A DNA stretch of 64,000 nucleotides from a cyanobiont of Ornithocercus magnificus (GTDB lineage: Bacteria; Cyanobacteriota; Cyanobacteriia; PCC-6307; Cyanobiaceae): positions 806,001 to 870,000 of the forward strand of contig BIMP01000001.1 of the NCBI GenBank assembly GCA_007996965.1, read 5' to 3'. Positions 1-64,000 of this stretch are shown here, piece by piece. The notes under the pieces are model-generated. The model did not search any database. It had not been told where the DNA came from and saw only the letters and a list, made by a program, of their open reading frames with translations. The first letter of the stretch is position 1; the number at the start of each line of letters is the position of its first letter. The position numbers and the translations under genes were made by a program.

Positions 1-2499
1 CTAACTGGTTTACCTATTGCTAACGCTTCCCTTCTTGATGAGGCTACAGCTGCGGCTGAAGCTATGTCACTGAGCTTGGCTGTGCGTCAGCACAACGATT
101 CTCTTCGATACCTTGTTGACGCTGAGGTCTTACCGCAAACCCTTGCTGTGCTGAAGACCCGAGCCGAGCCCCTTGGCATTCAGTTGGATGTAGCTGATCC
201 TCGGGAATTTCGCTTTGATGAGGATGTCTTTGGTATAATTCTGCAACTACCGTGCCGTTCTGGGGTAATTCGTGATCCCCGGCAGCCGATCGCAGCTAGC
301 CATGCGGTTGGAGCTCTAGCAACAGTAGCAGTTGATCCACTGGCTCAGGTTTTATTTACTCCTGTTGCTAAGCTCGGCGCCGATATTGCCATAGGCAGTG
401 CTCAGCGCTTCGGGGTACCAATGGGATTTGGTGGCCCTCACGCTGCTTTCTTTGCTACCCGTGAGGAGTACAAACGGCAAATTCCCGGTCGGTTAGTTGG
501 CCGGTCGCGGGATGTTGAAGGTAGACCTGCACTGCGCCTAGCCCTGCAGACTCGTGAGCAGCACATACGTCGTGACAAGGCTACTAGCAACATCTGCACA
601 GCCCAGGTTCTGCTTGCTGTGATGGCGTCCTTCTATGCTGTACATCATGGACCAGAAGGCCTAACCGCGATCGCTAAACGCATACTGCACCTTAGAGGCG
701 CACTAGAGCTTGCTCTAGTGCGCCTCGGGTTCAACATTGTCTCCGCACCACGTTTCGATACACTGGAGTTCCAAACATCTCATGCTGGTGAGCTGATTCA
801 AGCTGCTGCTTTAGCTGGCTTCAATCTACGCACCTTACCTTTGGAGTCATCAATCAATAACTGTACTGGCGTTGGTGTCAGCCTTGACGAGCTTAGCGAC
901 GAGGATGAACTCCTTTGCTTACTGGAGGTTTTTGCAAATGTTCTCGACACCAAGACGCCTATGGTCGAAGCGGCACCGAGCTTGCTGAAGCGAGACTACA
1001 GTTGCCTTACTGCACGTAATGACAATTGGCTGCAACAACAAGTCTTTCATAACTACCGTAGTGAAACTTCCCTCCTACGTTATATTCACCGCCTGGCCAG
1101 TAAAGACCTTTCACTTGTGCATGGCATGATGCCTCTTGGCAGTTGCACCATGAAGCTTAATGCGGCAGCTGAGCTTCTCCCTGTAACTTGGCCAGCATTT
1201 GCTGCACTTCATCCTTTTGCTCCTGCTGATCAGAGCCTAGGTTATCAACGTCTTGTAAAGGATCTTGAGCAATGGCTGGCTGTACTCACGGGTTTTGAAG
1301 CTGTTTCCCTACAGCCAAATGCAGGCTCTCAAGGCGAGTATGCTGGTCTCCTAGTTATTCGAGCGTGGCACCGCTCTCGTGGTGAGGATCAACGTAACGT
1401 TTGCCTAATTCCTAGCAGCGCTCACGGTACTAACCCAGCTAGCGCAGTCATGGCTGGATTACAAGTAGTTTCTGTCGCTTGCGATAATCAAGGCAACGTT
1501 GACCTAGTTGACCTGGCATCTAAGGCTAGCAGCTATGCTGAACGCTTGGCGGCACTAATGGTGACTTATCCTTCTACTCATGGTGTCTTCGAGCCAACAA
1601 TCCGTAAGGTTTGCGAGATTGTTCATGAGACTGGGGCACAAGTCTACCTCGACGGAGCTAATCTAAATGCTCAGGTTGGAATCTGTCGTCCAGGCAATTA
1701 TGGCGCTGATATCTGCCACATCAACCTTCATAAGACTTTTTGTATACCACACGGCGGTGGTGGCCCCGGAGTTGGACCCATAGCCGTCGCAGAGCACCTT
1801 GCACCCTTCTTACCAGGTCATCCTAAGCTTCAATATAGTGCGCCTCAGGCTATTGGCGCTGTTTCGGGGGCCCCATTAGGCAGTGCCAGCATCTTGCCAG
1901 TTAGTTGGATGTACCTCCGCATGATGGGAGCAGATTCTTTGCGCAATGCTAGTGCTATAGCCCTACTAAATGCCAACTATTTAGCTCAGCGTCTCAACCC
2001 CTATTTTCCCGTGCTATTCCGAGGACCCGGTGGATACGTGGCGCATGAGTGCATATTAGATCTACGGCCACTCCGTCGCTCCGCTGGACTAGAAGTTGAT
2101 GATATTGCTAAGAGACTGATGGATTATGGGTTTCATGCTCCTACAGTAAGTTGGCCTGTTGCTGGCACTATGATGCTTGAGCCAACTGAGAGTGAGACAC
2201 TCGAAGAGCTTGACCGTTTCTGCACCGCTATGATTGCAATCCGCAGCGAGGCTACGAATATCGAACTAGGCATTAGTGACCGTAAAAATAATCCCCTTCG
2301 ACAGGCCCCACACACAATGCGGGCAGTAAGTGCCGAGATATGGGACCGTCCTTACAGCCGACGCATGGCAGCTTTTCCCATAGATAGTCAACTGGAAGAT
2401 AAGGTATGGCCTGCTACAGCTCGTATTGATAATGCTTTTGGCGACCGCAATCTGAGCTGCACATGCCCTTCTGTCGAGAGTTTAACCACTGTACTGTGA
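1..2499 (+). CDS. gcvP: Glycine dehydrogenase (decarboxylating), P protein, 5'-truncated by window edge
   Basis: P protein of the glycine cleavage system. It is a PLP enzyme that decarboxylates glycine and passes the aminomethyl group to the lipoyl arm of the H protein; in cyanobacteria it works in photorespiratory glycine breakdown. The frame is open from base 1, and the 21 codons before the first internal ATG (base 64) still read as GcvP ([16 protein letters not shown]), so the true start lies left of the window. The 832 visible residues compare with roughly 950-980 for the family, so only the N-terminal end is missing. The PLP-lysine motif [18 protein letters not shown] is intact, with the Lys codon at 1732-1734. 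It converges with the FMN reductase gene at 2558. A perfect 15-bp inverted repeat lies inside the frame at 695-726. Identity is certain. Confidence 0.97.
695..726. repeat. Perfect 15-bp inverted repeat inside gcvP
   Basis: The left arm is at 695-709 and the right arm at 712-726, an exact reverse complement separated by only two bases (TT). It lies in frame and encodes part of an ordinary GcvP helix (residues [13 protein letters not shown]). As RNA it would be a strong GC-rich hairpin after opening a few central pairs. Confidence 0.9.
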
Positions 2500-2557
2500 G
2501 GCTCGTGCAGTTTACAACATAGCAGTAATAATTCTCCACTTGCCATTATAGTAGTAG

Positions 2558-3100
2558 TCATAGGTGTAGTGGTTCCATCTGTAACAGACGCTTTACTAAA
2601 TCTGCGATACTCTCGTCCTTCGCCAATTTGCTGTGATTTGCTAATAGCTGCCTACCTACCACTTGAGCACCAAGGTGAGTTAGTTGGATCCGGAGTGAAA
2701 TGAGCAGCTCAGATCCACCACCACCAGAGAAGCTTGCCATAGCAATAGGACGCCCATTAAACAGGTTGCGGAAGTCCTCTCCTTGAACTGACAGCCAGGC
2801 TATTGCACTAGTAAGCACAGGAGGAATTGATCCATTGTATTCTGGAGCACAAATTACCCAGCGTGGTGCTGTTATTAGCTGCTGTTGTAGCGGACCAAGT
2901 GCAGTCGGTGTGCCCTGGCGCTGTGCACGTGGAGTAAACAGTGGTAAATTAACACTTGTTAAATCCAATATCACAGCTTTAGCTTTTTGCCGGTGGCTTT
3001 CTGACACAAAGCGCTCTGCTAACTTTAAGTTTTCTCCGTTGCTGGCAGCAATTACCAAGACATCCGTAGTGTCAGTTGCAGTTACAGTGAGGTCTGCCAT
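2558..3100 (-). CDS. NADPH-dependent FMN reductase family flavoprotein
   Basis: A 180-residue flavodoxin-like NAD(P)H:FMN reductase (SsuE/ChrR/azoreductase type). The N-terminal strand DVLVIAASNGENLK forms the phosphate-binding loop. The family signature APEYNGSIPPVLTSAIAWLS sits in the middle, and a glycine-rich FSGGGGSELL follows. It is the last gene of a minus-strand run, 25 bp after flv1, so it is probably co-transcribed with flv3-flv1 and may share their redox role. The ATG at 3098-3100 fits the family start. The physiological substrate (FMN, quinone or chromate) cannot be told from sequence. Confidence 0.88.
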   Translation of the reverse strand: MADLTVTATDTTDVLVIAASNGENLKLAERFVSESHRQKAKAVILDLTSVNLPLFTPRAQRQGTPTALGPLQQQLITAPRWVICAPEYNGSIPPVLTSAIAWLSVQGEDFRNLFNGRPIAMASFSGGGGSELLISLRIQLTHLGAQVVGRQLLANHSKLAKDESIADLVKRLLQMEPLHL

Positions 3101-3125
3101 AATGTTTTGGAATACCTAGATTTAC

Positions 3126-4937
3126 TTAGTAGCTGGCACCACTACGCCGACGATGTACGGCAGTGGCGCCTATTGCATCAAACAAGCCACCATGGTGGAT
3201 CTCAGCGTAGATTAACCAATGATCACCACATTCCATCCGTTCTTCTACCTTTGCTTCTAGCCAAGCCAATGCTCCAGGAAGTAATGGCTGGCCATTAGGG
3301 CTGTACTCAATCTTTAGGTCTGCAAAGCAATCGGCATCAGGAGGAGAGGATTGCAAAAACTGCTTTAGCAAGTTAGTAGATCGACCATCAGCCAGTATGT
3401 TTAGGGCAAAGCAATCATCGATTTGCAGTAGTTTCTCAACAGACTGGTTTTTAGCGACTGCTACAGTTATACCAGGAGGGAGAAAGCTGGCTTGACTCAC
3501 CCAGCTAGCCACCATTGCCTCGCTCTGCTGGGTTGTGGCTCCTTGTTCGTTTTTACTAGCTATTGTTAAGATACAAAGAGAGCCAACTATGCGACCTAAT
3601 GCTAAAGTAGCTGAGTCAGCACTGCTCTCGTTCAAGCCACCGCCACGTTGTTGCTGCTGACGTCGTTGCTCTTGCTGCAGCAACTGCTGTGCAAAGCGTG
3701 CACCTGTTTCCTCAAGGGTTCGCACCATTGATGAATCTGGACTAAACCTAATACGGATTGGCTCGAAACCAAAGTGAAACCCACCATCCCGCAACTTTGT
3801 CTCTAGCAAATCAAGAGCCTCGCCACTCCATCCATAACTGCCAAACACACCGATAGGACACGACCTATCTCCTTGTGCAAGAAGCGTGCCCAGAGCTGAT
3901 ACTATAGGTGTTGGTGCATGGCCACCTATAGTAGGTGATCCTATTAGTACTGCACTTGCCTGCCTGATTGCATCCAGTAGCTCAGCAGTTGATGCAAATT
4001 CACAGTTTATACTTAGTATGCGAACGCCAGTGCGGTTGATGCCGCGTGCTAATGCATCAGCTATTGATGCTGTGCTACCGTATGCACTGGCATAGAGTAG
4101 TAAAATCTTAATGTTGCCTTTCTGATAAGCCTCACCCCAACGGCGGTAATCAGCCATCAAACTCCGCCAACTACTCTCGATAGCTGGGCCGTGCTCAGGT
4201 GCAATGGTGCGTATATCTAGCCTCTCAAAGCGCTCGATTAGAGCATCTACTTGTCCAGCCATAGGTGCTATAAGACAGTCATAGAAATGTTGCCGGTCTT
4301 CTTCAGTGCTGCTGCGGCTGACCTCGGCCCATTTCTCGCTATGTAGGTGAGCAGCAAATAATTTGCCACTCATTAAAAGGCCACGCTGCTCTTCAAAGGC
4401 CAGCAATCCTCCTGGCCAACGAGGGGTTGGGGCTGGAAGTAGTTGTATACATCCGGCAGCACCAAGATTTAAGAGCTCAGTATTGCGGATAACGTGGATT
4501 TGTGGGCACTTTAGCAAGGCTGGAGACAGCTTATGCTTCTGTCTAATCGATACTGGAGGATGCTGATTCCAGAGATTCTCCAGCAAAACAGCACCAGCCC
4601 TTGAGCTAATTACTTCTAAGTTCGTGAAGGACCCTGATAGACGTCGCAGCAAGCTGACACAGCTTGGATTGATATGGCCTACTACTACCTGCAACTGGCG
4701 TGTAGTGCTTGGCAGCGCATGCTCCAAGGCCCCTAAGAAAACATTTGTATATTCTTGACCTGGCGGATATAATAAAACTGCATTACCGCTGCAACTGCCA
4801 GGGAATAGGAAACTGTTCGTACTGCTACCACGTCCGAGGCTGTACTCCATCTCAAATTGCTGTTTGTCTAGGTTAAGAGCTCGCAGGCAGGTCAGTTCGG
4901 GATCAAGTTGCAGGATGATCACCTTCTGCTGACTCAT
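3126..4937 (-). CDS. flv1: Flavodiiron protein Flv1-type (non-canonical diiron site) with flavin reductase domain
   Basis: Cyanobacterial class C flavodiiron protein with three domains in order: metallo-beta-lactamase-like (about residues 1-240), flavodoxin-like (about 260-410, starting ILLLYASAYGSTASIADAL) and a C-terminal flavin-reductase domain (about 445-600). The diiron ligands are degenerate. The H-x-E-x-D-H motif reads HINPSC, and the later metal Asp position reads SGKLFAAH, with Lys where the partner has Asp. Known Flv1/Flv2 proteins show this and act as heteromers with canonical Flv3/Flv4 in NAD(P)H-driven O2 photoreduction. An ATG at 4937 matches family N-termini; an upstream in-frame GTG at 4958 is possible. 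It lies directly downstream of flv3. An 11-bp inverted repeat sits in frame at 3900-3933. Confidence 0.93.
   Translation of the reverse strand: MSQQKVIILQLDPELTCLRALNLDKQQFEMEYSLGRGSSTNSFLFPGSCSGNAVLLYPPGQEYTNVFLGALEHALPSTTRQLQVVVGHINPSCVSLLRRLSGSFTNLEVISSRAGAVLLENLWNQHPPVSIRQKHKLSPALLKCPQIHVIRNTELLNLGAAGCIQLLPAPTPRWPGGLLAFEEQRGLLMSGKLFAAHLHSEKWAEVSRSSTEEDRQHFYDCLIAPMAGQVDALIERFERLDIRTIAPEHGPAIESSWRSLMADYRRWGEAYQKGNIKILLLYASAYGSTASIADALARGINRTGVRILSINCEFASTAELLDAIRQASAVLIGSPTIGGHAPTPIVSALGTLLAQGDRSCPIGVFGSYGWSGEALDLLETKLRDGGFHFGFEPIRIRFSPDSSMVRTLEETGARFAQQLLQQEQRRQQQQRGGGLNESSADSATLALGRIVGSLCILTIASKNEQGATTQQSEAMVASWVSQASFLPPGITVAVAKNQSVEKLLQIDDCFALNILADGRSTNLLKQFLQSSPPDADCFADLKIEYSPNGQPLLPGALAWLEAKVEERMECGDHWLIYAEIHHGGLFDAIGATAVHRRRSGASY
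3900..3933. repeat. 11-bp inverted repeat inside flv1
   Basis: Arms 3900-3910 and 3923-3933 are perfect reverse complements with a 12-nt loop. They lie in the flavodoxin-domain part of flv1, around the coding of SPTIGGHAPTPIVSALG. Confidence 0.85.
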
Positions 4938-4973
4938 GCTGGAAGCTGGAAATGCCACAGATTTAACTACTCA

Positions 4974-6737
4974 TCAGTAGTGATTTCCAAACTTGCGATG
5001 ATGTACTGCCGTCACTGCATTTAGATCTGCGACGCTGCCTTGCTCGACAACAGCATAGACGATCCAGTGGTCAGGTCCTTCAAGACGCCGTTCGACACGG
5101 CAGCTCAAGTAAGCTAAGGCTTCAGCAAGAACTGGACCGCCAACGGCCAAGTTTTCTAGCACTCTAATTCCAGCAAAACGGTCACTTCCTGGAGTAAAGC
5201 GCTTTAGAAAATGCCGTAGTAGTGGCTGATAGTTTTCCTGAGCAAGTACATTTAGGACAAAGTGGTCCCCAACTTGCATTAGCGCCTCAATTGCACGATC
5301 CTTTGCCACTGCAACGGTAAGACCGGGGGGTTGGAAACTAGCTTGACTTACCCAGCTAGCCACCATGGCACTGCGCCGGCTAACTTCATCATCATCCTGA
5401 CTAGCAGCAGTAACTACATAAAGTCCGCCACTAACTCTGCCGAGCGCGCGATCAAGTTCGCTATTAATGTTGCGGATTGCCTCTATCTTGCGCTCCTGGG
5501 TCATTAATTGACCAAGATCAGTTCCTGCCTCCTCGCAGCGTTGATAGTCAATTGCTTCCGGCAAGCAATGAATCCGTAAAGGCTCGAAGCAGAACTTTTG
5601 GCCTTGACTGCGTATCTGACTGGCAACTGTATCTATTGGCTCGTCATTACCGCCAAATGCATCGTAAACACCCACAAGTTGTTTAGGCTGCAAAGCAGCT
5701 AACAAAGTGCTGACAGAACTCTGCAGATCATCTCCTAGCTCAGCGGGCCATGTGGGAACTACCACAGCACTTGCTTCTCCTATAAGGGTGCTGAGTTCCT
5801 GGGAATCAGTGGCTCGCAGATCTATTAACTGGACTTGAGCCTTTGTCTTTCCAGCACCGTGTGCGATGGCCTGACTGATGCGGTCTGAGAAACCATACTG
5901 GCTCAGGTAGCAGATAGCTATATAACTCTCTTCCATACTGCGCTGGTTGCTCCAGGTATGATATTCACTTATCCAATGGCTAAGATGGTGGCACAGAAGT
6001 GGGCCGTGGCCCACCGCAATAATCTTAACCTCTGGCAGAGTATTAATGCGTTTCAGTGCCTGTATTACGCTACGGGCATTTGGGCCCATGAGACAGTCAT
6101 AGTAGAAGCGGAAATCAGAGGCAATTTCAGCCCGATCACTGTCAAAGACTTTTTCAGAGCAATAGTGCAGGCCAAAAGCATCGCAAGTATAGAGAACACG
6201 ACTACCGTGGTCGAATGAGAAAATCGTATCTGGCCAGTGTAAATTTGGGGTGCTTAGGAACTCGAAATGGTGCCTAATGCCACTGATCGGATTAGTACCT
6301 AGGTCAAGCTTATCCCCACTCTTCACCACACGTGACCGGAAGGATCGATGGACTTGGCTCTTTAGGAACTGAATAGCTACCCTGGAAGCAACAATCTCAA
6401 TTTCGGGGTTGAGATCAAGTAAATCTCCAATTAGGCCAGAGTGATCTGGTTCAGTATGGCTAACTATCAGATAACTAATCTGGTACGGATTAATGTACTG
6501 CCTTAGTGAAGCCAACCAAGCATCACGAAACTTTGCATGGCTAGTATCGATTAAAGCTATGTATTCACCCTCTATCAAAAATGCATTATAGGTAGTGCCA
6601 TTACGTAGACCAAACTCGATGTCGAATCGGCTTCGATCCCAGTCAAGTGAACGGATCGTACGGGTATCCTCAGCAATGGTCTCACACTGCAGTGACAGCC
6701 GGGGCTTAACGGATGTCATCGTCGTGGTGGGAGCCAT
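4974..6737 (-). CDS. flv3: Flavodiiron protein Flv3-type (canonical diiron site) with flavin reductase domain
   Basis: A 587-residue class C flavodiiron protein with the same three domains as flv1: metallo-beta-lactamase-like, flavodoxin-like (YIAICYLSQYGFSDRISQAI) and flavin reductase at the C-terminus. The diiron ligands are canonical: SHTEPDHSGL, then TCDAFGLHYC and VGHGPLLCHH. This makes it the catalytic partner of the degenerate Flv1 encoded 36 bp downstream. Known Flv1/Flv3 pairs reduce O2 to water as an electron sink after photosystem I. The ATG at 6735-6737 has an AGGA 4 nt upstream. A 274-bp leader separates it from the SWIM gene and holds a TATAAT hexamer on the coding strand. Confidence in the Flv3 assignment rests on the ligands and pairing. 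Confidence 0.94.
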   Translation of the reverse strand: MAPTTTMTSVKPRLSLQCETIAEDTRTIRSLDWDRSRFDIEFGLRNGTTYNAFLIEGEYIALIDTSHAKFRDAWLASLRQYINPYQISYLIVSHTEPDHSGLIGDLLDLNPEIEIVASRVAIQFLKSQVHRSFRSRVVKSGDKLDLGTNPISGIRHHFEFLSTPNLHWPDTIFSFDHGSRVLYTCDAFGLHYCSEKVFDSDRAEIASDFRFYYDCLMGPNARSVIQALKRINTLPEVKIIAVGHGPLLCHHLSHWISEYHTWSNQRSMEESYIAICYLSQYGFSDRISQAIAHGAGKTKAQVQLIDLRATDSQELSTLIGEASAVVVPTWPAELGDDLQSSVSTLLAALQPKQLVGVYDAFGGNDEPIDTVASQIRSQGQKFCFEPLRIHCLPEAIDYQRCEEAGTDLGQLMTQERKIEAIRNINSELDRALGRVSGGLYVVTAASQDDDEVSRRSAMVASWVSQASFQPPGLTVAVAKDRAIEALMQVGDHFVLNVLAQENYQPLLRHFLKRFTPGSDRFAGIRVLENLAVGGPVLAEALAYLSCRVERRLEGPDHWIVYAVVEQGSVADLNAVTAVHHRKFGNHY

Positions 6738-6869
6738 AATTCCTAAAAATAGTTAGATCTTAAAACTGTTCACAAGGTAATGTCTAGTAGCGATGAGTTT
6801 AGTAGTAATGCTGACTTCTAAGATAATTCTATTTCTGCCTTCGGTCTGTCTTGGTGGGTTTTTAATATC

Positions 6870-6875
6870 ATTATA
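6870..6875 (-). promoter_or_regulatory. Possible -10 element upstream of flv3
   Basis: A perfect TATAAT on the minus strand lies about 133 bp upstream of the flv3 ATG in the 274-bp gap after the SWIM gene. No convincing -35 hexamer is seen at the usual spacing, so this is only a candidate. Confidence 0.3.
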
Positions 6876-7011
6876 AATGGTAGCCCGTAAGTTTTATACT
6901 GAGGAGAAGTGTTCTAAGTCCTAGACAGATTGCATGCTAATTAGTCTATCAAGATGATGTGGGAACGGCGAAAAATTAGGCATTATCGAGCTCCTTATAA
7001 CCTCAAACTTC

Positions 7012-7893
7012 TTAGTCACTAGGGATATCTGCATTGCCCGCAGCCATTGCCTGCATCATTGCCAGTTGAGCTTTAGCATGACCGTGCTGGCGTAAATGCC
7101 TTAGAAAATTGCTCCGAGCTTCAGGAAAACGGGGTTCTTCAGCTAGAGGCAGTTCACCAGCAGCATCTAACCCTGTGTCACCTTCCATAGCAGGAGTGAT
7201 CACAACTAGGTCAGCATGCAAACTGGCTTCGTAACGCCACCAGAGTCCAGGATCTGCAACTGCTGGATGTTGCAGTGCTGGACGTTCCAAATCACGACGC
7301 TCTTCGGTTTCCGTAATTGACTTTAATGCCATCCGTCGCTGCACAGCAAGATCCTCGAGTAGCTTGGTGCGAGTGCGTCCGCGTAGCTGAAATAGCACAA
7401 ATGGATCCTCGCTAAACCGCTCTCCCATTAGAAAATATACCGCACTAATATGTTTGCAAGGGTTAATTTTGTCCGGGCAACTGCATTCACTCCGCACTTC
7501 CTGGAGCTTGAATGGGAATAAGCGGCGACCACTGGCAGCAAAAGCTCGTTCTATATCAGAGGGCATAATCCCTGCCAGCAGCTGTGCTGACCAGCGAGCT
7601 TTTTGTGTGAGAGCTTCTAGCACGTAACTCCAGTCCTCATCACTGAGTACGTCTAGCCAAAGTTTTACCTTGTAAGGATCCTCCCCAGTGCCTTGCACCC
7701 GAGCATGAACGCGACGTCCCTCAAAACGGATTGAAGTGACATTACCTTCACGGGCATAACTCCAGGCACGTTCAAGTCGCTTCTTGAAGCGATAGGAGTT
7801 AATTAGCTCCATCCATTGCTCTACCCACCACGGTTGCTGGGCTAGCCCCTCATGATCAGGAGCCATGGTGATGCTGTTGCTGGTGCTATTCAT
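7012..7893 (-). CDS. SWIM zinc-finger domain protein
   Basis: A protein of about 293 residues with a SWIM zinc finger (CxCx(n)CxH) seen as CSCPDKINPCKH, near residue 155. It is rich in Arg/Trp and has no membrane segment. It follows the SNF2 helicase gene by 17 bp on the same strand; SWIM and SNF2 proteins are widely paired like this in cyanobacteria and actinobacteria, which suggests they act together on DNA or nucleoprotein. The function of this pair is not known. An ATG at 7893 is preferred to the adjacent in-frame TTG at 7896; an internal ATG at 7866 is also possible. Confidence 0.88.
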   Translation of the reverse strand: MNSTSNSITMAPDHEGLAQQPWWVEQWMELINSYRFKKRLERAWSYAREGNVTSIRFEGRRVHARVQGTGEDPYKVKLWLDVLSDEDWSYVLEALTQKARWSAQLLAGIMPSDIERAFAASGRRLFPFKLQEVRSECSCPDKINPCKHISAVYFLMGERFSEDPFVLFQLRGRTRTKLLEDLAVQRRMALKSITETEERRDLERPALQHPAVADPGLWWRYEASLHADLVVITPAMEGDTGLDAAGELPLAEEPRFPEARSNFLRHLRQHGHAKAQLAMMQAMAAGNADIPSD

Positions 7894-7910
7894 CAAGTCT
7901 ATCCTCAGCC

Positions 7911-10900
7911 TTAAGGATTCTCCAAGGACACAAGTTCTTTAAGCTGACTCATGTTGAGCCCACCTAACCAGTCTTCTCCTGATCCTATGATGTCCTCAGC
8001 AAGCTTAGCTTTCTCGCGAATCATGCGATCAATCTTCTCCTCAACTGAGCCACTGGTGATAAACTTGTGTACCATCACGCGGTTATTTTGGCCAATGCGG
8101 TGAGCTCGGTCAGTAGCCTGATTCTCGACGGCAGGATTCCACCAACGATCAATGTGAAAAACATGGCTAGCTCGCGTTAGATTCAATCCAACTCCGCCAG
8201 CCTTAAGTGACAACAAGAATAGCTGGGGGCCGCGCGGATCTTGCTGAAAGCGATCAACCATCGCTTGCCGGTCATGCTTACTAATACCACCATGCAAGAA
8301 GAGCACCTCAGTGTGCCAGCGTTGCTGAAAGTGGCTTTGTAGTAGCTGTCCCCACTCAGCAAACTGGGTAAATAACAAGGCTCGATCTCCGGCCTCAATC
8401 ACCTCTTCAAGAATCTCTTCAAGACGCTGAACTTTGGCGGAACGTTGGCTGAAATCCAGATCTGCCATCTCTTCCTTTAGGGCTAAAGCAGGGTGGTTAC
8501 ATACTTGCTTTAGCCTGGTCAGCAAACCGAGTACCTGACCATGACGTTGGCCACGGGGTGCACGTGCAATGGTATCTAGGGTTTGCTCTACTATGCGGCT
8601 ATAGAGTCGTCGTTGTTCTCTGCTAAGGCCAACCCATTCGCTCAATTCTACCTTTTCGGGAAGATCAGAAATGATCGCTCTATCAGTTTTGAGCCTTCTC
8701 AGCACAAATGGGCTGACTCGAGTCCTAAGATCGCGTAAAGAGGCTATATCACCATAGCGCTCGATTGGCAACTGATAACGTTGTCGAAAGAATTCTTCCT
8801 CTCCAAGCACTTGTGGGTTGAGAAAATTCATCAGAGCCCAGAGCTCGCTGACCCGATTTTCCACTGGTGTCCCCGTTAGCGCTATACGGAAGCGGCCACT
8901 GCCTCCAGGTCGGGCGAGGTCGCGAGCCGCTTGACTCTGCTTAGCTGTGGGGTTCTTGATTGCCTGGGCTTCATCAATGACTATGCCCTGCCAGTCAAGA
9001 GTCTCAAGCAGCTCGCTGTCACGCTGCATCAAGCTATAACTCGTAAGCACAAGGTCAACGCTTTCCAGTGCTTTCTTTAGCTCTGCAGGTGAAGAAGGTC
9101 GCCGGGGGCCATAATGTTCCTGTACTATCAGGTCTGGTGTAAATGCTTGAGCTTCGCGGCGCCAGTTGGTAAGTACTGAGGTGGGAGCTACTAGAAGCAC
9201 AGGCCTGCGCAATTCCTTCTGCGCCTTTAGATACTGTAAGAAAGCCAGCATCTGGATTGTTTTGCCCAAGCCCATATCATCAGCAAGGCATGCGCCTTGA
9301 TCAAAACGGTGTAGAAATGCCAGCCAGCCCAGCCCACGTTCCTGATATGGACGTAGCCGCCCGCAGAAACCATCAGGTGCTGGCAGGGGATCAGGGGCTT
9401 TCTGCTGGTGGTACTGCTCAAGCACTGCTTGTAATCTAGGGCCAGCCTCAAAGTGGTGTATTGGTAGACGCATCAGCGTCTCTCCCTCACTAGCAGTCAC
9501 CCGCAAGGCATCATCGAGACTTAGCTGAGGTGCAACGTTGCAGAATCTCTCGGCATTACGTAGGTCATTAGGGCGTAGCTCGATCCAGGCTCCCTTGTGA
9601 CGCACTAAAGGACTTCGCCGTCCGGATAATTGCTCTAGTTCTTTTAGTGTAAGAGTTACACCACCAATCATCAGCTCCCAGCTCCAGTTGAGTGACTCGC
9701 CAAGTGTGAAGCCGTGGAATCGATCTGGCAGTTCAGCGCGAACGGATAGTCCCAGCCGACTAGCTAATCCTCCTGAGAGACTGGTAGGCAGGTCAACACC
9801 AACACCAACATTGCGTAGCTTGGATGCTGCAGTGCGCACTAAAATAAATGCCTCAACTGGTGTGAGTTGCATGCTCTCAGGTGTGGCACTGTCCAGACCT
9901 CGTTCAAGTGGACTAAATACACTAAGAGCACGTCCCAGGCCTTCCAGCAGTATCTCCCCAGGTTGATCTACGGCTATTTCACCTAGTTGCAGGGTGCGTG
10001 GCCCTGATGCCCATGCAACGGATGCAGGCACTTTTAGGGTGGGATCTGCTTCTGCCTGTAGAGCAAAACGAAGCTCCCAAAGATCTTCCCCTTCTGCTGG
10101 TGTAAATAGTTCGAGGCAAGTCCTAGCAGCAGCAACGTTGCGTGCTACACTCTCGCGCCAGTGATGACTGGCAGTCGCAAGGCGCTGTGCTTCCGCATCA
10201 CCGATATTCAACACACCGCTCTCCGAACCAAGTGCGTCTTGCCAAACGCACAGTAGAGGGTCAAGCCCATTACGATCTGGAGCAAAAGCACGTCGCAACT
10301 GTGCATCTACTAGATCTTCCAACAGATTTGCTACCCGCAGACGACCACTGCGAGGCCGACAGCAAGCAACAGGATTAGCAGCTCTCATTGCCTCTGGACG
10401 TAGGCGAGTTATCCGGTTGCTGCGCCTCCCTGTTGGCTCTCGCCACGGCAGAGCACAAGCTGCAACTAATGGGAGTCGGCTAGCAAGGTCCTCAAGGCGG
10501 CGGCGGTCATCTTCACGGTTGAGCAGTGGCACCCAACGTGCGCGGTGTGGGTAGCCTTCACCCTTACTTAACTGCACTTGAGGCAGCCAACGGCTCCTAG
10601 CGATTATGCTTAGTGCCCAGCGTTGCAGATGACTCCACCAGCGTAGCTCGTCACCAAGGTCAGGATGATGGCCAGATAACGGCAATCGCGACAGCCAATC
10701 CGTAGCCGCAGCAGGCTCTAGAGCCAGACCCTGCACCTGCCAGGGCCACCACTCTGGCCGCTTTGATATTGGCTCGCCTGCTTGTAGAGGAAGTCCGGCC
10801 CAGTTTTCGCAATCAATCCTCTCAGCAAGGCTCTGGTGAATGTTGATACTGCGACTAGGCAGAGTCAGGCAGGCGATAGCGTCGATAGCGTCGGTCGGAA

Positions 10901-11090
10901 GTAGATCACGGTCTGCAAGCCAGACCCGCAGATCATGAGTACTCAGCGTAAATGGATGTTGAGCTGGCGTGGAGCCAGGCCCTGCTGGTTCTGCCACGCG
11001 CCAGGTGTCTGCCCAGACGAGCAGAGCTGCTCGGCCAGAGCTAGTCGGAGTGCGGATGGCGGGAAGCCAAGTAGCGTGCAGCAAGTTCAT
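7911..11090 (-). CDS. SNF2-family DEAD/DEAH helicase (HepA-like)
   Basis: A Swi2/Snf2 superfamily-2 ATPase of about 1059 residues with a long N-terminal region (about 570 residues) typical of the cyanobacterial HepA/SNF2 proteins. The ATPase motifs are clear: Walker A MGLGKT at residues 606-611, DEAQ box at about 706-709, motif III LTGTPVENR, and the C-terminal helicase motifs SLKAGGVGLNLT and QATDRAHRIGQ. It probably remodels DNA-protein complexes. An ATG at 11090 gives MNLLHATWLPAIRTPTSSGR, which resembles family N-termini; a GTG at 11135 would add 15 residues. It heads a two-gene unit with the SWIM protein and diverges from alaS. A tandem duplication of a 9-nt word at about 10875-10892 encodes DAIDAI. 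Confidence 0.93.
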   Translation of the reverse strand: MNLLHATWLPAIRTPTSSGRAALLVWADTWRVAEPAGPGSTPAQHPFTLSTHDLRVWLADRDLLPTDAIDAIACLTLPSRSINIHQSLAERIDCENWAGLPLQAGEPISKRPEWWPWQVQGLALEPAAATDWLSRLPLSGHHPDLGDELRWWSHLQRWALSIIARSRWLPQVQLSKGEGYPHRARWVPLLNREDDRRRLEDLASRLPLVAACALPWREPTGRRSNRITRLRPEAMRAANPVACCRPRSGRLRVANLLEDLVDAQLRRAFAPDRNGLDPLLCVWQDALGSESGVLNIGDAEAQRLATASHHWRESVARNVAAARTCLELFTPAEGEDLWELRFALQAEADPTLKVPASVAWASGPRTLQLGEIAVDQPGEILLEGLGRALSVFSPLERGLDSATPESMQLTPVEAFILVRTAASKLRNVGVGVDLPTSLSGGLASRLGLSVRAELPDRFHGFTLGESLNWSWELMIGGVTLTLKELEQLSGRRSPLVRHKGAWIELRPNDLRNAERFCNVAPQLSLDDALRVTASEGETLMRLPIHHFEAGPRLQAVLEQYHQQKAPDPLPAPDGFCGRLRPYQERGLGWLAFLHRFDQGACLADDMGLGKTIQMLAFLQYLKAQKELRRPVLLVAPTSVLTNWRREAQAFTPDLIVQEHYGPRRPSSPAELKKALESVDLVLTSYSLMQRDSELLETLDWQGIVIDEAQAIKNPTAKQSQAARDLARPGGSGRFRIALTGTPVENRVSELWALMNFLNPQVLGEEEFFRQRYQLPIERYGDIASLRDLRTRVSPFVLRRLKTDRAIISDLPEKVELSEWVGLSREQRRLYSRIVEQTLDTIARAPRGQRHGQVLGLLTRLKQVCNHPALALKEEMADLDFSQRSAKVQRLEEILEEVIEAGDRALLFTQFAEWGQLLQSHFQQRWHTEVLFLHGGISKHDRQAMVDRFQQDPRGPQLFLLSLKAGGVGLNLTRASHVFHIDRWWNPAVENQATDRAHRIGQNNRVMVHKFITSGSVEEKIDRMIREKAKLAEDIIGSGEDWLGGLNMSQLKELVSLENP
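10714..10725. repeat. 12-nt perfect palindrome inside the SNF2 helicase gene
   Basis: GGCTCTAGAGCC reads the same on both strands and lies in frame. A single 12-nt palindrome is not significant alone; it is listed because of the stronger inverted repeats elsewhere in the window. Confidence 0.6.
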
Positions 11091-11164
11091 GGCTGCAACT
11101 TGGGCAGTAGGCAGGAAGGGACCTGTTGAAGGCACGCTTCAACGATCACCGGCACATATGGTCG

Positions 11165-11180
11165 GAAGTCATGAAGTCAT
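11165..11180. repeat. Tandem 8-nt direct repeat between SNF2 helicase and alaS
   Basis: GAAGTCAT is present twice in immediate tandem in the divergent intergenic region. A 10-nt palindrome GAACTAGTTC follows at 11202-11211. The spacer presumably carries both promoters, but I could not pick out clear -35/-10 pairs. Confidence 0.6.
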
Positions 11181-11299
11181 GCTCTCGAATCATGATGCCA
11201 GAGAACTAGTTCCTGTGAGGACTCCCACGTGTTGCGGTCGACAAACGATCATAAATGCACTATCCCTTTTTACACTACCCATCCAGACACACTAAGGCT

Positions 11300-13987
11300 A
11301 TGGTCGTCTCCACCCTGTCAAATTCTGGAGCGTCCAGGCCCCTTAGCGGTGCTGAGATCCGCAGAGCTTTCTTACAATTCTATGAGGAAAGAGGACACCA
11401 GGTGGTGCCCAGCGCTTCCCTGATCCCCAAGGATCCAACGGTTTTGCTCACTATCGCTGGCATGTTGCCATTCAAGCCAGTCTTTCTGGGTCAGCAGAGG
11501 CGACCAGCACCGCGCGCTGTTACTAGCCAACGGTGCATCCGTACCAACGACATCGAAAATGTAGGACGTACCGCGAGACACCATACATTTTTCGAAATGC
11601 TGGGCAACTTCTCCTTTGGTGATTACTTTAAGGAGCAAGCAATCCAGTGGGCATGGGAGCTGAGTACGGACGTGTTCGGCTTAGACCCGAAAAGTCTCGT
11701 AGTCAGTATCTTTCAAGAGGATGACGAGGCGGAATATATCTGGCGCCGAGTAGTAGGGATAAGTCCGAAGCGAATCATACGTATGGGTAAGAAGGACAAC
11801 TTTTGGTCGTCTGGTCCCACTGGTCCTTGTGGTCCCTGCTCGGAAATATATTATGACTTCAAGTCAGAGTTAGGTGAAGATAACATTGATCTAGAGGATG
11901 ACGGTCGTTTTATTGAATTCTACAATCTCGTTTTCATGCAGTACGAGCGTGATGCAAAAGGTGAGCTTAGACCTCTAATAAACCGCAGCATCGACACTGG
12001 CATGGGCCTAGAGCGAATGGCCCAGATCCTGCAGGGTGTACCTAACAACTACGAAACCGACCTAATATATCCACTGATTGAGAGGGCTGCACTCCTAGCC
12101 AGAGTTGACTACCAAAGGCTTGACGAAAAAAGTAAAACATCCCTGAAAGTGATAAGTGACCACAGCCGCGCCATAATCCAGCTGATTAGCGACGGTGTTA
12201 CTGCAAGCAACTTAGGTCGTGGGTATGTGCTTCGCCGCCTATTAAGACGTACTGTGCGTCACGGACGCACACTAGGAATTGGCAAACCCTTTCTCAAAGA
12301 AATGGGAGAAGCAGCAATTAACCTGCTAAAAAGTACAGATCCCAATGTGTTAGAGCACCGTAATCTGATACTTGCTGAGTTGGAATGTGAGGAGAAGCGT
12401 TTCTTGGAGACCCTTGAGCGAGGCGAAAAGCTACTAGCCGAGATTTTGGCACTACAGCCAAAGTATATCTCAGGCTCCCAAGTATTCGAACTTTACGACA
12501 CCTATGGCTTCCCACCCGAGCTTACTCAGGAGATTGCTGAAGAGCAGGGTCTGACAATAGATCTAGAGGGTTTTCGGCAAGCCATGGAGGAACAGCGCAG
12601 GCGTGCTAAAGCTGCAACCACAAGTCTTGACCTTACACTTCAAGGTGCGGTTGATCGAATTATAGCAAACGCTTCAGCTACAAGCTTCCACGGCTATGAG
12701 ACTCTTAACCATAGCAGTGGTGTTCAAGCTTTATTAGTTAATGGTAAAACAGCAGCATATGCAACTGCTGGAGATACAGTACAAGTAGTACTTGATTCAA
12801 CTGCTTTCTATGGTGGCGGTGGTGGACAGGTTAGTGATCGCGGTGTTCTTATACTTGATCAACCTACTAGAGATAAGCTGATTGTGCGGATTGAAGCTGT
12901 AGACAAGGTTAATGACGTGTTTGTGCACAGCGGCCGCGTTGAATGCGGTACCCTGGCTATCGGTGAAGTTGTGCATGGGCGTGTGGATCGCATACATCGT
13001 CACCGCGCTCAAGTACACCATACAGCTACGCACTTGTTGCAAGCAGCGCTAAGACTAGTTGTAGACCAGAGTGTTAGGCAAGCTGGATCCCTAGTTGATT
13101 TCGAGCGACTGCGTTTCGACTTTCACTCCGCTCATGTCACTACGCTAGCAGAACTAGAACGCATAGAAGATCTAGTCAATAGTTGGATTGCAGAGGCACG
13201 AGCTCTTAAAACTCGGGAGATGGAATTAGAGTCGGCCAAAGCCGTTGGTGCCATTGCAATGTTTGGGGAGAAATATGCCGATGTTGTGCGCGTTGTCGAT
13301 GTACCGGGGATATCGCTAGAGCTATGTGGCGGGACCCACGTAGCAAACACTGCCGAACTCGGTTTATTCAAAATTATCGCCGAGAGCAGCGTAGCAGCTG
13401 GTGTACGACGAATCGAGGCTGTCGCAGGTTCAGCTGTACTTGCGCAGCTGAACAAGTATGATGCAGTGGTTCGCCAGCTGAGCAACTGCTTCAAAGTTCA
13501 GCCTACTAAGATTGTAGATAGGGTTGTAGCATTACAGAAGGAGCTGAAGTTAACTGGCAAAACTCTGGTAGCAGTCCGATCAGATCTAGCAGTTGCCAAG
13601 TCTGCAACACTGATAAAGCAGGCTAAAAACATAGGAGGTTCTCAACTATTAGTGTCCCGCCTTGATGGTATAGACAGCATTAGTTTACAGGGTGCGGCAC
13701 AAAACCTGGCAGCGCAGCTAGGGGACGGATCTGCTGTTGTGCTAGGTGGATTGCCTGATACTGTTACCAAGAACAGTAAAGTGATCCTTGTAGTTGTTTT
13801 TGGCAAAGATGTGGTTAGGGCTGGTCTAAAAGCTGGCAAGTTTATTGCTGAGATTGCTCGTAGGTGCGGCGGCGGCGGCGGCGGTAGAGATGAATTTGCA
13901 CAAGCAGGTGGCAATGACGCGACTGCACTTGATGCTGCTCTTAGAGAAGCAGAAGACCAATTGACCAAGAACCTTTCCTTAAGTTAA
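11300..13987 (+). CDS. alaS: Alanyl-tRNA synthetase
   Basis: Class II synthetase that charges tRNA-Ala in the cytoplasm. It has a catalytic core at the N-terminus, an editing domain with HTATH (residues 574-578) and CGGTH (from residue 676), and the DHHA1-type C-terminal domain with a CGGGGGGR run (residues 856-863) followed by FAQAGG. The length of 895 residues from the ATG at 11300 is normal. This start gives MVVSTLSNSGASRPLSGAEIR and matches family N-termini better than the in-frame ATG at 11255. The poly-Gly motif is encoded by a near-pure GGC repeat (about 13866-13885). An 8-bp GC-rich inverted repeat with a 3-nt loop lies at 12253-12271. It converges with speA. Confidence 0.97.
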   Translation: MVVSTLSNSGASRPLSGAEIRRAFLQFYEERGHQVVPSASLIPKDPTVLLTIAGMLPFKPVFLGQQRRPAPRAVTSQRCIRTNDIENVGRTARHHTFFEMLGNFSFGDYFKEQAIQWAWELSTDVFGLDPKSLVVSIFQEDDEAEYIWRRVVGISPKRIIRMGKKDNFWSSGPTGPCGPCSEIYYDFKSELGEDNIDLEDDGRFIEFYNLVFMQYERDAKGELRPLINRSIDTGMGLERMAQILQGVPNNYETDLIYPLIERAALLARVDYQRLDEKSKTSLKVISDHSRAIIQLISDGVTASNLGRGYVLRRLLRRTVRHGRTLGIGKPFLKEMGEAAINLLKSTDPNVLEHRNLILAELECEEKRFLETLERGEKLLAEILALQPKYISGSQVFELYDTYGFPPELTQEIAEEQGLTIDLEGFRQAMEEQRRRAKAATTSLDLTLQGAVDRIIANASATSFHGYETLNHSSGVQALLVNGKTAAYATAGDTVQVVLDSTAFYGGGGGQVSDRGVLILDQPTRDKLIVRIEAVDKVNDVFVHSGRVECGTLAIGEVVHGRVDRIHRHRAQVHHTATHLLQAALRLVVDQSVRQAGSLVDFERLRFDFHSAHVTTLAELERIEDLVNSWIAEARALKTREMELESAKAVGAIAMFGEKYADVVRVVDVPGISLELCGGTHVANTAELGLFKIIAESSVAAGVRRIEAVAGSAVLAQLNKYDAVVRQLSNCFKVQPTKIVDRVVALQKELKLTGKTLVAVRSDLAVAKSATLIKQAKNIGGSQLLVSRLDGIDSISLQGAAQNLAAQLGDGSAVVLGGLPDTVTKNSKVILVVVFGKDVVRAGLKAGKFIAEIARRCGGGGGGRDEFAQAGGNDATALDAALREAEDQLTKNLSLS

Positions 13988-14095
13988 CAACTTTTTAATC
14001 AGCTCTCATATTTACTAGGCCGAGCATCAGCATAAAACTCTAGAAGAACTTAACCAAATCTTTAGCTAAAGACTGAATGACCTATGGTCTCTTGC

Positions 14096-15994
14096 CTAAT
14101 CCTGCAGGTAGGTTGTCTGTCTCAAGCTATCTTTAATGTGGTCCATTAGACGTTGGGCGTCCAAGATACTCAGATGCCCACTCTTAATTGCTTGCTTGCT
14201 AGAACGATGTAGTCTCTCCAGTAATACCTCTGGATCATGCTCCATAGTCTCTATTACATTTGCATTAGTCTCACCACATACTATATGTTCTATCTGATAG
14301 CTTCCACCAGAGCCAAGGCGAATTGTCACTGCGTTGGTATTTCCGAATAGGTTGTGGAGACTGCCCATTACTTCCTGGTAAGCACCACTCAAGAACAAGC
14401 CAATCCAGTAGGGCTCGCCATCGCGAAAACGGTGTAGTTCTAAAAGAGACTTTGTGCCGCTGTGAGCAATAAACCGGCAAAGTTTGCCATCAGAATCACA
14501 TGTTAGGTCTGCGAAGCTACCTAGCTGATCAGGACATTCACTAAGACGGTGGATTGGCATTATCGGAAACAGCTGATCAATGGCCCAAGTATCAGGGACT
14601 GAGCGAAATACAGAAAGATTAGCATAGTACATTCCGGCCAAAGATGCTTGCAAACTCTGTAAATCTTCTGGAATATATTCAGTCGTGGATAGTTGCTTAG
14701 CAATTGTTGTGCAACAGGCCCAATAAAGCTCCTCCGCTAATGCTCGATTTCTAAGATTCAGATAGCCGAGTCGAAAAGCCAAGAGAGCATCCTCTTTAAA
14801 CTTAACTGCATCATTCCAGGCTTCTTGCAAGTTAGAAGCATTAATGTCGGCAAGAGTCTCACGCAAGTTGCGTATTATTAGAGGCTCATTTCCAAGCGGT
14901 ACTAGCTTAGGCTGTTGATCTGGGACTCCACTACACCCAAGTACATTAAATATAAGCACAGAGAAATGGCTAACAGTCGCCCGACCACTTTCAGTTACTA
15001 ATGTAGGTACTTTGAGATTATGTGGCTCACAGCACTCCCGCACTGTTGCAACCACATCATTGGCATAATTCTGTAGTGAGTAGTTGGCTGAGGCAGCTGA
15101 GGTACTACGAGTACCATCATAATCTATGCCAAGTCCACCACCTACATCCAGGTACCCCATAGGAGCTCCGAGAGCAGCCAGCTGTACGTAGAGTTGTCCA
15201 GCCTCCTGGAGGGCACGCTTAAGTACAGCTATATCGCTAATCTGGCTGCCAATATGAAAGTGAAGTAGCTGTAGGTCTTTGAGCAAGCCAGCTTCTTGCA
15301 GGGAATCAACCGTGTTTAAAAGGTTAGGCATGGACAGGCCAAACTTCGCTCGCTCCCCTACAGAACTGCTCCAACGACCTGTACTACGCGCGGCAAGTCT
15401 TGCACGCACACCAAGCAATGGAGCTGCCCCTAACCTACGGCTCGCCTCAATTATGTGTGGTACCTCATCAACTTGTTCTATTACTAATACTGGCTGTCGG
15501 CCTAGCTGTCGCGCCAAGATAGTTGTCTCAATATAGCGCTGGTCTTTATACCCATTGCAGATTAGCAAGGCCTGTGGATCTTCTAGGATGGAAAGTGCTA
15601 TGAGCAACTCTGCCTTACTTCCAGCCTCAAGGCCAAAATGCCAACGTCGACCACTTTCTACCAGTTGTTCAACAACGTGGCGACGCTGGTTACATTTTAT
15701 GGGGAATACACCTTTGTAAAGTCCATCATAGCCATACTGAACAATGGCATGCTCAAAAGCAGCGTGTAGCTGCTCTAAACGGTCTTCAAGGATGTCGTCA
15801 AACCGTATTAAGAGTGGTGGGGTTAAACCTCTCTGCCTTAATCTTTCCACAAGGTCTACAAGGTCCAAAGATCCACCACGATCACCACGTGGCTGGACTA
15901 TTACGTGCCCATGAGCATTCGCCGCGAAGTAGGGCTTTCCCCACAGATCAAGGCCATAGAGCCTGCTACTATCAGCAACCGTCCATTTAGCCAC
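14096..15994 (-). CDS. speA: Biosynthetic arginine decarboxylase
   Basis: PLP-dependent arginine decarboxylase of the alanine-racemase fold. It makes agmatine, the first step to putrescine and spermidine. It has 632 residues, the usual length for SpeA. The PLP lysine lies in VFPIKCNQ (Lys100). Downstream, LHFHIGSQI and YLDVGGGLGIDYDG are characteristic of the barrel domain. The ATG at 15992-15994 fits the family start (MAKWTVADSSRLYGLDLWGKP). It converges with alaS across 108 bp and diverges from ndk. No regulatory element was recognised. Confidence 0.97.
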   Translation of the reverse strand: MAKWTVADSSRLYGLDLWGKPYFAANAHGHVIVQPRGDRGGSLDLVDLVERLRQRGLTPPLLIRFDDILEDRLEQLHAAFEHAIVQYGYDGLYKGVFPIKCNQRRHVVEQLVESGRRWHFGLEAGSKAELLIALSILEDPQALLICNGYKDQRYIETTILARQLGRQPVLVIEQVDEVPHIIEASRRLGAAPLLGVRARLAARSTGRWSSSVGERAKFGLSMPNLLNTVDSLQEAGLLKDLQLLHFHIGSQISDIAVLKRALQEAGQLYVQLAALGAPMGYLDVGGGLGIDYDGTRSTSAASANYSLQNYANDVVATVRECCEPHNLKVPTLVTESGRATVSHFSVLIFNVLGCSGVPDQQPKLVPLGNEPLIIRNLRETLADINASNLQEAWNDAVKFKEDALLAFRLGYLNLRNRALAEELYWACCTTIAKQLSTTEYIPEDLQSLQASLAGMYYANLSVFRSVPDTWAIDQLFPIMPIHRLSECPDQLGSFADLTCDSDGKLCRFIAHSGTKSLLELHRFRDGEPYWIGLFLSGAYQEVMGSLHNLFGNTNAVTIRLGSGGSYQIEHIVCGETNANVIETMEHDPEVLLERLHRSSKQAIKSGHLSILDAQRLMDHIKDSLRQTTYLQD

Positions 15995-16172
15995 TAGTCA
16001 CTGTTCTAGGGAAGATAATCATTGCTTAGAAGCACGCCTCATCATACAACTGAAGGCACTAGAGTTTAGGAAGTATTCATAGACCGTGCTGTGGTGCTCC
16101 TACCAAGCCCAGTGCTTGCCAACTAGGCTCACAGCCACAGACGATGTCTATGCCTTAAATAGTTTTGGTTTA

Positions 16173-16652
16173 ATGGCTACTGAACGCACCTTTATCGCGA
16201 TTAAGCCTGATGGCGTCCAGCGAGGATTAGTGGGCAGGATCTTAAGTCGTTTCGAGGACAAGGGTTTCAAGCTGGTCGGGTTAAAACAGCTCACGCCTAG
16301 TCATGAGCTTGCCGAGGAGCATTACAGTGTGCATCGTGAGCGCGCTTTCTTTACAACACTGGTAGATTTTATCACCAGTGGTCCTGTAGTGGCCATGGTT
16401 TGGGAAGGAGAAAGTGTAATATCTAGTGCCCGCAAGCTCATTGGTGTTACTCAACCACTTGAAGCTGAACCCGGCACAATTCGCGGAGACTTAGCAGTCA
16501 GCATTAGTCGTAACGTAATTCATGGCTCAGATTCTTTCGAAACTGCCCAACATGAGATAGCCCTTTGGTTCCAGCCTGCCGAGTTGAGTGAATGGGTACA
16601 ATCTGACCAGTTCTGGCTTGCCGAAAATTTAAAGACTGCACATAATGACTGA
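16173..16652 (+). CDS. ndk: Nucleoside diphosphate kinase
   Basis: Transfers phosphate from ATP to nucleoside diphosphates through a phosphohistidine. The catalytic His is in RNVIHGSDS, and the N-terminal [15 protein letters not shown] is diagnostic. It has 159 residues from the ATG at 16173; the frame stays open upstream to 16086, but homologues start at MATERTFIA. The last eight residues or so extend beyond the usual 151-residue length. The stop is only 1 bp from the end of thiO on the other strand. Confidence 0.97.
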
Positions 16653-16653
16653 A

Positions 16654-17751
16654 TTACTGGAAGCGATCCCAGCGGAATGCTCTTAGAAGAGCAGACTCTT
16701 CAGGGTTTTGCACATCGCCCAGCAGATCTGCGCTTAGCAGATCTGCTGTGACAGCAGCCAATAAAACACCATTTCGGTAGTGCCCAGTTGCTAGCCAAAG
16801 ACCTTCCGTCGCGCTTTTTCCTATAAGAGGTCCCTCATCAGGGGTGCCAGGACGAAATCCCCACCACTGTTCTATCAGCGGCCATTTGTCTGCTTCTGGC
16901 AAAAGGTTGAGCATTCGCTCCTTCAGGTGCTTCTGACCATCAGAGGTCAGTTCTGCTTCGAAGCCTGCCTGACGTTCACTCGTAGCTCCCACTACTACAA
17001 GTCCGTCATCACGGGGGACTAAATAGGTGCCTTCTGGTCCAAAGATCACGCGGCGCACTGCACCGCGCGGTGCTTGGAGAGAGAGCATTTGCCCCTTGAC
17101 CGGAAAAATTGGTAGTTCTGGCATCAAACAGTTGGTCCATGCCCCGCAACACAGCACAGCGCATCTGGCTGTCAAAGTTCGCTCTTGCCCGTTGATATCG
17201 CGCAGCTCAATAGCATCCAGACCACTCTTGCTGCTTACTAACCGTACAATCTCGGCACTCTCCTGAAACTGTACGCCAAGCCTGATGCAAGCAGTCTCTA
17301 GAGCTTGCATCAGGCAGCGTCGGCTATCTATTTGTCCATCCTGCGGGAATATCAAACCAGTAGTCCAAGCCTCACCTATGCCAGGTAGTTCCTTTTCAAG
17401 ACCAGTTCGATCTAGGGCTCTACCGAAATGAGCTGTTGGGTATGCTTCTTGCTCTACTGCCGAGCGAAACAGTGCCACAATACCCGAGGTACGAAAACCG
17501 CATTGGAGACCACTGTCTGCCTCAACTTCCCCAACCCAGGATGGAATTCGCCGCAGACTCCGCTGACCCAGTTCTAGTAGGGCGCCGCTGAGGCCCTCGG
17601 CATGAGGTGCTAGCATACCAGCAGCTACAAAACCTGCTGCCTCTCTACGCTGACGGCTGAGCACTTGAACCATGCACCCCCTGCGAGCTAATCGGTGAGC
17701 AACTGCCATTCCTATTAGGCCACCACCCAGCACGTGCACATCAGTTGTCAC
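16654..17751 (-). CDS. thiO: Glycine oxidase ThiO / FAD-dependent oxidoreductase
   Basis: A DAAO-family FAD oxidoreductase of 365 residues, likely the glycine oxidase that supplies dehydroglycine for the thiamine thiazole. The Rossmann motif VHVLGGGLIGMAVAHRLARR is at the extreme N-terminus, and the C-terminal FAD contact ATGHYRNGVLL is present. A GTG at 17751 places the Rossmann strand at the usual distance from the start; the frame continues to 17820 but that would overlap the gatB upstream region. It diverges from gatB. Two perfect 12-bp inverted repeats lie inside the frame (16720-16748 and 17281-17314), plus a 14-nt palindrome at 17060-17073. No other thiamine gene is nearby, so the pathway role is by family only. 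Confidence 0.88.
   Translation of the reverse strand: MTTDVHVLGGGLIGMAVAHRLARRGCMVQVLSRQRREAAGFVAAGMLAPHAEGLSGALLELGQRSLRRIPSWVGEVEADSGLQCGFRTSGIVALFRSAVEQEAYPTAHFGRALDRTGLEKELPGIGEAWTTGLIFPQDGQIDSRRCLMQALETACIRLGVQFQESAEIVRLVSSKSGLDAIELRDINGQERTLTARCAVLCCGAWTNCLMPELPIFPVKGQMLSLQAPRGAVRRVIFGPEGTYLVPRDDGLVVVGATSERQAGFEAELTSDGQKHLKERMLNLLPEADKWPLIEQWWGFRPGTPDEGPLIGKSATEGLWLATGHYRNGVLLAAVTADLLSADLLGDVQNPEESALLRAFRWDRFQ
16720..16748. repeat. 12-bp inverted repeat inside thiO (C-terminal part)
   Basis: Arms 16720-16731 and 16737-16748 are perfect reverse complements with a 5-nt loop. The arms also contain AGATCT, so the element doubles as a short direct repeat; it encodes the local peptide repeat ADLLSADLL. 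Confidence 0.88.
17060..17073. repeat. 14-nt perfect palindrome inside thiO
   Basis: GCACCGCGCGGTGC is self-complementary without a spacer and fully GC-rich at its centre. It lies in frame in thiO. Confidence 0.7.
17281..17314. repeat. 12-bp inverted repeat inside thiO (middle)
   Basis: Arms 17281-17292 and 17303-17314 are perfect reverse complements with a 10-nt loop. They lie in the coding of CLMQALETACIRLG. Confidence 0.88.
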
Positions 17752-17855
17752 TGCTGCTTCCTGGCATCTGCATCGATGATCTCGCCAATTTAGTCTTAGG
17801 AAGATCCCAATCCAGTTCAATTAGGATTGATTGCGAAGGCTCTTCTGCAGGAAAA

Positions 17856-19337
17856 ATGGCAGGTGCAACGGCAATAGCGGATAGGTGGGAAGCCGTGATA
17901 GGTCTCGAAACCCATATACAGCTTGGGACTGCCAGCAAGATCTTTACCGCTGCTTCCACTGCTTTTGGCGATGATCCCAACACCCACATCGATCCTGTGG
18001 TGTGTGGCTTGCCTGGCACTTTGCCAGTGCTCAACCGCAAGGTACTCGAGTATGCAGTCAAGGCTTCCATGGCACTCAATCTAACTGTTGCCGAGCACAG
18101 CAAGTTTGACCGAAAACAATACTTTTACCCGGATCTACCGAAGAACTATCAAATCTCACAGTATGATGAGCCTATTGCCAAAGATGGTTGGATTGATGTC
18201 GAGGTAGCTGAAAAAGGGAAAAAAACCTACTTGAAGAGAGTTGGCATTGAGCGGCTGCATATAGAAGAGGATGCTGGCAAGCTTGTACACGTTGGTAGCA
18301 GTCGCCTCACTGGCTCAGCCTATTCACTAGTAGACTATAATCGCGCTGGTATTGCACTTGCAGAGATTGTCAGCAAGCCAGATCTGCGAACTGGTCGAGA
18401 AGCTGCTGAGTACGCTGCTGAGCTTCGCCGGATTATGCGCTACATGGGAGTCTGTGATGGCAATATGCAGGAAGGCTCACTGCGCTGTGATGTTAATATT
18501 TCAGTCCGCCAGGGTCCAGAAACGCCGCTTGGCATAAAGGTAGAGATCAAGAATATGAATTCTTTCTCAGCTATACAGAAAGCTTGTGAGTATGAGATCA
18601 AGCGTCAAGTCAAGACAATCAAGGCTGGCCAGGCAATCATTCAAGAAACACGGCTCTGGGATGAGAGTGAGCAGTCAACTAAAAGCATGCGACGCAAAGA
18701 GAGTGTTAGTGACTATCGCTACTTCCCTGATCCTGATTTGGGGCCTATCAAAGTAAGCGTGCAGCAGCAAGAAGCATGGCGGCGTGAGCTGCCAGAGCTG
18801 CCAGCAGCTAGGCGACAACGCTACTCCAACGAGTTAGGGCTGTCTCAGTACGATGCCCGAGTTCTCACTGATGAGCGGCCAATGGCAGATTACTTTGAAG
18901 CATCGGTAGCAGCCGGTGCTGATAGTAAGCTAGCAGCCAACTGGATTAGCAGTGACATTGCTGCCCATATTAATGCTAACCACCTTAGTTACAGTGAGCT
19001 AGCATTTCGTCCGGAGCAGCTAGCAGAAATGATTCAACTAATCAAGAACGGTAAAATCAGCGGTAAGATTGCCAAAGAGATACTACCAAGTTTATTGCAG
19101 AGGGGTGGATCGGCAGCAAAAATTATTGAAGAACGCGGCTTAGAAATGATTAGTGATCCAGCTGTGATCACAGCAATTGTTGAAGAGTTACTAAGAACTT
19201 ACCCTAACGAAGTGCGGGCATTTCAGAGCGGTAAAACTAGGCTTCAAGCTTTCTTTATTGGGCAACTGATGAAAAAGACTGGTGGCAAGGCTGATCCAAA
19301 ATTGGCCAGCCAGATCCTCAACCAAAAGCTAAAATAG
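17856..19337 (+). CDS. gatB: Aspartyl/glutamyl-tRNA(Asn/Gln) amidotransferase subunit B
   Basis: Subunit B of the GatCAB amidotransferase, which converts Glu-tRNA-Gln (and Asp-tRNA-Asn) to the amide form; it binds the tRNA and carries the kinase active site. N-terminal WEAVIGLETHIQLGTASKIF, FYPDLPKNYQISQYDEPI and LRCDVNISVR are hallmark motifs, and a C-terminal YqeY-like tail is present. It has 493 residues from the ATG at 17856, which has AGGA 4 nt upstream; the open frame reaches back to 17745 without homology. gatA and gatC are not in the window. A 14-nt palindrome GCTGTGATCACAGC is at 19161-19174. Confidence 0.97.
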   Translation: MAGATAIADRWEAVIGLETHIQLGTASKIFTAASTAFGDDPNTHIDPVVCGLPGTLPVLNRKVLEYAVKASMALNLTVAEHSKFDRKQYFYPDLPKNYQISQYDEPIAKDGWIDVEVAEKGKKTYLKRVGIERLHIEEDAGKLVHVGSSRLTGSAYSLVDYNRAGIALAEIVSKPDLRTGREAAEYAAELRRIMRYMGVCDGNMQEGSLRCDVNISVRQGPETPLGIKVEIKNMNSFSAIQKACEYEIKRQVKTIKAGQAIIQETRLWDESEQSTKSMRRKESVSDYRYFPDPDLGPIKVSVQQQEAWRRELPELPAARRQRYSNELGLSQYDARVLTDERPMADYFEASVAAGADSKLAANWISSDIAAHINANHLSYSELAFRPEQLAEMIQLIKNGKISGKIAKEILPSLLQRGGSAAKIIEERGLEMISDPAVITAIVEELLRTYPNEVRAFQSGKTRLQAFFIGQLMKKTGGKADPKLASQILNQKLK

Positions 19338-19365
19338 CTGAGGATTTACGTCTTCTATTATAGCC

Positions 19366-20007
19366 TTAATTAGCCAACTTTAGGCTTAGTAAACGATCTA
19401 CCTGCTTTTGCCAGCACCCAGGGGTATCAATATTGCTAATAACAGCATCTGCAAGACAATGCTTGCTAACAATTGGCCATTGTGAAGCTATACGAGCTCG
19501 GGCCTCCCCATACGTTAATTTATCGCGCTGTATGAGCCGCTCAAGCTGCTGTTCAAACTTGCAAGATACTAACCAGATTTCACTGCAAAGTCCTTCCATA
19601 CCTGCTTCAAATAAAAGTGGAATCATTAGCACTACTGTTGCTTTGGGTAGTAGTCGTCCAAGATTATTTTCGAACTGTTCTAGTACTATAGGATGTATAC
19701 GTTGTTCTAACCAGCGACGGGCACTCAGATCCTGGAAGATTAACTTGCCGAGGACGCGACGGTTGATGGAGGCATCAGGATTTTGAATTGCTGTGCCAAA
19801 ATGTGCAACCACTTCTGATGTCAGCAAAGCGTTAGAGGTAAGAGCACTACGTGAGAATTCGTCAGCATCGAGGACTAGCAGTCCCTTTTGTGCAAGGTAA
19901 GCACCTACACTGCTTTTGCCGCTACCTATTCCGCCAGTTAGGCCTATACGCCGCTGGCTGCCCTGCCAGCGCGACATGCAATTCTGACTGGAGATTTCAT
20001 AAGCCAT
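19366..20007 (-). CDS. coaE: Dephospho-CoA kinase
   Basis: Last enzyme of CoA synthesis: phosphorylates the 3'-OH of dephospho-CoA. A P-loop kinase with GLTGGIGSGKSSV (Walker A Gly25-Ser32 from the ATG at 20007) and DADEFSR just after it, 213 residues. An internal ATG at 19977 (MSRWQGSQRRIGLTGG) resembles homologues equally well; neither start has a clear Shine-Dalgarno sequence. It converges with gatB (28 bp) and diverges from argJ (46 bp). A 7-bp GC hairpin lies at 19952-19971. Confidence 0.95.
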   Translation of the reverse strand: MAYEISSQNCMSRWQGSQRRIGLTGGIGSGKSSVGAYLAQKGLLVLDADEFSRSALTSNALLTSEVVAHFGTAIQNPDASINRRVLGKLIFQDLSARRWLEQRIHPIVLEQFENNLGRLLPKATVVLMIPLLFEAGMEGLCSEIWLVSCKFEQQLERLIQRDKLTYGEARARIASQWPIVSKHCLADAVISNIDTPGCWQKQVDRLLSLKLAN

Positions 20008-20053
20008 AGGTTAGAGAAGGAAAATGTTGTCTAGCTAGTCTCCTCCACTTTTC

Positions 20054-21295
20054 ATGCCCGCAGCTTCTTCAGTGACTTGGTCTACAATTTCTGGTGGTCT
20101 TACAGCACCACGTGGTTTTCTAGCTGCTGGTGTAACTGCAGGTCTAAAAGATTCAGGGCGGCCAGATCTAGCCTTATTGCTAGCTCCTGAGGAAGCTGTT
20201 TGTGCCGGTCTGTTTACTTGTTCTGTAGTCCGAGCATCCTGCATTGAACTCTGCACATCACGCCTACAAAGCACCTCCGGTCACGCCCGGGCTGTGTTAG
20301 TCAACTCTGGCCAAGCAAATGCCTGCACGGGCAGTCGCGGACTCGTCGATAGTGAGCTGGCTACCTCTGCTCTTGCATCTCGACTCGGACTAGCGACAGA
20401 TGCAGTATTGATCTGCTCCACTGGCCTGATTGGTGTTCCAATCCCGATGCAGCGGCTTCTCGCCAGCTTAGACTCGCTGGTAGAACAGCTAGATCCTGAA
20501 GGTGGAGTATATGCATCCGAAGCAATCCTGACGACAGACTTGGTCCAAAAGCAAGCAGCTTTCGAAGCTCAGATCGGCGGCAGAAATGTCCGAATTGGTG
20601 GTATGGCTAAAGGATCAGGTATGATTCACCCCGAAATGGCTACTATGCTGGCCTTTATTAATTGTGATGTAGCAGTCCCAGTTAAGATATGGCAAAAGAT
20701 GTTAGCTAGAGCAGTTAGTCAGTCATTCAACGCCATAACAGTTGATGGCGATACTAGTACTAATGACTCGGTTCTTGCATTTGCGGCTGGCGATCAGTTA
20801 CCTGAGCACTACTTTGCTGATCTCGAATATGGCTTGACCCTTGTCACCCAGCAACTTGCTCGGGCAATTGCCCGAGATGGTGAGGGCGCAACCTGCCTAA
20901 TTGAGGTTCAAGTTGAAGGTACGAACTGCGATGTAGATGCTCGCCACATTGCCCGCACAATCTGTGGTTCTTCACTTGTTAAGGCTGCCATCCATGGTCG
21001 AGACCCCAATTGGGGACGGATTGTGGCAGCAGCTGGCCGCTCTGGGGTCGCCTTTAACCCTAATTCCGTTGACCTCTGGATTGAATCCCACCAGCTAATG
21101 CGGAGTGGCTCGCCGCTGCTCTTTGATCGCAGGGCAGCCAGCCACGATTTGCATGACAGGTCAATTGGGGGCTTATATGCCAATGAACCAGTAATAATTC
21201 GTTTGTCCATTGGCAATGGCCCTGGAGTAGGCCGGGCATGGGGCTGTGATCTTTCTGAGCAATACGTCCATATTAATGCCGGCTACACTACCTAA
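20054..21295 (+). CDS. argJ: Bifunctional ornithine acetyltransferase / N-acetylglutamate synthase
   Basis: ArgJ recycles the acetyl group between N-acetylornithine and glutamate in the cyclic arginine pathway. It self-cleaves into alpha and beta chains at the conserved ATML site; here KGSGMIHPEMATMLAF gives Thr197 as nucleophile. DGDTSTNDS and RDPNWGR are further family motifs. The length of 413 residues is normal, and the ATG at 20054 gives a sensible N-terminus. An 18-nt perfect palindrome is in frame at 20859-20876. It is followed by a long non-coding stretch. Confidence 0.97.
   Translation: MPAASSVTWSTISGGLTAPRGFLAAGVTAGLKDSGRPDLALLLAPEEAVCAGLFTCSVVRASCIELCTSRLQSTSGHARAVLVNSGQANACTGSRGLVDSELATSALASRLGLATDAVLICSTGLIGVPIPMQRLLASLDSLVEQLDPEGGVYASEAILTTDLVQKQAAFEAQIGGRNVRIGGMAKGSGMIHPEMATMLAFINCDVAVPVKIWQKMLARAVSQSFNAITVDGDTSTNDSVLAFAAGDQLPEHYFADLEYGLTLVTQQLARAIARDGEGATCLIEVQVEGTNCDVDARHIARTICGSSLVKAAIHGRDPNWGRIVAAAGRSGVAFNPNSVDLWIESHQLMRSGSPLLFDRRAASHDLHDRSIGGLYANEPVIIRLSIGNGPGVGRAWGCDLSEQYVHINAGYTT
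20859..20876. repeat. 18-nt perfect palindrome inside argJ
   Basis: CTCGGGCAATTGCCCGAG is identical on both strands and is read in frame as part of ARAIARDG. As RNA it folds to a 7-bp GC-rich stem with an AATT loop. Confidence 0.85.
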
Positions 21296-21728
21296 CCCTA
21301 CATCAATCACTGCACAATTTACCTCAGAATATACAAAGAACGCTTATACAATACCCATGACTGATGTGTGTTGTAAACCTAGATATTTCAACTTAGGGGA
21401 AAAAATATTAACCGCTTTTCTTTTCAACAGTCGACAAACTGATTTAAAGCTTTATTGACGAAAAAATGTTGAGAGTAAATATACTTCTAATTCATGCAAC
21501 CGCCACGAAAATTTTTAGAGTCTTCAGTCAGGCTGCTATTCTGATTCATGCCTACTATTCCAGTTGATAAGATTACCGTCTTTATCTTATATCTTGCATG
21601 ACTTGGTTTGCTGACTACTGTTTCATAAAGGCTAGATAGCTATCTCTGTGAATTAGTATTTAAGACACTTGATTCTAAGGAATGATCTGTTTTTTTCTGA
21701 GAGTTAAGACAGACAACTTGAACTGACT
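21296..21728. other. 433-bp gap after argJ without recognised gene
   Basis: AT-rich sequence with scattered stops in all frames. Short open stretches such as 21246-21458 lack family resemblance and overlap the argJ end. No tRNA fold or T-run terminator is evident. It may be decayed coding sequence, but nothing can be named. Confidence 0.5.
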
Positions 21729-21830
21729 GTGTTTGGTTTACCGGCTCACGCTGCGTGGCGATTAATTGGAGTTGCGAATCTCCTTGCGTTCCTATCTTAT
21801 ACTAGTTACCGACGCTGTGCAGAGGTATAG
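21729..21830 (+). CDS. Possible 33-residue small membrane peptide
   Basis: A GTG-initiated frame encoding 33 residues with a hydrophobic middle (LIGVANLLAFLSY) and a basic end (YRRCAEV). It stops 2 bp before the ATG of the next membrane-protein gene, and the AGAGG near its end is the probable ribosome site for that gene. It lacks its own clear Shine-Dalgarno sequence. It does not match any small photosystem or cytochrome b6f subunit I know. Reported only as a candidate. Confidence 0.28.
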   Translation: MFGLPAHAAWRLIGVANLLAFLSYTSYRRCAEV

Positions 21831-21832
21831 CG

Positions 21833-22132
21833 ATGGTGAGCTTTTCTCCCAGGCAGGTACGGTTCGGCCTGCACTTAAGGGTCTGGATCGTGCCACTAGT
21901 CATCGGAGGCTGCTTCGCCCTCGGCTATGGTGTTACCCAGCGAGTTTTAATCATACACATCAGTACGCAAGAGCCTCAAGGTAAATATTTTGCACCTGGG
22001 TCTTTCCCAGGCCAAAAGCTTAAAGATCTTAGACACCGTTACAGTGACAACCATCTTGCTCTGCAAGCAGATATTGTGGCAAGTGAGAAAAAGCTAGCTC
22101 AAAAACAACGAGCTAAGAAAAAGATCCAGTAG
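21833..22132 (+). CDS. Small membrane protein of unknown function
   Basis: 99 residues with one clear hydrophobic helix near residues 17-35 (VWIVPLVIGGCFALGYGVTQ) preceded by basic residues, and a charged, Lys-rich C-terminal tail (EKKLAQKQRAKKK). The likely topology is a single-pass protein. The ATG at 21833 has AGAGG 8 nt upstream. It is the first well-supported gene of a plus-strand run ending with the UbiB-like kinase. I do not recognise the family; it may be one of the lineage-specific proteins of marine picocyanobacteria. Confidence 0.6.
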   Translation: MVSFSPRQVRFGLHLRVWIVPLVIGGCFALGYGVTQRVLIIHISTQEPQGKYFAPGSFPGQKLKDLRHRYSDNHLALQADIVASEKKLAQKQRAKKKIQ

Positions 22133-22152
22133 CCTGGGCAAGAAGCCTATAT

Positions 22153-22461
22153 ATGATGAAGATGTCGCAAGCGACACTACAGGTTTCCGAGACTGTGCAG
22201 CGAGAGGAAGGTGGGATAATTGCTAGTGAGGCATCTAGTGACAAAGTGAAGTTAAACTTAGGCGCTGGTCGCGATTCTATCAAAACGTTATCAGAAGCAC
22301 AATCACCCAAAGAGACTACGGCTGTTGGTCAAACACCCATCTCTGGACTTGTTCGCGAGGACCTAGTCAAGCCGCTGTCAATAGAGAAGCTTGACATGTT
22401 ACAGATAGATTCCCTGCGGATTTCAGTACACCCCCACTGCCTCCTCCAATCCCTTGAATAG
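22153..22461 (+). CDS. Hypothetical protein, possibly frame-damaged at the C-terminus
   Basis: 102 residues, hydrophilic, starting MMKMSQATLQVSE 20 bp after the small membrane protein. No domain is recognised. At the end the alternative (-1) frame reads TPPLPPPIP and then a stop at 22457, a proline-rich tail that looks more protein-like than the in-frame ending HPHCLLQSLE; this hints at a small indel near 22420-22428. Coding status is uncertain and rests mainly on position and strand. Confidence 0.4.
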   Translation: MMKMSQATLQVSETVQREEGGIIASEASSDKVKLNLGAGRDSIKTLSEAQSPKETTAVGQTPISGLVREDLVKPLSIEKLDMLQIDSLRISVHPHCLLQSLE

Positions 22462-22498
22462 GCACCAGACTGCCAGAGTTTCCAGTAACACTGAGAAC

Positions 22499-22810
22499 AT
22501 GCAGACATCGGATGCCTTACTACGGGCCATCATCAATCGACTGACTGCTAGGCTTGGGCAAAGTCTAACCGACACTGCTGCTGGCCTTGCAGTCATTGTT
22601 CAGGACACACCCGAGCGATTACGCCGAGAACTAGAACTTTTTCGGGAGGAGGTTGAGGCAGAGGCAGAACGCCTACAGCGGCAAGAACCAGATGCTTCCC
22701 CTGCGCCTGAACCACCACCTCGGACATCACCGGCTGATTTGCAGGATCAAGTTGATCAAGTCCGAGCCTGCATTGCTGAGCTCAGTCGGGGTCTTGAGGG
22801 ACATCCCTAA
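22499..22810 (+). CDS. Conserved hypothetical protein, coiled-coil rich
   Basis: 103 residues from the ATG at 22499 (MQTSDALLRAIINRLTARLG); a TTG at 22454 is the only upstream alternative. A likely coiled coil is formed by ERLRRELELFREEVEAEAER, followed by a proline-rich linker (about residues 65-75) and a second helix ending LSRGLEGHP. Its stop overlaps the ATG of the UbiB-like gene by one base, so the two are translationally coupled. The function is unknown; the pairing suggests a partner or regulator of the kinase-like protein. Confidence 0.7.
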   Translation: MQTSDALLRAIINRLTARLGQSLTDTAAGLAVIVQDTPERLRRELELFREEVEAEAERLQRQEPDASPAPEPPPRTSPADLQDQVDQVRACIAELSRGLEGHP

Positions 22811-24468
22811 TGCATCAGCAGAGATTCCTACCTCTGCTGATGAGGTTCCTGCGCGCCTTGCGCATTTGGCGTACCATCTTAGGCTTAGTTGTCCTGCTTT
22901 GGTGGGATGGTTGTTCTTGGTCTTATCTAAGAGGTTGTACTGAAGCACACCGTGCGTCGCGTCAACGCCAGAGAGCTCACTGGTTGACAGTCGAGCTGCT
23001 AACGCTTGGCTCGGCTTTCATCAAGATAGGCCAACTCCTGTCGGCACGACCAGATGTACTTCCTGCAGAATGGGTAAATGAGTTATCGAGCCTCCAGGAT
23101 CGCGTACCCTCTTTCCCTTTCTGGCAAGTTCAGAATCTACTGAAACAGGAACTTGGGAACCGCTGTGCTGAGATTGACAGTCTTGATGAGCAGCCGCTAG
23201 GGTCGGCCTCTTTAGCACAAGTTCATCGGGCTATTCTTCGTAGTGGTCGACAAGTTGTACTGAAGGTCCAGCGTCCTGGATTGGAGCCTCTTTTCCGTCT
23301 CGACCTTGATGTGATGGCACAAGTTGCTGCCATGCTTCAACACCACCCTCGTTGGGGACGTGGTCGGGATTGGGTAGATATGGCTGCAGAATGCCGGCAT
23401 GTGCTGCTGCGTGAGCTAGACTTCCAGCTTGAAGCTCAACATGCTGCCCGCTTTCGGCAACAGTTCCTCGAGAACCCTCGTATCCGAGTGCCAGCAGTGA
23501 TCTGGGAGTTGAGTAGTCGTCGTGTGCTGTGCCTCGACTATTTGCCAGGAATCAAGGTCAATGACCGCGAGGCCCTTGTTGCAGCTGGTCTTGATCCAGT
23601 TATCGTAGCTGAGACTGGAGCAGCAAGCTATCTGCAGCAGCTAGTGCACTACGGCTTCTTCCATGCCGATCCCCATCCTGGCAATCTTGCCGTGGCAAAT
23701 GATGGAGCTCTCATCTACTACGACTTCGGGATGATGGGATCACTTTCCAGTAATCTGCGTCGTCGTCTCGGCAGCATGGCTCTGGCTGCCGCTGGCCGTG
23801 ATGCCACTGCCCTTGTAACAGAGATGCAGGCTGCTGGCGTGATTGCACGCGATATTGACACTGGTCCGGTACGCCGGCTAGTACGGTTGATTTTGCGAGA
23901 AGTACTTACACCTCCTTTCAGAAGCAACTTGATCGAGCAGCTATCTGGTGATCTTTACGATCTCCTCTATGGTCAGCCCTTTCGCCTACCGGCGGAGTTG
24001 ATCTTTGTCATGCGGGCGCTATCCACATTTGAAGGTGTGGGAAGAAGTCTTGACCCTAGTTTTAACCTAGTCACTATTGCTAAACCTTATGTTCTTCCCT
24101 TGATGGCTAGTAGTGAATCCAGTCCTAATGACATCATCAATGAACTTGGTCGTCAAGTCGGAGCACTGGGAAGTCGAGCTGTTGGTTTACCACGGCGGCT
24201 GGATGAAAGTCTAGAGCGTCTTGAACAGGGTGATCTCCAGCTGCAGATCCGGATGGGTGAGTCAGACCGTCAGTTTCGGCGTATGATCATTGCACAGTGC
24301 TTCATTGGTCAGTCGGTTCTCCTCAGTGGCCTTGCAGTGGCTGCAGCCTTGATGGGTTCTAGCAGCCGGCCGATATGGGCTTTGTTGCCCCTAGCTGGCT
24401 GTATCCCCATTGGTGTCAGCTGGGCGAGATTTCGTCTCAAGTTGCACCAGGAGAGTAGATTTAACTAA
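22810..24468 (+). CDS. AarF/ABC1/UbiB family kinase-like protein
   Basis: 552 residues with the ABC1/UbiB atypical kinase fold. The N-terminal KxGQ motif is seen as FIKIGQLLSARPDVLP, followed by the nucleotide-loop region LGSASLAQVHRA, the lysine strand VVLKVQRPG, the catalytic FFHADPHPGNL and the metal-binding YYDFGMMG. Two hydrophobic helices near the C-terminus (about 500-540) indicate membrane attachment. Relatives act in ubiquinone, plastoquinone or tocopherol metabolism; the exact role in cyanobacteria is not settled. It is coupled to the preceding small gene. Confidence 0.92.
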   Translation: MHQQRFLPLLMRFLRALRIWRTILGLVVLLWWDGCSWSYLRGCTEAHRASRQRQRAHWLTVELLTLGSAFIKIGQLLSARPDVLPAEWVNELSSLQDRVPSFPFWQVQNLLKQELGNRCAEIDSLDEQPLGSASLAQVHRAILRSGRQVVLKVQRPGLEPLFRLDLDVMAQVAAMLQHHPRWGRGRDWVDMAAECRHVLLRELDFQLEAQHAARFRQQFLENPRIRVPAVIWELSSRRVLCLDYLPGIKVNDREALVAAGLDPVIVAETGAASYLQQLVHYGFFHADPHPGNLAVANDGALIYYDFGMMGSLSSNLRRRLGSMALAAAGRDATALVTEMQAAGVIARDIDTGPVRRLVRLILREVLTPPFRSNLIEQLSGDLYDLLYGQPFRLPAELIFVMRALSTFEGVGRSLDPSFNLVTIAKPYVLPLMASSESSPNDIINELGRQVGALGSRAVGLPRRLDESLERLEQGDLQLQIRMGESDRQFRRMIIAQCFIGQSVLLSGLAVAAALMGSSSRPIWALLPLAGCIPIGVSWARFRLKLHQESRFN

Positions 24469-25023
24469 AAGCAGTGTAAATATCAGTAGAATACTGTAGT
24501 AAACGGCACTTAAGGAAACATATATAGCCTATAGGCATTACAGCCAGGCATTTTCCAAAAGCGAGCTAAATAAGTCTTTGTGAAAGGATAGGGCTAGGGA
24601 TATTAACCAAGACCAAGAGTTTGAGATTATCCTCATTATTAAGCCCCAATATTTTTGATCTAGATTCTACCTTGGTAGTGTCTTTTCCATAGCATCTCAT
24701 GGATCCTCAACGGTGGGATATCTGAAACTAATGCTTATTAAGTCTATTAACCCACCATAGGGGTCTTTAGACTTTAGTGTCTTTCTGTAAACCTATATGC
24801 GCATAGTTGGCCTGATTATATAACCTAAAAGCTGCTCAGTCAGCAAAAGCCTGATGGCAAGATTAATTTATTGGCACTGCTTCTGCAGCTATCACTAAAT
24901 ATAATATCCAAATAAGGTCTAAATTTTAGGCCACTATGTTTGAACCAAGAAATTACCCTAGAAAAGCAAGCGTGGTGCTGCAGTACATATAAACGCTATA
25001 GTCGCGTAATTCACTTCTACTAC
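24469..25023. other. 555-bp gap between convergent genes, no gene recognised
   Basis: An AT-rich spacer between the ends of the UbiB-like gene and eno. All frames are broken by stops and no long hairpin with a T-run is seen. Because both flanking genes converge here, promoters are not needed, so the length is unexpected for a compact genome; gene decay is a plausible reason. Confidence 0.5.
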
Positions 25024-26379
<1,356 letters not shown>

Positions 26380-26431
26380 TTAGCTTCGGCTGCAAAATGA
26401 ACCTGATCAGACTGACTAACTAATCCATTCA

Positions 26432-26836
26432 ATGCGCCTTCTGCACACGATGCTCAGGGTGGGAGATCTTGAACGATCCGTTCGGTTTTACACTGAAGTG
26501 TTAGGCATGCATCTGCTGCGTCGCAGAGACTATCCATCTGGACGCTTCACACTGGCTTTTGTAGGCTACGGTCATGAGAGTGAAGCAGCCGTCCTTGAGC
26601 TAACACACAACTGGGATACGAGCAGTTACGAAATCGGCGACGCATACGGTCATATAGCCATTGGTGTGGCCGATATTTACACTACCTGTACCACTATTGC
26701 TGAGCGTGGCGGACGGGTTGTACGAGCACCGGGTCCAATGAAGCATAGCAGCACAGTGATCGCCTTCGTCGAAGATCCTGATCGCTACAAGGTAGAGCTA
26801 ATCCAAATGAGCTCCACCTTGTCTAACCGAACCTAA
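26432..26836 (+). CDS. gloA: Lactoylglutathione lyase (glyoxalase I)
   Basis: 134-residue VOC-fold metalloenzyme converting the methylglyoxal-glutathione hemithioacetal to S-lactoylglutathione. The metal ligands are His5 (LLHTMLRV), Glu in VLELTHN, His in YGHIAIGV and Glu in YKVELIQ; all four are present. The ATG at 26432 is the family start. The stop TAA directly abuts the clpB2 ATG (TAAATG), so the two are probably one transcript. Confidence 0.96.
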
Positions 26837-29596
26837 ATGTCCTCCGAGTACACCAAGCTACCAAACCCACAAGCAAGCCTCACCTGTGATCCCGACTGCT
26901 TCAGTGATAATGCCTGGGATCTGTTACTAGCTGCTCAGGATATTGCTCGGCGCTGGCGTCATGCTGAACTCGACGTGGAACACGTCCTACAGGCGTTGTT
27001 CAGTGATGGTCGCTACCAAGAGTTGATTACAGTCCTAGAAATTAACTCTGAGCAGTTGCTCGATCGCCTTGAGGACATTCTGGCAGGGCAACCTGTAGCT
27101 CGCAGCGAAAAGCTATTTATTGGCGAGGACCTCGAGCAACTGCTGGAAGATGCTGACCGCAAACGCAGCAGCTGGGGATCACGACTGATCGACGTCAGTC
27201 ATCTGCTCATTGCTCTCGGAAAAGACCCACGCATAGGTCGTGAGCTTCTCGAGCAGTTTGGCTGTACAGCAGAGGGTATTGAGTCCCTATTACGACGGGC
27301 AGCAACTAGTGATATGTCTACAGCAGCAAGCTCGAGAGATATATCTTCACCAACGTCAGTGTCGTCAACACTTTTACAAGCGTCACCAAATCTTTCAGCT
27401 GCATCATCACCATTGCTGCTGCAGGATACCCTTGTCACTGCTGCTGAGCCCCAACCCCTTGACCTCTATGGACGTGATCTGACTGCAGCGGCCCAAGTTG
27501 GAGAACTCGATCCTGTTATTGGCAGAGATGATGAGATTCGTCAACTGATCCGTGTGCTAGTGCGACGGGGCAAAAATAATCCTGTGCTGATTGGCGCACC
27601 TGGTGTCGGCAAAACTGCTATTGCTGAGCTTCTTGCGCAGAGAATTGTTACTAGTGAGGTACCTGAAGTATTGCGAGGACTACGATTGGTAACTCTGGAT
27701 CTTGGCGCACTAATCGCCGGAGCAAAGTTGCGCGGCCAGTTTGAGGAACGTCTACGTTCTGTTCTAGATGAGGTAAGTAACCCAGACTCTGGTGTGGTGT
27801 TATTCATTGATGAGCTGCATACCATTCTACGCAGCGACCGCTCTACTGCTGATGCAGCTAGCCTGCTCAAACCTGCCTTAGCCCGGGGCAGTCTCCGCTG
27901 TATAGCAGCTACTACGCCAGAAGAATACAGTCGAACGGTTGAACGAGACCCTGCACTCAACCGCCGCTTCCAGCAGGTAATTATCCAAGAGCCAGCTCTC
28001 GAATTGAGTATTGAGATTCTACGCGGTCTTAAGGAGAGCTACGAACTGCACCATGGAGTAGCAATAAGTGATGCAGCTGTAGTGGCAGCCAACAGGCTAG
28101 CCAATCGCTACATTAGCAATCGTTGCCTTCCAGATAAAGCCATAGACCTGGTCGATGAGGCAGCAGCTCAACTCAAGATGGATGCAACTTCCAAGCCACA
28201 GGTCATAGAGGAGGCAGAAGGTTTACTGCGACATCAAGAATTAGCCTTGCTAGCTGCAGAAGCAGCTCCAGTAGAAGAGCGACAACGATTGCAGCAGAAC
28301 TGGTTATCGACGGCAGATCGACTGCACGAGCTCAATGATTGCTGGCAGATGGAGCAGAAACAGCTAACTGAGCTGCGGCAGTTGCAGAAGCAGAGCAAGA
28401 AGTTGCAACATGAAATCGCTAAAGCTAAGAGCACCGGTAACTTCAAAGAAGTGGTGCGGCTACAATATGAGCGTGTGCAGCTTGCACAACAGCAGCGTGC
28501 TGAGTTGAAAGAGGTGCTAACTAGAAAGCAGACTAGTGGAAATACGCTGCTTCGTGATCAAGTTGAAGCCGAAGATATAGCTGATGTTGTGGCTCGCTGG
28601 ACAGGCATTCCCGTCCAGCGCCTCTTGGCTGGTGAGCGCCAGAAGCTTCTGCAGCTTGAGGGGTACCTCAACAGCCGTGTGGTTGGACAACCCGAGGCAG
28701 CGCAGGCAGTGGCTGCAGCAATCCGTCGAGCTAGAGCTGGTATGAAGAATCCGAATCGCCCTGTAGGGTCTTTCCTCTTCCTTGGTCCTACTGGTGTGGG
28801 CAAGACAGAGCTTGCCAAAGCCTTAGCAGCCTCACTCTTCGATGATCCCGGTGCACTCGTACGTTTGGATATGAGCGAGCTTATGGAGCGCAACGCTGTG
28901 GCCCGTCTCCTGGGTGCTCCTCCTGGCTATGTTGGTTATGAGGAGGGGGGTCAACTCACCGAAGCAGTACGACAGCGTCCATACGCAGTCCTGCTACTCG
29001 ACGAGATAGAGAAAGCACACCCCGATGTTTTCAACATCTTACTCCAGGTTCTTGATGATGGACGCCTCACTGACTCACAAGGACGCACTGTTAACTTCCG
29101 GCACACTGTCATTGTGATGACCAGCAACTTAGCCAGCCGGGCAATCTTAAATGCATCACTGCGTGCCCGAGAGGATGGCTGTAGTGAGGTTGAGGTCACT
29201 CAGGAGCTTGAAGAGCAAGTCAATCGTGCACTTAACCAGCACTTTAGGCCAGAGTTTCTGAACCGCGTTGATGAATTGATACGTTTCCGACCACTTTCAC
29301 TAGGTGATCTTGAGTGTATTGTGCGGTTGCAGTTAGCTGACCTTGCCACCCTGCTGTCTGAGCAGGATCTTGAACTAGTAGTTGATGATGAGTCTGTGCA
29401 TACCTTAGCACGTCTTGGTAACGAACCTGAGTATGGTGCCCGACCACTGCGTCGGGTTCTTCGTCGCTGTCTAGAAAATCCTCTGGCAACTGAGCTATTA
29501 GAGGAGCGCTTCCAAAATTGCTGCCGGGTATTTGTACGAGCTACTGGCATTGATGGGCAACCATTTCGGTTCGAGCCACAGCCTCGGAACCTCTGA
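26837..29596 (+). CDS. clpB2: ClpB-type AAA+ chaperone (ClpB2-like)
   Basis: 919-residue Hsp100 protein with a Clp-N domain (about residues 20-155), a Ser-rich linker, NBD1 with Walker A GAPGVGKT at residues 253-260, a coiled-coil middle domain (about 455-580, Gln/Leu-rich), and NBD2 with Walker A GPTGVGKT at 650-657. The middle domain and lack of a ClpP loop place it with disaggregases rather than ClpA/ClpC. Picocyanobacteria carry a divergent second ClpB at this place beside secE, which supports the ClpB2 call. It follows gloA without a gap. Confidence 0.92.
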
Positions 29597-29667
29597 TGTC
29601 TATTTAGAGTAGCCACTGACTGAAGTGTGTCTCTGCACCAACAACTACATCCAACGTCCTAACACTT

Positions 29668-29910
29668 GTGACCACGCCAACTTCTGAGGACACCCAACGA
29701 AACTCCAGTGCACTACCTGCTGATAAGCCTTCTCAACAGGCTGGCTTTCTCATATCAGCAATGAGAGAGTTGAAGCTAGTGGTCTGGCCAAGTCGCCAGC
29801 AGCTACTTAGCGAATCGACTGCAGTAATTTTGATGGTTAGCCTTTCTGCAGCTGCTATCGCAGCCATCAGCCGCTTTTTGGGCTGGGTCGCTTCTCAAGT
29901 ATTTCGCTAA
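29668..29910 (+). CDS. secE: Preprotein translocase subunit SecE
   Basis: 80-residue single-span SecE. The cytoplasmic amphipathic helix RELKLVVWPSRQQLLSES is typical, followed by one transmembrane helix (VILMVSLSAAAIAAISRFLG). It stabilises SecY in the plasma and thylakoid membrane translocon. The GTG start at 29668 is the only sensible one. It is the first gene of the secE-nusG-rpl cluster. A small hairpin follows the stop. Confidence 0.93.
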   Translation: MTTPTSEDTQRNSSALPADKPSQQAGFLISAMRELKLVVWPSRQQLLSESTAVILMVSLSAAAIAAISRFLGWVASQVFR

Positions 29911-29916
29911 GCTACC

Positions 29917-29933
29917 AGGCATCTAAGATGCCT
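29917..29933 (+). other. Hairpin between secE and nusG
   Basis: AGGCATC/GATGCCT arms (7 bp) with a TAA loop, 7 nt after the secE stop. No T-run follows, so it is more likely a processing or mRNA-stability element than a full terminator. A second, AT-rich 17-nt palindrome at 29958-29974 sits just before the nusG GTG. Confidence 0.45.
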
Positions 29934-29982
29934 AATAACTAGCTTGCTTTCTCTCGCATCTTTAAATTAAAGATCTTCTCTC

Positions 29983-30648
29983 GTGGCCGATCTCGAATCC
30001 CAAAACCCTGTTGAGGTCCTAAACCTACTAGGCTCCGATGAGGAGAAAGTAGACACTATGGCGTCTGTGGCTCCTATGCGGACTTCTGTGGCTCGCTGGT
30101 ATGCTGTGCAAGTTGCTTCCAGCTGCGAAAAAAAGGTAAAAGCTACACTTGAACAGCGTGCTGTGACACTTGGCGTTAGCGACCGCATACTTGAGATTGA
30201 GATTCCTCAAAGTGCTGGAGTTAAACTTAAAAAAGATGGAAGTCGCCAGTCTACCGAAGAGAAAGTCTTTCCAGGCTATGTTCTTGTACGTATGATCCTT
30301 GATGAGGATACGATGATGGCTGTGCGCAGCACGCCCAACGTTATAAACTTCGTCGGTGCTGAGGATCGGCGGGCTGCCGGCAAGGCCCGCGGTCACATTA
30401 AGCCTCGACCATTAAGCCGCCAGGAAGTAGATCGTATCTTTAAGCGAGCAGCCGAGAAGAGAGCAGTGGTCAAAGTTGATTTGACCGAAGGAGACCAAAT
30501 CTTAGTAATTTCCGGACCCTTCAAAGACTTCCAGGGAGAGGTAATTGAGGTATCTGGTGAGCGCAGTAAGCTCAAGGCTTTGCTTTCCATATTTGGCAGA
30601 GAAACCCCAGTCGAGCTTGAGTTTTCCCAGATCAGTAAACAGAATTAA
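29983..30648 (+). CDS. nusG: Transcription termination/antitermination factor NusG
   Basis: 221-residue NusG with a non-conserved N-terminal extension (about 35 residues), the NGN domain ([20 protein letters not shown] to [10 protein letters not shown]) and the KOW domain ([13 protein letters not shown]). It binds RNA polymerase. It starts at a GTG (29983); an internal ATG near 30058 (MASVAPM) would remove most of the extension. A hairpin at 30654-30675 follows the stop before rplK. Confidence 0.95.
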
Positions 30649-30653
30649 CCGAT

Positions 30654-30675
30654 GGCCATCTTGCGGAGGATGGCC
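30654..30675 (+). other. Hairpin between nusG and rplK
   Basis: Arms GGCCATC (30654-30660) and GATGGCC (30669-30675) with an 8-nt loop, beginning 5 nt after the nusG stop. No T-run follows, so it may be a weak attenuator or RNA-processing site rather than a terminator. Confidence 0.45.
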
Positions 30676-30749
30676 TTGCAGGGATAAATAGTCTACATCC
30701 CAACAGCCGCTACAGGCGGCAATCCGTAGTTGTTCAATGCTATTTGCTG

Positions 30750-31178
30750 ATGGCCGCTAAAAAAATCGTAGCTGTGATCAAGCTAGCTCTCCAGGCTGGC
30801 AAGGCTAACCCTGCGCCACCGGTAGGACCTGCTCTTGGCCAACATGGAGTCAATATCATGGCATTTTGTAAGGAATACAACGCACGCACTCAGGAGAAAA
30901 CCGGCTTTGTGATTCCGGTTGAAATCTCCGTTTTTGAGGACCGCAGTTTCACCTTCATTACTAAGACACCTCCAGCGTCGGTGCTGATCGGTAAAGCTGC
31001 CGGCATTGAGAAGGGCTCGGCCCAGTCTGCTAAAGACAGCGTAGGCTCTATTAGCCGGAATCAACTTGAGGAAATTGCTAAGACCAAACTGCCAGACCTC
31101 AACTGCATCAGGCTTGAGTCAGCTATGCGCATTATTGAGGGCACAGCCCGCAATATGGGGGTCACTGTTAGTGACTGA
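30750..31178 (+). CDS. rplK: 50S ribosomal protein L11
   Basis: 142 residues from the ATG at 30750 ([20 protein letters not shown]); a TTG two codons earlier is less likely. Typical L11 motifs: the [23 protein letters not shown]-terminal domain that contacts the GTPase centre, and the C-terminal rRNA-binding domain ending [10 protein letters not shown]. In order with rplA, rplJ and rplL as in most bacteria. Confidence 0.98.
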
Positions 31179-31239
31179 CATCTGCTCCTAAATCTGTTAA
31201 GAACGACTACTTTACTTGCAACGTGTAGCCACTAAACAT

Positions 31240-31947
31240 ATGTCAAAAGTCTCAAAACGATTAGCTGGCCTTAGCGTCAAGGTTAGCGACCGTCTGTATG
31301 CTCCACTCGAGGCAATCGAGCTTGTCAAGCAAAACGCCACTGCCAAATTCGACGAGACTATTGAGGCACATGTCCGTCTTGGCATAGACCCTAAGTACAC
31401 AGATCAGCAGCTGCGCACAGCTGTCAGCTTGCCTAAGGGAACTGGTCAGGATATCCGTATCGCAGTTATTACTCGCGGAGAGAAGGTAAATGAGGCCAAG
31501 ACAGCTGGTGCGGAGCTTGCCGGTGATGATGATCTTGTTGAGAGCATTGGAAAAGGTGAGATCAACTTTGAACTCCTAATTGCTACTCCTGACATGATGC
31601 CTAAAGTAGCAAAGCTCGGACGTATTCTTGGTCCCCGAGGCCTGATGCCTAACCCTAAAGCTGGCACTGTTACTACAGACTTGGCTGTTGCAATCAGAGA
31701 ATTCAAGGCTGGGAAGATTGAATTCCGTGCTGATCGCACTGGTATTGTCCATGTGCGATTCGGGAAGGCTAGCTTCGAGGCAGAAGATCTCCTTAAGAAT
31801 CTGAAAACGCTCCAGGAAGCTATCGATCGTAACAAGCCAAGCGGTGCTAAGGGCCGTTACTGGAAAAGCCTTTACGTAGCCTCTACTATGGGCCCATCCG
31901 TCGAGATCGATGTTTCGGCACTCCAGGATATCAAGCAGGAAGTCTAA
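31240..31947 (+). CDS. rplA: 50S ribosomal protein L1
   Basis: 235 residues from the ATG at 31240 ([15 protein letters not shown]). [19 protein letters not shown] is the L1 signature. L1 forms the mobile stalk at the E site and in many bacteria represses its own operon. The frame extends back to 31216 but the later ATG fits homologues. A 235-bp non-coding leader for rplJ follows. Confidence 0.98.
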
Positions 31948-32182
31948 CCTTCTGTTATGGTTCCAGTCACCTCGGCACTTGCCGATGGTCACGTGCCTGC
32001 CCTTAAAACGGGAGACCTGGACTTTGACCTCTTTAGGGACCCTGTTATTCTATCAAAGCAAACGCGACGCCTCAGGTTCAGCAGCCCTATAAGCAACCGG
32101 TGCGCGGCCTCAGCCCCATTCAGTGGTGAGAAGCAATGGCTGTATGTACTGATGCCTGTTCCTCTAATCCACATCACAACCC
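31948..32182 (+). promoter_or_regulatory. Untranslated leader before rplJ (candidate L10 autoregulatory leader)
   Basis: 235 bp between rplA and rplJ, much longer than the neighbouring gaps, with several GC-rich inverted segments around 32010-32050 and 32070-32130. In many bacteria the rplJ-rplL mRNA leader is bound by the L10-L12 complex for feedback control. Position and length fit that; the fold itself was not computed, so this is an inference. Confidence 0.4.
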
Positions 32183-32710
32183 ATGAGCCTTACTCTGGAG
32201 AGCAAGCAGCGAATTGTCGAGGAGCTTAAGCAACTCCTCAGTAAAGCTGAAATGGCCTTGATCCTGGACTACCGGGGTCTTTCTATCAAGGAAATGTCTG
32301 ACTTGCGGGCCCGTTTACAGGCTAGCAGTGGCACCTGCAAAGTAGCCAAGAATACCTTGATGCGACATGCTATTGACGGCAATAGTACCTGGTCAGATCT
32401 TAAGTTCCTTCTAAGTGGAACTAATGCCTTCATTTTCATCAAAGGGGATGTGGGCAAAGCCGTCAAGGCAGTACAGCTGTTTCAAAAGGACACTAAGAAG
32501 TCTCAGACTAAGGGCGGTCTTTTTGAAGGCAAGCTTCTGAGCCTTGATGAGATCAAGGCTATTGGGGATCTTCCCTCTAAAGAGATATTGATGGCTCAGA
32601 TCGCTGGTGCTATCAATGCTGTGACTACTAAGGTTGCAGTTGGCGTCAATGAAATTCCCTCTGGTCTTGCTAGAGCCCTCAAAAACTATGCTGAGAGCGG
32701 TGATAGCTGA
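32183..32710 (+). CDS. rplJ: 50S ribosomal protein L10
   Basis: 175 residues. L10 anchors the L7/L12 dimers on the ribosome. The N-terminal RNA-binding part ([32 protein letters not shown]) and the C-terminal helix ([10 protein letters not shown]) are as expected. The ATG at 32183 follows the leader region. 56 bp ahead of rplL. Confidence 0.98.
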
Positions 32711-32766
32711 TCTTTTGATAGATCTATCTTCCCCGATCTCTTAACTTACTGCTTGGTTCTCAAACT

Positions 32767-33159
32767 ATGTCTACAAAAACTGATGAAATTCTCGAGTCGC
32801 TAAAGTCTCTCTCTTTGCTAGAAGCCTCTGATCTTGTCAAAAAAATTGAAGAAGCTTTCGGTGTTTCTGCTGCAGCTCCTTCTGGTGTTGTAGTGGCTGC
32901 TCCCAGCGCTGCAATTGCTGGTGAGGGTGAAGCGATTGAGGAAAAGACTAAATTTGATGTTATATTAGAAAGCTTTGAAGCATCTGCCAAAATCAAAGTC
33001 CTTAAAGCAGTTCGCGAAGCTACTGGCCTTGGGCTTGGCGAAGCCAAAGCCTTAGTTGAAGCTGCACCCAAATCTGTTAAGGAGGGAATCTCTAAAGATG
33101 ATGCTGAGGCTCTTAAGAAGACTATCGAGGGAGTTGGTGGCAAGGTTACCCTTAAGTAG
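32767..33159 (+). CDS. rplL: 50S ribosomal protein L7/L12
   Basis: 130 residues: an N-terminal dimerisation domain, an Ala/Val/Pro-rich hinge (about residues 35-60) and the C-terminal factor-binding domain ([11 protein letters not shown] to GGKVTLK). It recruits translational GTPases. Last gene of the cluster; no strong terminator is seen after it. Confidence 0.98.
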
Positions 33160-33513
33160 TCCTGGATTAAGACATATCTCCTAACTCTAACAGCCACTCT
33201 AGTTCCCAATTGGCAGGCTAGATTTAACTCCGTAGTGCATTTCTCATTTCTCTACCATAGTGTAATTTAGACTAAACCCCTGTAAGTTAGCTTACTACTG
33301 CTTCTAAAAATATACCACTTTGATGAATAATCAGGCTCCAAAAGCTAGAGAAGTACAAAAGTCACAGTTGTAGTTAGCCATTAACATACAAGTAGCAAAG
33401 ATAGTAGCCCACTACCTTAAGCCCAGAGTTAAATCGCGTCTCTTTAAACCTCATTCTAACGTTATTTAGATGAAGTCGTGGCCATTGCTATGCAAGAATG
33501 AGTTGGCTCGTCA
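33160..33513. other. 354-bp gap after rplL, no gene recognised
   Basis: AT-rich, all frames interrupted. It presumably holds the end of the ribosomal transcript and the rnhA promoter, but no clear hairpin with a T-run or -35/-10 pair was found. Confidence 0.5.
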
Positions 33514-33990
33514 ATGACTAATACACACAACCGAGTCATCATAGCCGCTACTGATGGAGCCTGCAGTGGTAATCCTGGTCCTGGTGGCTGGGCTGTGCTA
33601 CTTCGTTTTGAAGATGGCAGTATTGAAGAGTTTGGTGGATATGAGCCTGCTACTACAAACAACCGTATGGAATTACGTGCAGCACTTGCTGCTCTAGAAC
33701 GGCTACATCAATTACCTCGACATCATGATCTACGTCTACACAGTGACAGCCGTTACTTAATTAATGGCTTTGGCTCCTGGTTACCTGCCTGGAAGCAGAA
33801 AGGTTGGAAAACAGCTACAGGTAGACCAGTATTGAACCAAGATCTTTGGAAGGCTTTAGACCATGCTCGCCTCAATGATGTACCACTTATCCACGTGAGG
33901 GGACATAGCGGTGACCCGGATAATGATCGAGTGGATGCTATTGCTGTAGCTTACTCTCGTAGTCAACATTACATTTTGGCAGAAAAGTGA
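33514..33990 (+). CDS. rnhA: Ribonuclease HI
   Basis: 158 residues; degrades the RNA strand of RNA-DNA hybrids. The acidic active site is intact: [18 protein letters not shown] (Asp), [10 protein letters not shown] (Glu), LHSDSRYLI (Asp) and the final Asp in [23 protein letters not shown] is the handle region. The ATG at 33514 is the natural start. Confidence 0.96.
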
Positions 33991-34156
33991 GAAACTCCAG
34001 GCTATGGTAGTGATAGCTTTATATCTAGAAAAATAATTTGCAAGATTTGACTAGGCATAAGCTCTCTGGCATTATCTTGCATTATCTTAAGGTTGCTCGG
34101 CAGAATCCTAAGGCAATCTGAACAGGGCAAACTACCTTAGAGTCAACTGCACAGTA

Positions 34157-35314
34157 GTGAAACACATTTCCAGTGGTCTTTACCAGCACTGGCTTGACCG
34201 CACTTTCTTAAGAGATGACGGAATCAATGCTGAGCAACTTAGCAAAGTCACACTGTTGGCACTGGGACAATTATCGCGGCGGCGTCAATGGCCAGGCATA
34301 TCTAGGGTGTTGGATAGATTATCCAAAAACCTTGAACGTCAAGACCCAAGGCTAGAGCAGAAACTGTTTGGCTGTAGATTTCGTAATCCAGTAGGCTTAG
34401 CGGCAGGGTTTGACAAGAATGGGGTAGCCGCAGCGATCTGGCATCACTTTGGCTTTGGTTTTGCTGAGCTGGGGACTATAACTTGGCATGCACAGCTGGG
34501 CAACCCAGCTCCACGGTTGTTCCGTTTAGCTGCCGAACAGGCAGCACTAAATCGGATGGGTTTTAACAACAATGGGGCTAGGCAATTTCTTCAGAACTTA
34601 GAACGACAATCTATTCTGCCCATCAAGCAACGTCCTGCCATTCTCGGCTTAAATTTGGGAAAATCTAAAGTCACTCCTTTAGAGCTAGCTGCGGATGACT
34701 ATGCTTGCTCGCTGGAACTGTTAGCCCCTTTGGCCGATTATGTGGTAATCAATGTGAGCTCACCTAATACACCTGGACTGCGAGATCTACAAAGCCCAGG
34801 TATCTTACAGTCTCTTGTCGAACGTCTGAGGCGCTTACCTGGGTGTCCTCCACTACTAGTCAAAATTGCACCAGATCTTGAGGACGACGTTATAAGCAAC
34901 ATCGCACAGCTATCATATGATCAGGGTCTTGCTGGTGTGGTTGCAGTAAATACAAGTCTTGACCGAATGGGGCTTGAAAGTCGGCTACTAACACAAACTG
35001 GTCGCACGCTTGCTGAAGAAGCTGGTGGTCTTAGTGGTGCCCCATTACGAAGTAGAGCCCTAGAGGTAGTACGTCGCCTAAGGGCTAGTGCAGGACCATG
35101 CTTACCTATAGTTGGTGTTGGTGGAATTAATTCCCCCGAAACAGCCTGGGAACGAATTACTGCGGGGGCCTGCCTCATACAGATTTACACGGGCTGGATC
35201 TTTCAGGGCCCTGACCTAGTTCCACAAATTTTGGAAGGCCTCTGCACACAGCTTGATTACTATGGTTTTCAACATCTCAGTGAGGCAGTGGGTAGTGGTG
35301 CTCCCTGGCACTAG
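34157..35314 (+). CDS. pyrD: Dihydroorotate dehydrogenase (quinone), class 2
   Basis: 385 residues; oxidises dihydroorotate to orotate in pyrimidine synthesis with a membrane quinone as acceptor. Class 2 features: an N-terminal helical extension (about 1-60), AAGFDKNG, the Ser-containing [11 protein letters not shown], and the FMN phosphate site [16 protein letters not shown]. It starts at a GTG (34157). The first 25 residues are hydrophilic-amphipathic, suited to peripheral membrane binding. Confidence 0.96.
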
Positions 35315-35408
35315 TCAACAATTTTTTAGCCAAGCCTTAAGTCAGGTTCGATATAAATGAACAGCACTTGCTGCTACCAGCATAGTATCCAAAGTTCGAG
35401 GCAGCAGC

Positions 35409-36515
35409 TTGCATTTCTTCAATATCCCGCCTCATGGAGGTAACTGCGAGCAGGAAGCTCGCTACTTCGGTCTTTCACCTGACAGATTTCTCGACGCAAG
35501 TGCCTCGCTAGTACCCTTTGCACTACCACGATCATTACGCATTCATCTACGCCAAGCTATCGAGGGAGCAGCACTTCGATGTTACCCTGACCGCCAACAT
35601 CACCGCTTGCGCCAGGCCCTTGCAAGCGTGCACAGTATTGACCCAGACTTAGTGTTACCTGGCAATGGTGCAGCAGAACTCTTCACATGGGCAGCACGTG
35701 ATGCAGCAGCAGCAGGTATTAGTGGCCTACCCCAACCTGGATTTGGGGATTACATCCGCGCCCTAAATTGCTGGAAAGGTGTTTGGCAACCCCTGAGACT
35801 CCCAGTAATCCCACTATCTAGAGGTAAAGTCTTTCCACAGCCTTTCTTGTTGCAGCCAACTACTGATGTACTGTGGATTACTAACCCACATAATCCTACT
35901 GGTCAACTCTGGAGCCGCGACTCGCTTAAGCTTCTTCTTCCTCACTATAAATTAGTGATTTGCGATGAGGCATTCCTGCCTCTGGTGCCGGGCGGAGAGA
36001 TTCAGTCACTGTTGCCATTAGTCTCATCTCATCCGAACCTAGTTGTGGTTCGGAGTCTTACCAAACTTTACGCTGTAGCCGGTTTGAGGCTCGGTTATGC
36101 TGTGGCAGTACCCGAGCGCTTAGAATGCTGGCGAACTTGGCGCGATCCCTGGCCTGTCAATGGTCTTGCAGTAGAGGCTGGCAATGTACTACTCAAAGAT
36201 CTGGCTAGTCACGAGCGTTGGACAAGGCGGGTACAGAACTGGGTCTGTTGTGAGGGTGTCTGGCTACAGCAAAATCTCGATGAACTAGGTGACCCACGAC
36301 CACTACCATCAGCCGCCAATTTTTTGTTGTTGCACTCGGAGCACTCACTGCTGGAATTGCGCGATGCTCTAGCGAGGCGACGCGTGTTGCTACGAGACTG
36401 CCGTTCTTTTAGTGGTCTAGGCCCAAATTGGTTGCGACTCAGTTATCAGAACCGCCGTGGCAATATTCAGATCATGCGTCAACTGCGGGCATCTCTTCTG
36501 TCTTTACAGCACTAA
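35409..36515 (+). CDS. PLP-dependent class I/II aminotransferase, CobD-like (threonine-phosphate decarboxylase)
   Basis: 368 residues in the HisC/CobD branch of fold-type I PLP enzymes. The N-terminal PPHGGN, the VLPGNGAAELF loop, ITNPHNPTGQ and the PLP lysine SLTKLYAVAGLRLGY are present. The HGGN start and low similarity to true HisC favour the cobalamin enzyme that makes aminopropanol phosphate from threonine phosphate; no other cob gene is near, so the pathway is inferred. The first available start is a TTG (35409). It converges with murG. Confidence 0.8.
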   Translation: MHFFNIPPHGGNCEQEARYFGLSPDRFLDASASLVPFALPRSLRIHLRQAIEGAALRCYPDRQHHRLRQALASVHSIDPDLVLPGNGAAELFTWAARDAAAAGISGLPQPGFGDYIRALNCWKGVWQPLRLPVIPLSRGKVFPQPFLLQPTTDVLWITNPHNPTGQLWSRDSLKLLLPHYKLVICDEAFLPLVPGGEIQSLLPLVSSHPNLVVVRSLTKLYAVAGLRLGYAVAVPERLECWRTWRDPWPVNGLAVEAGNVLLKDLASHERWTRRVQNWVCCEGVWLQQNLDELGDPRPLPSAANFLLLHSEHSLLELRDALARRRVLLRDCRSFSGLGPNWLRLSYQNRRGNIQIMRQLRASLLSLQH

Positions 36516-36526
36516 ATCGTGAAGCA

Positions 36527-37606
36527 TCACTTGCTATATAGACGTATCATCAGCTTGGCTAAAAGCTGATTAGCGTCACGGGCTCCTAGTTGTTTCATAC
36601 CAGCTCGCATCCCTACTAAGAGATCGACGCTTGAGCTCCTAGGCTGTAGGTGGCCAGCTAAGAGATGCCATAGCGCACGACCCAAAGCCGGATGATCTGG
36701 AGCATGCTCGTGGATGACCACAGCAGCGCCGAGAGCTGCAGCACAAGCAGCATTAGCTGTCTGGTGTTGATCAACGGCATAAGGAAAGGGAACCAAGATT
36801 GCCGGAGTGCAGCAGGCTGCAAGCTCGCTGAGGCTACCAGCCCCGGCACGACTTATTGCAAGGTCAGCATGCTGCAGCAGTCCTGGAATCTCACTACTAA
36901 ATAGCCGCTCTACGAAAGCCGGGTGTTGCATCTGACCTATATCTGGATCATGGCAACCTGTTAGATGAACCACACGGCAGCCGGCTTTTAGGAGAGCTGG
37001 CAGTACATTGCGTACCATCCGATTTAAACCTACAGCACCTTGACTGCCACCAATTACTACTAAAAGTGGTCCATCAGCCTGTGGTACCCAAGCTGGTAGT
37101 GACTGAGGCCTTAGGAAAGTTGCGCGCACAGGTGTTCCTGTTACTGCTGTAGTGCATCGGTTTAGATGATTAGCAGTAACTGCTAAACCAAGAGCTACTA
37201 TGCGACACCAGCTACCTAGTAGGCGGGTTACCCGGCCAGGAACAGCATTTGATTCATGTAATACTGCTGGTAGTCCAGTCCAGCGTGCTGCAAGAATAGC
37301 TGGAGCGGCAACATAGCCACCGGTAGTAAACACTGCATCAATCTGCTCACGTAGTATAAACCTGCGTAGTTTGAGTGTTGCCAGCAACAGCCATAACAAG
37401 TTACGTACTCTACGCAGTATGCTCCCTTGCAATCCCTCAGCTGACACAGTGATTAACTGAAACCGTTTTGGCACTAGCTCAATCTCAAGGCTATTATGAG
37501 TTCCCAGCCAGTAAATCTCCCAGTTATTTGGGAGAGAATCGGCAAGGGCCAAAGCAGGAAATAGATGTCCGCCAGTGCCACCAGCAGCAATCAGAAGCCG
37601 TGGCAT
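36527..37606 (-). CDS. murG: UDP-GlcNAc:undecaprenyl-PP-MurNAc-pentapeptide GlcNAc transferase
   Basis: GT-B glycosyltransferase that converts lipid I to lipid II on the inner face of the plasma membrane. 359 residues from the ATG at 37606, giving [20 protein letters not shown] with the essential GGTGGH loop at the N-terminus; the frame is open to 37759 but that part has no homology and overlaps the divergent gene. The donor-site region has [10 protein letters not shown], and [17 protein letters not shown] fits the family. An 8-bp inverted repeat at 36549-36570 is near the stop. Confidence 0.96.
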
Positions 37607-37666
37607 TATTTTAGGTGTGCTGTAGAGAGATCCTAATCTAGTGCGATTCGGTGAGGAGACCTCTCC

Positions 37667-38398
37667 GTGCATCGACTGCGGTACACTGCGCTGCTGACAC
37701 TCTTGCTTGTCTCGCCACTCCTGTCTGCACCAGGTAAGTCTATCGCAGGTAATAGACATTCAGTCGCAAAGCGACTTGAGTTTGCCCTCAATGCCAAAAC
37801 TCCTAGTGCTTTAAAAGCTCTTTTAGGTGTTCAGGGCAGTAAAGTAGCTTTTAGCCGTATGCGGTTGCTAACCAGCCGCTTTCCAGAAGTAAGCTGGAAT
37901 GTTCGATCTAGCCAGGAACTCTATAATGGTCTTCTCGTAGTAGATATTAACGTCCGTGGGCAACAGAGTAAAAGTGGCTTTAACTTTACCTTAGAAGCTC
38001 AGCAGCGTCTAGCATTAAGAGTCAAGGAAGGCCGCATCGCTATCCAAGAGATAATTAGTGAGCAATCCATTCTGCACAGCAGTTTAGATCCATTGTTAGT
38101 AACACTTCTCATTCCTGACACAGTGCTAATGGGTAGTCGCTATGGTGTAGATATAATATTTGATGAACCCCTTGGTAACGCAATGGTTGCTGGTGGTTTA
38201 ATTGAGGTAACTCCAGATCAAGTCTTAAAACAACAGAGTCCTGATATTCCACTTGAACCACTTAGCAGTGGCGGTCTCTTTAAGAGTGTTCAGGCTCCTC
38301 TACGACCAGGCGTACAATTTTGGGCCGCGCTGCTTGTTCACCCACAAGGTGTGCTCGCAGTAACTAAGCGAGTCCGTGTAGTGACGTCACAAGACTAG
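37667..38398 (+). CDS. Exported protein of unknown function
   Basis: 243 residues with an N-terminal signal sequence ([21 protein letters not shown]; basic, hydrophobic core, likely cleavage after the Ala-rich end). The remainder is beta-rich, without membrane segments or Cys pairs, suggesting a periplasmic or thylakoid-lumen protein. It starts at a GTG (37667) with a strong GAGGAG 8 nt upstream. It diverges from murG. I know no named domain; it looks like a conserved picocyanobacterial protein. Confidence 0.8.
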
Positions 38399-39007
38399 AT
38401 CACTTCTTAAATCAGCTGTTTATATGTCTCGTACAAAACAATTAACAGTTCCAGCAACTTTAAACTACGGTTGTGCCAGGGTATTAATAGAAAATAAATC
38501 TTACCTCATATAGCAGTCTTTTTCAGGTACTGTAGGCCATGCTTTGATGCCGAGACTTTGCCTGTTACTGAAGAATTAAGACAACCACAAATTGTGCTCG
38601 GCTACCAGAAATTTACCCATAGTTTTTTTATAAAAATGGTGTGAATAGCTTTATCTAAAAAAGAACTGGGAGATAAAGAACTATGTGAAGGCAGAGACTC
38701 CTAAATGCTGCGGTTTTGCAATCACTTTAATGGCTATCCTTGCAGTTAGAGATACCTTACTTTAAGGACTAAAATCATACTCTGTGTATAGATGAAGACT
38801 TATGATTTCTAGCTTTTAGGAGCTTACCTCTAGATCCTGATGCCTTGGCCGAACTCTTTAGTCTTTAAATTGAGCCCGCCCTGTAGCGCTTGCTAAGTGC
38901 TTAGATAAGATGCAAATTGCTGGCAATGTCAATTTGCTGTACCGGACCATGACTCCAAGTTAACGAGCTTTGCATTAGCTGACCTAATTTTGTAAGTGCC
39001 AACAGTG
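38399..39007. other. 609-bp gap between convergent genes, no gene recognised
   Basis: AT-rich with short poly-A/T tracts (for example at 38622-38634) and stops in every frame. Flanked by gene ends on both sides, so no promoters are required. Possibly decayed coding sequence or an unrecognised small RNA locus. Confidence 0.5.
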
Positions 39008-40216
39008 TCAGGTAGCCTCATCAAGAGCTGCTACGCCAGGTAATACTTTACCCTCTAGCAGCTCTAGGCTGGCACCACCACCAGTAGAGATATGAGACAT
39101 CTTCGAGCCTAGACCGGCTTTCTCGACAGCAGCAACGGAGTCACCTCCACCAATGATGGTCGTTGCCCCCTTAGCACTCAGTTCAGCTAGAGTAGTAGCA
39201 ATGGCGTTAGTGCCAGCAGCAAACTTCTCAAATTCGAACACGCCCATTGGACCATTCCAGATCACCGTTTGACAATCTGCCAGGGTCTGCTGGAACAGCT
39301 TGATAGAGTTAGGACCAATGTCTAGACCCATCCAGCCGTTGGGAATAGCATTTATGTTAGCAACCTGACTGTTAGCATTAGCTGTAAAGTCATCAGCCAG
39401 CACAACATCAGTTGGCAGCAGCAGCTGTACGCCTTTAGCCTCAGCTTTGGCTTCCAATTTTCTAGCTAGCTCTAACTTATCTTCCTCAGTGAGGCTTTTA
39501 CCTACTGATAGACCACGGGCCTTATAAAATGTGAAAATCATGCCGCCACCAATCAGCACTTTATCGCATTTATCTATCAAGGCTTCTAGAACACTGATCT
39601 TGCTGCTTACCTTAGAGCCACCAACAATAGCAGCAAGAGGCCGTTTGGGCTTGTCGATAGCGCTTTGCAGGTACTGAAGTTCTTTTTCCATCAAGTAACC
39701 AGCAACACTTGGCTTGAGAAGCCTCGCGACACCTTCAGTAGAGGCGTGGGCACGGTGAGCAGTGCCGAAGGCATCGTTAACATAGACCTCGGCAAGGTTG
39801 GCAAGCTTCTTGGCGAAATCAGCTGCGTTTTCTTCCTCTTCAGCAAAGAAACGCACGTTTTCTAAAAGAACAATATCTCCATTACTCATAGCTCTTACCT
39901 TGGCCTCTGCATCCTCGCCAATACAGCTATCAGCCTTGACAACAGGCTTGCTTAACAGCTCGCTCAGACGGATGGCTACAGGTGTAAGACGCATCTCATC
40001 TCTTACCTGACCTTTGGGGCGGCCGAAATGGGCAGCCAATATTACCTTAGCCCCTTTGCTAATCAAGTCGTTAATGGTAGGTAATGCAGCACGAATGCGT
40101 GTGTCGTCGGTAATTGCGCCAGCATGGTTGAGAGGCACATTAAAATCTACCCGCACGAAGACGCGTTTACCACTGAGGTTGGCAGGACCGAGACTGGCTA
40201 GAGAAAGTTTCGCCAT
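39008..40216 (-). CDS. pgk: Phosphoglycerate kinase
   Basis: 402 residues; interconverts 3-phosphoglycerate and 1,3-bisphosphoglycerate in the Calvin cycle and glycolysis. Motifs: [52 protein letters not shown] and the C-terminal nucleotide loop [12 protein letters not shown]. The ATG at 40214-40216 fits. It diverges from the UspA gene. Confidence 0.98.
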
Positions 40217-40328
40217 TGGAGTTTGGAGTTGTCTCGTACAGTATTGGGGAAACGCGTGTGAGATTAACCTGGCTTACTACGAAGCTGGCGCTAGTACAGA
40301 CGCAGCAGTTGCAGTGGAGGATCTGGAA

Positions 40329-40712
40329 ATGTTCGAGGCTGTCCTTTTACCGTTAGACCAAAGCCGCCAAGCTCTCGAGACTGCTGGCAAAGCTGTTGAG
40401 CTCGCCCGCAGCCACGGTGGACGAATGATTGTGTTGTCAGTAGTTCAGCCAGAACATCCAGATATGCGTAGTCACGACAAAATATCTGCACTACTAGAGC
40501 AGACTCGTGGACAGGTAGTAGAGGCAGGTGTACCCTGCGAAATTGTGGAGCGTGAAGGCAACCCAGCATTCGTGATCTGTGACGTAGCTGATGAACTAGA
40601 TGTCGATGTCATCGTTATGGGGACTCGCAGCATGTCCCTGGAGGTAGAAAGTAGCAGCACAGCAGCACGGGTAATTCAGCTTGCTCCATGTCCTGTGCTT
40701 GTGGTTCCGTAA
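40329..40712 (+). CDS. Universal stress protein (UspA) family
   Basis: 127 residues from the ATG at 40329 (MFEAVLLPLDQSRQALETAG). The Usp fold is clear: the N-terminal strand and LPLDQS loop, the central VEREGNPAFVICDVADE and the C-terminal DVIVMGTRSMSLEVESSSTA and CPVLVVP. It may bind ATP or AMP. The open frame upstream (to 40014) is antisense to pgk and not real. Two bases separate it from rbgA, so they are co-transcribed. Confidence 0.9.
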   Translation: MFEAVLLPLDQSRQALETAGKAVELARSHGGRMIVLSVVQPEHPDMRSHDKISALLEQTRGQVVEAGVPCEIVEREGNPAFVICDVADELDVDVIVMGTRSMSLEVESSSTAARVIQLAPCPVLVVP

Positions 40713-40714
40713 AC

Positions 40715-41578
40715 ATGCAGGCTATTCATTGGTATCCTGGTCATATTGCTAGGGCAAAGCAGCAGCTAAGCCATCACATTGACAAGGTTGATCTAGTAAT
40801 TGAGGTACGAGATGCTCGCATTCCTCTAGCAACTGGGCATCCCCATCTACAGCGTTGGATTTGTGACAAGCAGCACTTGCTTGTAATCAACCGTCTTGAC
40901 ATGATTACTGCTAGTGCTCGTCAAGCTTGGGATTGTTGGTTCCGTAACCATGGCGAGAATCCACGCTGGTGCAATGCCCGCGCTGGAGTAGGGGTCAAGC
41001 AAATACAGCAAGCGGCAATTCGTACTGGCAACCACGTTAACGAACGTCGTCGTCGCCGTGGCATGCTACCACGACCAGTACGTGCATTAACTCTTGGATT
41101 TCCCAACGTAGGCAAATCAGCCTTAATTAATCGCCTAGTACGGCAGCGGGTGGTTGCTAGCTCAAGACGTGCTGGTGTCACGCGCGCACTGCACTGGGTA
41201 AGAATTGGCCAGGAGCTAGATCTGCTAGATGCACCAGGAGTTCTACCACCACGGCTCAACGATCAACAAGCTGCGCTGTATCTTGCCCTTTGTGACGATA
41301 TAGGCCAAGGAGCTTATGACGATGAGCTGGTAGCACAGGCACTGCTAGTGCTGTTACAGCAACTTAACCAAGATAATAATGCTGGTGTTGACACCAACCT
41401 GATAGAGGCTCGCTATGGTGTAGCGTTAGTTAACGGAGTCATCGATCCGAAGCCCTGGTTGACAGCAGCAGCAGAGCGACATACAACGTCCAACATAAGA
41501 CGGATGGCACAGAAACTGCTAAATGATTTTCGTTGCCTTGCTCTAGGCCCTATAGCTTTGGAACTGCCACCCAAATAA
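40715..41578 (+). CDS. rbgA: Ribosome biogenesis GTPase, RbgA/YlqF type
   Basis: 287 residues; a circularly permuted GTPase with motif order G4-G5-G1-G2-G3, needed for late 50S assembly. G4 is VINRLDM, G1 GFPNVGKSALINRL, G3 DAPGVLPP. MQAIHWYPGHIARAKQQL is the standard N-terminus and sets the ATG at 40715. It sits between the Usp gene and rluD, 34 bp from the latter. Confidence 0.94.
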   Translation: MQAIHWYPGHIARAKQQLSHHIDKVDLVIEVRDARIPLATGHPHLQRWICDKQHLLVINRLDMITASARQAWDCWFRNHGENPRWCNARAGVGVKQIQQAAIRTGNHVNERRRRRGMLPRPVRALTLGFPNVGKSALINRLVRQRVVASSRRAGVTRALHWVRIGQELDLLDAPGVLPPRLNDQQAALYLALCDDIGQGAYDDELVAQALLVLLQQLNQDNNAGVDTNLIEARYGVALVNGVIDPKPWLTAAAERHTTSNIRRMAQKLLNDFRCLALGPIALELPPK

Positions 41579-41612
41579 GGCTACATAATCATATAACACC
41601 ACAAAGTCAAGC

Positions 41613-42557
41613 ATGTCATTTGGCCAGGGCGAGGGTGAGTTAGTAATACTGCGATACCCAAAGCCACTGCCAATGCGTCTAGATCGTTGGCTGACTAGTC
41701 AACGACAGGAGCAAAGCCGAGCACGGATTCAGAAACTTATTAGTGCTGGCTATGTTCAGGTTAACGGTGTCACTAGTCGTGCCAAGACTCCGTTACGTCA
41801 GGGGGATAAGGTGCAATTTTGGATGCCACCACCAGAACCAGTCCCGCACCTGAAGTCCGAGCCAATGGATCTTGATGTGATTTTTGAAGACACACATCTA
41901 ATTGTTATCAACAAACCGGCAGGAATTGCTGTGCATCCAGCTCCTGGCAATAAAAACGGCACACTAGTCAACGGCCTATTGCATCACTGCTCTGACTTAC
42001 CAGGTATCAGTGGTGAACGCCGGCCTGGCATCGTGCATCGTTTAGACAAGGATACCACCGGTTGCATAGTGGTTGCCAAGAGTCAGCAAGCATTAGTGCA
42101 ACTGCAGCGGCAAATTCAGGCACGGATAGCTGCTCGCGAGTACCTTGCAGTAGTTCATGGAGTTCCGCAGGGGAATAGCGGTGAAATTGTAACAGACATC
42201 GGGCGCCACCCTGTCGACCGCAAGAAATATGCTGTTGTAGACAGAGGGCATGGCCGTTATGCGTGCACCTACTGGCAACTAGTTGAGCGGCTTGGCAATT
42301 ACTCGCTCCTACATTTCAAGCTCGATACTGGGCGGACTCACCAGATTCGAGTGCACTGTGCTCACATAAATCATCCAGTAGTTGGCGATCCTATGTACAG
42401 CCGCTGTTATAAATTGCCTATTAAGCTGTCTGGCCAGATGCTTCATGCTGTGCAACTAAGCCTAAACCACCCAATCATAGGGCAGCGTATGGTGTTTAGA
42501 GCACCACTACCAGATCAAATGGCAAGATTTTTAAAGACAGCGCAAAGATCTAGATGA
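41613..42557 (+). CDS. rluD: 23S rRNA/tRNA pseudouridine synthase, RluD family
   Basis: 314 residues with an N-terminal S4 RNA-binding domain (about residues 20-80, LISAGYVQVNGV) and the RluA-type catalytic domain with RLDKDTTGCIVVAK (the catalytic Asp). The C-terminal end HINHPVVGDPMYS and LHAVQLSLNHP match RluD. It isomerises uridines in 23S rRNA helix 69 if orthologous to RluD. The exact target is not provable from sequence. Confidence 0.92.
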   Translation: MSFGQGEGELVILRYPKPLPMRLDRWLTSQRQEQSRARIQKLISAGYVQVNGVTSRAKTPLRQGDKVQFWMPPPEPVPHLKSEPMDLDVIFEDTHLIVINKPAGIAVHPAPGNKNGTLVNGLLHHCSDLPGISGERRPGIVHRLDKDTTGCIVVAKSQQALVQLQRQIQARIAAREYLAVVHGVPQGNSGEIVTDIGRHPVDRKKYAVVDRGHGRYACTYWQLVERLGNYSLLHFKLDTGRTHQIRVHCAHINHPVVGDPMYSRCYKLPIKLSGQMLHAVQLSLNHPIIGQRMVFRAPLPDQMARFLKTAQRSR

Positions 42558-43417
42558 GGATCCTATCTACACCTTAGTAGCTGAAACAATCGGTACCTTT
42601 ACTAGCCTAGTAACTAGTTCTCTAAATTCTAGAACCACTACCATTTATTTAGTCTTAAACACTAACTTTGTGCACTAGATCTAGTATTGTTACAGACTCT
42701 CTAAACTAGATAATTAATTCTATAACAACTAGCGCTAAGTGCTATAACCTAGTAGTTGCAATACTTAATGGGTGCAGTAAAACTGCTGTCCTTAAATCTT
42801 AACCTGAAGACTGTGAGTGTAAAATTCTGCACAAGCCTCTTAGAAACATGTTGCTCTGTCTCTAAACTTTTGTACACTCGGTAAATTGCCGCTGCATCGG
42901 TTATACCTTGATAGGATTGTAGTCTCCCAACATATCGAGCAGGCAGTAACTCTTAACATTCAAAGTTGACCGCATAATCATAATTGGGTCTTAAGCATGT
43001 TAGGAAAGCCTTCCTTGCCATACAAACTTACCCCACCTTAGTGACCAAGAGCGTAAGCTAACTGCGGTCTCTAGGCAACAATTTCTGCAGCAGTTGTCTA
43101 GTGAGGAGTACTACAAGACCGTGCAGTGGCTGTACTGTCGCAGCAACCTATGCAACAACCAAGTGCCAGATTCCTAGATTCAGCTCTAAGATTTGAGCTG
43201 TCCGGTATTCATCTCTTAATCGCTAGAGAGCACAGACAGCAAAAATCTCTAAACCTCAGGCATAATCCTAGAGTGTGTCGAGCGATTACCCATCATGAAA
43301 TATTGTTCACGTACAATGGTCTTGCACATAGACTCACCTAACCAGATGACACACACTAACTCTGCGCTGAATGGAGTCCTGGCCCTAATTATCTAGAAAT
43401 TTAAAGGATTTAACAGA
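42558..43417. other. 860-bp gap upstream of relA/spoT, no gene recognised
   Basis: The longest gene-free stretch in the window. It contains many CTAG-rich words, a 12-nt palindrome ACTAGATCTAGT near 42674 and a 57-codon open stretch without a start codon (43004-43177). No RNase P RNA, tmRNA, SRP RNA or tRNA signature was found. Part presumably holds the promoter for the downstream gene. Confidence 0.5.
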
Positions 43418-45718
43418 GTGTACTCCGCTCTACAGCAAATTGACTCTGACCCATGTACTCTCCGGTCGACTAATGACTATGGGATTGAGCTTCCGGACTG
43501 GCTAAGGCAAATAGTCAAATCAGCTTCTCGAGAAACTCGGGGTCAAGAACCTGCTGATACTGAAATGCTTATAGCAACCGCCTTCGAGATTGCTTTCAGG
43601 TTACACGAAGGCCAGTACCGTGTAAGTGGCGATCCTTACATAGTTCATCCAGTTGCTGTTGCTGGCCTGCTGCGTGACATTGGTGCCAGTCCTCGTGTTG
43701 TAGCTGCTGGCTTCTTGCACGATGTGATTGAGGATACAGACATAACTCCTATCCAACTTGGGGATGTTTTTGGAGCAGAGGTACGTACTCTCGTAGAAGG
43801 AGTCACTAAACTTGGAGGAATTCACTTCACTAACCGTATTGAAGCCCAAGCGGACAATCTGAGACGGATGTTCTTAGCTATGGCAAGTGATATACGGGTT
43901 GTTCTTGTGAAGTTAGCGGACCGGCTGCATAACATGCGTACACTCGGTTCCTTGCAATCTGATAAGCGGCAGCGCATTGCTCGTGAAACTCGAGAGATTT
44001 ATGCACCTCTAGCAAACCGACTTGGCATTGGTCGCTTTAAGTGGGAACTTGAGGATCTTGCTTTCAAGATGCTCGAGCCAGATGCTTTTCGTGAGATTCA
44101 GCAGCAAGTTGCTAGTAAACGTAGTGAGCGGGAAAAACGACTTACGAAAACTGTGCAGATTTTGAAAGAACGTTTAGCCATAGCAAATCTTGACCAGTGC
44201 GAGGTTAGTGGGCGCCCAAAACACCTCTACGGAATCTGGAGCAAGATGCAACGTCAGCAAAAAGCCTTCCGTGAGATTTACGATGTGGCTGCTCTAAGAA
44301 TCATCACACCATCAGTTGAGAGCTGCTATCGGGCTCTAGCAGTAGTACATGATACTTTTCGGCCAATACCCGGACGCTTTAAGGACTATATAGGCTTACC
44401 AAAGCCAAATGGCTACCAATCACTACACACTGCAGTTATTGGTCGCCACCGCCCTATTGAAGTCCAGATTCGGACTGCTGAGATGCATCGCATGGCAGAG
44501 TTCGGCATTGCTGCACACTGGAAATATAAGGAGGGTGGTTCACCAGCAAGCGGTAAAGCTGAACGCTTCAACTGGCTACGGCAGCTTGTAGAGTGGCAAC
44601 AAGAAGGAGGTAGTGATGATCATAGCGACTATCTAGCTTCAGTCAAAGAAGACTTATTTGATGAAGAGGTTTTTGTATTTACTCCCAGGGGAGATGTAGT
44701 TGGTCTACGAAAGGGATCTACAGCTGTAGACTTTGCCTACCGGATTCACTCTGAAGTAGGCAACCACTGTTATGGCGTGCGTATTAATGACAGGCTTTGT
44801 CCTCTAAGAATGACTCTCCGAAATGGCGATTTTGTCCGAATACTTACTAGCAAGACAGCTCACCCTAATCTTGATTGGCTAAACTTTGTTGCCACGCCCA
44901 CTGCACGTAACCGTATTCGACAGTGGTACAAGTGCAGCCATCGCCATGAGAAGATAAGGCGTGGTCGAGAACTCCTCGAGCGTGAGCTAGGACGCAGTGG
45001 ATTGCAATCTTTGCTTACAAGTGAGGTAATGATACACGTGGCAGAAAGATGTAGTCTTGACAATGTTGATGATCTTTTTGCTGCACTCGGCTTCGGCGCA
45101 GTGACCCTCCAGCAAATACTCAACCGCCTAAGAGAGCGTATATACCTTCAAGCTTTGAGCCATAAACATGGTTCGGATCAGCAAAGTGAGACTACTAACT
45201 ATGTGGTGCAGAAACTAGCAGTGAAAAGGAAAGAGGCTATACTATCGCGCAAGTACTCAATAGACACTGCGCCACAAATTATTGGTGTTGAGGGTCTTGA
45301 CTATCAGCTTGGCAGTTGCTGTTGCCCACTTCCTGGTGATGTGATTATTGGTGTTATCAACCTAGAGAAATACGATATCACTATTCACCGATATGACTGC
45401 GGTAGTATAGTAGATATCCCCAACGAATATCGGCTACCTGTAGACTGGAATCCTGACATTACGCTAACCAAAGATAAGTTTCCTGCACGTCTGCGTATTG
45501 AGGTGATAGACCGGGTAGGCATTCTTAAAGATATTCTCGTGCGCCTTTCAGATGGACGCATCAATGTAAGCGATGCGCGCGTACGTACAGCATTCAACAG
45601 CCCTGCAAAGATCGATTTGCATGTTGAACTTGAGAGCGTTGCACAGCTCACACGCACAATGTGCCAGATTCGTGCAATGGCTGATGTCCTTGATATCGCT
45701 CGTGCCGGTATTAGCTAG
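43418..45718 (+). CDS. spoT: Bifunctional (p)ppGpp synthetase/hydrolase (Rel/SpoT)
   Basis: 766 residues; controls the stringent alarmone. Domains in order: HD hydrolase with FLHDVIEDTD (His101-Asp102) and LADRLHNMRT; synthetase with RFKDYIGLPKPNGYQSLHT; TGS (FVFTPRGDVVGLRKGSTAVD); and a C-terminal ACT domain (RIEVIDRVGILKDILV). Both the HD and synthetase signatures are intact, so the protein should both make and destroy (p)ppGpp. It starts at a GTG (43418) with AAGGA upstream. It follows the longest gap of the window. Confidence 0.96.
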   Translation: MYSALQQIDSDPCTLRSTNDYGIELPDWLRQIVKSASRETRGQEPADTEMLIATAFEIAFRLHEGQYRVSGDPYIVHPVAVAGLLRDIGASPRVVAAGFLHDVIEDTDITPIQLGDVFGAEVRTLVEGVTKLGGIHFTNRIEAQADNLRRMFLAMASDIRVVLVKLADRLHNMRTLGSLQSDKRQRIARETREIYAPLANRLGIGRFKWELEDLAFKMLEPDAFREIQQQVASKRSEREKRLTKTVQILKERLAIANLDQCEVSGRPKHLYGIWSKMQRQQKAFREIYDVAALRIITPSVESCYRALAVVHDTFRPIPGRFKDYIGLPKPNGYQSLHTAVIGRHRPIEVQIRTAEMHRMAEFGIAAHWKYKEGGSPASGKAERFNWLRQLVEWQQEGGSDDHSDYLASVKEDLFDEEVFVFTPRGDVVGLRKGSTAVDFAYRIHSEVGNHCYGVRINDRLCPLRMTLRNGDFVRILTSKTAHPNLDWLNFVATPTARNRIRQWYKCSHRHEKIRRGRELLERELGRSGLQSLLTSEVMIHVAERCSLDNVDDLFAALGFGAVTLQQILNRLRERIYLQALSHKHGSDQQSETTNYVVQKLAVKRKEAILSRKYSIDTAPQIIGVEGLDYQLGSCCCPLPGDVIIGVINLEKYDITIHRYDCGSIVDIPNEYRLPVDWNPDITLTKDKFPARLRIEVIDRVGILKDILVRLSDGRINVSDARVRTAFNSPAKIDLHVELESVAQLTRTMCQIRAMADVLDIARAGIS

Positions 45719-45952
45719 CAATTAAAAATCGTTCTATAATAGACAGAAAGGTTCAGACAAGGCTAATTTGGCCGACTACAGTACCTTAGAAGCATGACGA
45801 ACGTGGTAAGCCTTAGCAGGAGCACTGTTAGACATTACTCTCACAGCTAGTAGAGGGTTTGCCTAGACTTCTCTATGTTGTAGGACTACTTTTTTGATGA
45901 TGTGTGATTCGCTGCATACACTTATGCCTAAAGACAAAACTGGTACCACTCA

Positions 45953-47410
45953 ATGTGCCACATTTCTTCACTAGCTTTTCAGCCATTCATCGAAGAGCTA
46001 GGAGAAAAATTCTGGGATATTGTTGAGCCTGCAATATTCCCTTGTTCACAACTGCGGTTTCGCAATAACTTCGTTTTAGAGCAGCTTGGCCTTAACTGTT
46101 ATGCTGTCACTGATAGCGAGATAGAAGCCGCATTTGGCAGATTCGAAGGACGGGCACCACTGCTAGCTCTGCGCTATCATGGTTACCAGCTTGGTACCTA
46201 TAACCCATCTCTTGGCGATGGTCGTGGCTTTCTCTATGGCCAGCTAGCTGATACTAGGGGCAACCTGCAAGACCTAAGCACCAAGGGCTCTGGTACTACT
46301 CCTTGGAGCCGTGGTGGTGATGGCCGTCTAACCCTTAAGGGAGGAGTGCGCGAGATAATTGCTAGCGAGGCACTTCACCGCCTCGGCGTTACTACAAGTC
46401 GAACACTCTCGCTGGTCGAGACTGGCGAAGAGCTCTGGCGAGGAGATGAATCTTCTCCTGCCCGTGGCTCAGTAATGGTTCGTATTGCACGTACCCACCT
46501 CCGCTTTGGCACTTGTGAACGCCTCCTCTACCAAAATGATTCACAGGGCTTGGAAAGACTTCTACTTTTTGTGATTGCGCTCTACTACCCTGAAGTCGCA
46601 GCTGTGTATCCGGCAGACTGTTCTAGTAAAGCAGCTCTCGAGCGACATTTAGTGGCATTTTATGCTGAGCTAGTTAATCGAGTGGCAAAGCTTGCTGCAG
46701 AATGGATGGTAGCAGGATTCACCCACGGTGTGCTTAACACCGACAATATGTCTTTGGCAGGTGAGGGCCTTGATTATGGTCCCTACGCATTTCTCAATCG
46801 CTGGGATCCCAAATTTACTGCCACACACTTTGACCAAACCGGTCTCTATGCTTATGGACAACAGCCAACAATTTGTCGGCACAATCTGCGGCTGCTCCAA
46901 GAACCATTGACAATGTTGCTACCGAAAGAGTTGATGGAGGAGCATCTAGAACAGTTCACTAACATCTACGAGCAGCATCATAGAATTTGTTTTCTCCGTC
47001 GATTGGGCCTGACATCAGATTTTGCTACTGAGGGCAAGGAGCTGATAGCTGCCACACTTAACTTGCTCGCAAAGTGGCCAGTGGACTACGGACGATTTTT
47101 CTCTGGACTTGCCAAACATGTATCTGCGGACGGTATCCCTGACAAGTTCGAATCTCTATTGCCTTTTCTGAGCAAAGTTCCAGAGCCTACGCGAGAATCT
47201 TGGCTCTACTGGCGTGATACTTGGTTATACCAATTACGCCAGCTTTCACCCTCAGATAATTCCAGGAAGGCAGTTGCAAATCGCCTACAGCGCTGGAACC
47301 TTCCACATGTACCTAACAGATCTTTAATTGAGGATCTCTGGCAAGCAATCGATGAATATGATGACTGGAGGCCTCTTAAGAACTGGTTGACGGAAGTCAT
47401 GATAAGTTAG
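45953..47410 (+). CDS. selO: Protein adenylyltransferase SelO (YdiU)
   Basis: 485-residue SelO pseudokinase-fold enzyme that transfers AMP from ATP to Ser/Thr/Tyr of target proteins. Signature stretches: DLSTKGSGTTPWSRGGDGRL, GVREIIASEALHRLGVTT, HGVLNTDNMSLAGEGLDYGP and RWDPKFTATHFDQTGLYAYG. The C-terminus lacks the Sec/Cys tail of animal SelO, as in other bacteria. In Escherichia coli it acts on redox proteins including glutaredoxin. It overlaps the DUF2062 gene by 4 bp tail to tail. A TATAAT at 45735-45740 is a possible promoter. Confidence 0.95.
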   Translation: MCHISSLAFQPFIEELGEKFWDIVEPAIFPCSQLRFRNNFVLEQLGLNCYAVTDSEIEAAFGRFEGRAPLLALRYHGYQLGTYNPSLGDGRGFLYGQLADTRGNLQDLSTKGSGTTPWSRGGDGRLTLKGGVREIIASEALHRLGVTTSRTLSLVETGEELWRGDESSPARGSVMVRIARTHLRFGTCERLLYQNDSQGLERLLLFVIALYYPEVAAVYPADCSSKAALERHLVAFYAELVNRVAKLAAEWMVAGFTHGVLNTDNMSLAGEGLDYGPYAFLNRWDPKFTATHFDQTGLYAYGQQPTICRHNLRLLQEPLTMLLPKELMEEHLEQFTNIYEQHHRICFLRRLGLTSDFATEGKELIAATLNLLAKWPVDYGRFFSGLAKHVSADGIPDKFESLLPFLSKVPEPTRESWLYWRDTWLYQLRQLSPSDNSRKAVANRLQRWNLPHVPNRSLIEDLWQAIDEYDDWRPLKNWLTEVMIS

Positions 47411-47862
47411 TGTGGGCGAACCACTGCAGCACTATTACGTCGGAATAGCACATAGGCTACTAATCCAAGACTGATCGAGGCGGTAACTGCTACTACACTA
47501 GACCCTAGGAATAGCCTGCTGCTAAAGATCCAGCCTATTCTCCAGAACTTATCTATGCTAATTGTATCCAAGTCTGGCAATGATTTACTGCCAGTCAGTG
47601 CTTCTCCAACTCTATAGTTAAACCAGTACAATGGAATATAAGTAAACGGGTTGCTAACAAGCGTTCCTGCTGCGGCCAGCAGACGATTTCCACGTAGAAG
47701 ATTGGCTACAACAATGCTGAAAATGATCTGGAACCCAAAGAGAGGAAAACAGCCGCAGAAAACTCCTGCACCTAAACCACGAGCACGCTGTCCTGCAGTT
47801 CCACCTTGTTGCCAGAGGTAATTGTGTACCCGGTGACTAATAGCCTTTCGCAATGGGTACAT
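47407..47862 (-). CDS. DUF2062 membrane protein
   Basis: 151 residues from the ATG at 47862 (MYPLRKAISHRVHNYLWQQG). The DUF2062 signature GVFCGCFPLFGFQ, NPFTYIPLYWFNYRVGE and two or three hydrophobic helices (about residues 45-65 and 120-145) are present. It is an integral membrane protein of unknown activity found beside lipid A or cell-envelope genes in other bacteria. A start at 47913 would add 17 residues and nearly touch mnmE. It ends inside selO (4-bp overlap). Confidence 0.82.
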   Translation of the reverse strand: MYPLRKAISHRVHNYLWQQGGTAGQRARGLGAGVFCGCFPLFGFQIIFSIVVANLLRGNRLLAAAGTLVSNPFTYIPLYWFNYRVGEALTGSKSLPDLDTISIDKFWRIGWIFSSRLFLGSSVVAVTASISLGLVAYVLFRRNSAAVVRPH

Positions 47863-47945
47863 AACTGCTCCAGACTCCAACACGAGTAGATCAGGGCAAT
47901 CGTAGGAAAGCAAGGTGCATGGGACCTGAGAGTGGAGGAAGAGTG

Positions 47946-49319
47946 ATGAGCGGACAGCTTACAGCTGAAGCAACTATCGCAGCAGTAGCTACCGCTGTTG
48001 CTCCTGGACAGGGAAGCATCGCTATAGTGCGTATCTCTGGCCCAAAAGCTGAGGCCACAGGACGAGCCGTAGTGCGAGTTCCTGGAAGCCAAAGCTGGGA
48101 CAGTCACCGTGTCCTCTACGGGCATGTTTTGGCAGCTAAAGGATCTGAGCGCCTCGATGAAGTGCTTTTATTGCTAATGCGAGCCCCGCGAAGCTTTACA
48201 GGTGAGGATGTTGTAGAGATACACTGCCACGGTGGCATCATAGCAGTACAGGCAGTATTGGAGCGGGTACTCAATCAGCCTGGAGTTCGACGAGCACTGC
48301 CTGGCGAGTTTAGCCAGCGAGCAGTACTTAATGGCAGGCTAAGCCTAACTCAAGCTGAGGCCATAAGTGATCTGGTAGCTGCTCGTAGTCGACGTGCAGC
48401 CCGCATGGCTCTTGCAGTTATGGATGGCGGTATACAGGCACGTGTCAATGTTTTGCGTGACCGGCTTCTGGAGCAGCTAAGCCAACTAGAAGCAAGGATT
48501 GATTTTGAGGAGAATCTGCCGCCGCTAAACAGTAAAGCTGTGCTGCGAGAATTGTGTTCTGTACGTGTTGATCTTGAAGAGTTGGTTGCTGATGCTAATC
48601 GCGGTAGATCAGTACGGCAAGGACTGCGTATTGCCCTTATTGGACGTCCAAATGTAGGAAAGAGCTCGCTGCTTAACCGCCTCAGTAGACGGGAGCGAGC
48701 AATTGTCACTGATCTGCCTGGGACAACACGTGACCTACTTGAAAGCGAAATTGTACTTGATGGAGTCCCCGTCGTGCTCCTAGACACTGCCGGCATCCAT
48801 CACACTGATAATGCAGTTGAGCGCCTAGGTATTGCGCGGAGCCTAGCAGCTATTGATAGTGCTGATCTCGTAGTTTTAGTAGTCGATCTTCAACAAGGCT
48901 GGACAGCGGAAGATACCAGACTACTCCAAAACATTCCTGGGGAAATCCCTGTGTTGATTGTTGGTAATAAGGTTGACTTGGTAGGTACTGCCACTAGCAC
49001 AAACATACAGTTTGATGTTTCTCTAAGTGCAGTTACTGGCGCGGGAGAAAATGAGCTTGTGCATGCAATCTTACAACGTTGCGGCGCACTTCATGATCAA
49101 TCTCTTTTATTAGCGTTGAACGATCGACAGCAAGACCTAGCAACCACAGCTATTCAGGCCCTGCAGAGAAGTGAAGTAACAGCAACCGAGCAGTTGCCTT
49201 GGGATTTTTGGAGTATAGATCTGAGACAGGCAATACACAGCCTTGGGGAAATTACAGGGCAAGAACTCACCGAGTCGGTACTTGAACGTATCTTTTCCCA
49301 CTTCTGCATCGGCAAGTAA
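47946..49319 (+). CDS. mnmE: tRNA uridine-5-carboxymethylaminomethyl modification GTPase
   Basis: 457 residues; with MnmG it modifies U34 of several tRNAs. The N-terminal folate-binding domain (IAAVATAVAPGQGSIAIVRISG), the inserted G domain (GRPNVGKSSLLN, DTAGIHH, GNKVD) and the C-terminal CIGK tetrapeptide are all present. The ATG at 47946 has a strong GGAGG 7 nt upstream; an ATG at 47919 is less likely. It diverges from the DUF2062 gene. Confidence 0.97.
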   Translation: MSGQLTAEATIAAVATAVAPGQGSIAIVRISGPKAEATGRAVVRVPGSQSWDSHRVLYGHVLAAKGSERLDEVLLLLMRAPRSFTGEDVVEIHCHGGIIAVQAVLERVLNQPGVRRALPGEFSQRAVLNGRLSLTQAEAISDLVAARSRRAARMALAVMDGGIQARVNVLRDRLLEQLSQLEARIDFEENLPPLNSKAVLRELCSVRVDLEELVADANRGRSVRQGLRIALIGRPNVGKSSLLNRLSRRERAIVTDLPGTTRDLLESEIVLDGVPVVLLDTAGIHHTDNAVERLGIARSLAAIDSADLVVLVVDLQQGWTAEDTRLLQNIPGEIPVLIVGNKVDLVGTATSTNIQFDVSLSAVTGAGENELVHAILQRCGALHDQSLLLALNDRQQDLATTAIQALQRSEVTATEQLPWDFWSIDLRQAIHSLGEITGQELTESVLERIFSHFCIGK

Positions 49320-49413
49320 ACCTGTGCAATGTAGTGTGCTACAGCACCTAAACCTCTTTTGCAAGGCTTTGGGCAGAGGACTATAGCTGCATATCCCCAC
49401 TCCAAGAACCAAT

Positions 49414-50316
49414 ATGATCGAAAATCACTTTACTCTGACTCCACAGCTACTGCAGCAACTTGAACTCTGGCTGCACGAGGACCTTGGTCGTGGTGACCTG
49501 ACTGCTCCAGCTCTCCGAAATAGGTGTGGGCAAGCGCACTGGATTGCTGGCGCTACCGGTATTTTTTGTGGTGGCGTGCTAGTTAAACCCCTATTTCAGT
49601 TGCTGGATCCTGCAGTCGATGTAAAATATGAAGTAGCTGACGGCTCCTCTATAGTAGCGGGCCAGCGTTTGCTGACACTCTTTGGTGAAGCAGCAGCTCT
49701 AGCAGCCGGTGAGCGCACCGCCCTAAATCTCGCCATGCGGTTGTCAGGAATAGCTACAACCACGTCAGCGCTGGTACAACAGCTAAGTGGAACCGGCGTG
49801 CAATTGGTAGATACTCGTAAGACTACTCCCGGGCTACGAACCCTTGAGAAATATGCCGTCCGCTGTGGCGGTGGTGGCAATCACCGCATGGGACTTGATG
49901 ATACAGCAATGCTCAAGGAAAATCACTTGGCTTGGGCTGGTGGTATTTCGGCAGCAGTGACAGCAGTACGCCATGAGGCTCCCTGGTCAGTGCATCTGAT
50001 AGTCGAGGCTGAGACCGATAGTGAGGCTAGGGCGGCAGTATTGGCAGGAGCCGATGGGCTTCTACTTGATGGGTTTAGCCCTAGCCAACTTAGGGTTTTA
50101 GTGCCAGTCTTGCGTCGACTGGCTAGCAAGCGACGTGAGGGGCCTATAGCACTTGAGGCCTCAGGAGTAGATATAGTACAACTCAAAGCCTACAGTAACA
50201 CTGGAGTGGATCTAATTTCCTCAAGTGCACCAACCAGCCGCAGTTCCTGGCTGGATTTGAGTATGCGCTTTGAGAAGCTTGGCCAGTACACAGCATGTAC
50301 TAGTGGGGGGGGGTAA
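49414..50316 (+). CDS. nadC: Quinolinate phosphoribosyltransferase (nicotinate-nucleotide pyrophosphorylase)
   Basis: 300 residues; makes nicotinate mononucleotide from quinolinate and PRPP in de novo NAD synthesis. LHEDLGRGDLT, DTRKTTPGLR, KYAVRCGGGGNHRMGLDD and IVEAETDSEA are the family motifs. The C-terminal end YTACTSGGG is encoded by a run of nine G (50305-50313) directly before the TAA, so a slippage there would change the end of the protein. 117 bp precede argS. Confidence 0.96.
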   Translation: MIENHFTLTPQLLQQLELWLHEDLGRGDLTAPALRNRCGQAHWIAGATGIFCGGVLVKPLFQLLDPAVDVKYEVADGSSIVAGQRLLTLFGEAAALAAGERTALNLAMRLSGIATTTSALVQQLSGTGVQLVDTRKTTPGLRTLEKYAVRCGGGGNHRMGLDDTAMLKENHLAWAGGISAAVTAVRHEAPWSVHLIVEAETDSEARAAVLAGADGLLLDGFSPSQLRVLVPVLRRLASKRREGPIALEASGVDIVQLKAYSNTGVDLISSSAPTSRSSWLDLSMRFEKLGQYTACTSGGG

Positions 50317-50433
50317 TGCATTGAGCATTTAGACTGCGTGCAAAGCCCAAGATAGATATCACTGGGCTGGCAGGGTAGAAGACACTTCAAAGAGAGATAA
50401 TCGACCAAGTTCAGGTCTTGCAATTTTGGTACT

Positions 50434-52227
50434 ATGCTCAGTCTGTCACGCATCCTGGAGACCCAGCTAAAAGCTGCACTCAAGCATGCCTTCCCGGAAG
50501 CGAATACAGTCGCCTCGAGCAATGGTGTTATAACCGGCTCTCAGTTAATTCCCACTAGCAAAACAGAGTTCGGCGATTTTCAGAGCAACTGTGCCCTATC
50601 CCTTGCCAGATCCTTAGGGAGGACACCACGACAAATTGCATCAGCTATTGTCAGCTGTCTTAGTGAAGATCCAGTCTTCACCGAACTTTGTATGGAGCCA
50701 CAAATTGCTGGCCCTGGCTTCATCAACATTACTGTCCGACCAGAGCGCCTGGTTATTGAAATTGCTGCACGGTTAGGAGATAAACGGTTGGGAGTGTTGG
50801 CAGTGGAAAATCCTGCGTCGGTAATTGTGGATTTTTCTAGCCCCAATATTGCTAAAGAGATGCATGTTGGACATCTGCGCTCAACCATCATTGGTGACTC
50901 ATTAGCGCGCCTACTAGAATTCTCTGGACATCACGTGTTGCGACTGAACCATGTAGGTGACTGGGGCACTCAATTTGGTATGCTAATCACTCATCTTAAA
51001 CAGGTAGTGCCTGCAGCATTAACTACCCCTGACATAGTTGATCTTGGTGACCTTGTAGCTTTCTACCGTCAAGTCAGACAGCGCTTTGAAGAAGATGAGG
51101 AATTTCGAGATATATCACGCAGGGAAGTAGTTAAGCTACAAAAAGGCGATCCATTATCTCTAAAAGCCTGGAGCCTACTTTGTGAACAATCTCGACGCGA
51201 GTTTAACAAAATTTATGACTATCTTGGTGTCCGACTACATGAGCGTGGTGAGTCATTCTACAACTCTTATCTAGAATCTGTTGTCAAAGACCTCAATGCT
51301 GTAGGCCTACTCGTGACTGATAATGGAGCCCGCTGTGTTTTCCTCAAGGGTATTAACAGCAGAGCTGGTAAACCATTGCCAGTAATTGTACAGAAAAGTG
51401 ATGGTGGCTTCAATTATGCTACCACCGATTTAGCCGCAATCCGCTACCGCTTTAGTAAGACTCCCAATGGGGATGGCGCTCAACGAGTGATCTATGTGAC
51501 TGATGCAGGCCAAGCCAACCATTTCACTGGTGTCTTTCAGGTTGCGCAGCGAGCAGGATGGGTACCTGAAGATTGTTGTCTCGAGCATGTCCCTTTCGGG
51601 CTGGTCCAGGGAGAAGACGGCAAGAAGTTGAAGACCCGGTCTGGTGACACAGTGCGATTGCGGGATCTACTTGATGAGGCAGTTAGGCGAGCTGAGTTAG
51701 ATCTGCGTCACCGCTTGCAAGAGGAAGGTCGTATAGAGGAGGAGAGTTTTATCCAGCGCGTTGCTAATGCTGTAGGTTTAGCAGCGGTTAAGTATGCCGA
51801 CCTCAGCCAAAATAGAACTACTAACTATCAGTTTAGTTTTGATCGCATGCTAGCTTTGCAAGGTAATACCGCACCGTACCTTCTTTATGCAGTAGTGCGC
51901 ATCGCTGGCATTGTTCGCAAGGGAGGTACCTTTAAGGCTTCTAATAGTGACCTGCACTTTAGTGAGCCACAAGAGTGGGACCTTGTACGGCAGCTGCTCA
52001 AATTTGATGCTGTCATTGCTGAGGTTAGTGAGGAGCTGTTGCCCAACCGGCTTTGTAATTATCTCTTTGAACTAAGCCAGGTCTTCAGCCGCTTCTATGA
52101 TCAAGTGTCTGTGTTAAGAGCAGCTGACAGAGTGCGAGCCTCAAGGCTCGCACTCTGTCAGCTCACTGCTGATACTCTCAAATTAGGTCTTGATTTGCTG
52201 GGCATCTCAACTCTGGAGCGCATGTGA
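50434..52227 (+). CDS. argS: Arginyl-tRNA synthetase
   Basis: 597 residues, class I. N-terminal additional domain (about 1-120), the HIGH-type motif in [20 protein letters not shown], and the KMSK region ([15 protein letters not shown]) followed by the helical anticodon domain, which ends GISTLERM. The ATG at 50434 fits. The stop overlaps the GTG of the next gene. A perfect 19-bp inverted repeat lies in frame near the 3' end. Confidence 0.97.
52122..52163. repeat. Perfect 19-bp inverted repeat inside argS
   Basis: Left arm 52122-52140 and right arm 52145-52163 are exact reverse complements separated by TCAA. They are read in frame as [14 protein letters not shown] in the anticodon-binding domain and end 64 nt before the stop codon. 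The stem would be very stable in mRNA and could form a cruciform in DNA. Confidence 0.95.
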
Positions 52228-53348
52228 GTCGCACTAGAAAGTCGCTGGCTCAAGATGATGCGCTTATGGCGAGACCAGAGGTCGAATGCCTAAAGCCTTA
52301 TAATGCTCCATTAGAAGGACGCCGCAATATGCTGCGGCTCGATTTCAATGAGAACACAGTTGGCCCAAGCCCGCATGTGGTAAAAGCGTTGCAGGAAATC
52401 ACTGCTGAGCAAATCGCAATATACCCAGAATACAATGGTTTGCGCCAGGCAATAATTGCAAATTTAGAATTGAAAGGGCTTAGAGTCTTGCTACGTCCAG
52501 AGCAGGTAGGCTTATTCAACGGCGTTGATGCAGGTATTCATGCTGCGCTCCATGCCTACGGTTCTAAAGGCGATATGTTGCTCACTACAAGTCCCACCTT
52601 TGGCTACTATGCCTCCTGTGCCCGTATGCAGGGCATGACAATAACTTCAGTTCCTCACAAGCTTCCTGACTTTCGCTTTCCTCTCGAGGCTATCTACTCT
52701 AACTTGTCTAACAGCCCAAAAATTCTGATAATTTGCAATCCTAATAATCCTACAGGAACCCGACTGGCACCTAAGCAAGTATTCAAGCTCTGCACAGCTG
52801 CGCCCCAGACACTCATCATTGTTGATGAGCTTTATGAAGCCTTCGCTGGCGATAGTGTCCTGCCGTATTTGGACCCTGAGTCATTTCCTAATCTGATAGT
52901 GTTGCGCTCTCTAGCTAAGACTGCAGGCTTGGCAGGACTACGATTAGGTTTTGGTATTGGATCATCCACGGTAGTTGATCGTGTCAGCCGGGTTACCGGT
53001 CCATACGATATTAATAGTTTTGCTGTTACTGCAGCTCTAGCAGCTCTTTCAGACCAGGCTTATGTGGACCACTATGTAGAGCAAGTCTTGGAGTCTAGAG
53101 CCTGGATATTGAAGCGTCTTTACACAGCCAGAGTGAACTACCACGCTGATGGTGGTAACTACCTCTTAATTTGGCCACAGCGCCCAGTTGCTGAGGTCGA
53201 ATATCAACTCCGAAAATATGGAATTCTTGTGCGCTTGATGGATGGTAAGCCTCAAATCGAAGGTGCAATTCGTGTCAGTCTCGGAACCATTCACCAGATG
53301 CAGCGCTTTTGGTCTGTATTCACAGCGATTGAAGGATTAAACATTTGA
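52224..53348 (+). CDS. hisC: HisC-like PLP-dependent aminotransferase
   Basis: 374 residues; class I/II aminotransferase close to histidinol-phosphate aminotransferase. [34 protein letters not shown] and the PLP lysine [18 protein letters not shown] are typical. A GTG start at 52224 overlaps the argS stop; an ATG at 52266 ([20 protein letters not shown]) is a strong alternative. Coupled translation with argS is likely. The true substrate could be another 2-oxo acid pair, since cyanobacteria keep more than one HisC-like gene. Confidence 0.85.
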
Positions 53349-53507
53349 ACACTTAACCTTATATCTACATGTCATATGTAGGAACGTCATCAGACATAGG
53401 TGGGACTCTGTAAGAGGCCATATGTATGCTGCAGTAACTTTCACAGTGTATGCAAAGCTAATGGAGATAACTAAAAGTAGCACAGGAATGTAAGCCTAAC
53501 AGTGATT

Positions 53508-54113
53508 CTACTCAGCAATCTCTGCCTGGCGCAAAAAATTTGCCAGGAGTTTATGACCGCACTGAGTTAAGATGCTTTCAGGATGGAACTGTACACCTTG
53601 GAGGTGAGGATAATCCCGATGACGTAAGCCCATAATTGTACCGTCTTCCAGCCAGGCTGTGATCTCAAGGCAGTCAGGCAAGCTCTTTCTATCTGCAATT
53701 AGGCTATGATAACGAGTAGCTGTAAGTGGTTGTGGTAGGTTTGTGAATAATCCTTGGCTGCTATGGTAAATTAATGAGGTCTTACCATGCATTAGTTCAG
53801 GAGCACGCACAATCTTGCCACCATATGCTTGTGCTAAGGCCTGATGACCGAGGCAAACACCCAGGGTTGGTGTGAGTGGCCCAAGCTCAGTCAAAACTTC
53901 AAGACAGATCCCTGACTGGTCAGGATTACCTGGACCAGGTGAAAGCAAGATTGCCTGTGGCTGAAGCTCCTGGATCTGGTTCAATGTTAGTGCATCATTG
54001 CGTTCTATACGTAAGTCATTAGCTACTGGATAACTTGTTGCTAATTCGGCAAGATACTGCACTAAATTGAAGGTGAAGCTGTCGTAATTGTCAATAATAA
54101 GGAGCATGGGCAT
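53508..54113 (-). CDS. pabA: Anthranilate/aminodeoxychorismate synthase glutaminase subunit
   Basis: About 201 residues; class I glutamine amidotransferase that supplies ammonia to TrpE or PabB. LLIIDNYDSFTFNLVQYL is at the N-terminus, the nucleophile Cys is in LGVCLGHQALA, and the His-Glu pair is in VQFHPESILT. The same subunit can serve tryptophan and folate synthesis. ATGs at 54113 and 54107 are both possible; the upstream frame (to 54134) would overlap dgkA. Last gene of the ybeY-dgkA run. Confidence 0.9.
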   Translation of the reverse strand: MPMLLIIDNYDSFTFNLVQYLAELATSYPVANDLRIERNDALTLNQIQELQPQAILLSPGPGNPDQSGICLEVLTELGPLTPTLGVCLGHQALAQAYGGKIVRAPELMHGKTSLIYHSSQGLFTNLPQPLTATRYHSLIADRKSLPDCLEITAWLEDGTIMGLRHRDYPHLQGVQFHPESILTQCGHKLLANFLRQAEIAE

Positions 54114-54120
54114 ACAAGTT

Positions 54121-54567
54121 CTAAGGCCCAACACAGATTAGCAGTGGAGGCAGAAGAATTAACAGGGCAATCACAATTGAACCGCTTGCTGCGACCAGTA
54201 CTGCAGCAGCAGCGCAGTCTTTAGCAATCCTAGCTAAGGAATGAAAGTGATGCCCAATTGTCAAGTCTACTGTAGCCTCAATTGCAGTATTGAGCAGCTC
54301 CAAAGCTAGAACCACAGTTGCCATTAGTGCAAGGATTGCTAAAGATACTGTGCTTAGGTGTAGCCAGAAACTGAGACTAAATACCAGAAATGTAATTAGG
54401 ACATGGATACGAAAATTTCTCTGGCTAACAAAACCATACACTAGCCCATGGATGGCGTAACGAAAACTAGCCGATAGATCGGATGCAGTCTTCCAAGATA
54501 CCTTTTGATCATTGCTTAGAAGCTCATCGGGGCTGTTGGACGCCTGCTTGGCAGTTTCACGAGGCAT
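54121..54567 (-). CDS. dgkA: Diacylglycerol/undecaprenol kinase family
   Basis: 148 residues with the DgkA fold: the catalytic stretch ELLNTAIEATVDL, the conserved KDCAAAAVLVAA, and three predicted transmembrane helices. In Gram-positive relatives it phosphorylates undecaprenol. An N-terminal hydrophilic extension of about 30 residues is present. Its start overlaps the end of ybeY by 11 bp, as in other cyanobacteria. Confidence 0.92.
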   Translation of the reverse strand: MPRETAKQASNSPDELLSNDQKVSWKTASDLSASFRYAIHGLVYGFVSQRNFRIHVLITFLVFSLSFWLHLSTVSLAILALMATVVLALELLNTAIEATVDLTIGHHFHSLARIAKDCAAAAVLVAASGSIVIALLILLPPLLICVGP

Positions 54568-55120
54568 CGTCGGATAAGTCTTTAATTAGTCCACAGGTAA
54601 TGCCACAGGTTTGAGTACTGCTGCTTCTTGCTAGTAGATATTCTTGGCACCGCAGCATATTAACTAAGCTGGCTTCGTCAAGATGATCCCAGCCAAGTAA
54701 ATGCAATAGGCCATGACTAACGAGCCAGCGTAGTTCCTGTCGCAGATCATGGCCTTGATCAGTTGCCTGTTTTATAGCTGTTGGAATTGACACAATAATA
54801 TCGCCCAGTTCTACAGGTTCTCCTGCTGGTAATGGGATTCCTCCCTGGTTTATTATGGGAAATGATAACACGTCGGTGGATGTATCTTGCTGTCGCCAGA
54901 TTTGGTTTAGCTGGGTGATGGTAATATCATCTGTGAACCGCAAGCTTAAACCAAGAACACTAGCAGGTTGAATTTTATCTGCGTAAGGCAGTAATGCTTT
55001 GCTGTGTAGAATAGTTAGCCATGTGCTCAACTGCTCTCTCCAGAAAGATATCTCTATGCAGTCAGTTTCTTCTACTGAAGCCTCTACCTCTAGCAAGAGA
55101 TCCAGTTCGAAGATATCCAT
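54557..55120 (-). CDS. ybeY: Endoribonuclease YbeY
   Basis: 187 residues; metal-dependent RNase for 16S rRNA maturation and ribosome quality control. The zinc-binding motif HGLLHLLGWDH is intact, with STDVLSFP and GDIIVSIPTA upstream. The C-terminal tail is longer than in E. coli YbeY. Overlaps dgkA. Confidence 0.95.
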   Translation of the reverse strand: MDIFELDLLLEVEASVEETDCIEISFWREQLSTWLTILHSKALLPYADKIQPASVLGLSLRFTDDITITQLNQIWRQQDTSTDVLSFPIINQGGIPLPAGEPVELGDIIVSIPTAIKQATDQGHDLRQELRWLVSHGLLHLLGWDHLDEASLVNMLRCQEYLLARSSSTQTCGITCGLIKDLSDDAS

Positions 55121-55129
55121 TACCTTGGT

Positions 55130-55306
55130 TTACTGAGGCAATGTAGGACGTCCGATCCAAGCCACAGCCAGGATAAAGCTAGCTAATCCAATAGCAGTTA
55201 GGCTTAGGTGAAATAGACTTTGACGACCCTTACGCACCATGTTGCGCATCGCTAGCTTGATAAAGCTGGGGGGTGCTGCTGCCCGCTTGTCGGTTTCGGT
55301 TTTCAT
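55130..55306 (-). CDS. DUF3285 small membrane protein
   Basis: 58 residues from the ATG at 55306 (MKTETDKRAAAPPSF); ATGs at 55333 and 55327 would lengthen it and nearly touch prfB. The signature SFIKLAMRNMVRKGRQSL is followed by one transmembrane helix (LTAIGLASFILAVAWIG). A cyanobacterial and plastid-lineage family of unknown function that is often found between prfB and ybeY, as here. Confidence 0.85.
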   Translation of the reverse strand: MKTETDKRAAAPPSFIKLAMRNMVRKGRQSLFHLSLTAIGLASFILAVAWIGRPTLPQ

Positions 55307-55336
55307 TAGTTTGCTCTCTAGTTTCATCAGCATAAC

Positions 55337-56462
55337 TCAATTATTTGTGTCTTCTAAGTAGTCCGCGCTATGATGCAAAAGTGCTTTTATAAAAGGATCG
55401 AGTTCACCGTTCATTACACTTTGTACATCGCTGGTTTCCTTCTGAGTTCGAAGATCCTTGACCATCTGATATGGGTGAAAGACATAGTTACGAATTTGGT
55501 TACCCCAAGCTGCCTCTACAGTATCACCACGGATATCTGCTATCTCTGCAGCTCGTTGTTCCTGAGCAATGACCAACAGCTTTGACTTTAGTAGAGCCAT
55601 AGCCTTCTCACGATTCTGAAGTTGTGAGCGCTCCTGCGTACAGCGAACTGCAATATTAGTTGGGATATGTAAGATCCGAACAGCAGTTTCTACCTTGTTA
55701 ACATTCTGACCTCCTGCTCCGCCAGAGCGGCTAGTAGTGATCTCTAGATCTTTATCTGGGATCTCCACATCTACCTCCTTTTCTAGCTTTGGCATAACCT
55801 CTACCCCAGCAAAACTAGTCTGTCGCTTATCGTTAGCATTAAAGGGCGAGATTCGTACGAGACGATGAGTGCCTTTCTCATTGCGAAGATAGCCATATGC
55901 ATAGCGTCCTTCGATTTCGATCGTTGCACTCTTAATGCCGGCCTCTTCACCCTCAGATAGCTCATCGACTGTGACCTTCATACCATGCCCTTTGGCCCAG
56001 CGGCTATACATGCGCAGCAGCATCTGCGCCCAATCTTGTGCATCTGTTCCACCAGCGCCAGCATTAACTGTAAGAACAGCACCTTCCCTATCATATTCGC
56101 CTTTCAGCAGTCTTTCCATCTCCCAACGATCGAGTTCCTGACGTAACCATGTCAGGCCAGAGCCAGCCTCGCCAAGGATCTCGCTATCCGTCTCTAGTTC
56201 GCAGAGCTCGAGAGTTGCTAGAGCATCTTCAACAGTGCGGTTCCAGCTAGTGAGCTGATCAAGCTGTGCTCTTACCTCATCTAGATGACGCATCTGTTTT
56301 TGTGCATTCTGCTGGTTATCCCAGAATTCCGGCTGTGCAGCCAGTTGCTCAAGATGTTTCTGGCGTGCGCTTAGTGCAGGAACGTCAAAGACAGTCCTGG
56401 GCATTGCCCAGGCGCTCGGTCAATTCAGAAAGATCACGCTTGAAATCGGTAAGGTCCAACAA
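55337..56462 (-). CDS. prfB: Peptide chain release factor 2, expressed by programmed +1 frameshift
   Basis: RF2 recognises UAA and UGA stops. The main frame (down to 55337) carries the SPF anticodon tripeptide ([13 protein letters not shown]) and the catalytic GGQ ([12 protein letters not shown]). The N-terminal 25 codons lie in the preceding frame, starting at TTG 56462 or 56459 ([19 protein letters not shown]) and ending at CTT TGA C. A +1 slip on CTT skips one T and joins ...AQDCL to DVPALS. The total is about 374 residues, normal for RF2. An in-frame TAG just upstream rules out an earlier start. The canonical autoregulatory logic applies: low RF2 favours the slip. Confidence 0.93.
56384..56390 (-). 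promoter_or_regulatory. RF2 programmed +1 frameshift site CTTTGAC
   Basis: On the minus strand, CTT TGA C is at 56390-56384: codon 25 of the upstream frame, then an in-frame TGA, then C. This is the same slip sequence as in most bacterial prfB genes. Upstream sits CAGGACTGT, giving an AGGA that may play the internal Shine-Dalgarno role. Confidence 0.9.
56396..56412 (-). repeat. Perfect hairpin directly upstream of the prfB frameshift site
   Basis: CCTGGGCAATGCCCAGG on the minus strand: 8-bp arms around a single base in DNA, or 7-bp GC-rich arms with an AAT loop in RNA. It ends 5 nt before the slip codon CTT, and its 3' arm includes the AGG of the internal Shine-Dalgarno-like sequence. Confidence 0.8.
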
Positions 56463-56544
56463 GGTTCTAGGTGTTCCGCTGACTAGACACTAGCAGTGAG
56501 ACCATTCTTTCATAAGATCCGCTCTGTTGGTTCTGGAGTCCATA

Positions 56545-56802
56545 GTGAACGTCGAGATTTACACTTGGAGCGCCTGCCCCTTCTGTATCCGGGCTAAGGC
56601 TCTGCTCGATCGTAAGGGTATCAGTTACGTCGAGTACATGCTGGACGGCGATGAGCAAGCTCGGGGCAATATGGCTGCTCGCGCTGATGGCTGTCGCAGT
56701 GTTCCTCAGATCTTCATCAACAATCTTCATGTTGGCGGTTGTGACGATCTGCATGCCATGGATTACAACGGGACGCTCGACAGTTTGCTTGGTGTGGTCT
56801 GA
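56545..56802 (+). CDS. grxC: Glutaredoxin 3 family
   Basis: 85 residues; dithiol glutaredoxin with the active site [14 protein letters not shown]. The TVP-like cis-Pro loop is SVPQIFINN and the GSH-binding GGCDDL follows. The GTG at 56545 has GGAG 6 nt upstream; the frame is open to 56527 without family support. gshB follows 4 bp later, so thiol-redox and glutathione synthesis are one unit. Confidence 0.94.
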
Positions 56803-56806
56803 GCAC

Positions 56807-57769
56807 ATGCATCAGCTCTTTATTTTAGATGCGCTCGCGTGCATAAATTCAGCGAGGGATTCCTCTGCAGCCCTAATGCAAGCTGCCTCTCGCGCCGGAT
56901 TTGAAGTCTGGATTTGTACCTTGGCAGATCTCTCTGTGCTTGGTGATCAGACCCACGTGCTGGCTGCGCCAGTAAAGCCTGAGCCGTGGATCAATGTGGG
57001 ACATCGGCAGAAATATAAGCTAAATATGTTCACCATTGTCTGGATGCGGAAAGATCCACCAGTCGATGATGCATATCTTTATGCTACCCATATCTTGGAG
57101 TTGGCGGAGAGAGTAGGAGTAAATGTTATCAATCGTCCTACTGCTCTGCGAGCTTGGAATGAGAAGGCTGGCGCTCTCCGGTTTCAACATTTAATGGTGC
57201 CTACCCTTGTAGCATCTCGTGTTAGTGATCTAGCAGCTTTTGCTCGCGACCAGGTTGACCTAGTACTGAAGCCTTTGGGAGGCCGAGCTGGACAAGGAGT
57301 AATACGCATTGATGCTAGATCTCCTGGTCTTGAGGCTCTGCTAGAACTGGTCACCGAGCAGGAGCGTCTACCTGTAATGGCACAGCAGTTCTTGCCAGCT
57401 GTTAGAGATGGCGATAAGCGAATTCTGCTTGTAGACGGTGAGCCACTTGGAGCTATTAACCGGCGTCCAGCAGCAGGAGAGTTCCGCAGTAACTTAGCAG
57501 TTGGCGGACAACCTGAACATTCTGATCTATCCACTCGAGAACTAGAGATTTGTGACTGTCTAGCCCCCGTGCTACGAGCAGAAGGACTTTTCTTTGTGGG
57601 AATTGATGTCATTGATGGCTATCTTAGTGAGATTAATGTCACTAGCCCAACTGGAATCAGAGAGGTAGAGCGACTGAGCGGTATTCCTCTTGCCGATCAA
57701 GTAATTGCAAGACTGCCAGGTGTGTCGAATCCTCTGTCATCTGGAACTACATGTTTCATTTCTAGTTGA
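56807..57769 (+). CDS. gshB: Glutathione synthetase
   Basis: 320 residues; an ATP-grasp enzyme joining gamma-glutamylcysteine to glycine. [47 protein letters not shown] and [15 protein letters not shown] are the family signatures. The start ATG is at 56807; the open frame back to 56651 lies on grxC. The last 15 residues or so (after ADQVIARL) run past the usual end and overlap the menF frame by 73 bp on the other strand. Confidence 0.95.
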
Positions 57770-59136
57770 TTGGCTAGGATTGCTAGCTTTAGGCCTACTT
57801 CTTCCAATTCACGTTCTGCTACTGACCCACGTACCAGTCCTGCCCCCGCAGTAAAATGTAGCTGCCCCTTATAGCTATGTCCGCAGCGAATTGCTACGCG
57901 CAATTCAGCATCCCCACAAGCATCAATCCAGCCGATTGGAGCTGCGTAATTACCACGTTCAAAAGGTTCGAGTATCCGGAGCCAGCTCATAGCTTCTAGG
58001 CATGGAAAACCAGCTACAGCAGGAGTAGGATGTAAGATTTCGGCCAAAGTCAGTGGATGTTGGTTATTTACATATGCAGAGATCGGAGTAAACAGATGAA
58101 CAAGAGGTCCATGGCGAGCTAACTTAGGAGACCTTGGACGTGAAGGCACAAGCCCCTGCTTGAGCAATAGAGCACTGATTGTCTCTGCGACCACTTCATG
58201 CTCGCGTCGGTCCTTGTCAGAGAAGAGCAAACTCTGCTCGTGTCCGCCTCGTGCTGCAGTTCCTGCTAGAGCGTCGATGTTTAAGCATCTACCCTGCAGA
58301 CTTAATAAGCGCTCTGGTGATGCCCCAAAAAACACATCATCACGGTTGCGTTGCCAGAGGAAACGGCAACTACCGGACTGCTGTTTTCTTAGACGAGTAA
58401 GCAATGGCAATGGACTAAAACTAGAGTTGAGAACAATTGAATGCCGCACAGCCAAGACTAACTTATCTAGACTACCACTATTAACAAGCTCAATGCCACG
58501 ATTCAGGGCTGGACGGTAACATTCTTGCCAGCACTGCAGATTGAATAGTATGCTACTTTCTTCAGAAGAACAGGGTAGAGTATCGGAAAGCAAAACACTT
58601 GATTGCAGTCGTTCAGCCATAAGCCACAACTCTTCGGCCAAATATCTGATATCAGTGCGCTCTGCAGGAAGGCCATTAAGGCGCAGCCAGCCGCAACGTC
58701 CTTGCCTGCTGAGTTGCCAGCGCGGTAGAATTGCCTGTGCACCTACTAAATCTTGCGTTCCAGGACGATGTTCTGCGCGCTGGTCGAAGAAGCTGAAAGC
58801 TAGTAGCACGCGTGGTCGTGCTTGAGCAGGAGCTTCTAAGGAGGTATCTGTCAAGCGATTCAAGATATTATCGCTAAAGCGGCGCACTAATTCAAAGCGG
58901 CGCGGGCCACTCAGGTCCAGATGCTGACACCTACCCGCTGCAGCGAAACATAGCCCTGGAGCACTATCCCAGAGAAAGCAGAAATCTTCATCCTGCGCTA
59001 GAAGAGGCAGATAGAGCAGTGGATCAACTCCAGTGACTGGCGTCGCCAGACTAAGCACGCCCCCGCTCGCACAGTCCGAGGACCAACCTTGGAGGGCACT
59101 ATCTAGTATGCCCTTAAAGTTAGCGTTAGCTGGCAT
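57697..59136 (-). CDS. menF: Isochorismate synthase
   Basis: About 479 residues from the ATG at 59136; an in-frame ATG at 59208 would add 24 residues and touch menA. Chorismate-utilising fold: [40 protein letters not shown] and [11 protein letters not shown] to [16 protein letters not shown], then the cofactor-binding end [16 protein letters not shown]. First committed step to phylloquinone. The last 20 residues or so (after ANQLEM) extend beyond relatives and overlap gshB. It diverges from menA. Confidence 0.92.
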
Positions 59137-59206
59137 CCTGGGCAAGGATGGTGTAAGGAACTGCTCAAATGTATGGAAACTATTTTGGTCTTCGGGGTTT
59201 TCTGCC

Positions 59207-60163
59207 ATGCCGGAGGGTCAGGCTGTCGTAACCCGTTACGCTTCTGCTGCTGAGCGGCAGAGACTATGGTGTGCAGCGATTAAATGGCCAATCTATTCCG
59301 TCGCAGTTATGCCAGCGCTATTGGCAGCTGGTTGGCTGTTAGGAAATGGAGCACCCATGCGATTGTTTCAATTGTTGGGCTTTTTGCTCGCCGCTGCGCT
59401 TCTACTACTCTGGGAAAATGTCAGCAATGACCTCTTCGACGCTGAGACGGGAATCGACTCTGGTGTTAAGCCCCATTCGTTGGTTGTTTTACTGCGGCAT
59501 CGGGCAACTGTAAAGATGATAGCGCTGCTTGCACTAGCCGTTGGACTACTGCTGATGCTGCTTCTCGCTTTACGTAGTAGCCCAGCAGTGATTTCGCTTG
59601 TTCTACTGTGCTGTGGTATTGGCTATGCCTATCAAGGGCCGCCCTTACGTTTAGGTTACCTAGGTCTTGGCGAGCCGCTCTGCTGGTTTGTCTTTGGCCC
59701 ATTAGCAACCACTGCAGCCTTGCTTGCACTCTCTTATCCAGAACATCTGGTTATAGTCCCTTGGGACAAGGCTCTTCTGCTTGGCGCTGGACCTGGCTTA
59801 GCTACCACTTTAGTGCTCTTTTGCTCACATTTTCACCAGGTAGATGCTGATGTAGCCCATGGTAAGCAATCCTTGGTTGCACGTCTTGGCACTGCTCGAG
59901 CAGCTGCATTAGTACCTTGGTTTGTTGTAACGATACTAGCTCTGGAATGGATACCTGTGATGTGTGGCGATTGGCCACCCACTGCCCTATTGGGAGTAGC
60001 AGGGCTGCCGGCAGCAGCTTCTCTGACCTGTTTACTACATCGGTACCACAACCAACCTGATCGCGTCAGCGGCAGTAAATTTCTAGCACTACGCTTCCAG
60101 ACTTTCAATGGTCTAGGTTTAGCGCTTGGCTTAGCTCTTAAGGTGTCTACTGGAGCTGGTTGA
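59207..60163 (+). CDS. menA: 1,4-dihydroxy-2-naphthoate phytyltransferase
   Basis: 318 residues from the ATG at 59207 (MPEGQAVVTRYASAAERQR). UbiA-type membrane prenyltransferase with eight or nine helices; NVSNDLFDAETGIDSG carries the first Asp-rich motif and HFHQVDADVAHGKQSLVARLG the second. It attaches the phytyl tail to DHNA for the photosystem I quinone. The open frame upstream (from 59033) is antisense to menF. menC follows with a 1-bp overlap. Confidence 0.93.
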   Translation: MPEGQAVVTRYASAAERQRLWCAAIKWPIYSVAVMPALLAAGWLLGNGAPMRLFQLLGFLLAAALLLLWENVSNDLFDAETGIDSGVKPHSLVVLLRHRATVKMIALLALAVGLLLMLLLALRSSPAVISLVLLCCGIGYAYQGPPLRLGYLGLGEPLCWFVFGPLATTAALLALSYPEHLVIVPWDKALLLGAGPGLATTLVLFCSHFHQVDADVAHGKQSLVARLGTARAAALVPWFVVTILALEWIPVMCGDWPPTALLGVAGLPAAASLTCLLHRYHNQPDRVSGSKFLALRFQTFNGLGLALGLALKVSTGAG

Positions 60164-61143
60164 TGAAAGGTACTCTACAGGTCCAGCTAAAGATCCGTCC
60201 TTTTTGTTTTCAGCTGCGCCAACCACTACACACCGCTGCTGGGGTACTTAGTGAGCGACGTGGCTGGCTACTGCGACTAGAAGACACTTCCGGTCAATGT
60301 GGTTGGGGTGAGGTTTCTCCTCTTGACCCTGCTAAGCTCCCAGCCTGTGCCTTAACTTTAGGCAAGCTTGGTACCCAGCCTCTACGAGCAGAACTCAATG
60401 ACGCAATTATCTATTGCCGTAGTGAACTGGCTTTTGGCCTTGCTGCAGCTCTAGCAGAGCTTGATGGAGAAATTAGTAGGATAGGGTCAGCTATCTATTT
60501 TAAGCCACCGCCGCCTGCAAAGCTATTGCCAGCAGCAGAAGCTATGCCTAGAGAGTTGGAACGGTACCTAGACAATCTGACCAGCTGGACACCAGGAACA
60601 GTGTTCAAATGGAAGGTAGCTGCGGCTTCAGAAGAGGTAGAACAGAGACTATTTGGCTGGCTGCAAAAACGCCTGCCAACAAGTGCTCGATTGAGACTAG
60701 ACGCTAATGGTGGATGGGACCGACTGCAAGCAGATAGGTGGCTTAATCTGGTGCGAGATGAGCCGCGCCTAGACTGGTTAGAACAACCATTGCCGCCAAG
60801 CGACCTATCTGGCTTACAGCAACTTGCTAGGCATGTGCCTGTAGCTCTTGATGAATCACTTGTAGCTAATCCTTTACTCCGGGAAAGTTGGAGAGGCTGG
60901 CAAGTGCGCCGCCCATCACAGGACGGTGATCCTAGACCTCTATTGAGATCGCTCATATCTGGGGTCCCTCGGCTAGCGCTGAGCACAGCTTTTGAAACAG
61001 GTATTGGCCGCCGTTGGCTTCATCATTTGGCAGCGCTGCAGTGGCATGGGCCAACGCCAGCGGCCCCAGGACTAGCAATAGACTGGTGTCCTGAGACACC
61101 ACTTTTCAGTCCAGATCCCCAACAGGTCTGGGATGCCTCATGA
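60163..61143 (+). CDS. menC: o-Succinylbenzoate synthase
   Basis: 326 residues from the ATG at 60163, coupled to the menA stop. Enolase-superfamily enzyme that dehydrates SHCHC to o-succinylbenzoate. Metal ligands: RLDANGGW (Asp), WLEQPL (Glu), ALDESL (Asp). The KxK catalytic lysine is FKWKVA. At the second catalytic position, usually a Lys in a KPS/KPA-like motif, this protein reads VRRPSQDGD with Arg. Function is inferred from motifs and its place among men genes. Confidence 0.88.
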   Translation: MKGTLQVQLKIRPFCFQLRQPLHTAAGVLSERRGWLLRLEDTSGQCGWGEVSPLDPAKLPACALTLGKLGTQPLRAELNDAIIYCRSELAFGLAAALAELDGEISRIGSAIYFKPPPPAKLLPAAEAMPRELERYLDNLTSWTPGTVFKWKVAAASEEVEQRLFGWLQKRLPTSARLRLDANGGWDRLQADRWLNLVRDEPRLDWLEQPLPPSDLSGLQQLARHVPVALDESLVANPLLRESWRGWQVRRPSQDGDPRPLLRSLISGVPRLALSTAFETGIGRRWLHHLAALQWHGPTPAAPGLAIDWCPETPLFSPDPQQVWDAS

Positions 61144-62396
61144 CCAATTTAGTTCTCCTCCAATGTGATCCAAGTTGCCCACACATTAGTGCGTCGAGGA
61201 TAGCTCGAGAGATGCAGTCCCGAGCCTGGGTTCAGTTACAAACTATTGGTGACTTTATGGTCCCTCCACCAGTGTCAATTCTTCCCCCAGGCCCTGGTGT
61301 GATTTTACCTACTGGTGGTAGCAGTGGAGGTCGTGGACTGTGCCTTCAGCCCCGCTGTCACCTTGATAGATCAGCAGCAGCAACAGCTGCCTGGTTGCGA
61401 ACAATAGACCTTGCTCCAGCTGACTGTCTTATTCTTAACCCGTTGCCACTGCACCATATCAGTGGACTAATGTCTTGGTGGCGTAGTCATTGCTGGGGTG
61501 CATCTCATCATTGGCTTTCTGCTAGCCTTTTAAAGCAACCGCTAGAACTCGAGCGTAGTTGTGCGCTGATCCCAAACTGGGAAGTAGATCCAGTGTTGCT
61601 GTCACTAGTGCCAACACAGCTAGGAAGGCTTTTAGAAAATCCGATTGGATTACGCTGGTTACAACGCTGTGCTGTGATCTGGGTAGGTGGAGCAATTCTG
61701 CCAAGATGGATGGTGCAGTGCGCTAGGGAAGCTCGCTTGAGGCTTGCGCCCTGTTATGGAGCAACCGAAACAGCAGCAATGGCAACGGCACAAACTCCTC
61801 AGGCATTCTTAGCTGGGGAAGGTGGATGTGGCTGCCCTCTAGAAGATGTAGAGCTCAAGTTAGCTGCAAATGGTGCATTGCAGATACGCTGTAATAGGCT
61901 TGGAGTTGGCCTTTGGCGAAATGGACAGCTAGAAACTGTGCAGGACCCTAACGGGTGGTGGCATAGTAGTGATGCTGCACGGCTGACAGTAGTCAATGGC
62001 TGTTACCACCTCTTGGTTGAGGGTCGCATCGATGGTGCACTTCTCAGTGGTGGCGAGACTGTCTTCCCAGAACAGCTGGAGCGACGCCTATTAGATCAGG
62101 CGAAGGCAGCCTCGCTTCCCTTGGCAGCTGTGTTAGTGCTCGCTATTCCAGAGCGTGAATGGGGCGAACGACCAGTAGCCCTTGTTCGCTGGCATGACAG
62201 TATTGATATTGATAAGCATCAAAGTGAACATCTTGAGAGCTTGCAGCTGATGGTCCGTAGCTGGCCTCCAGCAGAGCGTCCACTGTATTGGTACCACTGT
62301 TCTGAGCTAAGGCCTGGACCTGCTGGCAAATGGCAGAGAGAGTTCTGGCGATGCTGGCTTCGTCACAGGATTTTAGTAAAAGGACGACCTAACTAG
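61140..62396 (+). CDS. menE: o-Succinylbenzoate-CoA ligase
   Basis: 418 residues; an ANL-family adenylating enzyme that makes OSB-CoA. The P-loop PTGGSSGGRG, the aromatic-Gly A5-type YGATETAAMA, the GRIDGALLSGGETVFP hinge and the final catalytic Lys region PAGKWQR are present. The sequence is shorter than usual for ANL enzymes (about 450-500), with compression in the N-terminal half. The ATG overlaps menC by 4 bp. Confidence 0.9.
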   Translation: MTNLVLLQCDPSCPHISASRIAREMQSRAWVQLQTIGDFMVPPPVSILPPGPGVILPTGGSSGGRGLCLQPRCHLDRSAAATAAWLRTIDLAPADCLILNPLPLHHISGLMSWWRSHCWGASHHWLSASLLKQPLELERSCALIPNWEVDPVLLSLVPTQLGRLLENPIGLRWLQRCAVIWVGGAILPRWMVQCAREARLRLAPCYGATETAAMATAQTPQAFLAGEGGCGCPLEDVELKLAANGALQIRCNRLGVGLWRNGQLETVQDPNGWWHSSDAARLTVVNGCYHLLVEGRIDGALLSGGETVFPEQLERRLLDQAKAASLPLAAVLVLAIPEREWGERPVALVRWHDSIDIDKHQSEHLESLQLMVRSWPPAERPLYWYHCSELRPGPAGKWQREFWRCWLRHRILVKGRPN

Positions 62397-62401
62397 TCAT
62401 C

Positions 62402-62836
62402 TCAAGATGAGGCATCCAGCCAGCTATTGATACTGTCTGGTAATAAGCAGCATTGACGATTGGTGGTACTTATTGCTAGATGTCGTATTACTCCTAAAGC
62501 CGCAGTTTGATTATCTAGGGAGATTTCACTCCTTACTTCAAAGCAACTGAGGCTTAGGCGTTTAGGTCTCAGCGTTAAGACCAGATTATCGCCAACACGT
62601 AGGGGATGTAAAAAGTCTGCCTCGCAATGCACAATTGGTAGAGAGATAGTTAATTGATTTAATCCAGCTCGATTAGTGGGAAAAATTTTCTCCGCTTTAA
62701 TCCCAAACTGATAGAGGCTTTCCTCCCAAGCTTGATGGCACCAGTTAAGTATAGCTTGAAAATGGACTACGCCAGCGCCGTCTGTTTCGCCGAAGTGGAC
62801 GACACGTTGCAATTCTAGCCAAGTAGCTGGACTCAA
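62402..62836 (-). CDS. 1,4-dihydroxy-2-naphthoyl-CoA hydrolase (hot-dog thioesterase)
   Basis: 144 residues. 4-Hydroxybenzoyl-CoA-thioesterase type hot-dog fold: [16 protein letters not shown] with the catalytic Asp, and the central helix [14 protein letters not shown]. It releases DHNA for MenA in cyanobacteria, which fits the neighbours. The only sensible start is a TTG (62836) overlapping the ndhH stop (TTGA). It converges with menE across 5 bp. Confidence 0.88.
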
Positions 62837-64000
62837 CGGTCTACAGAACCCATGATCACATCTATTGAGCCCAGGATCGCCATGATATCAGCGACTTTGT
62901 GGCCGCGTAGAATATGTGGGAGGATCTGCAGATTGTTACTGTCTGCAGCACGAATCTTAAAGCGCCAGGGGGTAACATCATTATTGCCTTGGATAAAGAT
63001 TCCTATCTCTCCCTTACCCGACTCAAGTCGGGTGTAGAGCTCACCTTTAGGAATCTTGAAGGTTGGCGCCACCTTTTTAGCAATGTACTGATAGTCAAAG
63101 CGAGAAAACTCGCTCTTTTTACCTTCGATTAGTCGCTGGGCTTCAAGATTCTCAGTTGGACCGCTAGGGATCATATCGCAGGCCTGAATCAGAATTTTTA
63201 ATGACTGGCGCATCTCTTCAATTCTGACGCGATAACGGGCATAACAGTCACCTTCTTTCTCCCAAGCTACATCCCACTCAAGCTCATCATAACACTCATA
63301 GTGATCCACCTTGCGCAAATCCCAAGGTACTCCAGAAGCGCGCAACATAGGTCCGGAAAGACTCCAGTTGATAGCATCACTACGGTTGATTATTCCTAGA
63401 CCCTCGATACGGCGCCGGAAGATTGGATTGTTAGTAATTAACCGCTCGTATTCATCAATCTTGGGGCCAAACCAGTTACAGAAGTCTTTGCACTTTTCGA
63501 GCCAGCCCCAGGGAAGATCGGCAGCTACACCACCAATCCGGAAGTAATTGTTATTGATTAGGCGTTGGCCAGTGGCTGCTTCCCAAAGGTCGTAGATCAT
63601 CTCTCGCTCTCGGAAGATGTAGAAGAAAGGTGTTTGCGCTCCTACATCTGCAAGAAAGGGACCAAGCCAAAGCAAATGATTGGCAATGCGGTTAAGCTCC
63701 AGCATTAGTACCCGGATATAACTGGCGCGTTTAGGCACTCTAATACTAGCCAGCCGCTCTGGGGCGTTAACTACAACAGCTTCATAGAACATACCAGCTG
63801 CGTAATCCATGCGGCTGACATAAGGGACAAACATCACGTTTGTCCTATTCTCAGCAATCTTTTCCATACCGCGGTGAAGATAGCCAATTACAGGCTCACA
63901 GTCGATGACATCTTCGCCGTCGAGTGTTACCACGAGCCGTAGTACCCCATGCATTGATGGGTGATGGGGGCCGAAGTTGACCACCATCGGCTCCGTGCGC
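62833..64000 (-). CDS. ndhH: NAD(P)H-quinone oxidoreductase subunit H, 5'-truncated by window edge
   Basis: NDH-1 subunit H (49-kDa/NuoD homologue), part of the peripheral arm in cyclic electron flow and respiration in thylakoids. The frame is open to the window edge, where it reads RTEP before [18 protein letters not shown]; relatives start a few residues further out, so almost the whole gene is present. [18 protein letters not shown] and [14 protein letters not shown] are diagnostic; the C-terminus [12 protein letters not shown] is complete. The thioesterase gene is translationally coupled downstream. Confidence 0.97.

Follow-up and report, generated by a model that had tools for sequence, protein, structure and literature searches.

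A conserved RNA hairpin apparently stands in place of the Shine-Dalgarno element at the prfB frameshift site of oxygenic cyanobacteria

The autoregulatory loop of prfB, the gene for RF2, is established in Escherichia coli. Its frameshift serves as the classic example of an internal Shine-Dalgarno (SD) element acting on elongating ribosomes, and a general review presents the prfB stimulator as an SD (PMC5009743). In the textbook arrangement an SD-like AGGGGG lies three bases before CTT of the slip sequence, and a 2025 survey of 12,753 genomes in mBio describes this element as 'hyper-conserved' (PMC12421855). Other stimulators have been described. In the work of Huang et al. 2018, an artificial 12-bp hairpin placed 5' of CUUUGA in an E. 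coli 70S system gave +1 shifting at ~60% of the level reached with an SD. This was seen only in the absence of RF2, and weakening of the stem lowered the effect; release of the E-site tRNA and a roadblock to backward movement are discussed there as modes of action of upstream duplexes (PMC6321510). In T4 gene 60, an mRNA stem on the exit side of the ribosome is proposed to pull the mRNA (PMC5009743). E. coli dnaX combines a hairpin with a slippery site in a cellular gene (PMC3711429, PMC6321510).

The cyanobacterial prfB genes analyzed here share several features with the E. coli type, namely the RF2 gene itself, a TGA after ~25 codons, the slip sequence CTT TGA C, a Tyr (or Cys) codon in the E site and the requirement for the +1 product (survey in PMC12421855). 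However, they lack AGGGGG or AGGAGG at -9..-4 and instead carry a conserved hairpin at -22..-6. Like the hairpin of Huang et al. 2018, it adjoins the E site 5' of CUUUGA on 70S ribosomes, but theirs is a designed, GC-rich 12-bp stem in E. coli extract, whereas this is a natural, class-wide stem of 7 bp (PMC6321510). The T4 stem, also on the exit side, drives long-gap bypassing and not a single-base shift in a regulatory loop (PMC5009743), and in dnaX the hairpin is downstream, an upstream SD helps and the direction is -1 (PMC3711429, PMC6321510). It is highly likely that the prfB +1 frameshift at CUU UGA C exists here as a class-wide variant in which an intramolecular hairpin replaces the SD:anti-SD helix as stimulator. 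If true, this is to our knowledge the first natural case of a 5' hairpin driving a cellular +1 frameshift.

The literature search did not extend to Baranov et al. 2002, reportedly the comparative paper most likely to have noted the absent SD; among the matches listed, no published hairpin at a cyanobacterial prfB was found. The main text of the survey, figures and supplements aside, contains no word beginning with cyanobact (PMC12421855), and the available parts of four further papers mention no such hairpin (PMC3711429, PMC10885494, PMC13245932, PMC5289835).

The prfB gene, its leader and its slip site

The window is a stretch of 64,000 nucleotides from the genome of a cyanobiont of Ornithocercus magnificus (1.88 Mb, 95.6% complete), and its minus strand encodes prfB (Table 1). 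The RF2 model TIGR00020 scores 474 bits against a cut-off of 370, PCRF and RF-1 domains are present, and the SPF and GGQ motifs can be read in the translation. Among records that carry a name, marine Synechococcus and Prochlorococcus match best. The gene is flanked (54121-57769) by divergent grxC (glutaredoxin)-gshB (glutathione synthetase) upstream and by DUF3285-ybeY-dgkA (diacylglycerol kinase) downstream.

Table 1. Features of the prfB locus in the window (positions in the window; RNA letters for the hairpin and the E-site codon)
Feature	Position	Strand	Basis
prfB leader, TTG start 56462-56460, 25 codons, in-frame TGA 56387-56385	56385..56462	-	ORF list; start aligned in 103 picocyanobacterial rows
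RNA hairpin: 5' arm 56412-56406 CCUGGGC, loop 56405-56403 AAU, 3' arm 56402-56396 GCCCAGG	56396..56412	-	RNAalifold, codon nulls, pair counts
Five-base spacer, ending in E-site codon UGU (56393-56391)	56391..56395	-	E-site codon counts, n=224
Slip sequence CTT TGA C (CTT 56390-56388, TGA 56387-56385)	56384..56390	-	CTTTGA in 224/224
RF2 body, +1 frame, first residues DVPALS	55337..56386	-	ORF list, TIGR00020, domains
Body-frame ATG inside hairpin; probable false start in simple gene calls; conservation lacking	56402..56404	-	

The leader frame ends in AQDCL at an early in-frame UGA within CUU UGA C, and the RF2 body lies in the +1 frame, in an ORF spanning 56404-55337. The minus strand reads GAC TGT CTT TGA C at the shift, and the +1 product would read AQDC-L-DVPALS across the junction. 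An earlier sequence-only reading had claimed a programmed +1 shift at CTTTGAC, with the first 25 codons in another frame and ending at the TGA within the slip sequence. The ORF list confirms this arrangement, and alignment to other prfB genes, the check that it had proposed, places the shift site in all loci compared: all 251 Cyanobacteriia loci in which the RF2 N-terminus was located have CTTTGA at the homologous position. That reading was mistaken in calling the leader an upstream cistron, as it is the N-terminal part of the same gene.

Removal of 27 repeat fetches and duplicates over -75..+75 leaves 224 distinct rows; L001 (RF1), L113 (16S) and L139 (no RF2 N-terminus) were dropped before the counts, and five further loci, L289-L293, stand outside the 224. 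The slip sequence is CTTTGAC in 221 rows, CTTTGAG in 2 and CTTTGAA in 1. The E-site codon is TAT in 108, TGT in 98, TGC in 13 and TAC in 5, so that UAU or UGU precedes the slip site in 206 of 224. In one genome (G042, locus L137) the prfB body switches frame beside the GGQ motif, possibly through a sequencing error or in a broken gene.

Start codons were compared in 103 picocyanobacterial rows (106 minus L074, L075 and L081, which are other cyanobacteria). The aligned codon is TTG in 61, GTG in 37, CTG in 2, CCG in 2 and CGC in 1, and from these counts the TTG start claimed by the earlier reading is typical for picocyanobacteria, with TTG or GTG in 98 of 103. The adjacent TTG at 56459 is disfavored, because the codon aligned with it is mostly no start (among others, CTC 35, CTG 18, CAA 16, ATA 10). 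A slip site of this form with a TTG or GTG start is a known kind of prfB frameshift.

The first start in the body frame is the ATG at 56404, close to where simple gene calls had been expected to begin RF2 too late. It is not a conserved alternative start, since just 69 of the 103 picocyanobacterial rows, and 85 of the 224 for the whole class, have ATG at this position, and internal initiation there, bypassing the frameshift, was rejected as a general mechanism on the same counts. Any ATG, GTG or TTG in the open body frame 5' of the slip site is found in only 128 of 224 rows. A Salmonella record (L275), in which the deposited prfB annotation begins after the frameshift, exemplifies the predicted late gene call.

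The upstream hairpin and the absent Shine-Dalgarno element

Counted from the C of CTT, an inverted repeat pairs -22..-16 with -12..-6 to form a stem of 7 bp. The stem base at -6 leaves a 5-nt spacer before CTT that includes the 3 nt of the E-site codon, and the stem ends two bases behind that codon. A stable hairpin is thereby positioned just 5' of the E site at the shift site; the folding energy of the -25..-1 stretch is -13.4 kcal/mol in the window, with a median of -11.7 kcal/mol over the 224 rows. All seven pairs form in 201 of these Cyanobacteriia rows, six in 20, five in 2 and four in 1, which gives at least six of seven pairs in 221 of 224 distinct sequences. For a subset of 91 sequences with mutual identity below 80% over 150 nt, RNAalifold predicts exactly the hairpin helix and nothing else over 90 columns, and this alignment is gapless, so that the stem-to-slip distance shows no length change. 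Rfam 15 covariance models give no match at E up to 1 in window positions 55000-57000. Single-sequence folding was set aside as uninformative evidence on the hairpin: a 106-nt stretch of the window does not stand out (z -0.64), and in its minimum-energy fold the hairpin becomes part of a longer stem.

The sequence-only reading had called the slip sequence canonical. The rest of the site is not, as the SD-like stimulator is absent and a conserved hairpin, unseen by that reading, is present instead. At most 3 of 6 bases match AGGGGG or AGGAGG at -9..-4 in all 224 Cyanobacteriia rows. For the best duplex with the 16S tail, the median is -3.7 kcal/mol in Cyanobacteriia, compared with -10.0 kcal/mol in 20 loci outside the class and -10.4 kcal/mol for E. 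coli prfB. As AGGA is kept at -8..-5 in 217 of 224 rows, it may play a weak SD role.

Some loci separate the two elements. In both L291 and L292, a G-C outer pair replaces C-G, all seven pairs form, AGGA is gone and the duplex is +1.2 kcal/mol. L290 also lacks AGGA, has the same duplex energy of +1.2 kcal/mol and keeps six pairs, as does L197 of the main set, which reads CAGCAC (six pairs, no AGGA, +1.2 kcal/mol). L105 lacks both AGGA and two pairs and does not discriminate between hairpin and SD. The loci L289-L293 come from five genomes that were missed by the search pattern described below but hold at least part of prfB; L293 is the C-terminal part alone. An ordinary SD at a different spacing was rejected as the main stimulator on the strength of the weak duplex and of the AGGA-less loci that keep their pairs.

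A natural control for the hairpin is found in genome G201 (locus L240), where a degenerate prfB duplicate that has lost GGQ and acquired an in-frame stop lies just upstream of the intact gene. The degenerate copy keeps CTTTGAC; its hairpin is absent, and the 25-nt stretch folds at -1.7 kcal/mol. The two slip sites of this locus are on its minus strand, at positions 277 and 1511 of the reverse complement.

Selection on pairing and phylogenetic range

Because the stem lies in coding sequence, pairing was tested against codon-aware nulls of 2000 trials each. When synonymous codons were exchanged between sequences within each column, which keeps the peptides and the codon make-up of the column, no trial reached the 201 fully paired rows observed (maximum 162). 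When codons were drawn from each gene's own usage, again no trial reached the observed 105 of 113 fully paired rows (maximum 29 of 113). Codon counts in 32 low-GC loci, which like the pairing counts come from related rows and are hence not independent events, have the same direction: the 5'-arm Leu codon is CTG in 32/32, against 42/1172 Leu codons in the same RF2 bodies, and within the hairpin CGC is used in 28/32 (bodies, 55/602) and CAG in 31/32 (bodies, 186/726). The codon null was also applied to 37 genes, taken from L003-L112 and almost exclusively picocyanobacterial, in 64 windows that span the leader plus ~590 nt at the start of the body. Only three windows depart from it, all over the hairpin, with mean z of -3.0 to -3.2; the next window is at -0.5.

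Changes on both sides of a pair were placed on a tree for which the hairpin itself was left out of the input sequence, with midpoint rooting and one arbitrary parsimony resolution. Counted for the stem pairs, they fall on 11 branches, and all run from Watson-Crick to Watson-Crick; pair -18/-10 changes on 6 branches (between GC and AT) and pair -16/-12 on 5 (between TA and CG). One-sided branches exceed double ones, at 31 versus 6 for -18/-10, where most are to or from G-U, and 34 versus 5 for -16/-12, where many break the pair. In the 91-sequence alignment, 96.4% of cells pair, versus at most 55.4% when the partner strand is slid by 1-3 columns, and 48 cells are doubly changed, versus 15.6 in shuffles; in the same sequences the shuffles are not exceeded for the number of pairs with a double change (241/500) or for pair types (500/500). 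Double changes affect two of the seven pairs, four vary on one side and one is invariant, and at -16/-12, which closes the loop, 15 of 91 rows are unpaired. A ranking of all 6786 column pairs by mutual information puts the two covarying stem pairs at 5 and 16. The pairs that rank higher, each of which includes a position outside the stem, probably reflect lineage signal separating picocyanobacteria from the rest, and the tree and codon nulls were relied on for this reason. These comparisons show that the hairpin is selected as a paired element.

The range of the hairpin was surveyed with the pattern CCTGRG-N5-CYCAGG-NN-TRY-CTTTGA, allowing at most 1 mismatch. It matches 377 of 388 Cyanobacteriia genomes, and the reversed control pattern has no match in the rows listed. 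In a second class of this phylum (the class of G189), none of 145 genomes, counted irrespective of prfB content, has a match. Eleven Cyanobacteriia genomes are missed, five of them without an RF2 gene at E 1e-60 and one with only the gene end; the five (G045, G068, G088, G384 and G410) probably reflect assembly gaps. A further missed genome, G089 (L226), forms six pairs, of which two are wobbles, while G257, G327 and G356 have 6, 7 and 7 pairs and G403 is weak.

Twenty loci outside Cyanobacteriia, chosen for spread and presumably from the non-photosynthetic Vampirovibrionia-like and Sericytochromatia-like groups, all contain CTTTGA. All 20 also have an SD-like element, with 4-6 of 6 SD positions matching and duplexes of -7.1 to -11.2 kcal/mol; four have AAGGAG, one base out of register. 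The cyanobacterial hairpin is absent in 20/20, with at most 5 of 7 positions able to pair, and three of these loci have other folds at -8.0 to -10.2 kcal/mol. Two loci, L255 (-9.1 kcal/mol) and L260 (-10.2 kcal/mol), combine a full SD with a self-folding 25-nt stretch whose pairs are unlike those of the cyanobacterial hairpin; an intermediate between SD and hairpin is possible, as is chance. Controls from other phyla comprise 13 of 40 listed plasmid records (50 matched; including an E. coli copy) and 1 phage-collection record. A credible slip site is present in 10 of these 14, with a duplex of -10.1 kcal/mol or better in 9 and a weaker one of -6.1 kcal/mol in Acetoanaerobium prfB; none of the 10 shift sites has the hairpin, and never more than 5 of 7 positions pair. 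A simple scan finds no credible shifted site in the remaining 4 records (2 none, 2 spurious).

The hairpin in the place of the SD is apparently general among oxygenic cyanobacteria. The simplest reading of this distribution is that the ancestor had an SD, which the hairpin replaced in the line leading to oxygenic cyanobacteria. Near or at the base of this group, an mRNA hairpin probably took over from the mRNA:rRNA helix as stimulator and has since been kept.

Proposed mechanism and alternative explanations

By analogy with the designed upstream hairpin, we infer that the cyanobacterial hairpin stimulates the +1 shift, and that it may do so by refolding. The ribosome would unwind the hairpin while translating the leader. 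Once CUU occupies the P site and UGA the A site, the stem could refold directly behind the E site, where the duplex would hinder backward movement and pull the mRNA on the exit side. At low RF2 levels, with slow decoding of UGA, slippage of the leucyl-tRNA from CUU onto UUU would then be favored; plentiful RF2 would lead to termination at UGA, so that the RF2 level would set the outcome as in E. coli. That the natural stem of 7 bp is shorter than the artificial 12-bp stem tested counts against this mechanism.

If the hairpin does act as stimulator, it would represent a second solution to RF2 autoregulation, and cyanobacterial RF2 control is predicted to be independent of the anti-SD. A class with slip site and hairpin but no SD would separate the possibility that any duplex behind the E site suffices from the possibility that rRNA pairing is special, and cyanobacterial prfB would offer a natural, genetically tractable system for testing such upstream-duplex ideas. 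Frameshift finders keyed to the SD motif may miss such sites.

Comparative data reveal selection on pairing and not its purpose, and the hairpin might be selected for another role, such as transcript stability, protein binding, upstream pausing or insulation of the slip site from misfolding, the last of which is a suggested role of an upstream stem in barley yellow dwarf virus (PMC5009743). This is unlikely, as the stem-to-slip distance is free of length change in the gapless 91-sequence alignment, the hairpin stands where the SD is lost and the degenerate copy in L240 lacks it. It is distinctly unlikely that the shift is an ordinary SD-stimulated one, in which the anti-SD binds AGGA at -8..-5 and the inverted repeat is a coincidence. 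The retention of AGGA in 217 of 224 rows, the CACCTCCT carried by the 16S tail of this genome and the preference for CAG over CAA in 31 of 32 low-GC loci all fit such a shift. However, the duplex of about -3.7 kcal/mol is far from the -10 kcal/mol of true SD sites, the AGGA-hiding hairpin is at -11.7 kcal/mol, and the AGGA register is one base off the textbook position. An SD also leaves unexplained why the codons CGC and CTG are conserved in the 5' arm. Moreover, the loci L197, L290, L291 and L292, which lack AGGA (duplex +1.2 kcal/mol each), keep 6, 6, 7 and 7 pairs.

The near-perfect inverted repeat could also be a palindrome at the DNA level, a protein site or repeat element that lies within prfB by chance. 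The element is fixed in codon register and in its distance to the slip site, and each matching genome has one pattern match, except for two each in G072 and G331, which makes this very improbable; the excess of G-U over A-C cells (33 versus 6, seven pairs in 91 sequences) fits base pairing within the mRNA, although part of this excess comes from coding constraint. A one-base sequencing error, or decay into a pseudogene, would produce just such a break at TGA, but the probability of an artefact is negligible and the idea is already refuted by conservation of the same site in 251 of 251 loci.

Weakened stems with the slip site kept occur in three loci from Prochlorococcus or the family of the window, L071 with 4 pairs, L105 with 5 and L289 with 5; L289, from the window's own family, folds at -4.8 kcal/mol. 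The hairpin may be dispensable in such Prochlorococcus-family loci, possibly reflecting an early loss of the stimulator.
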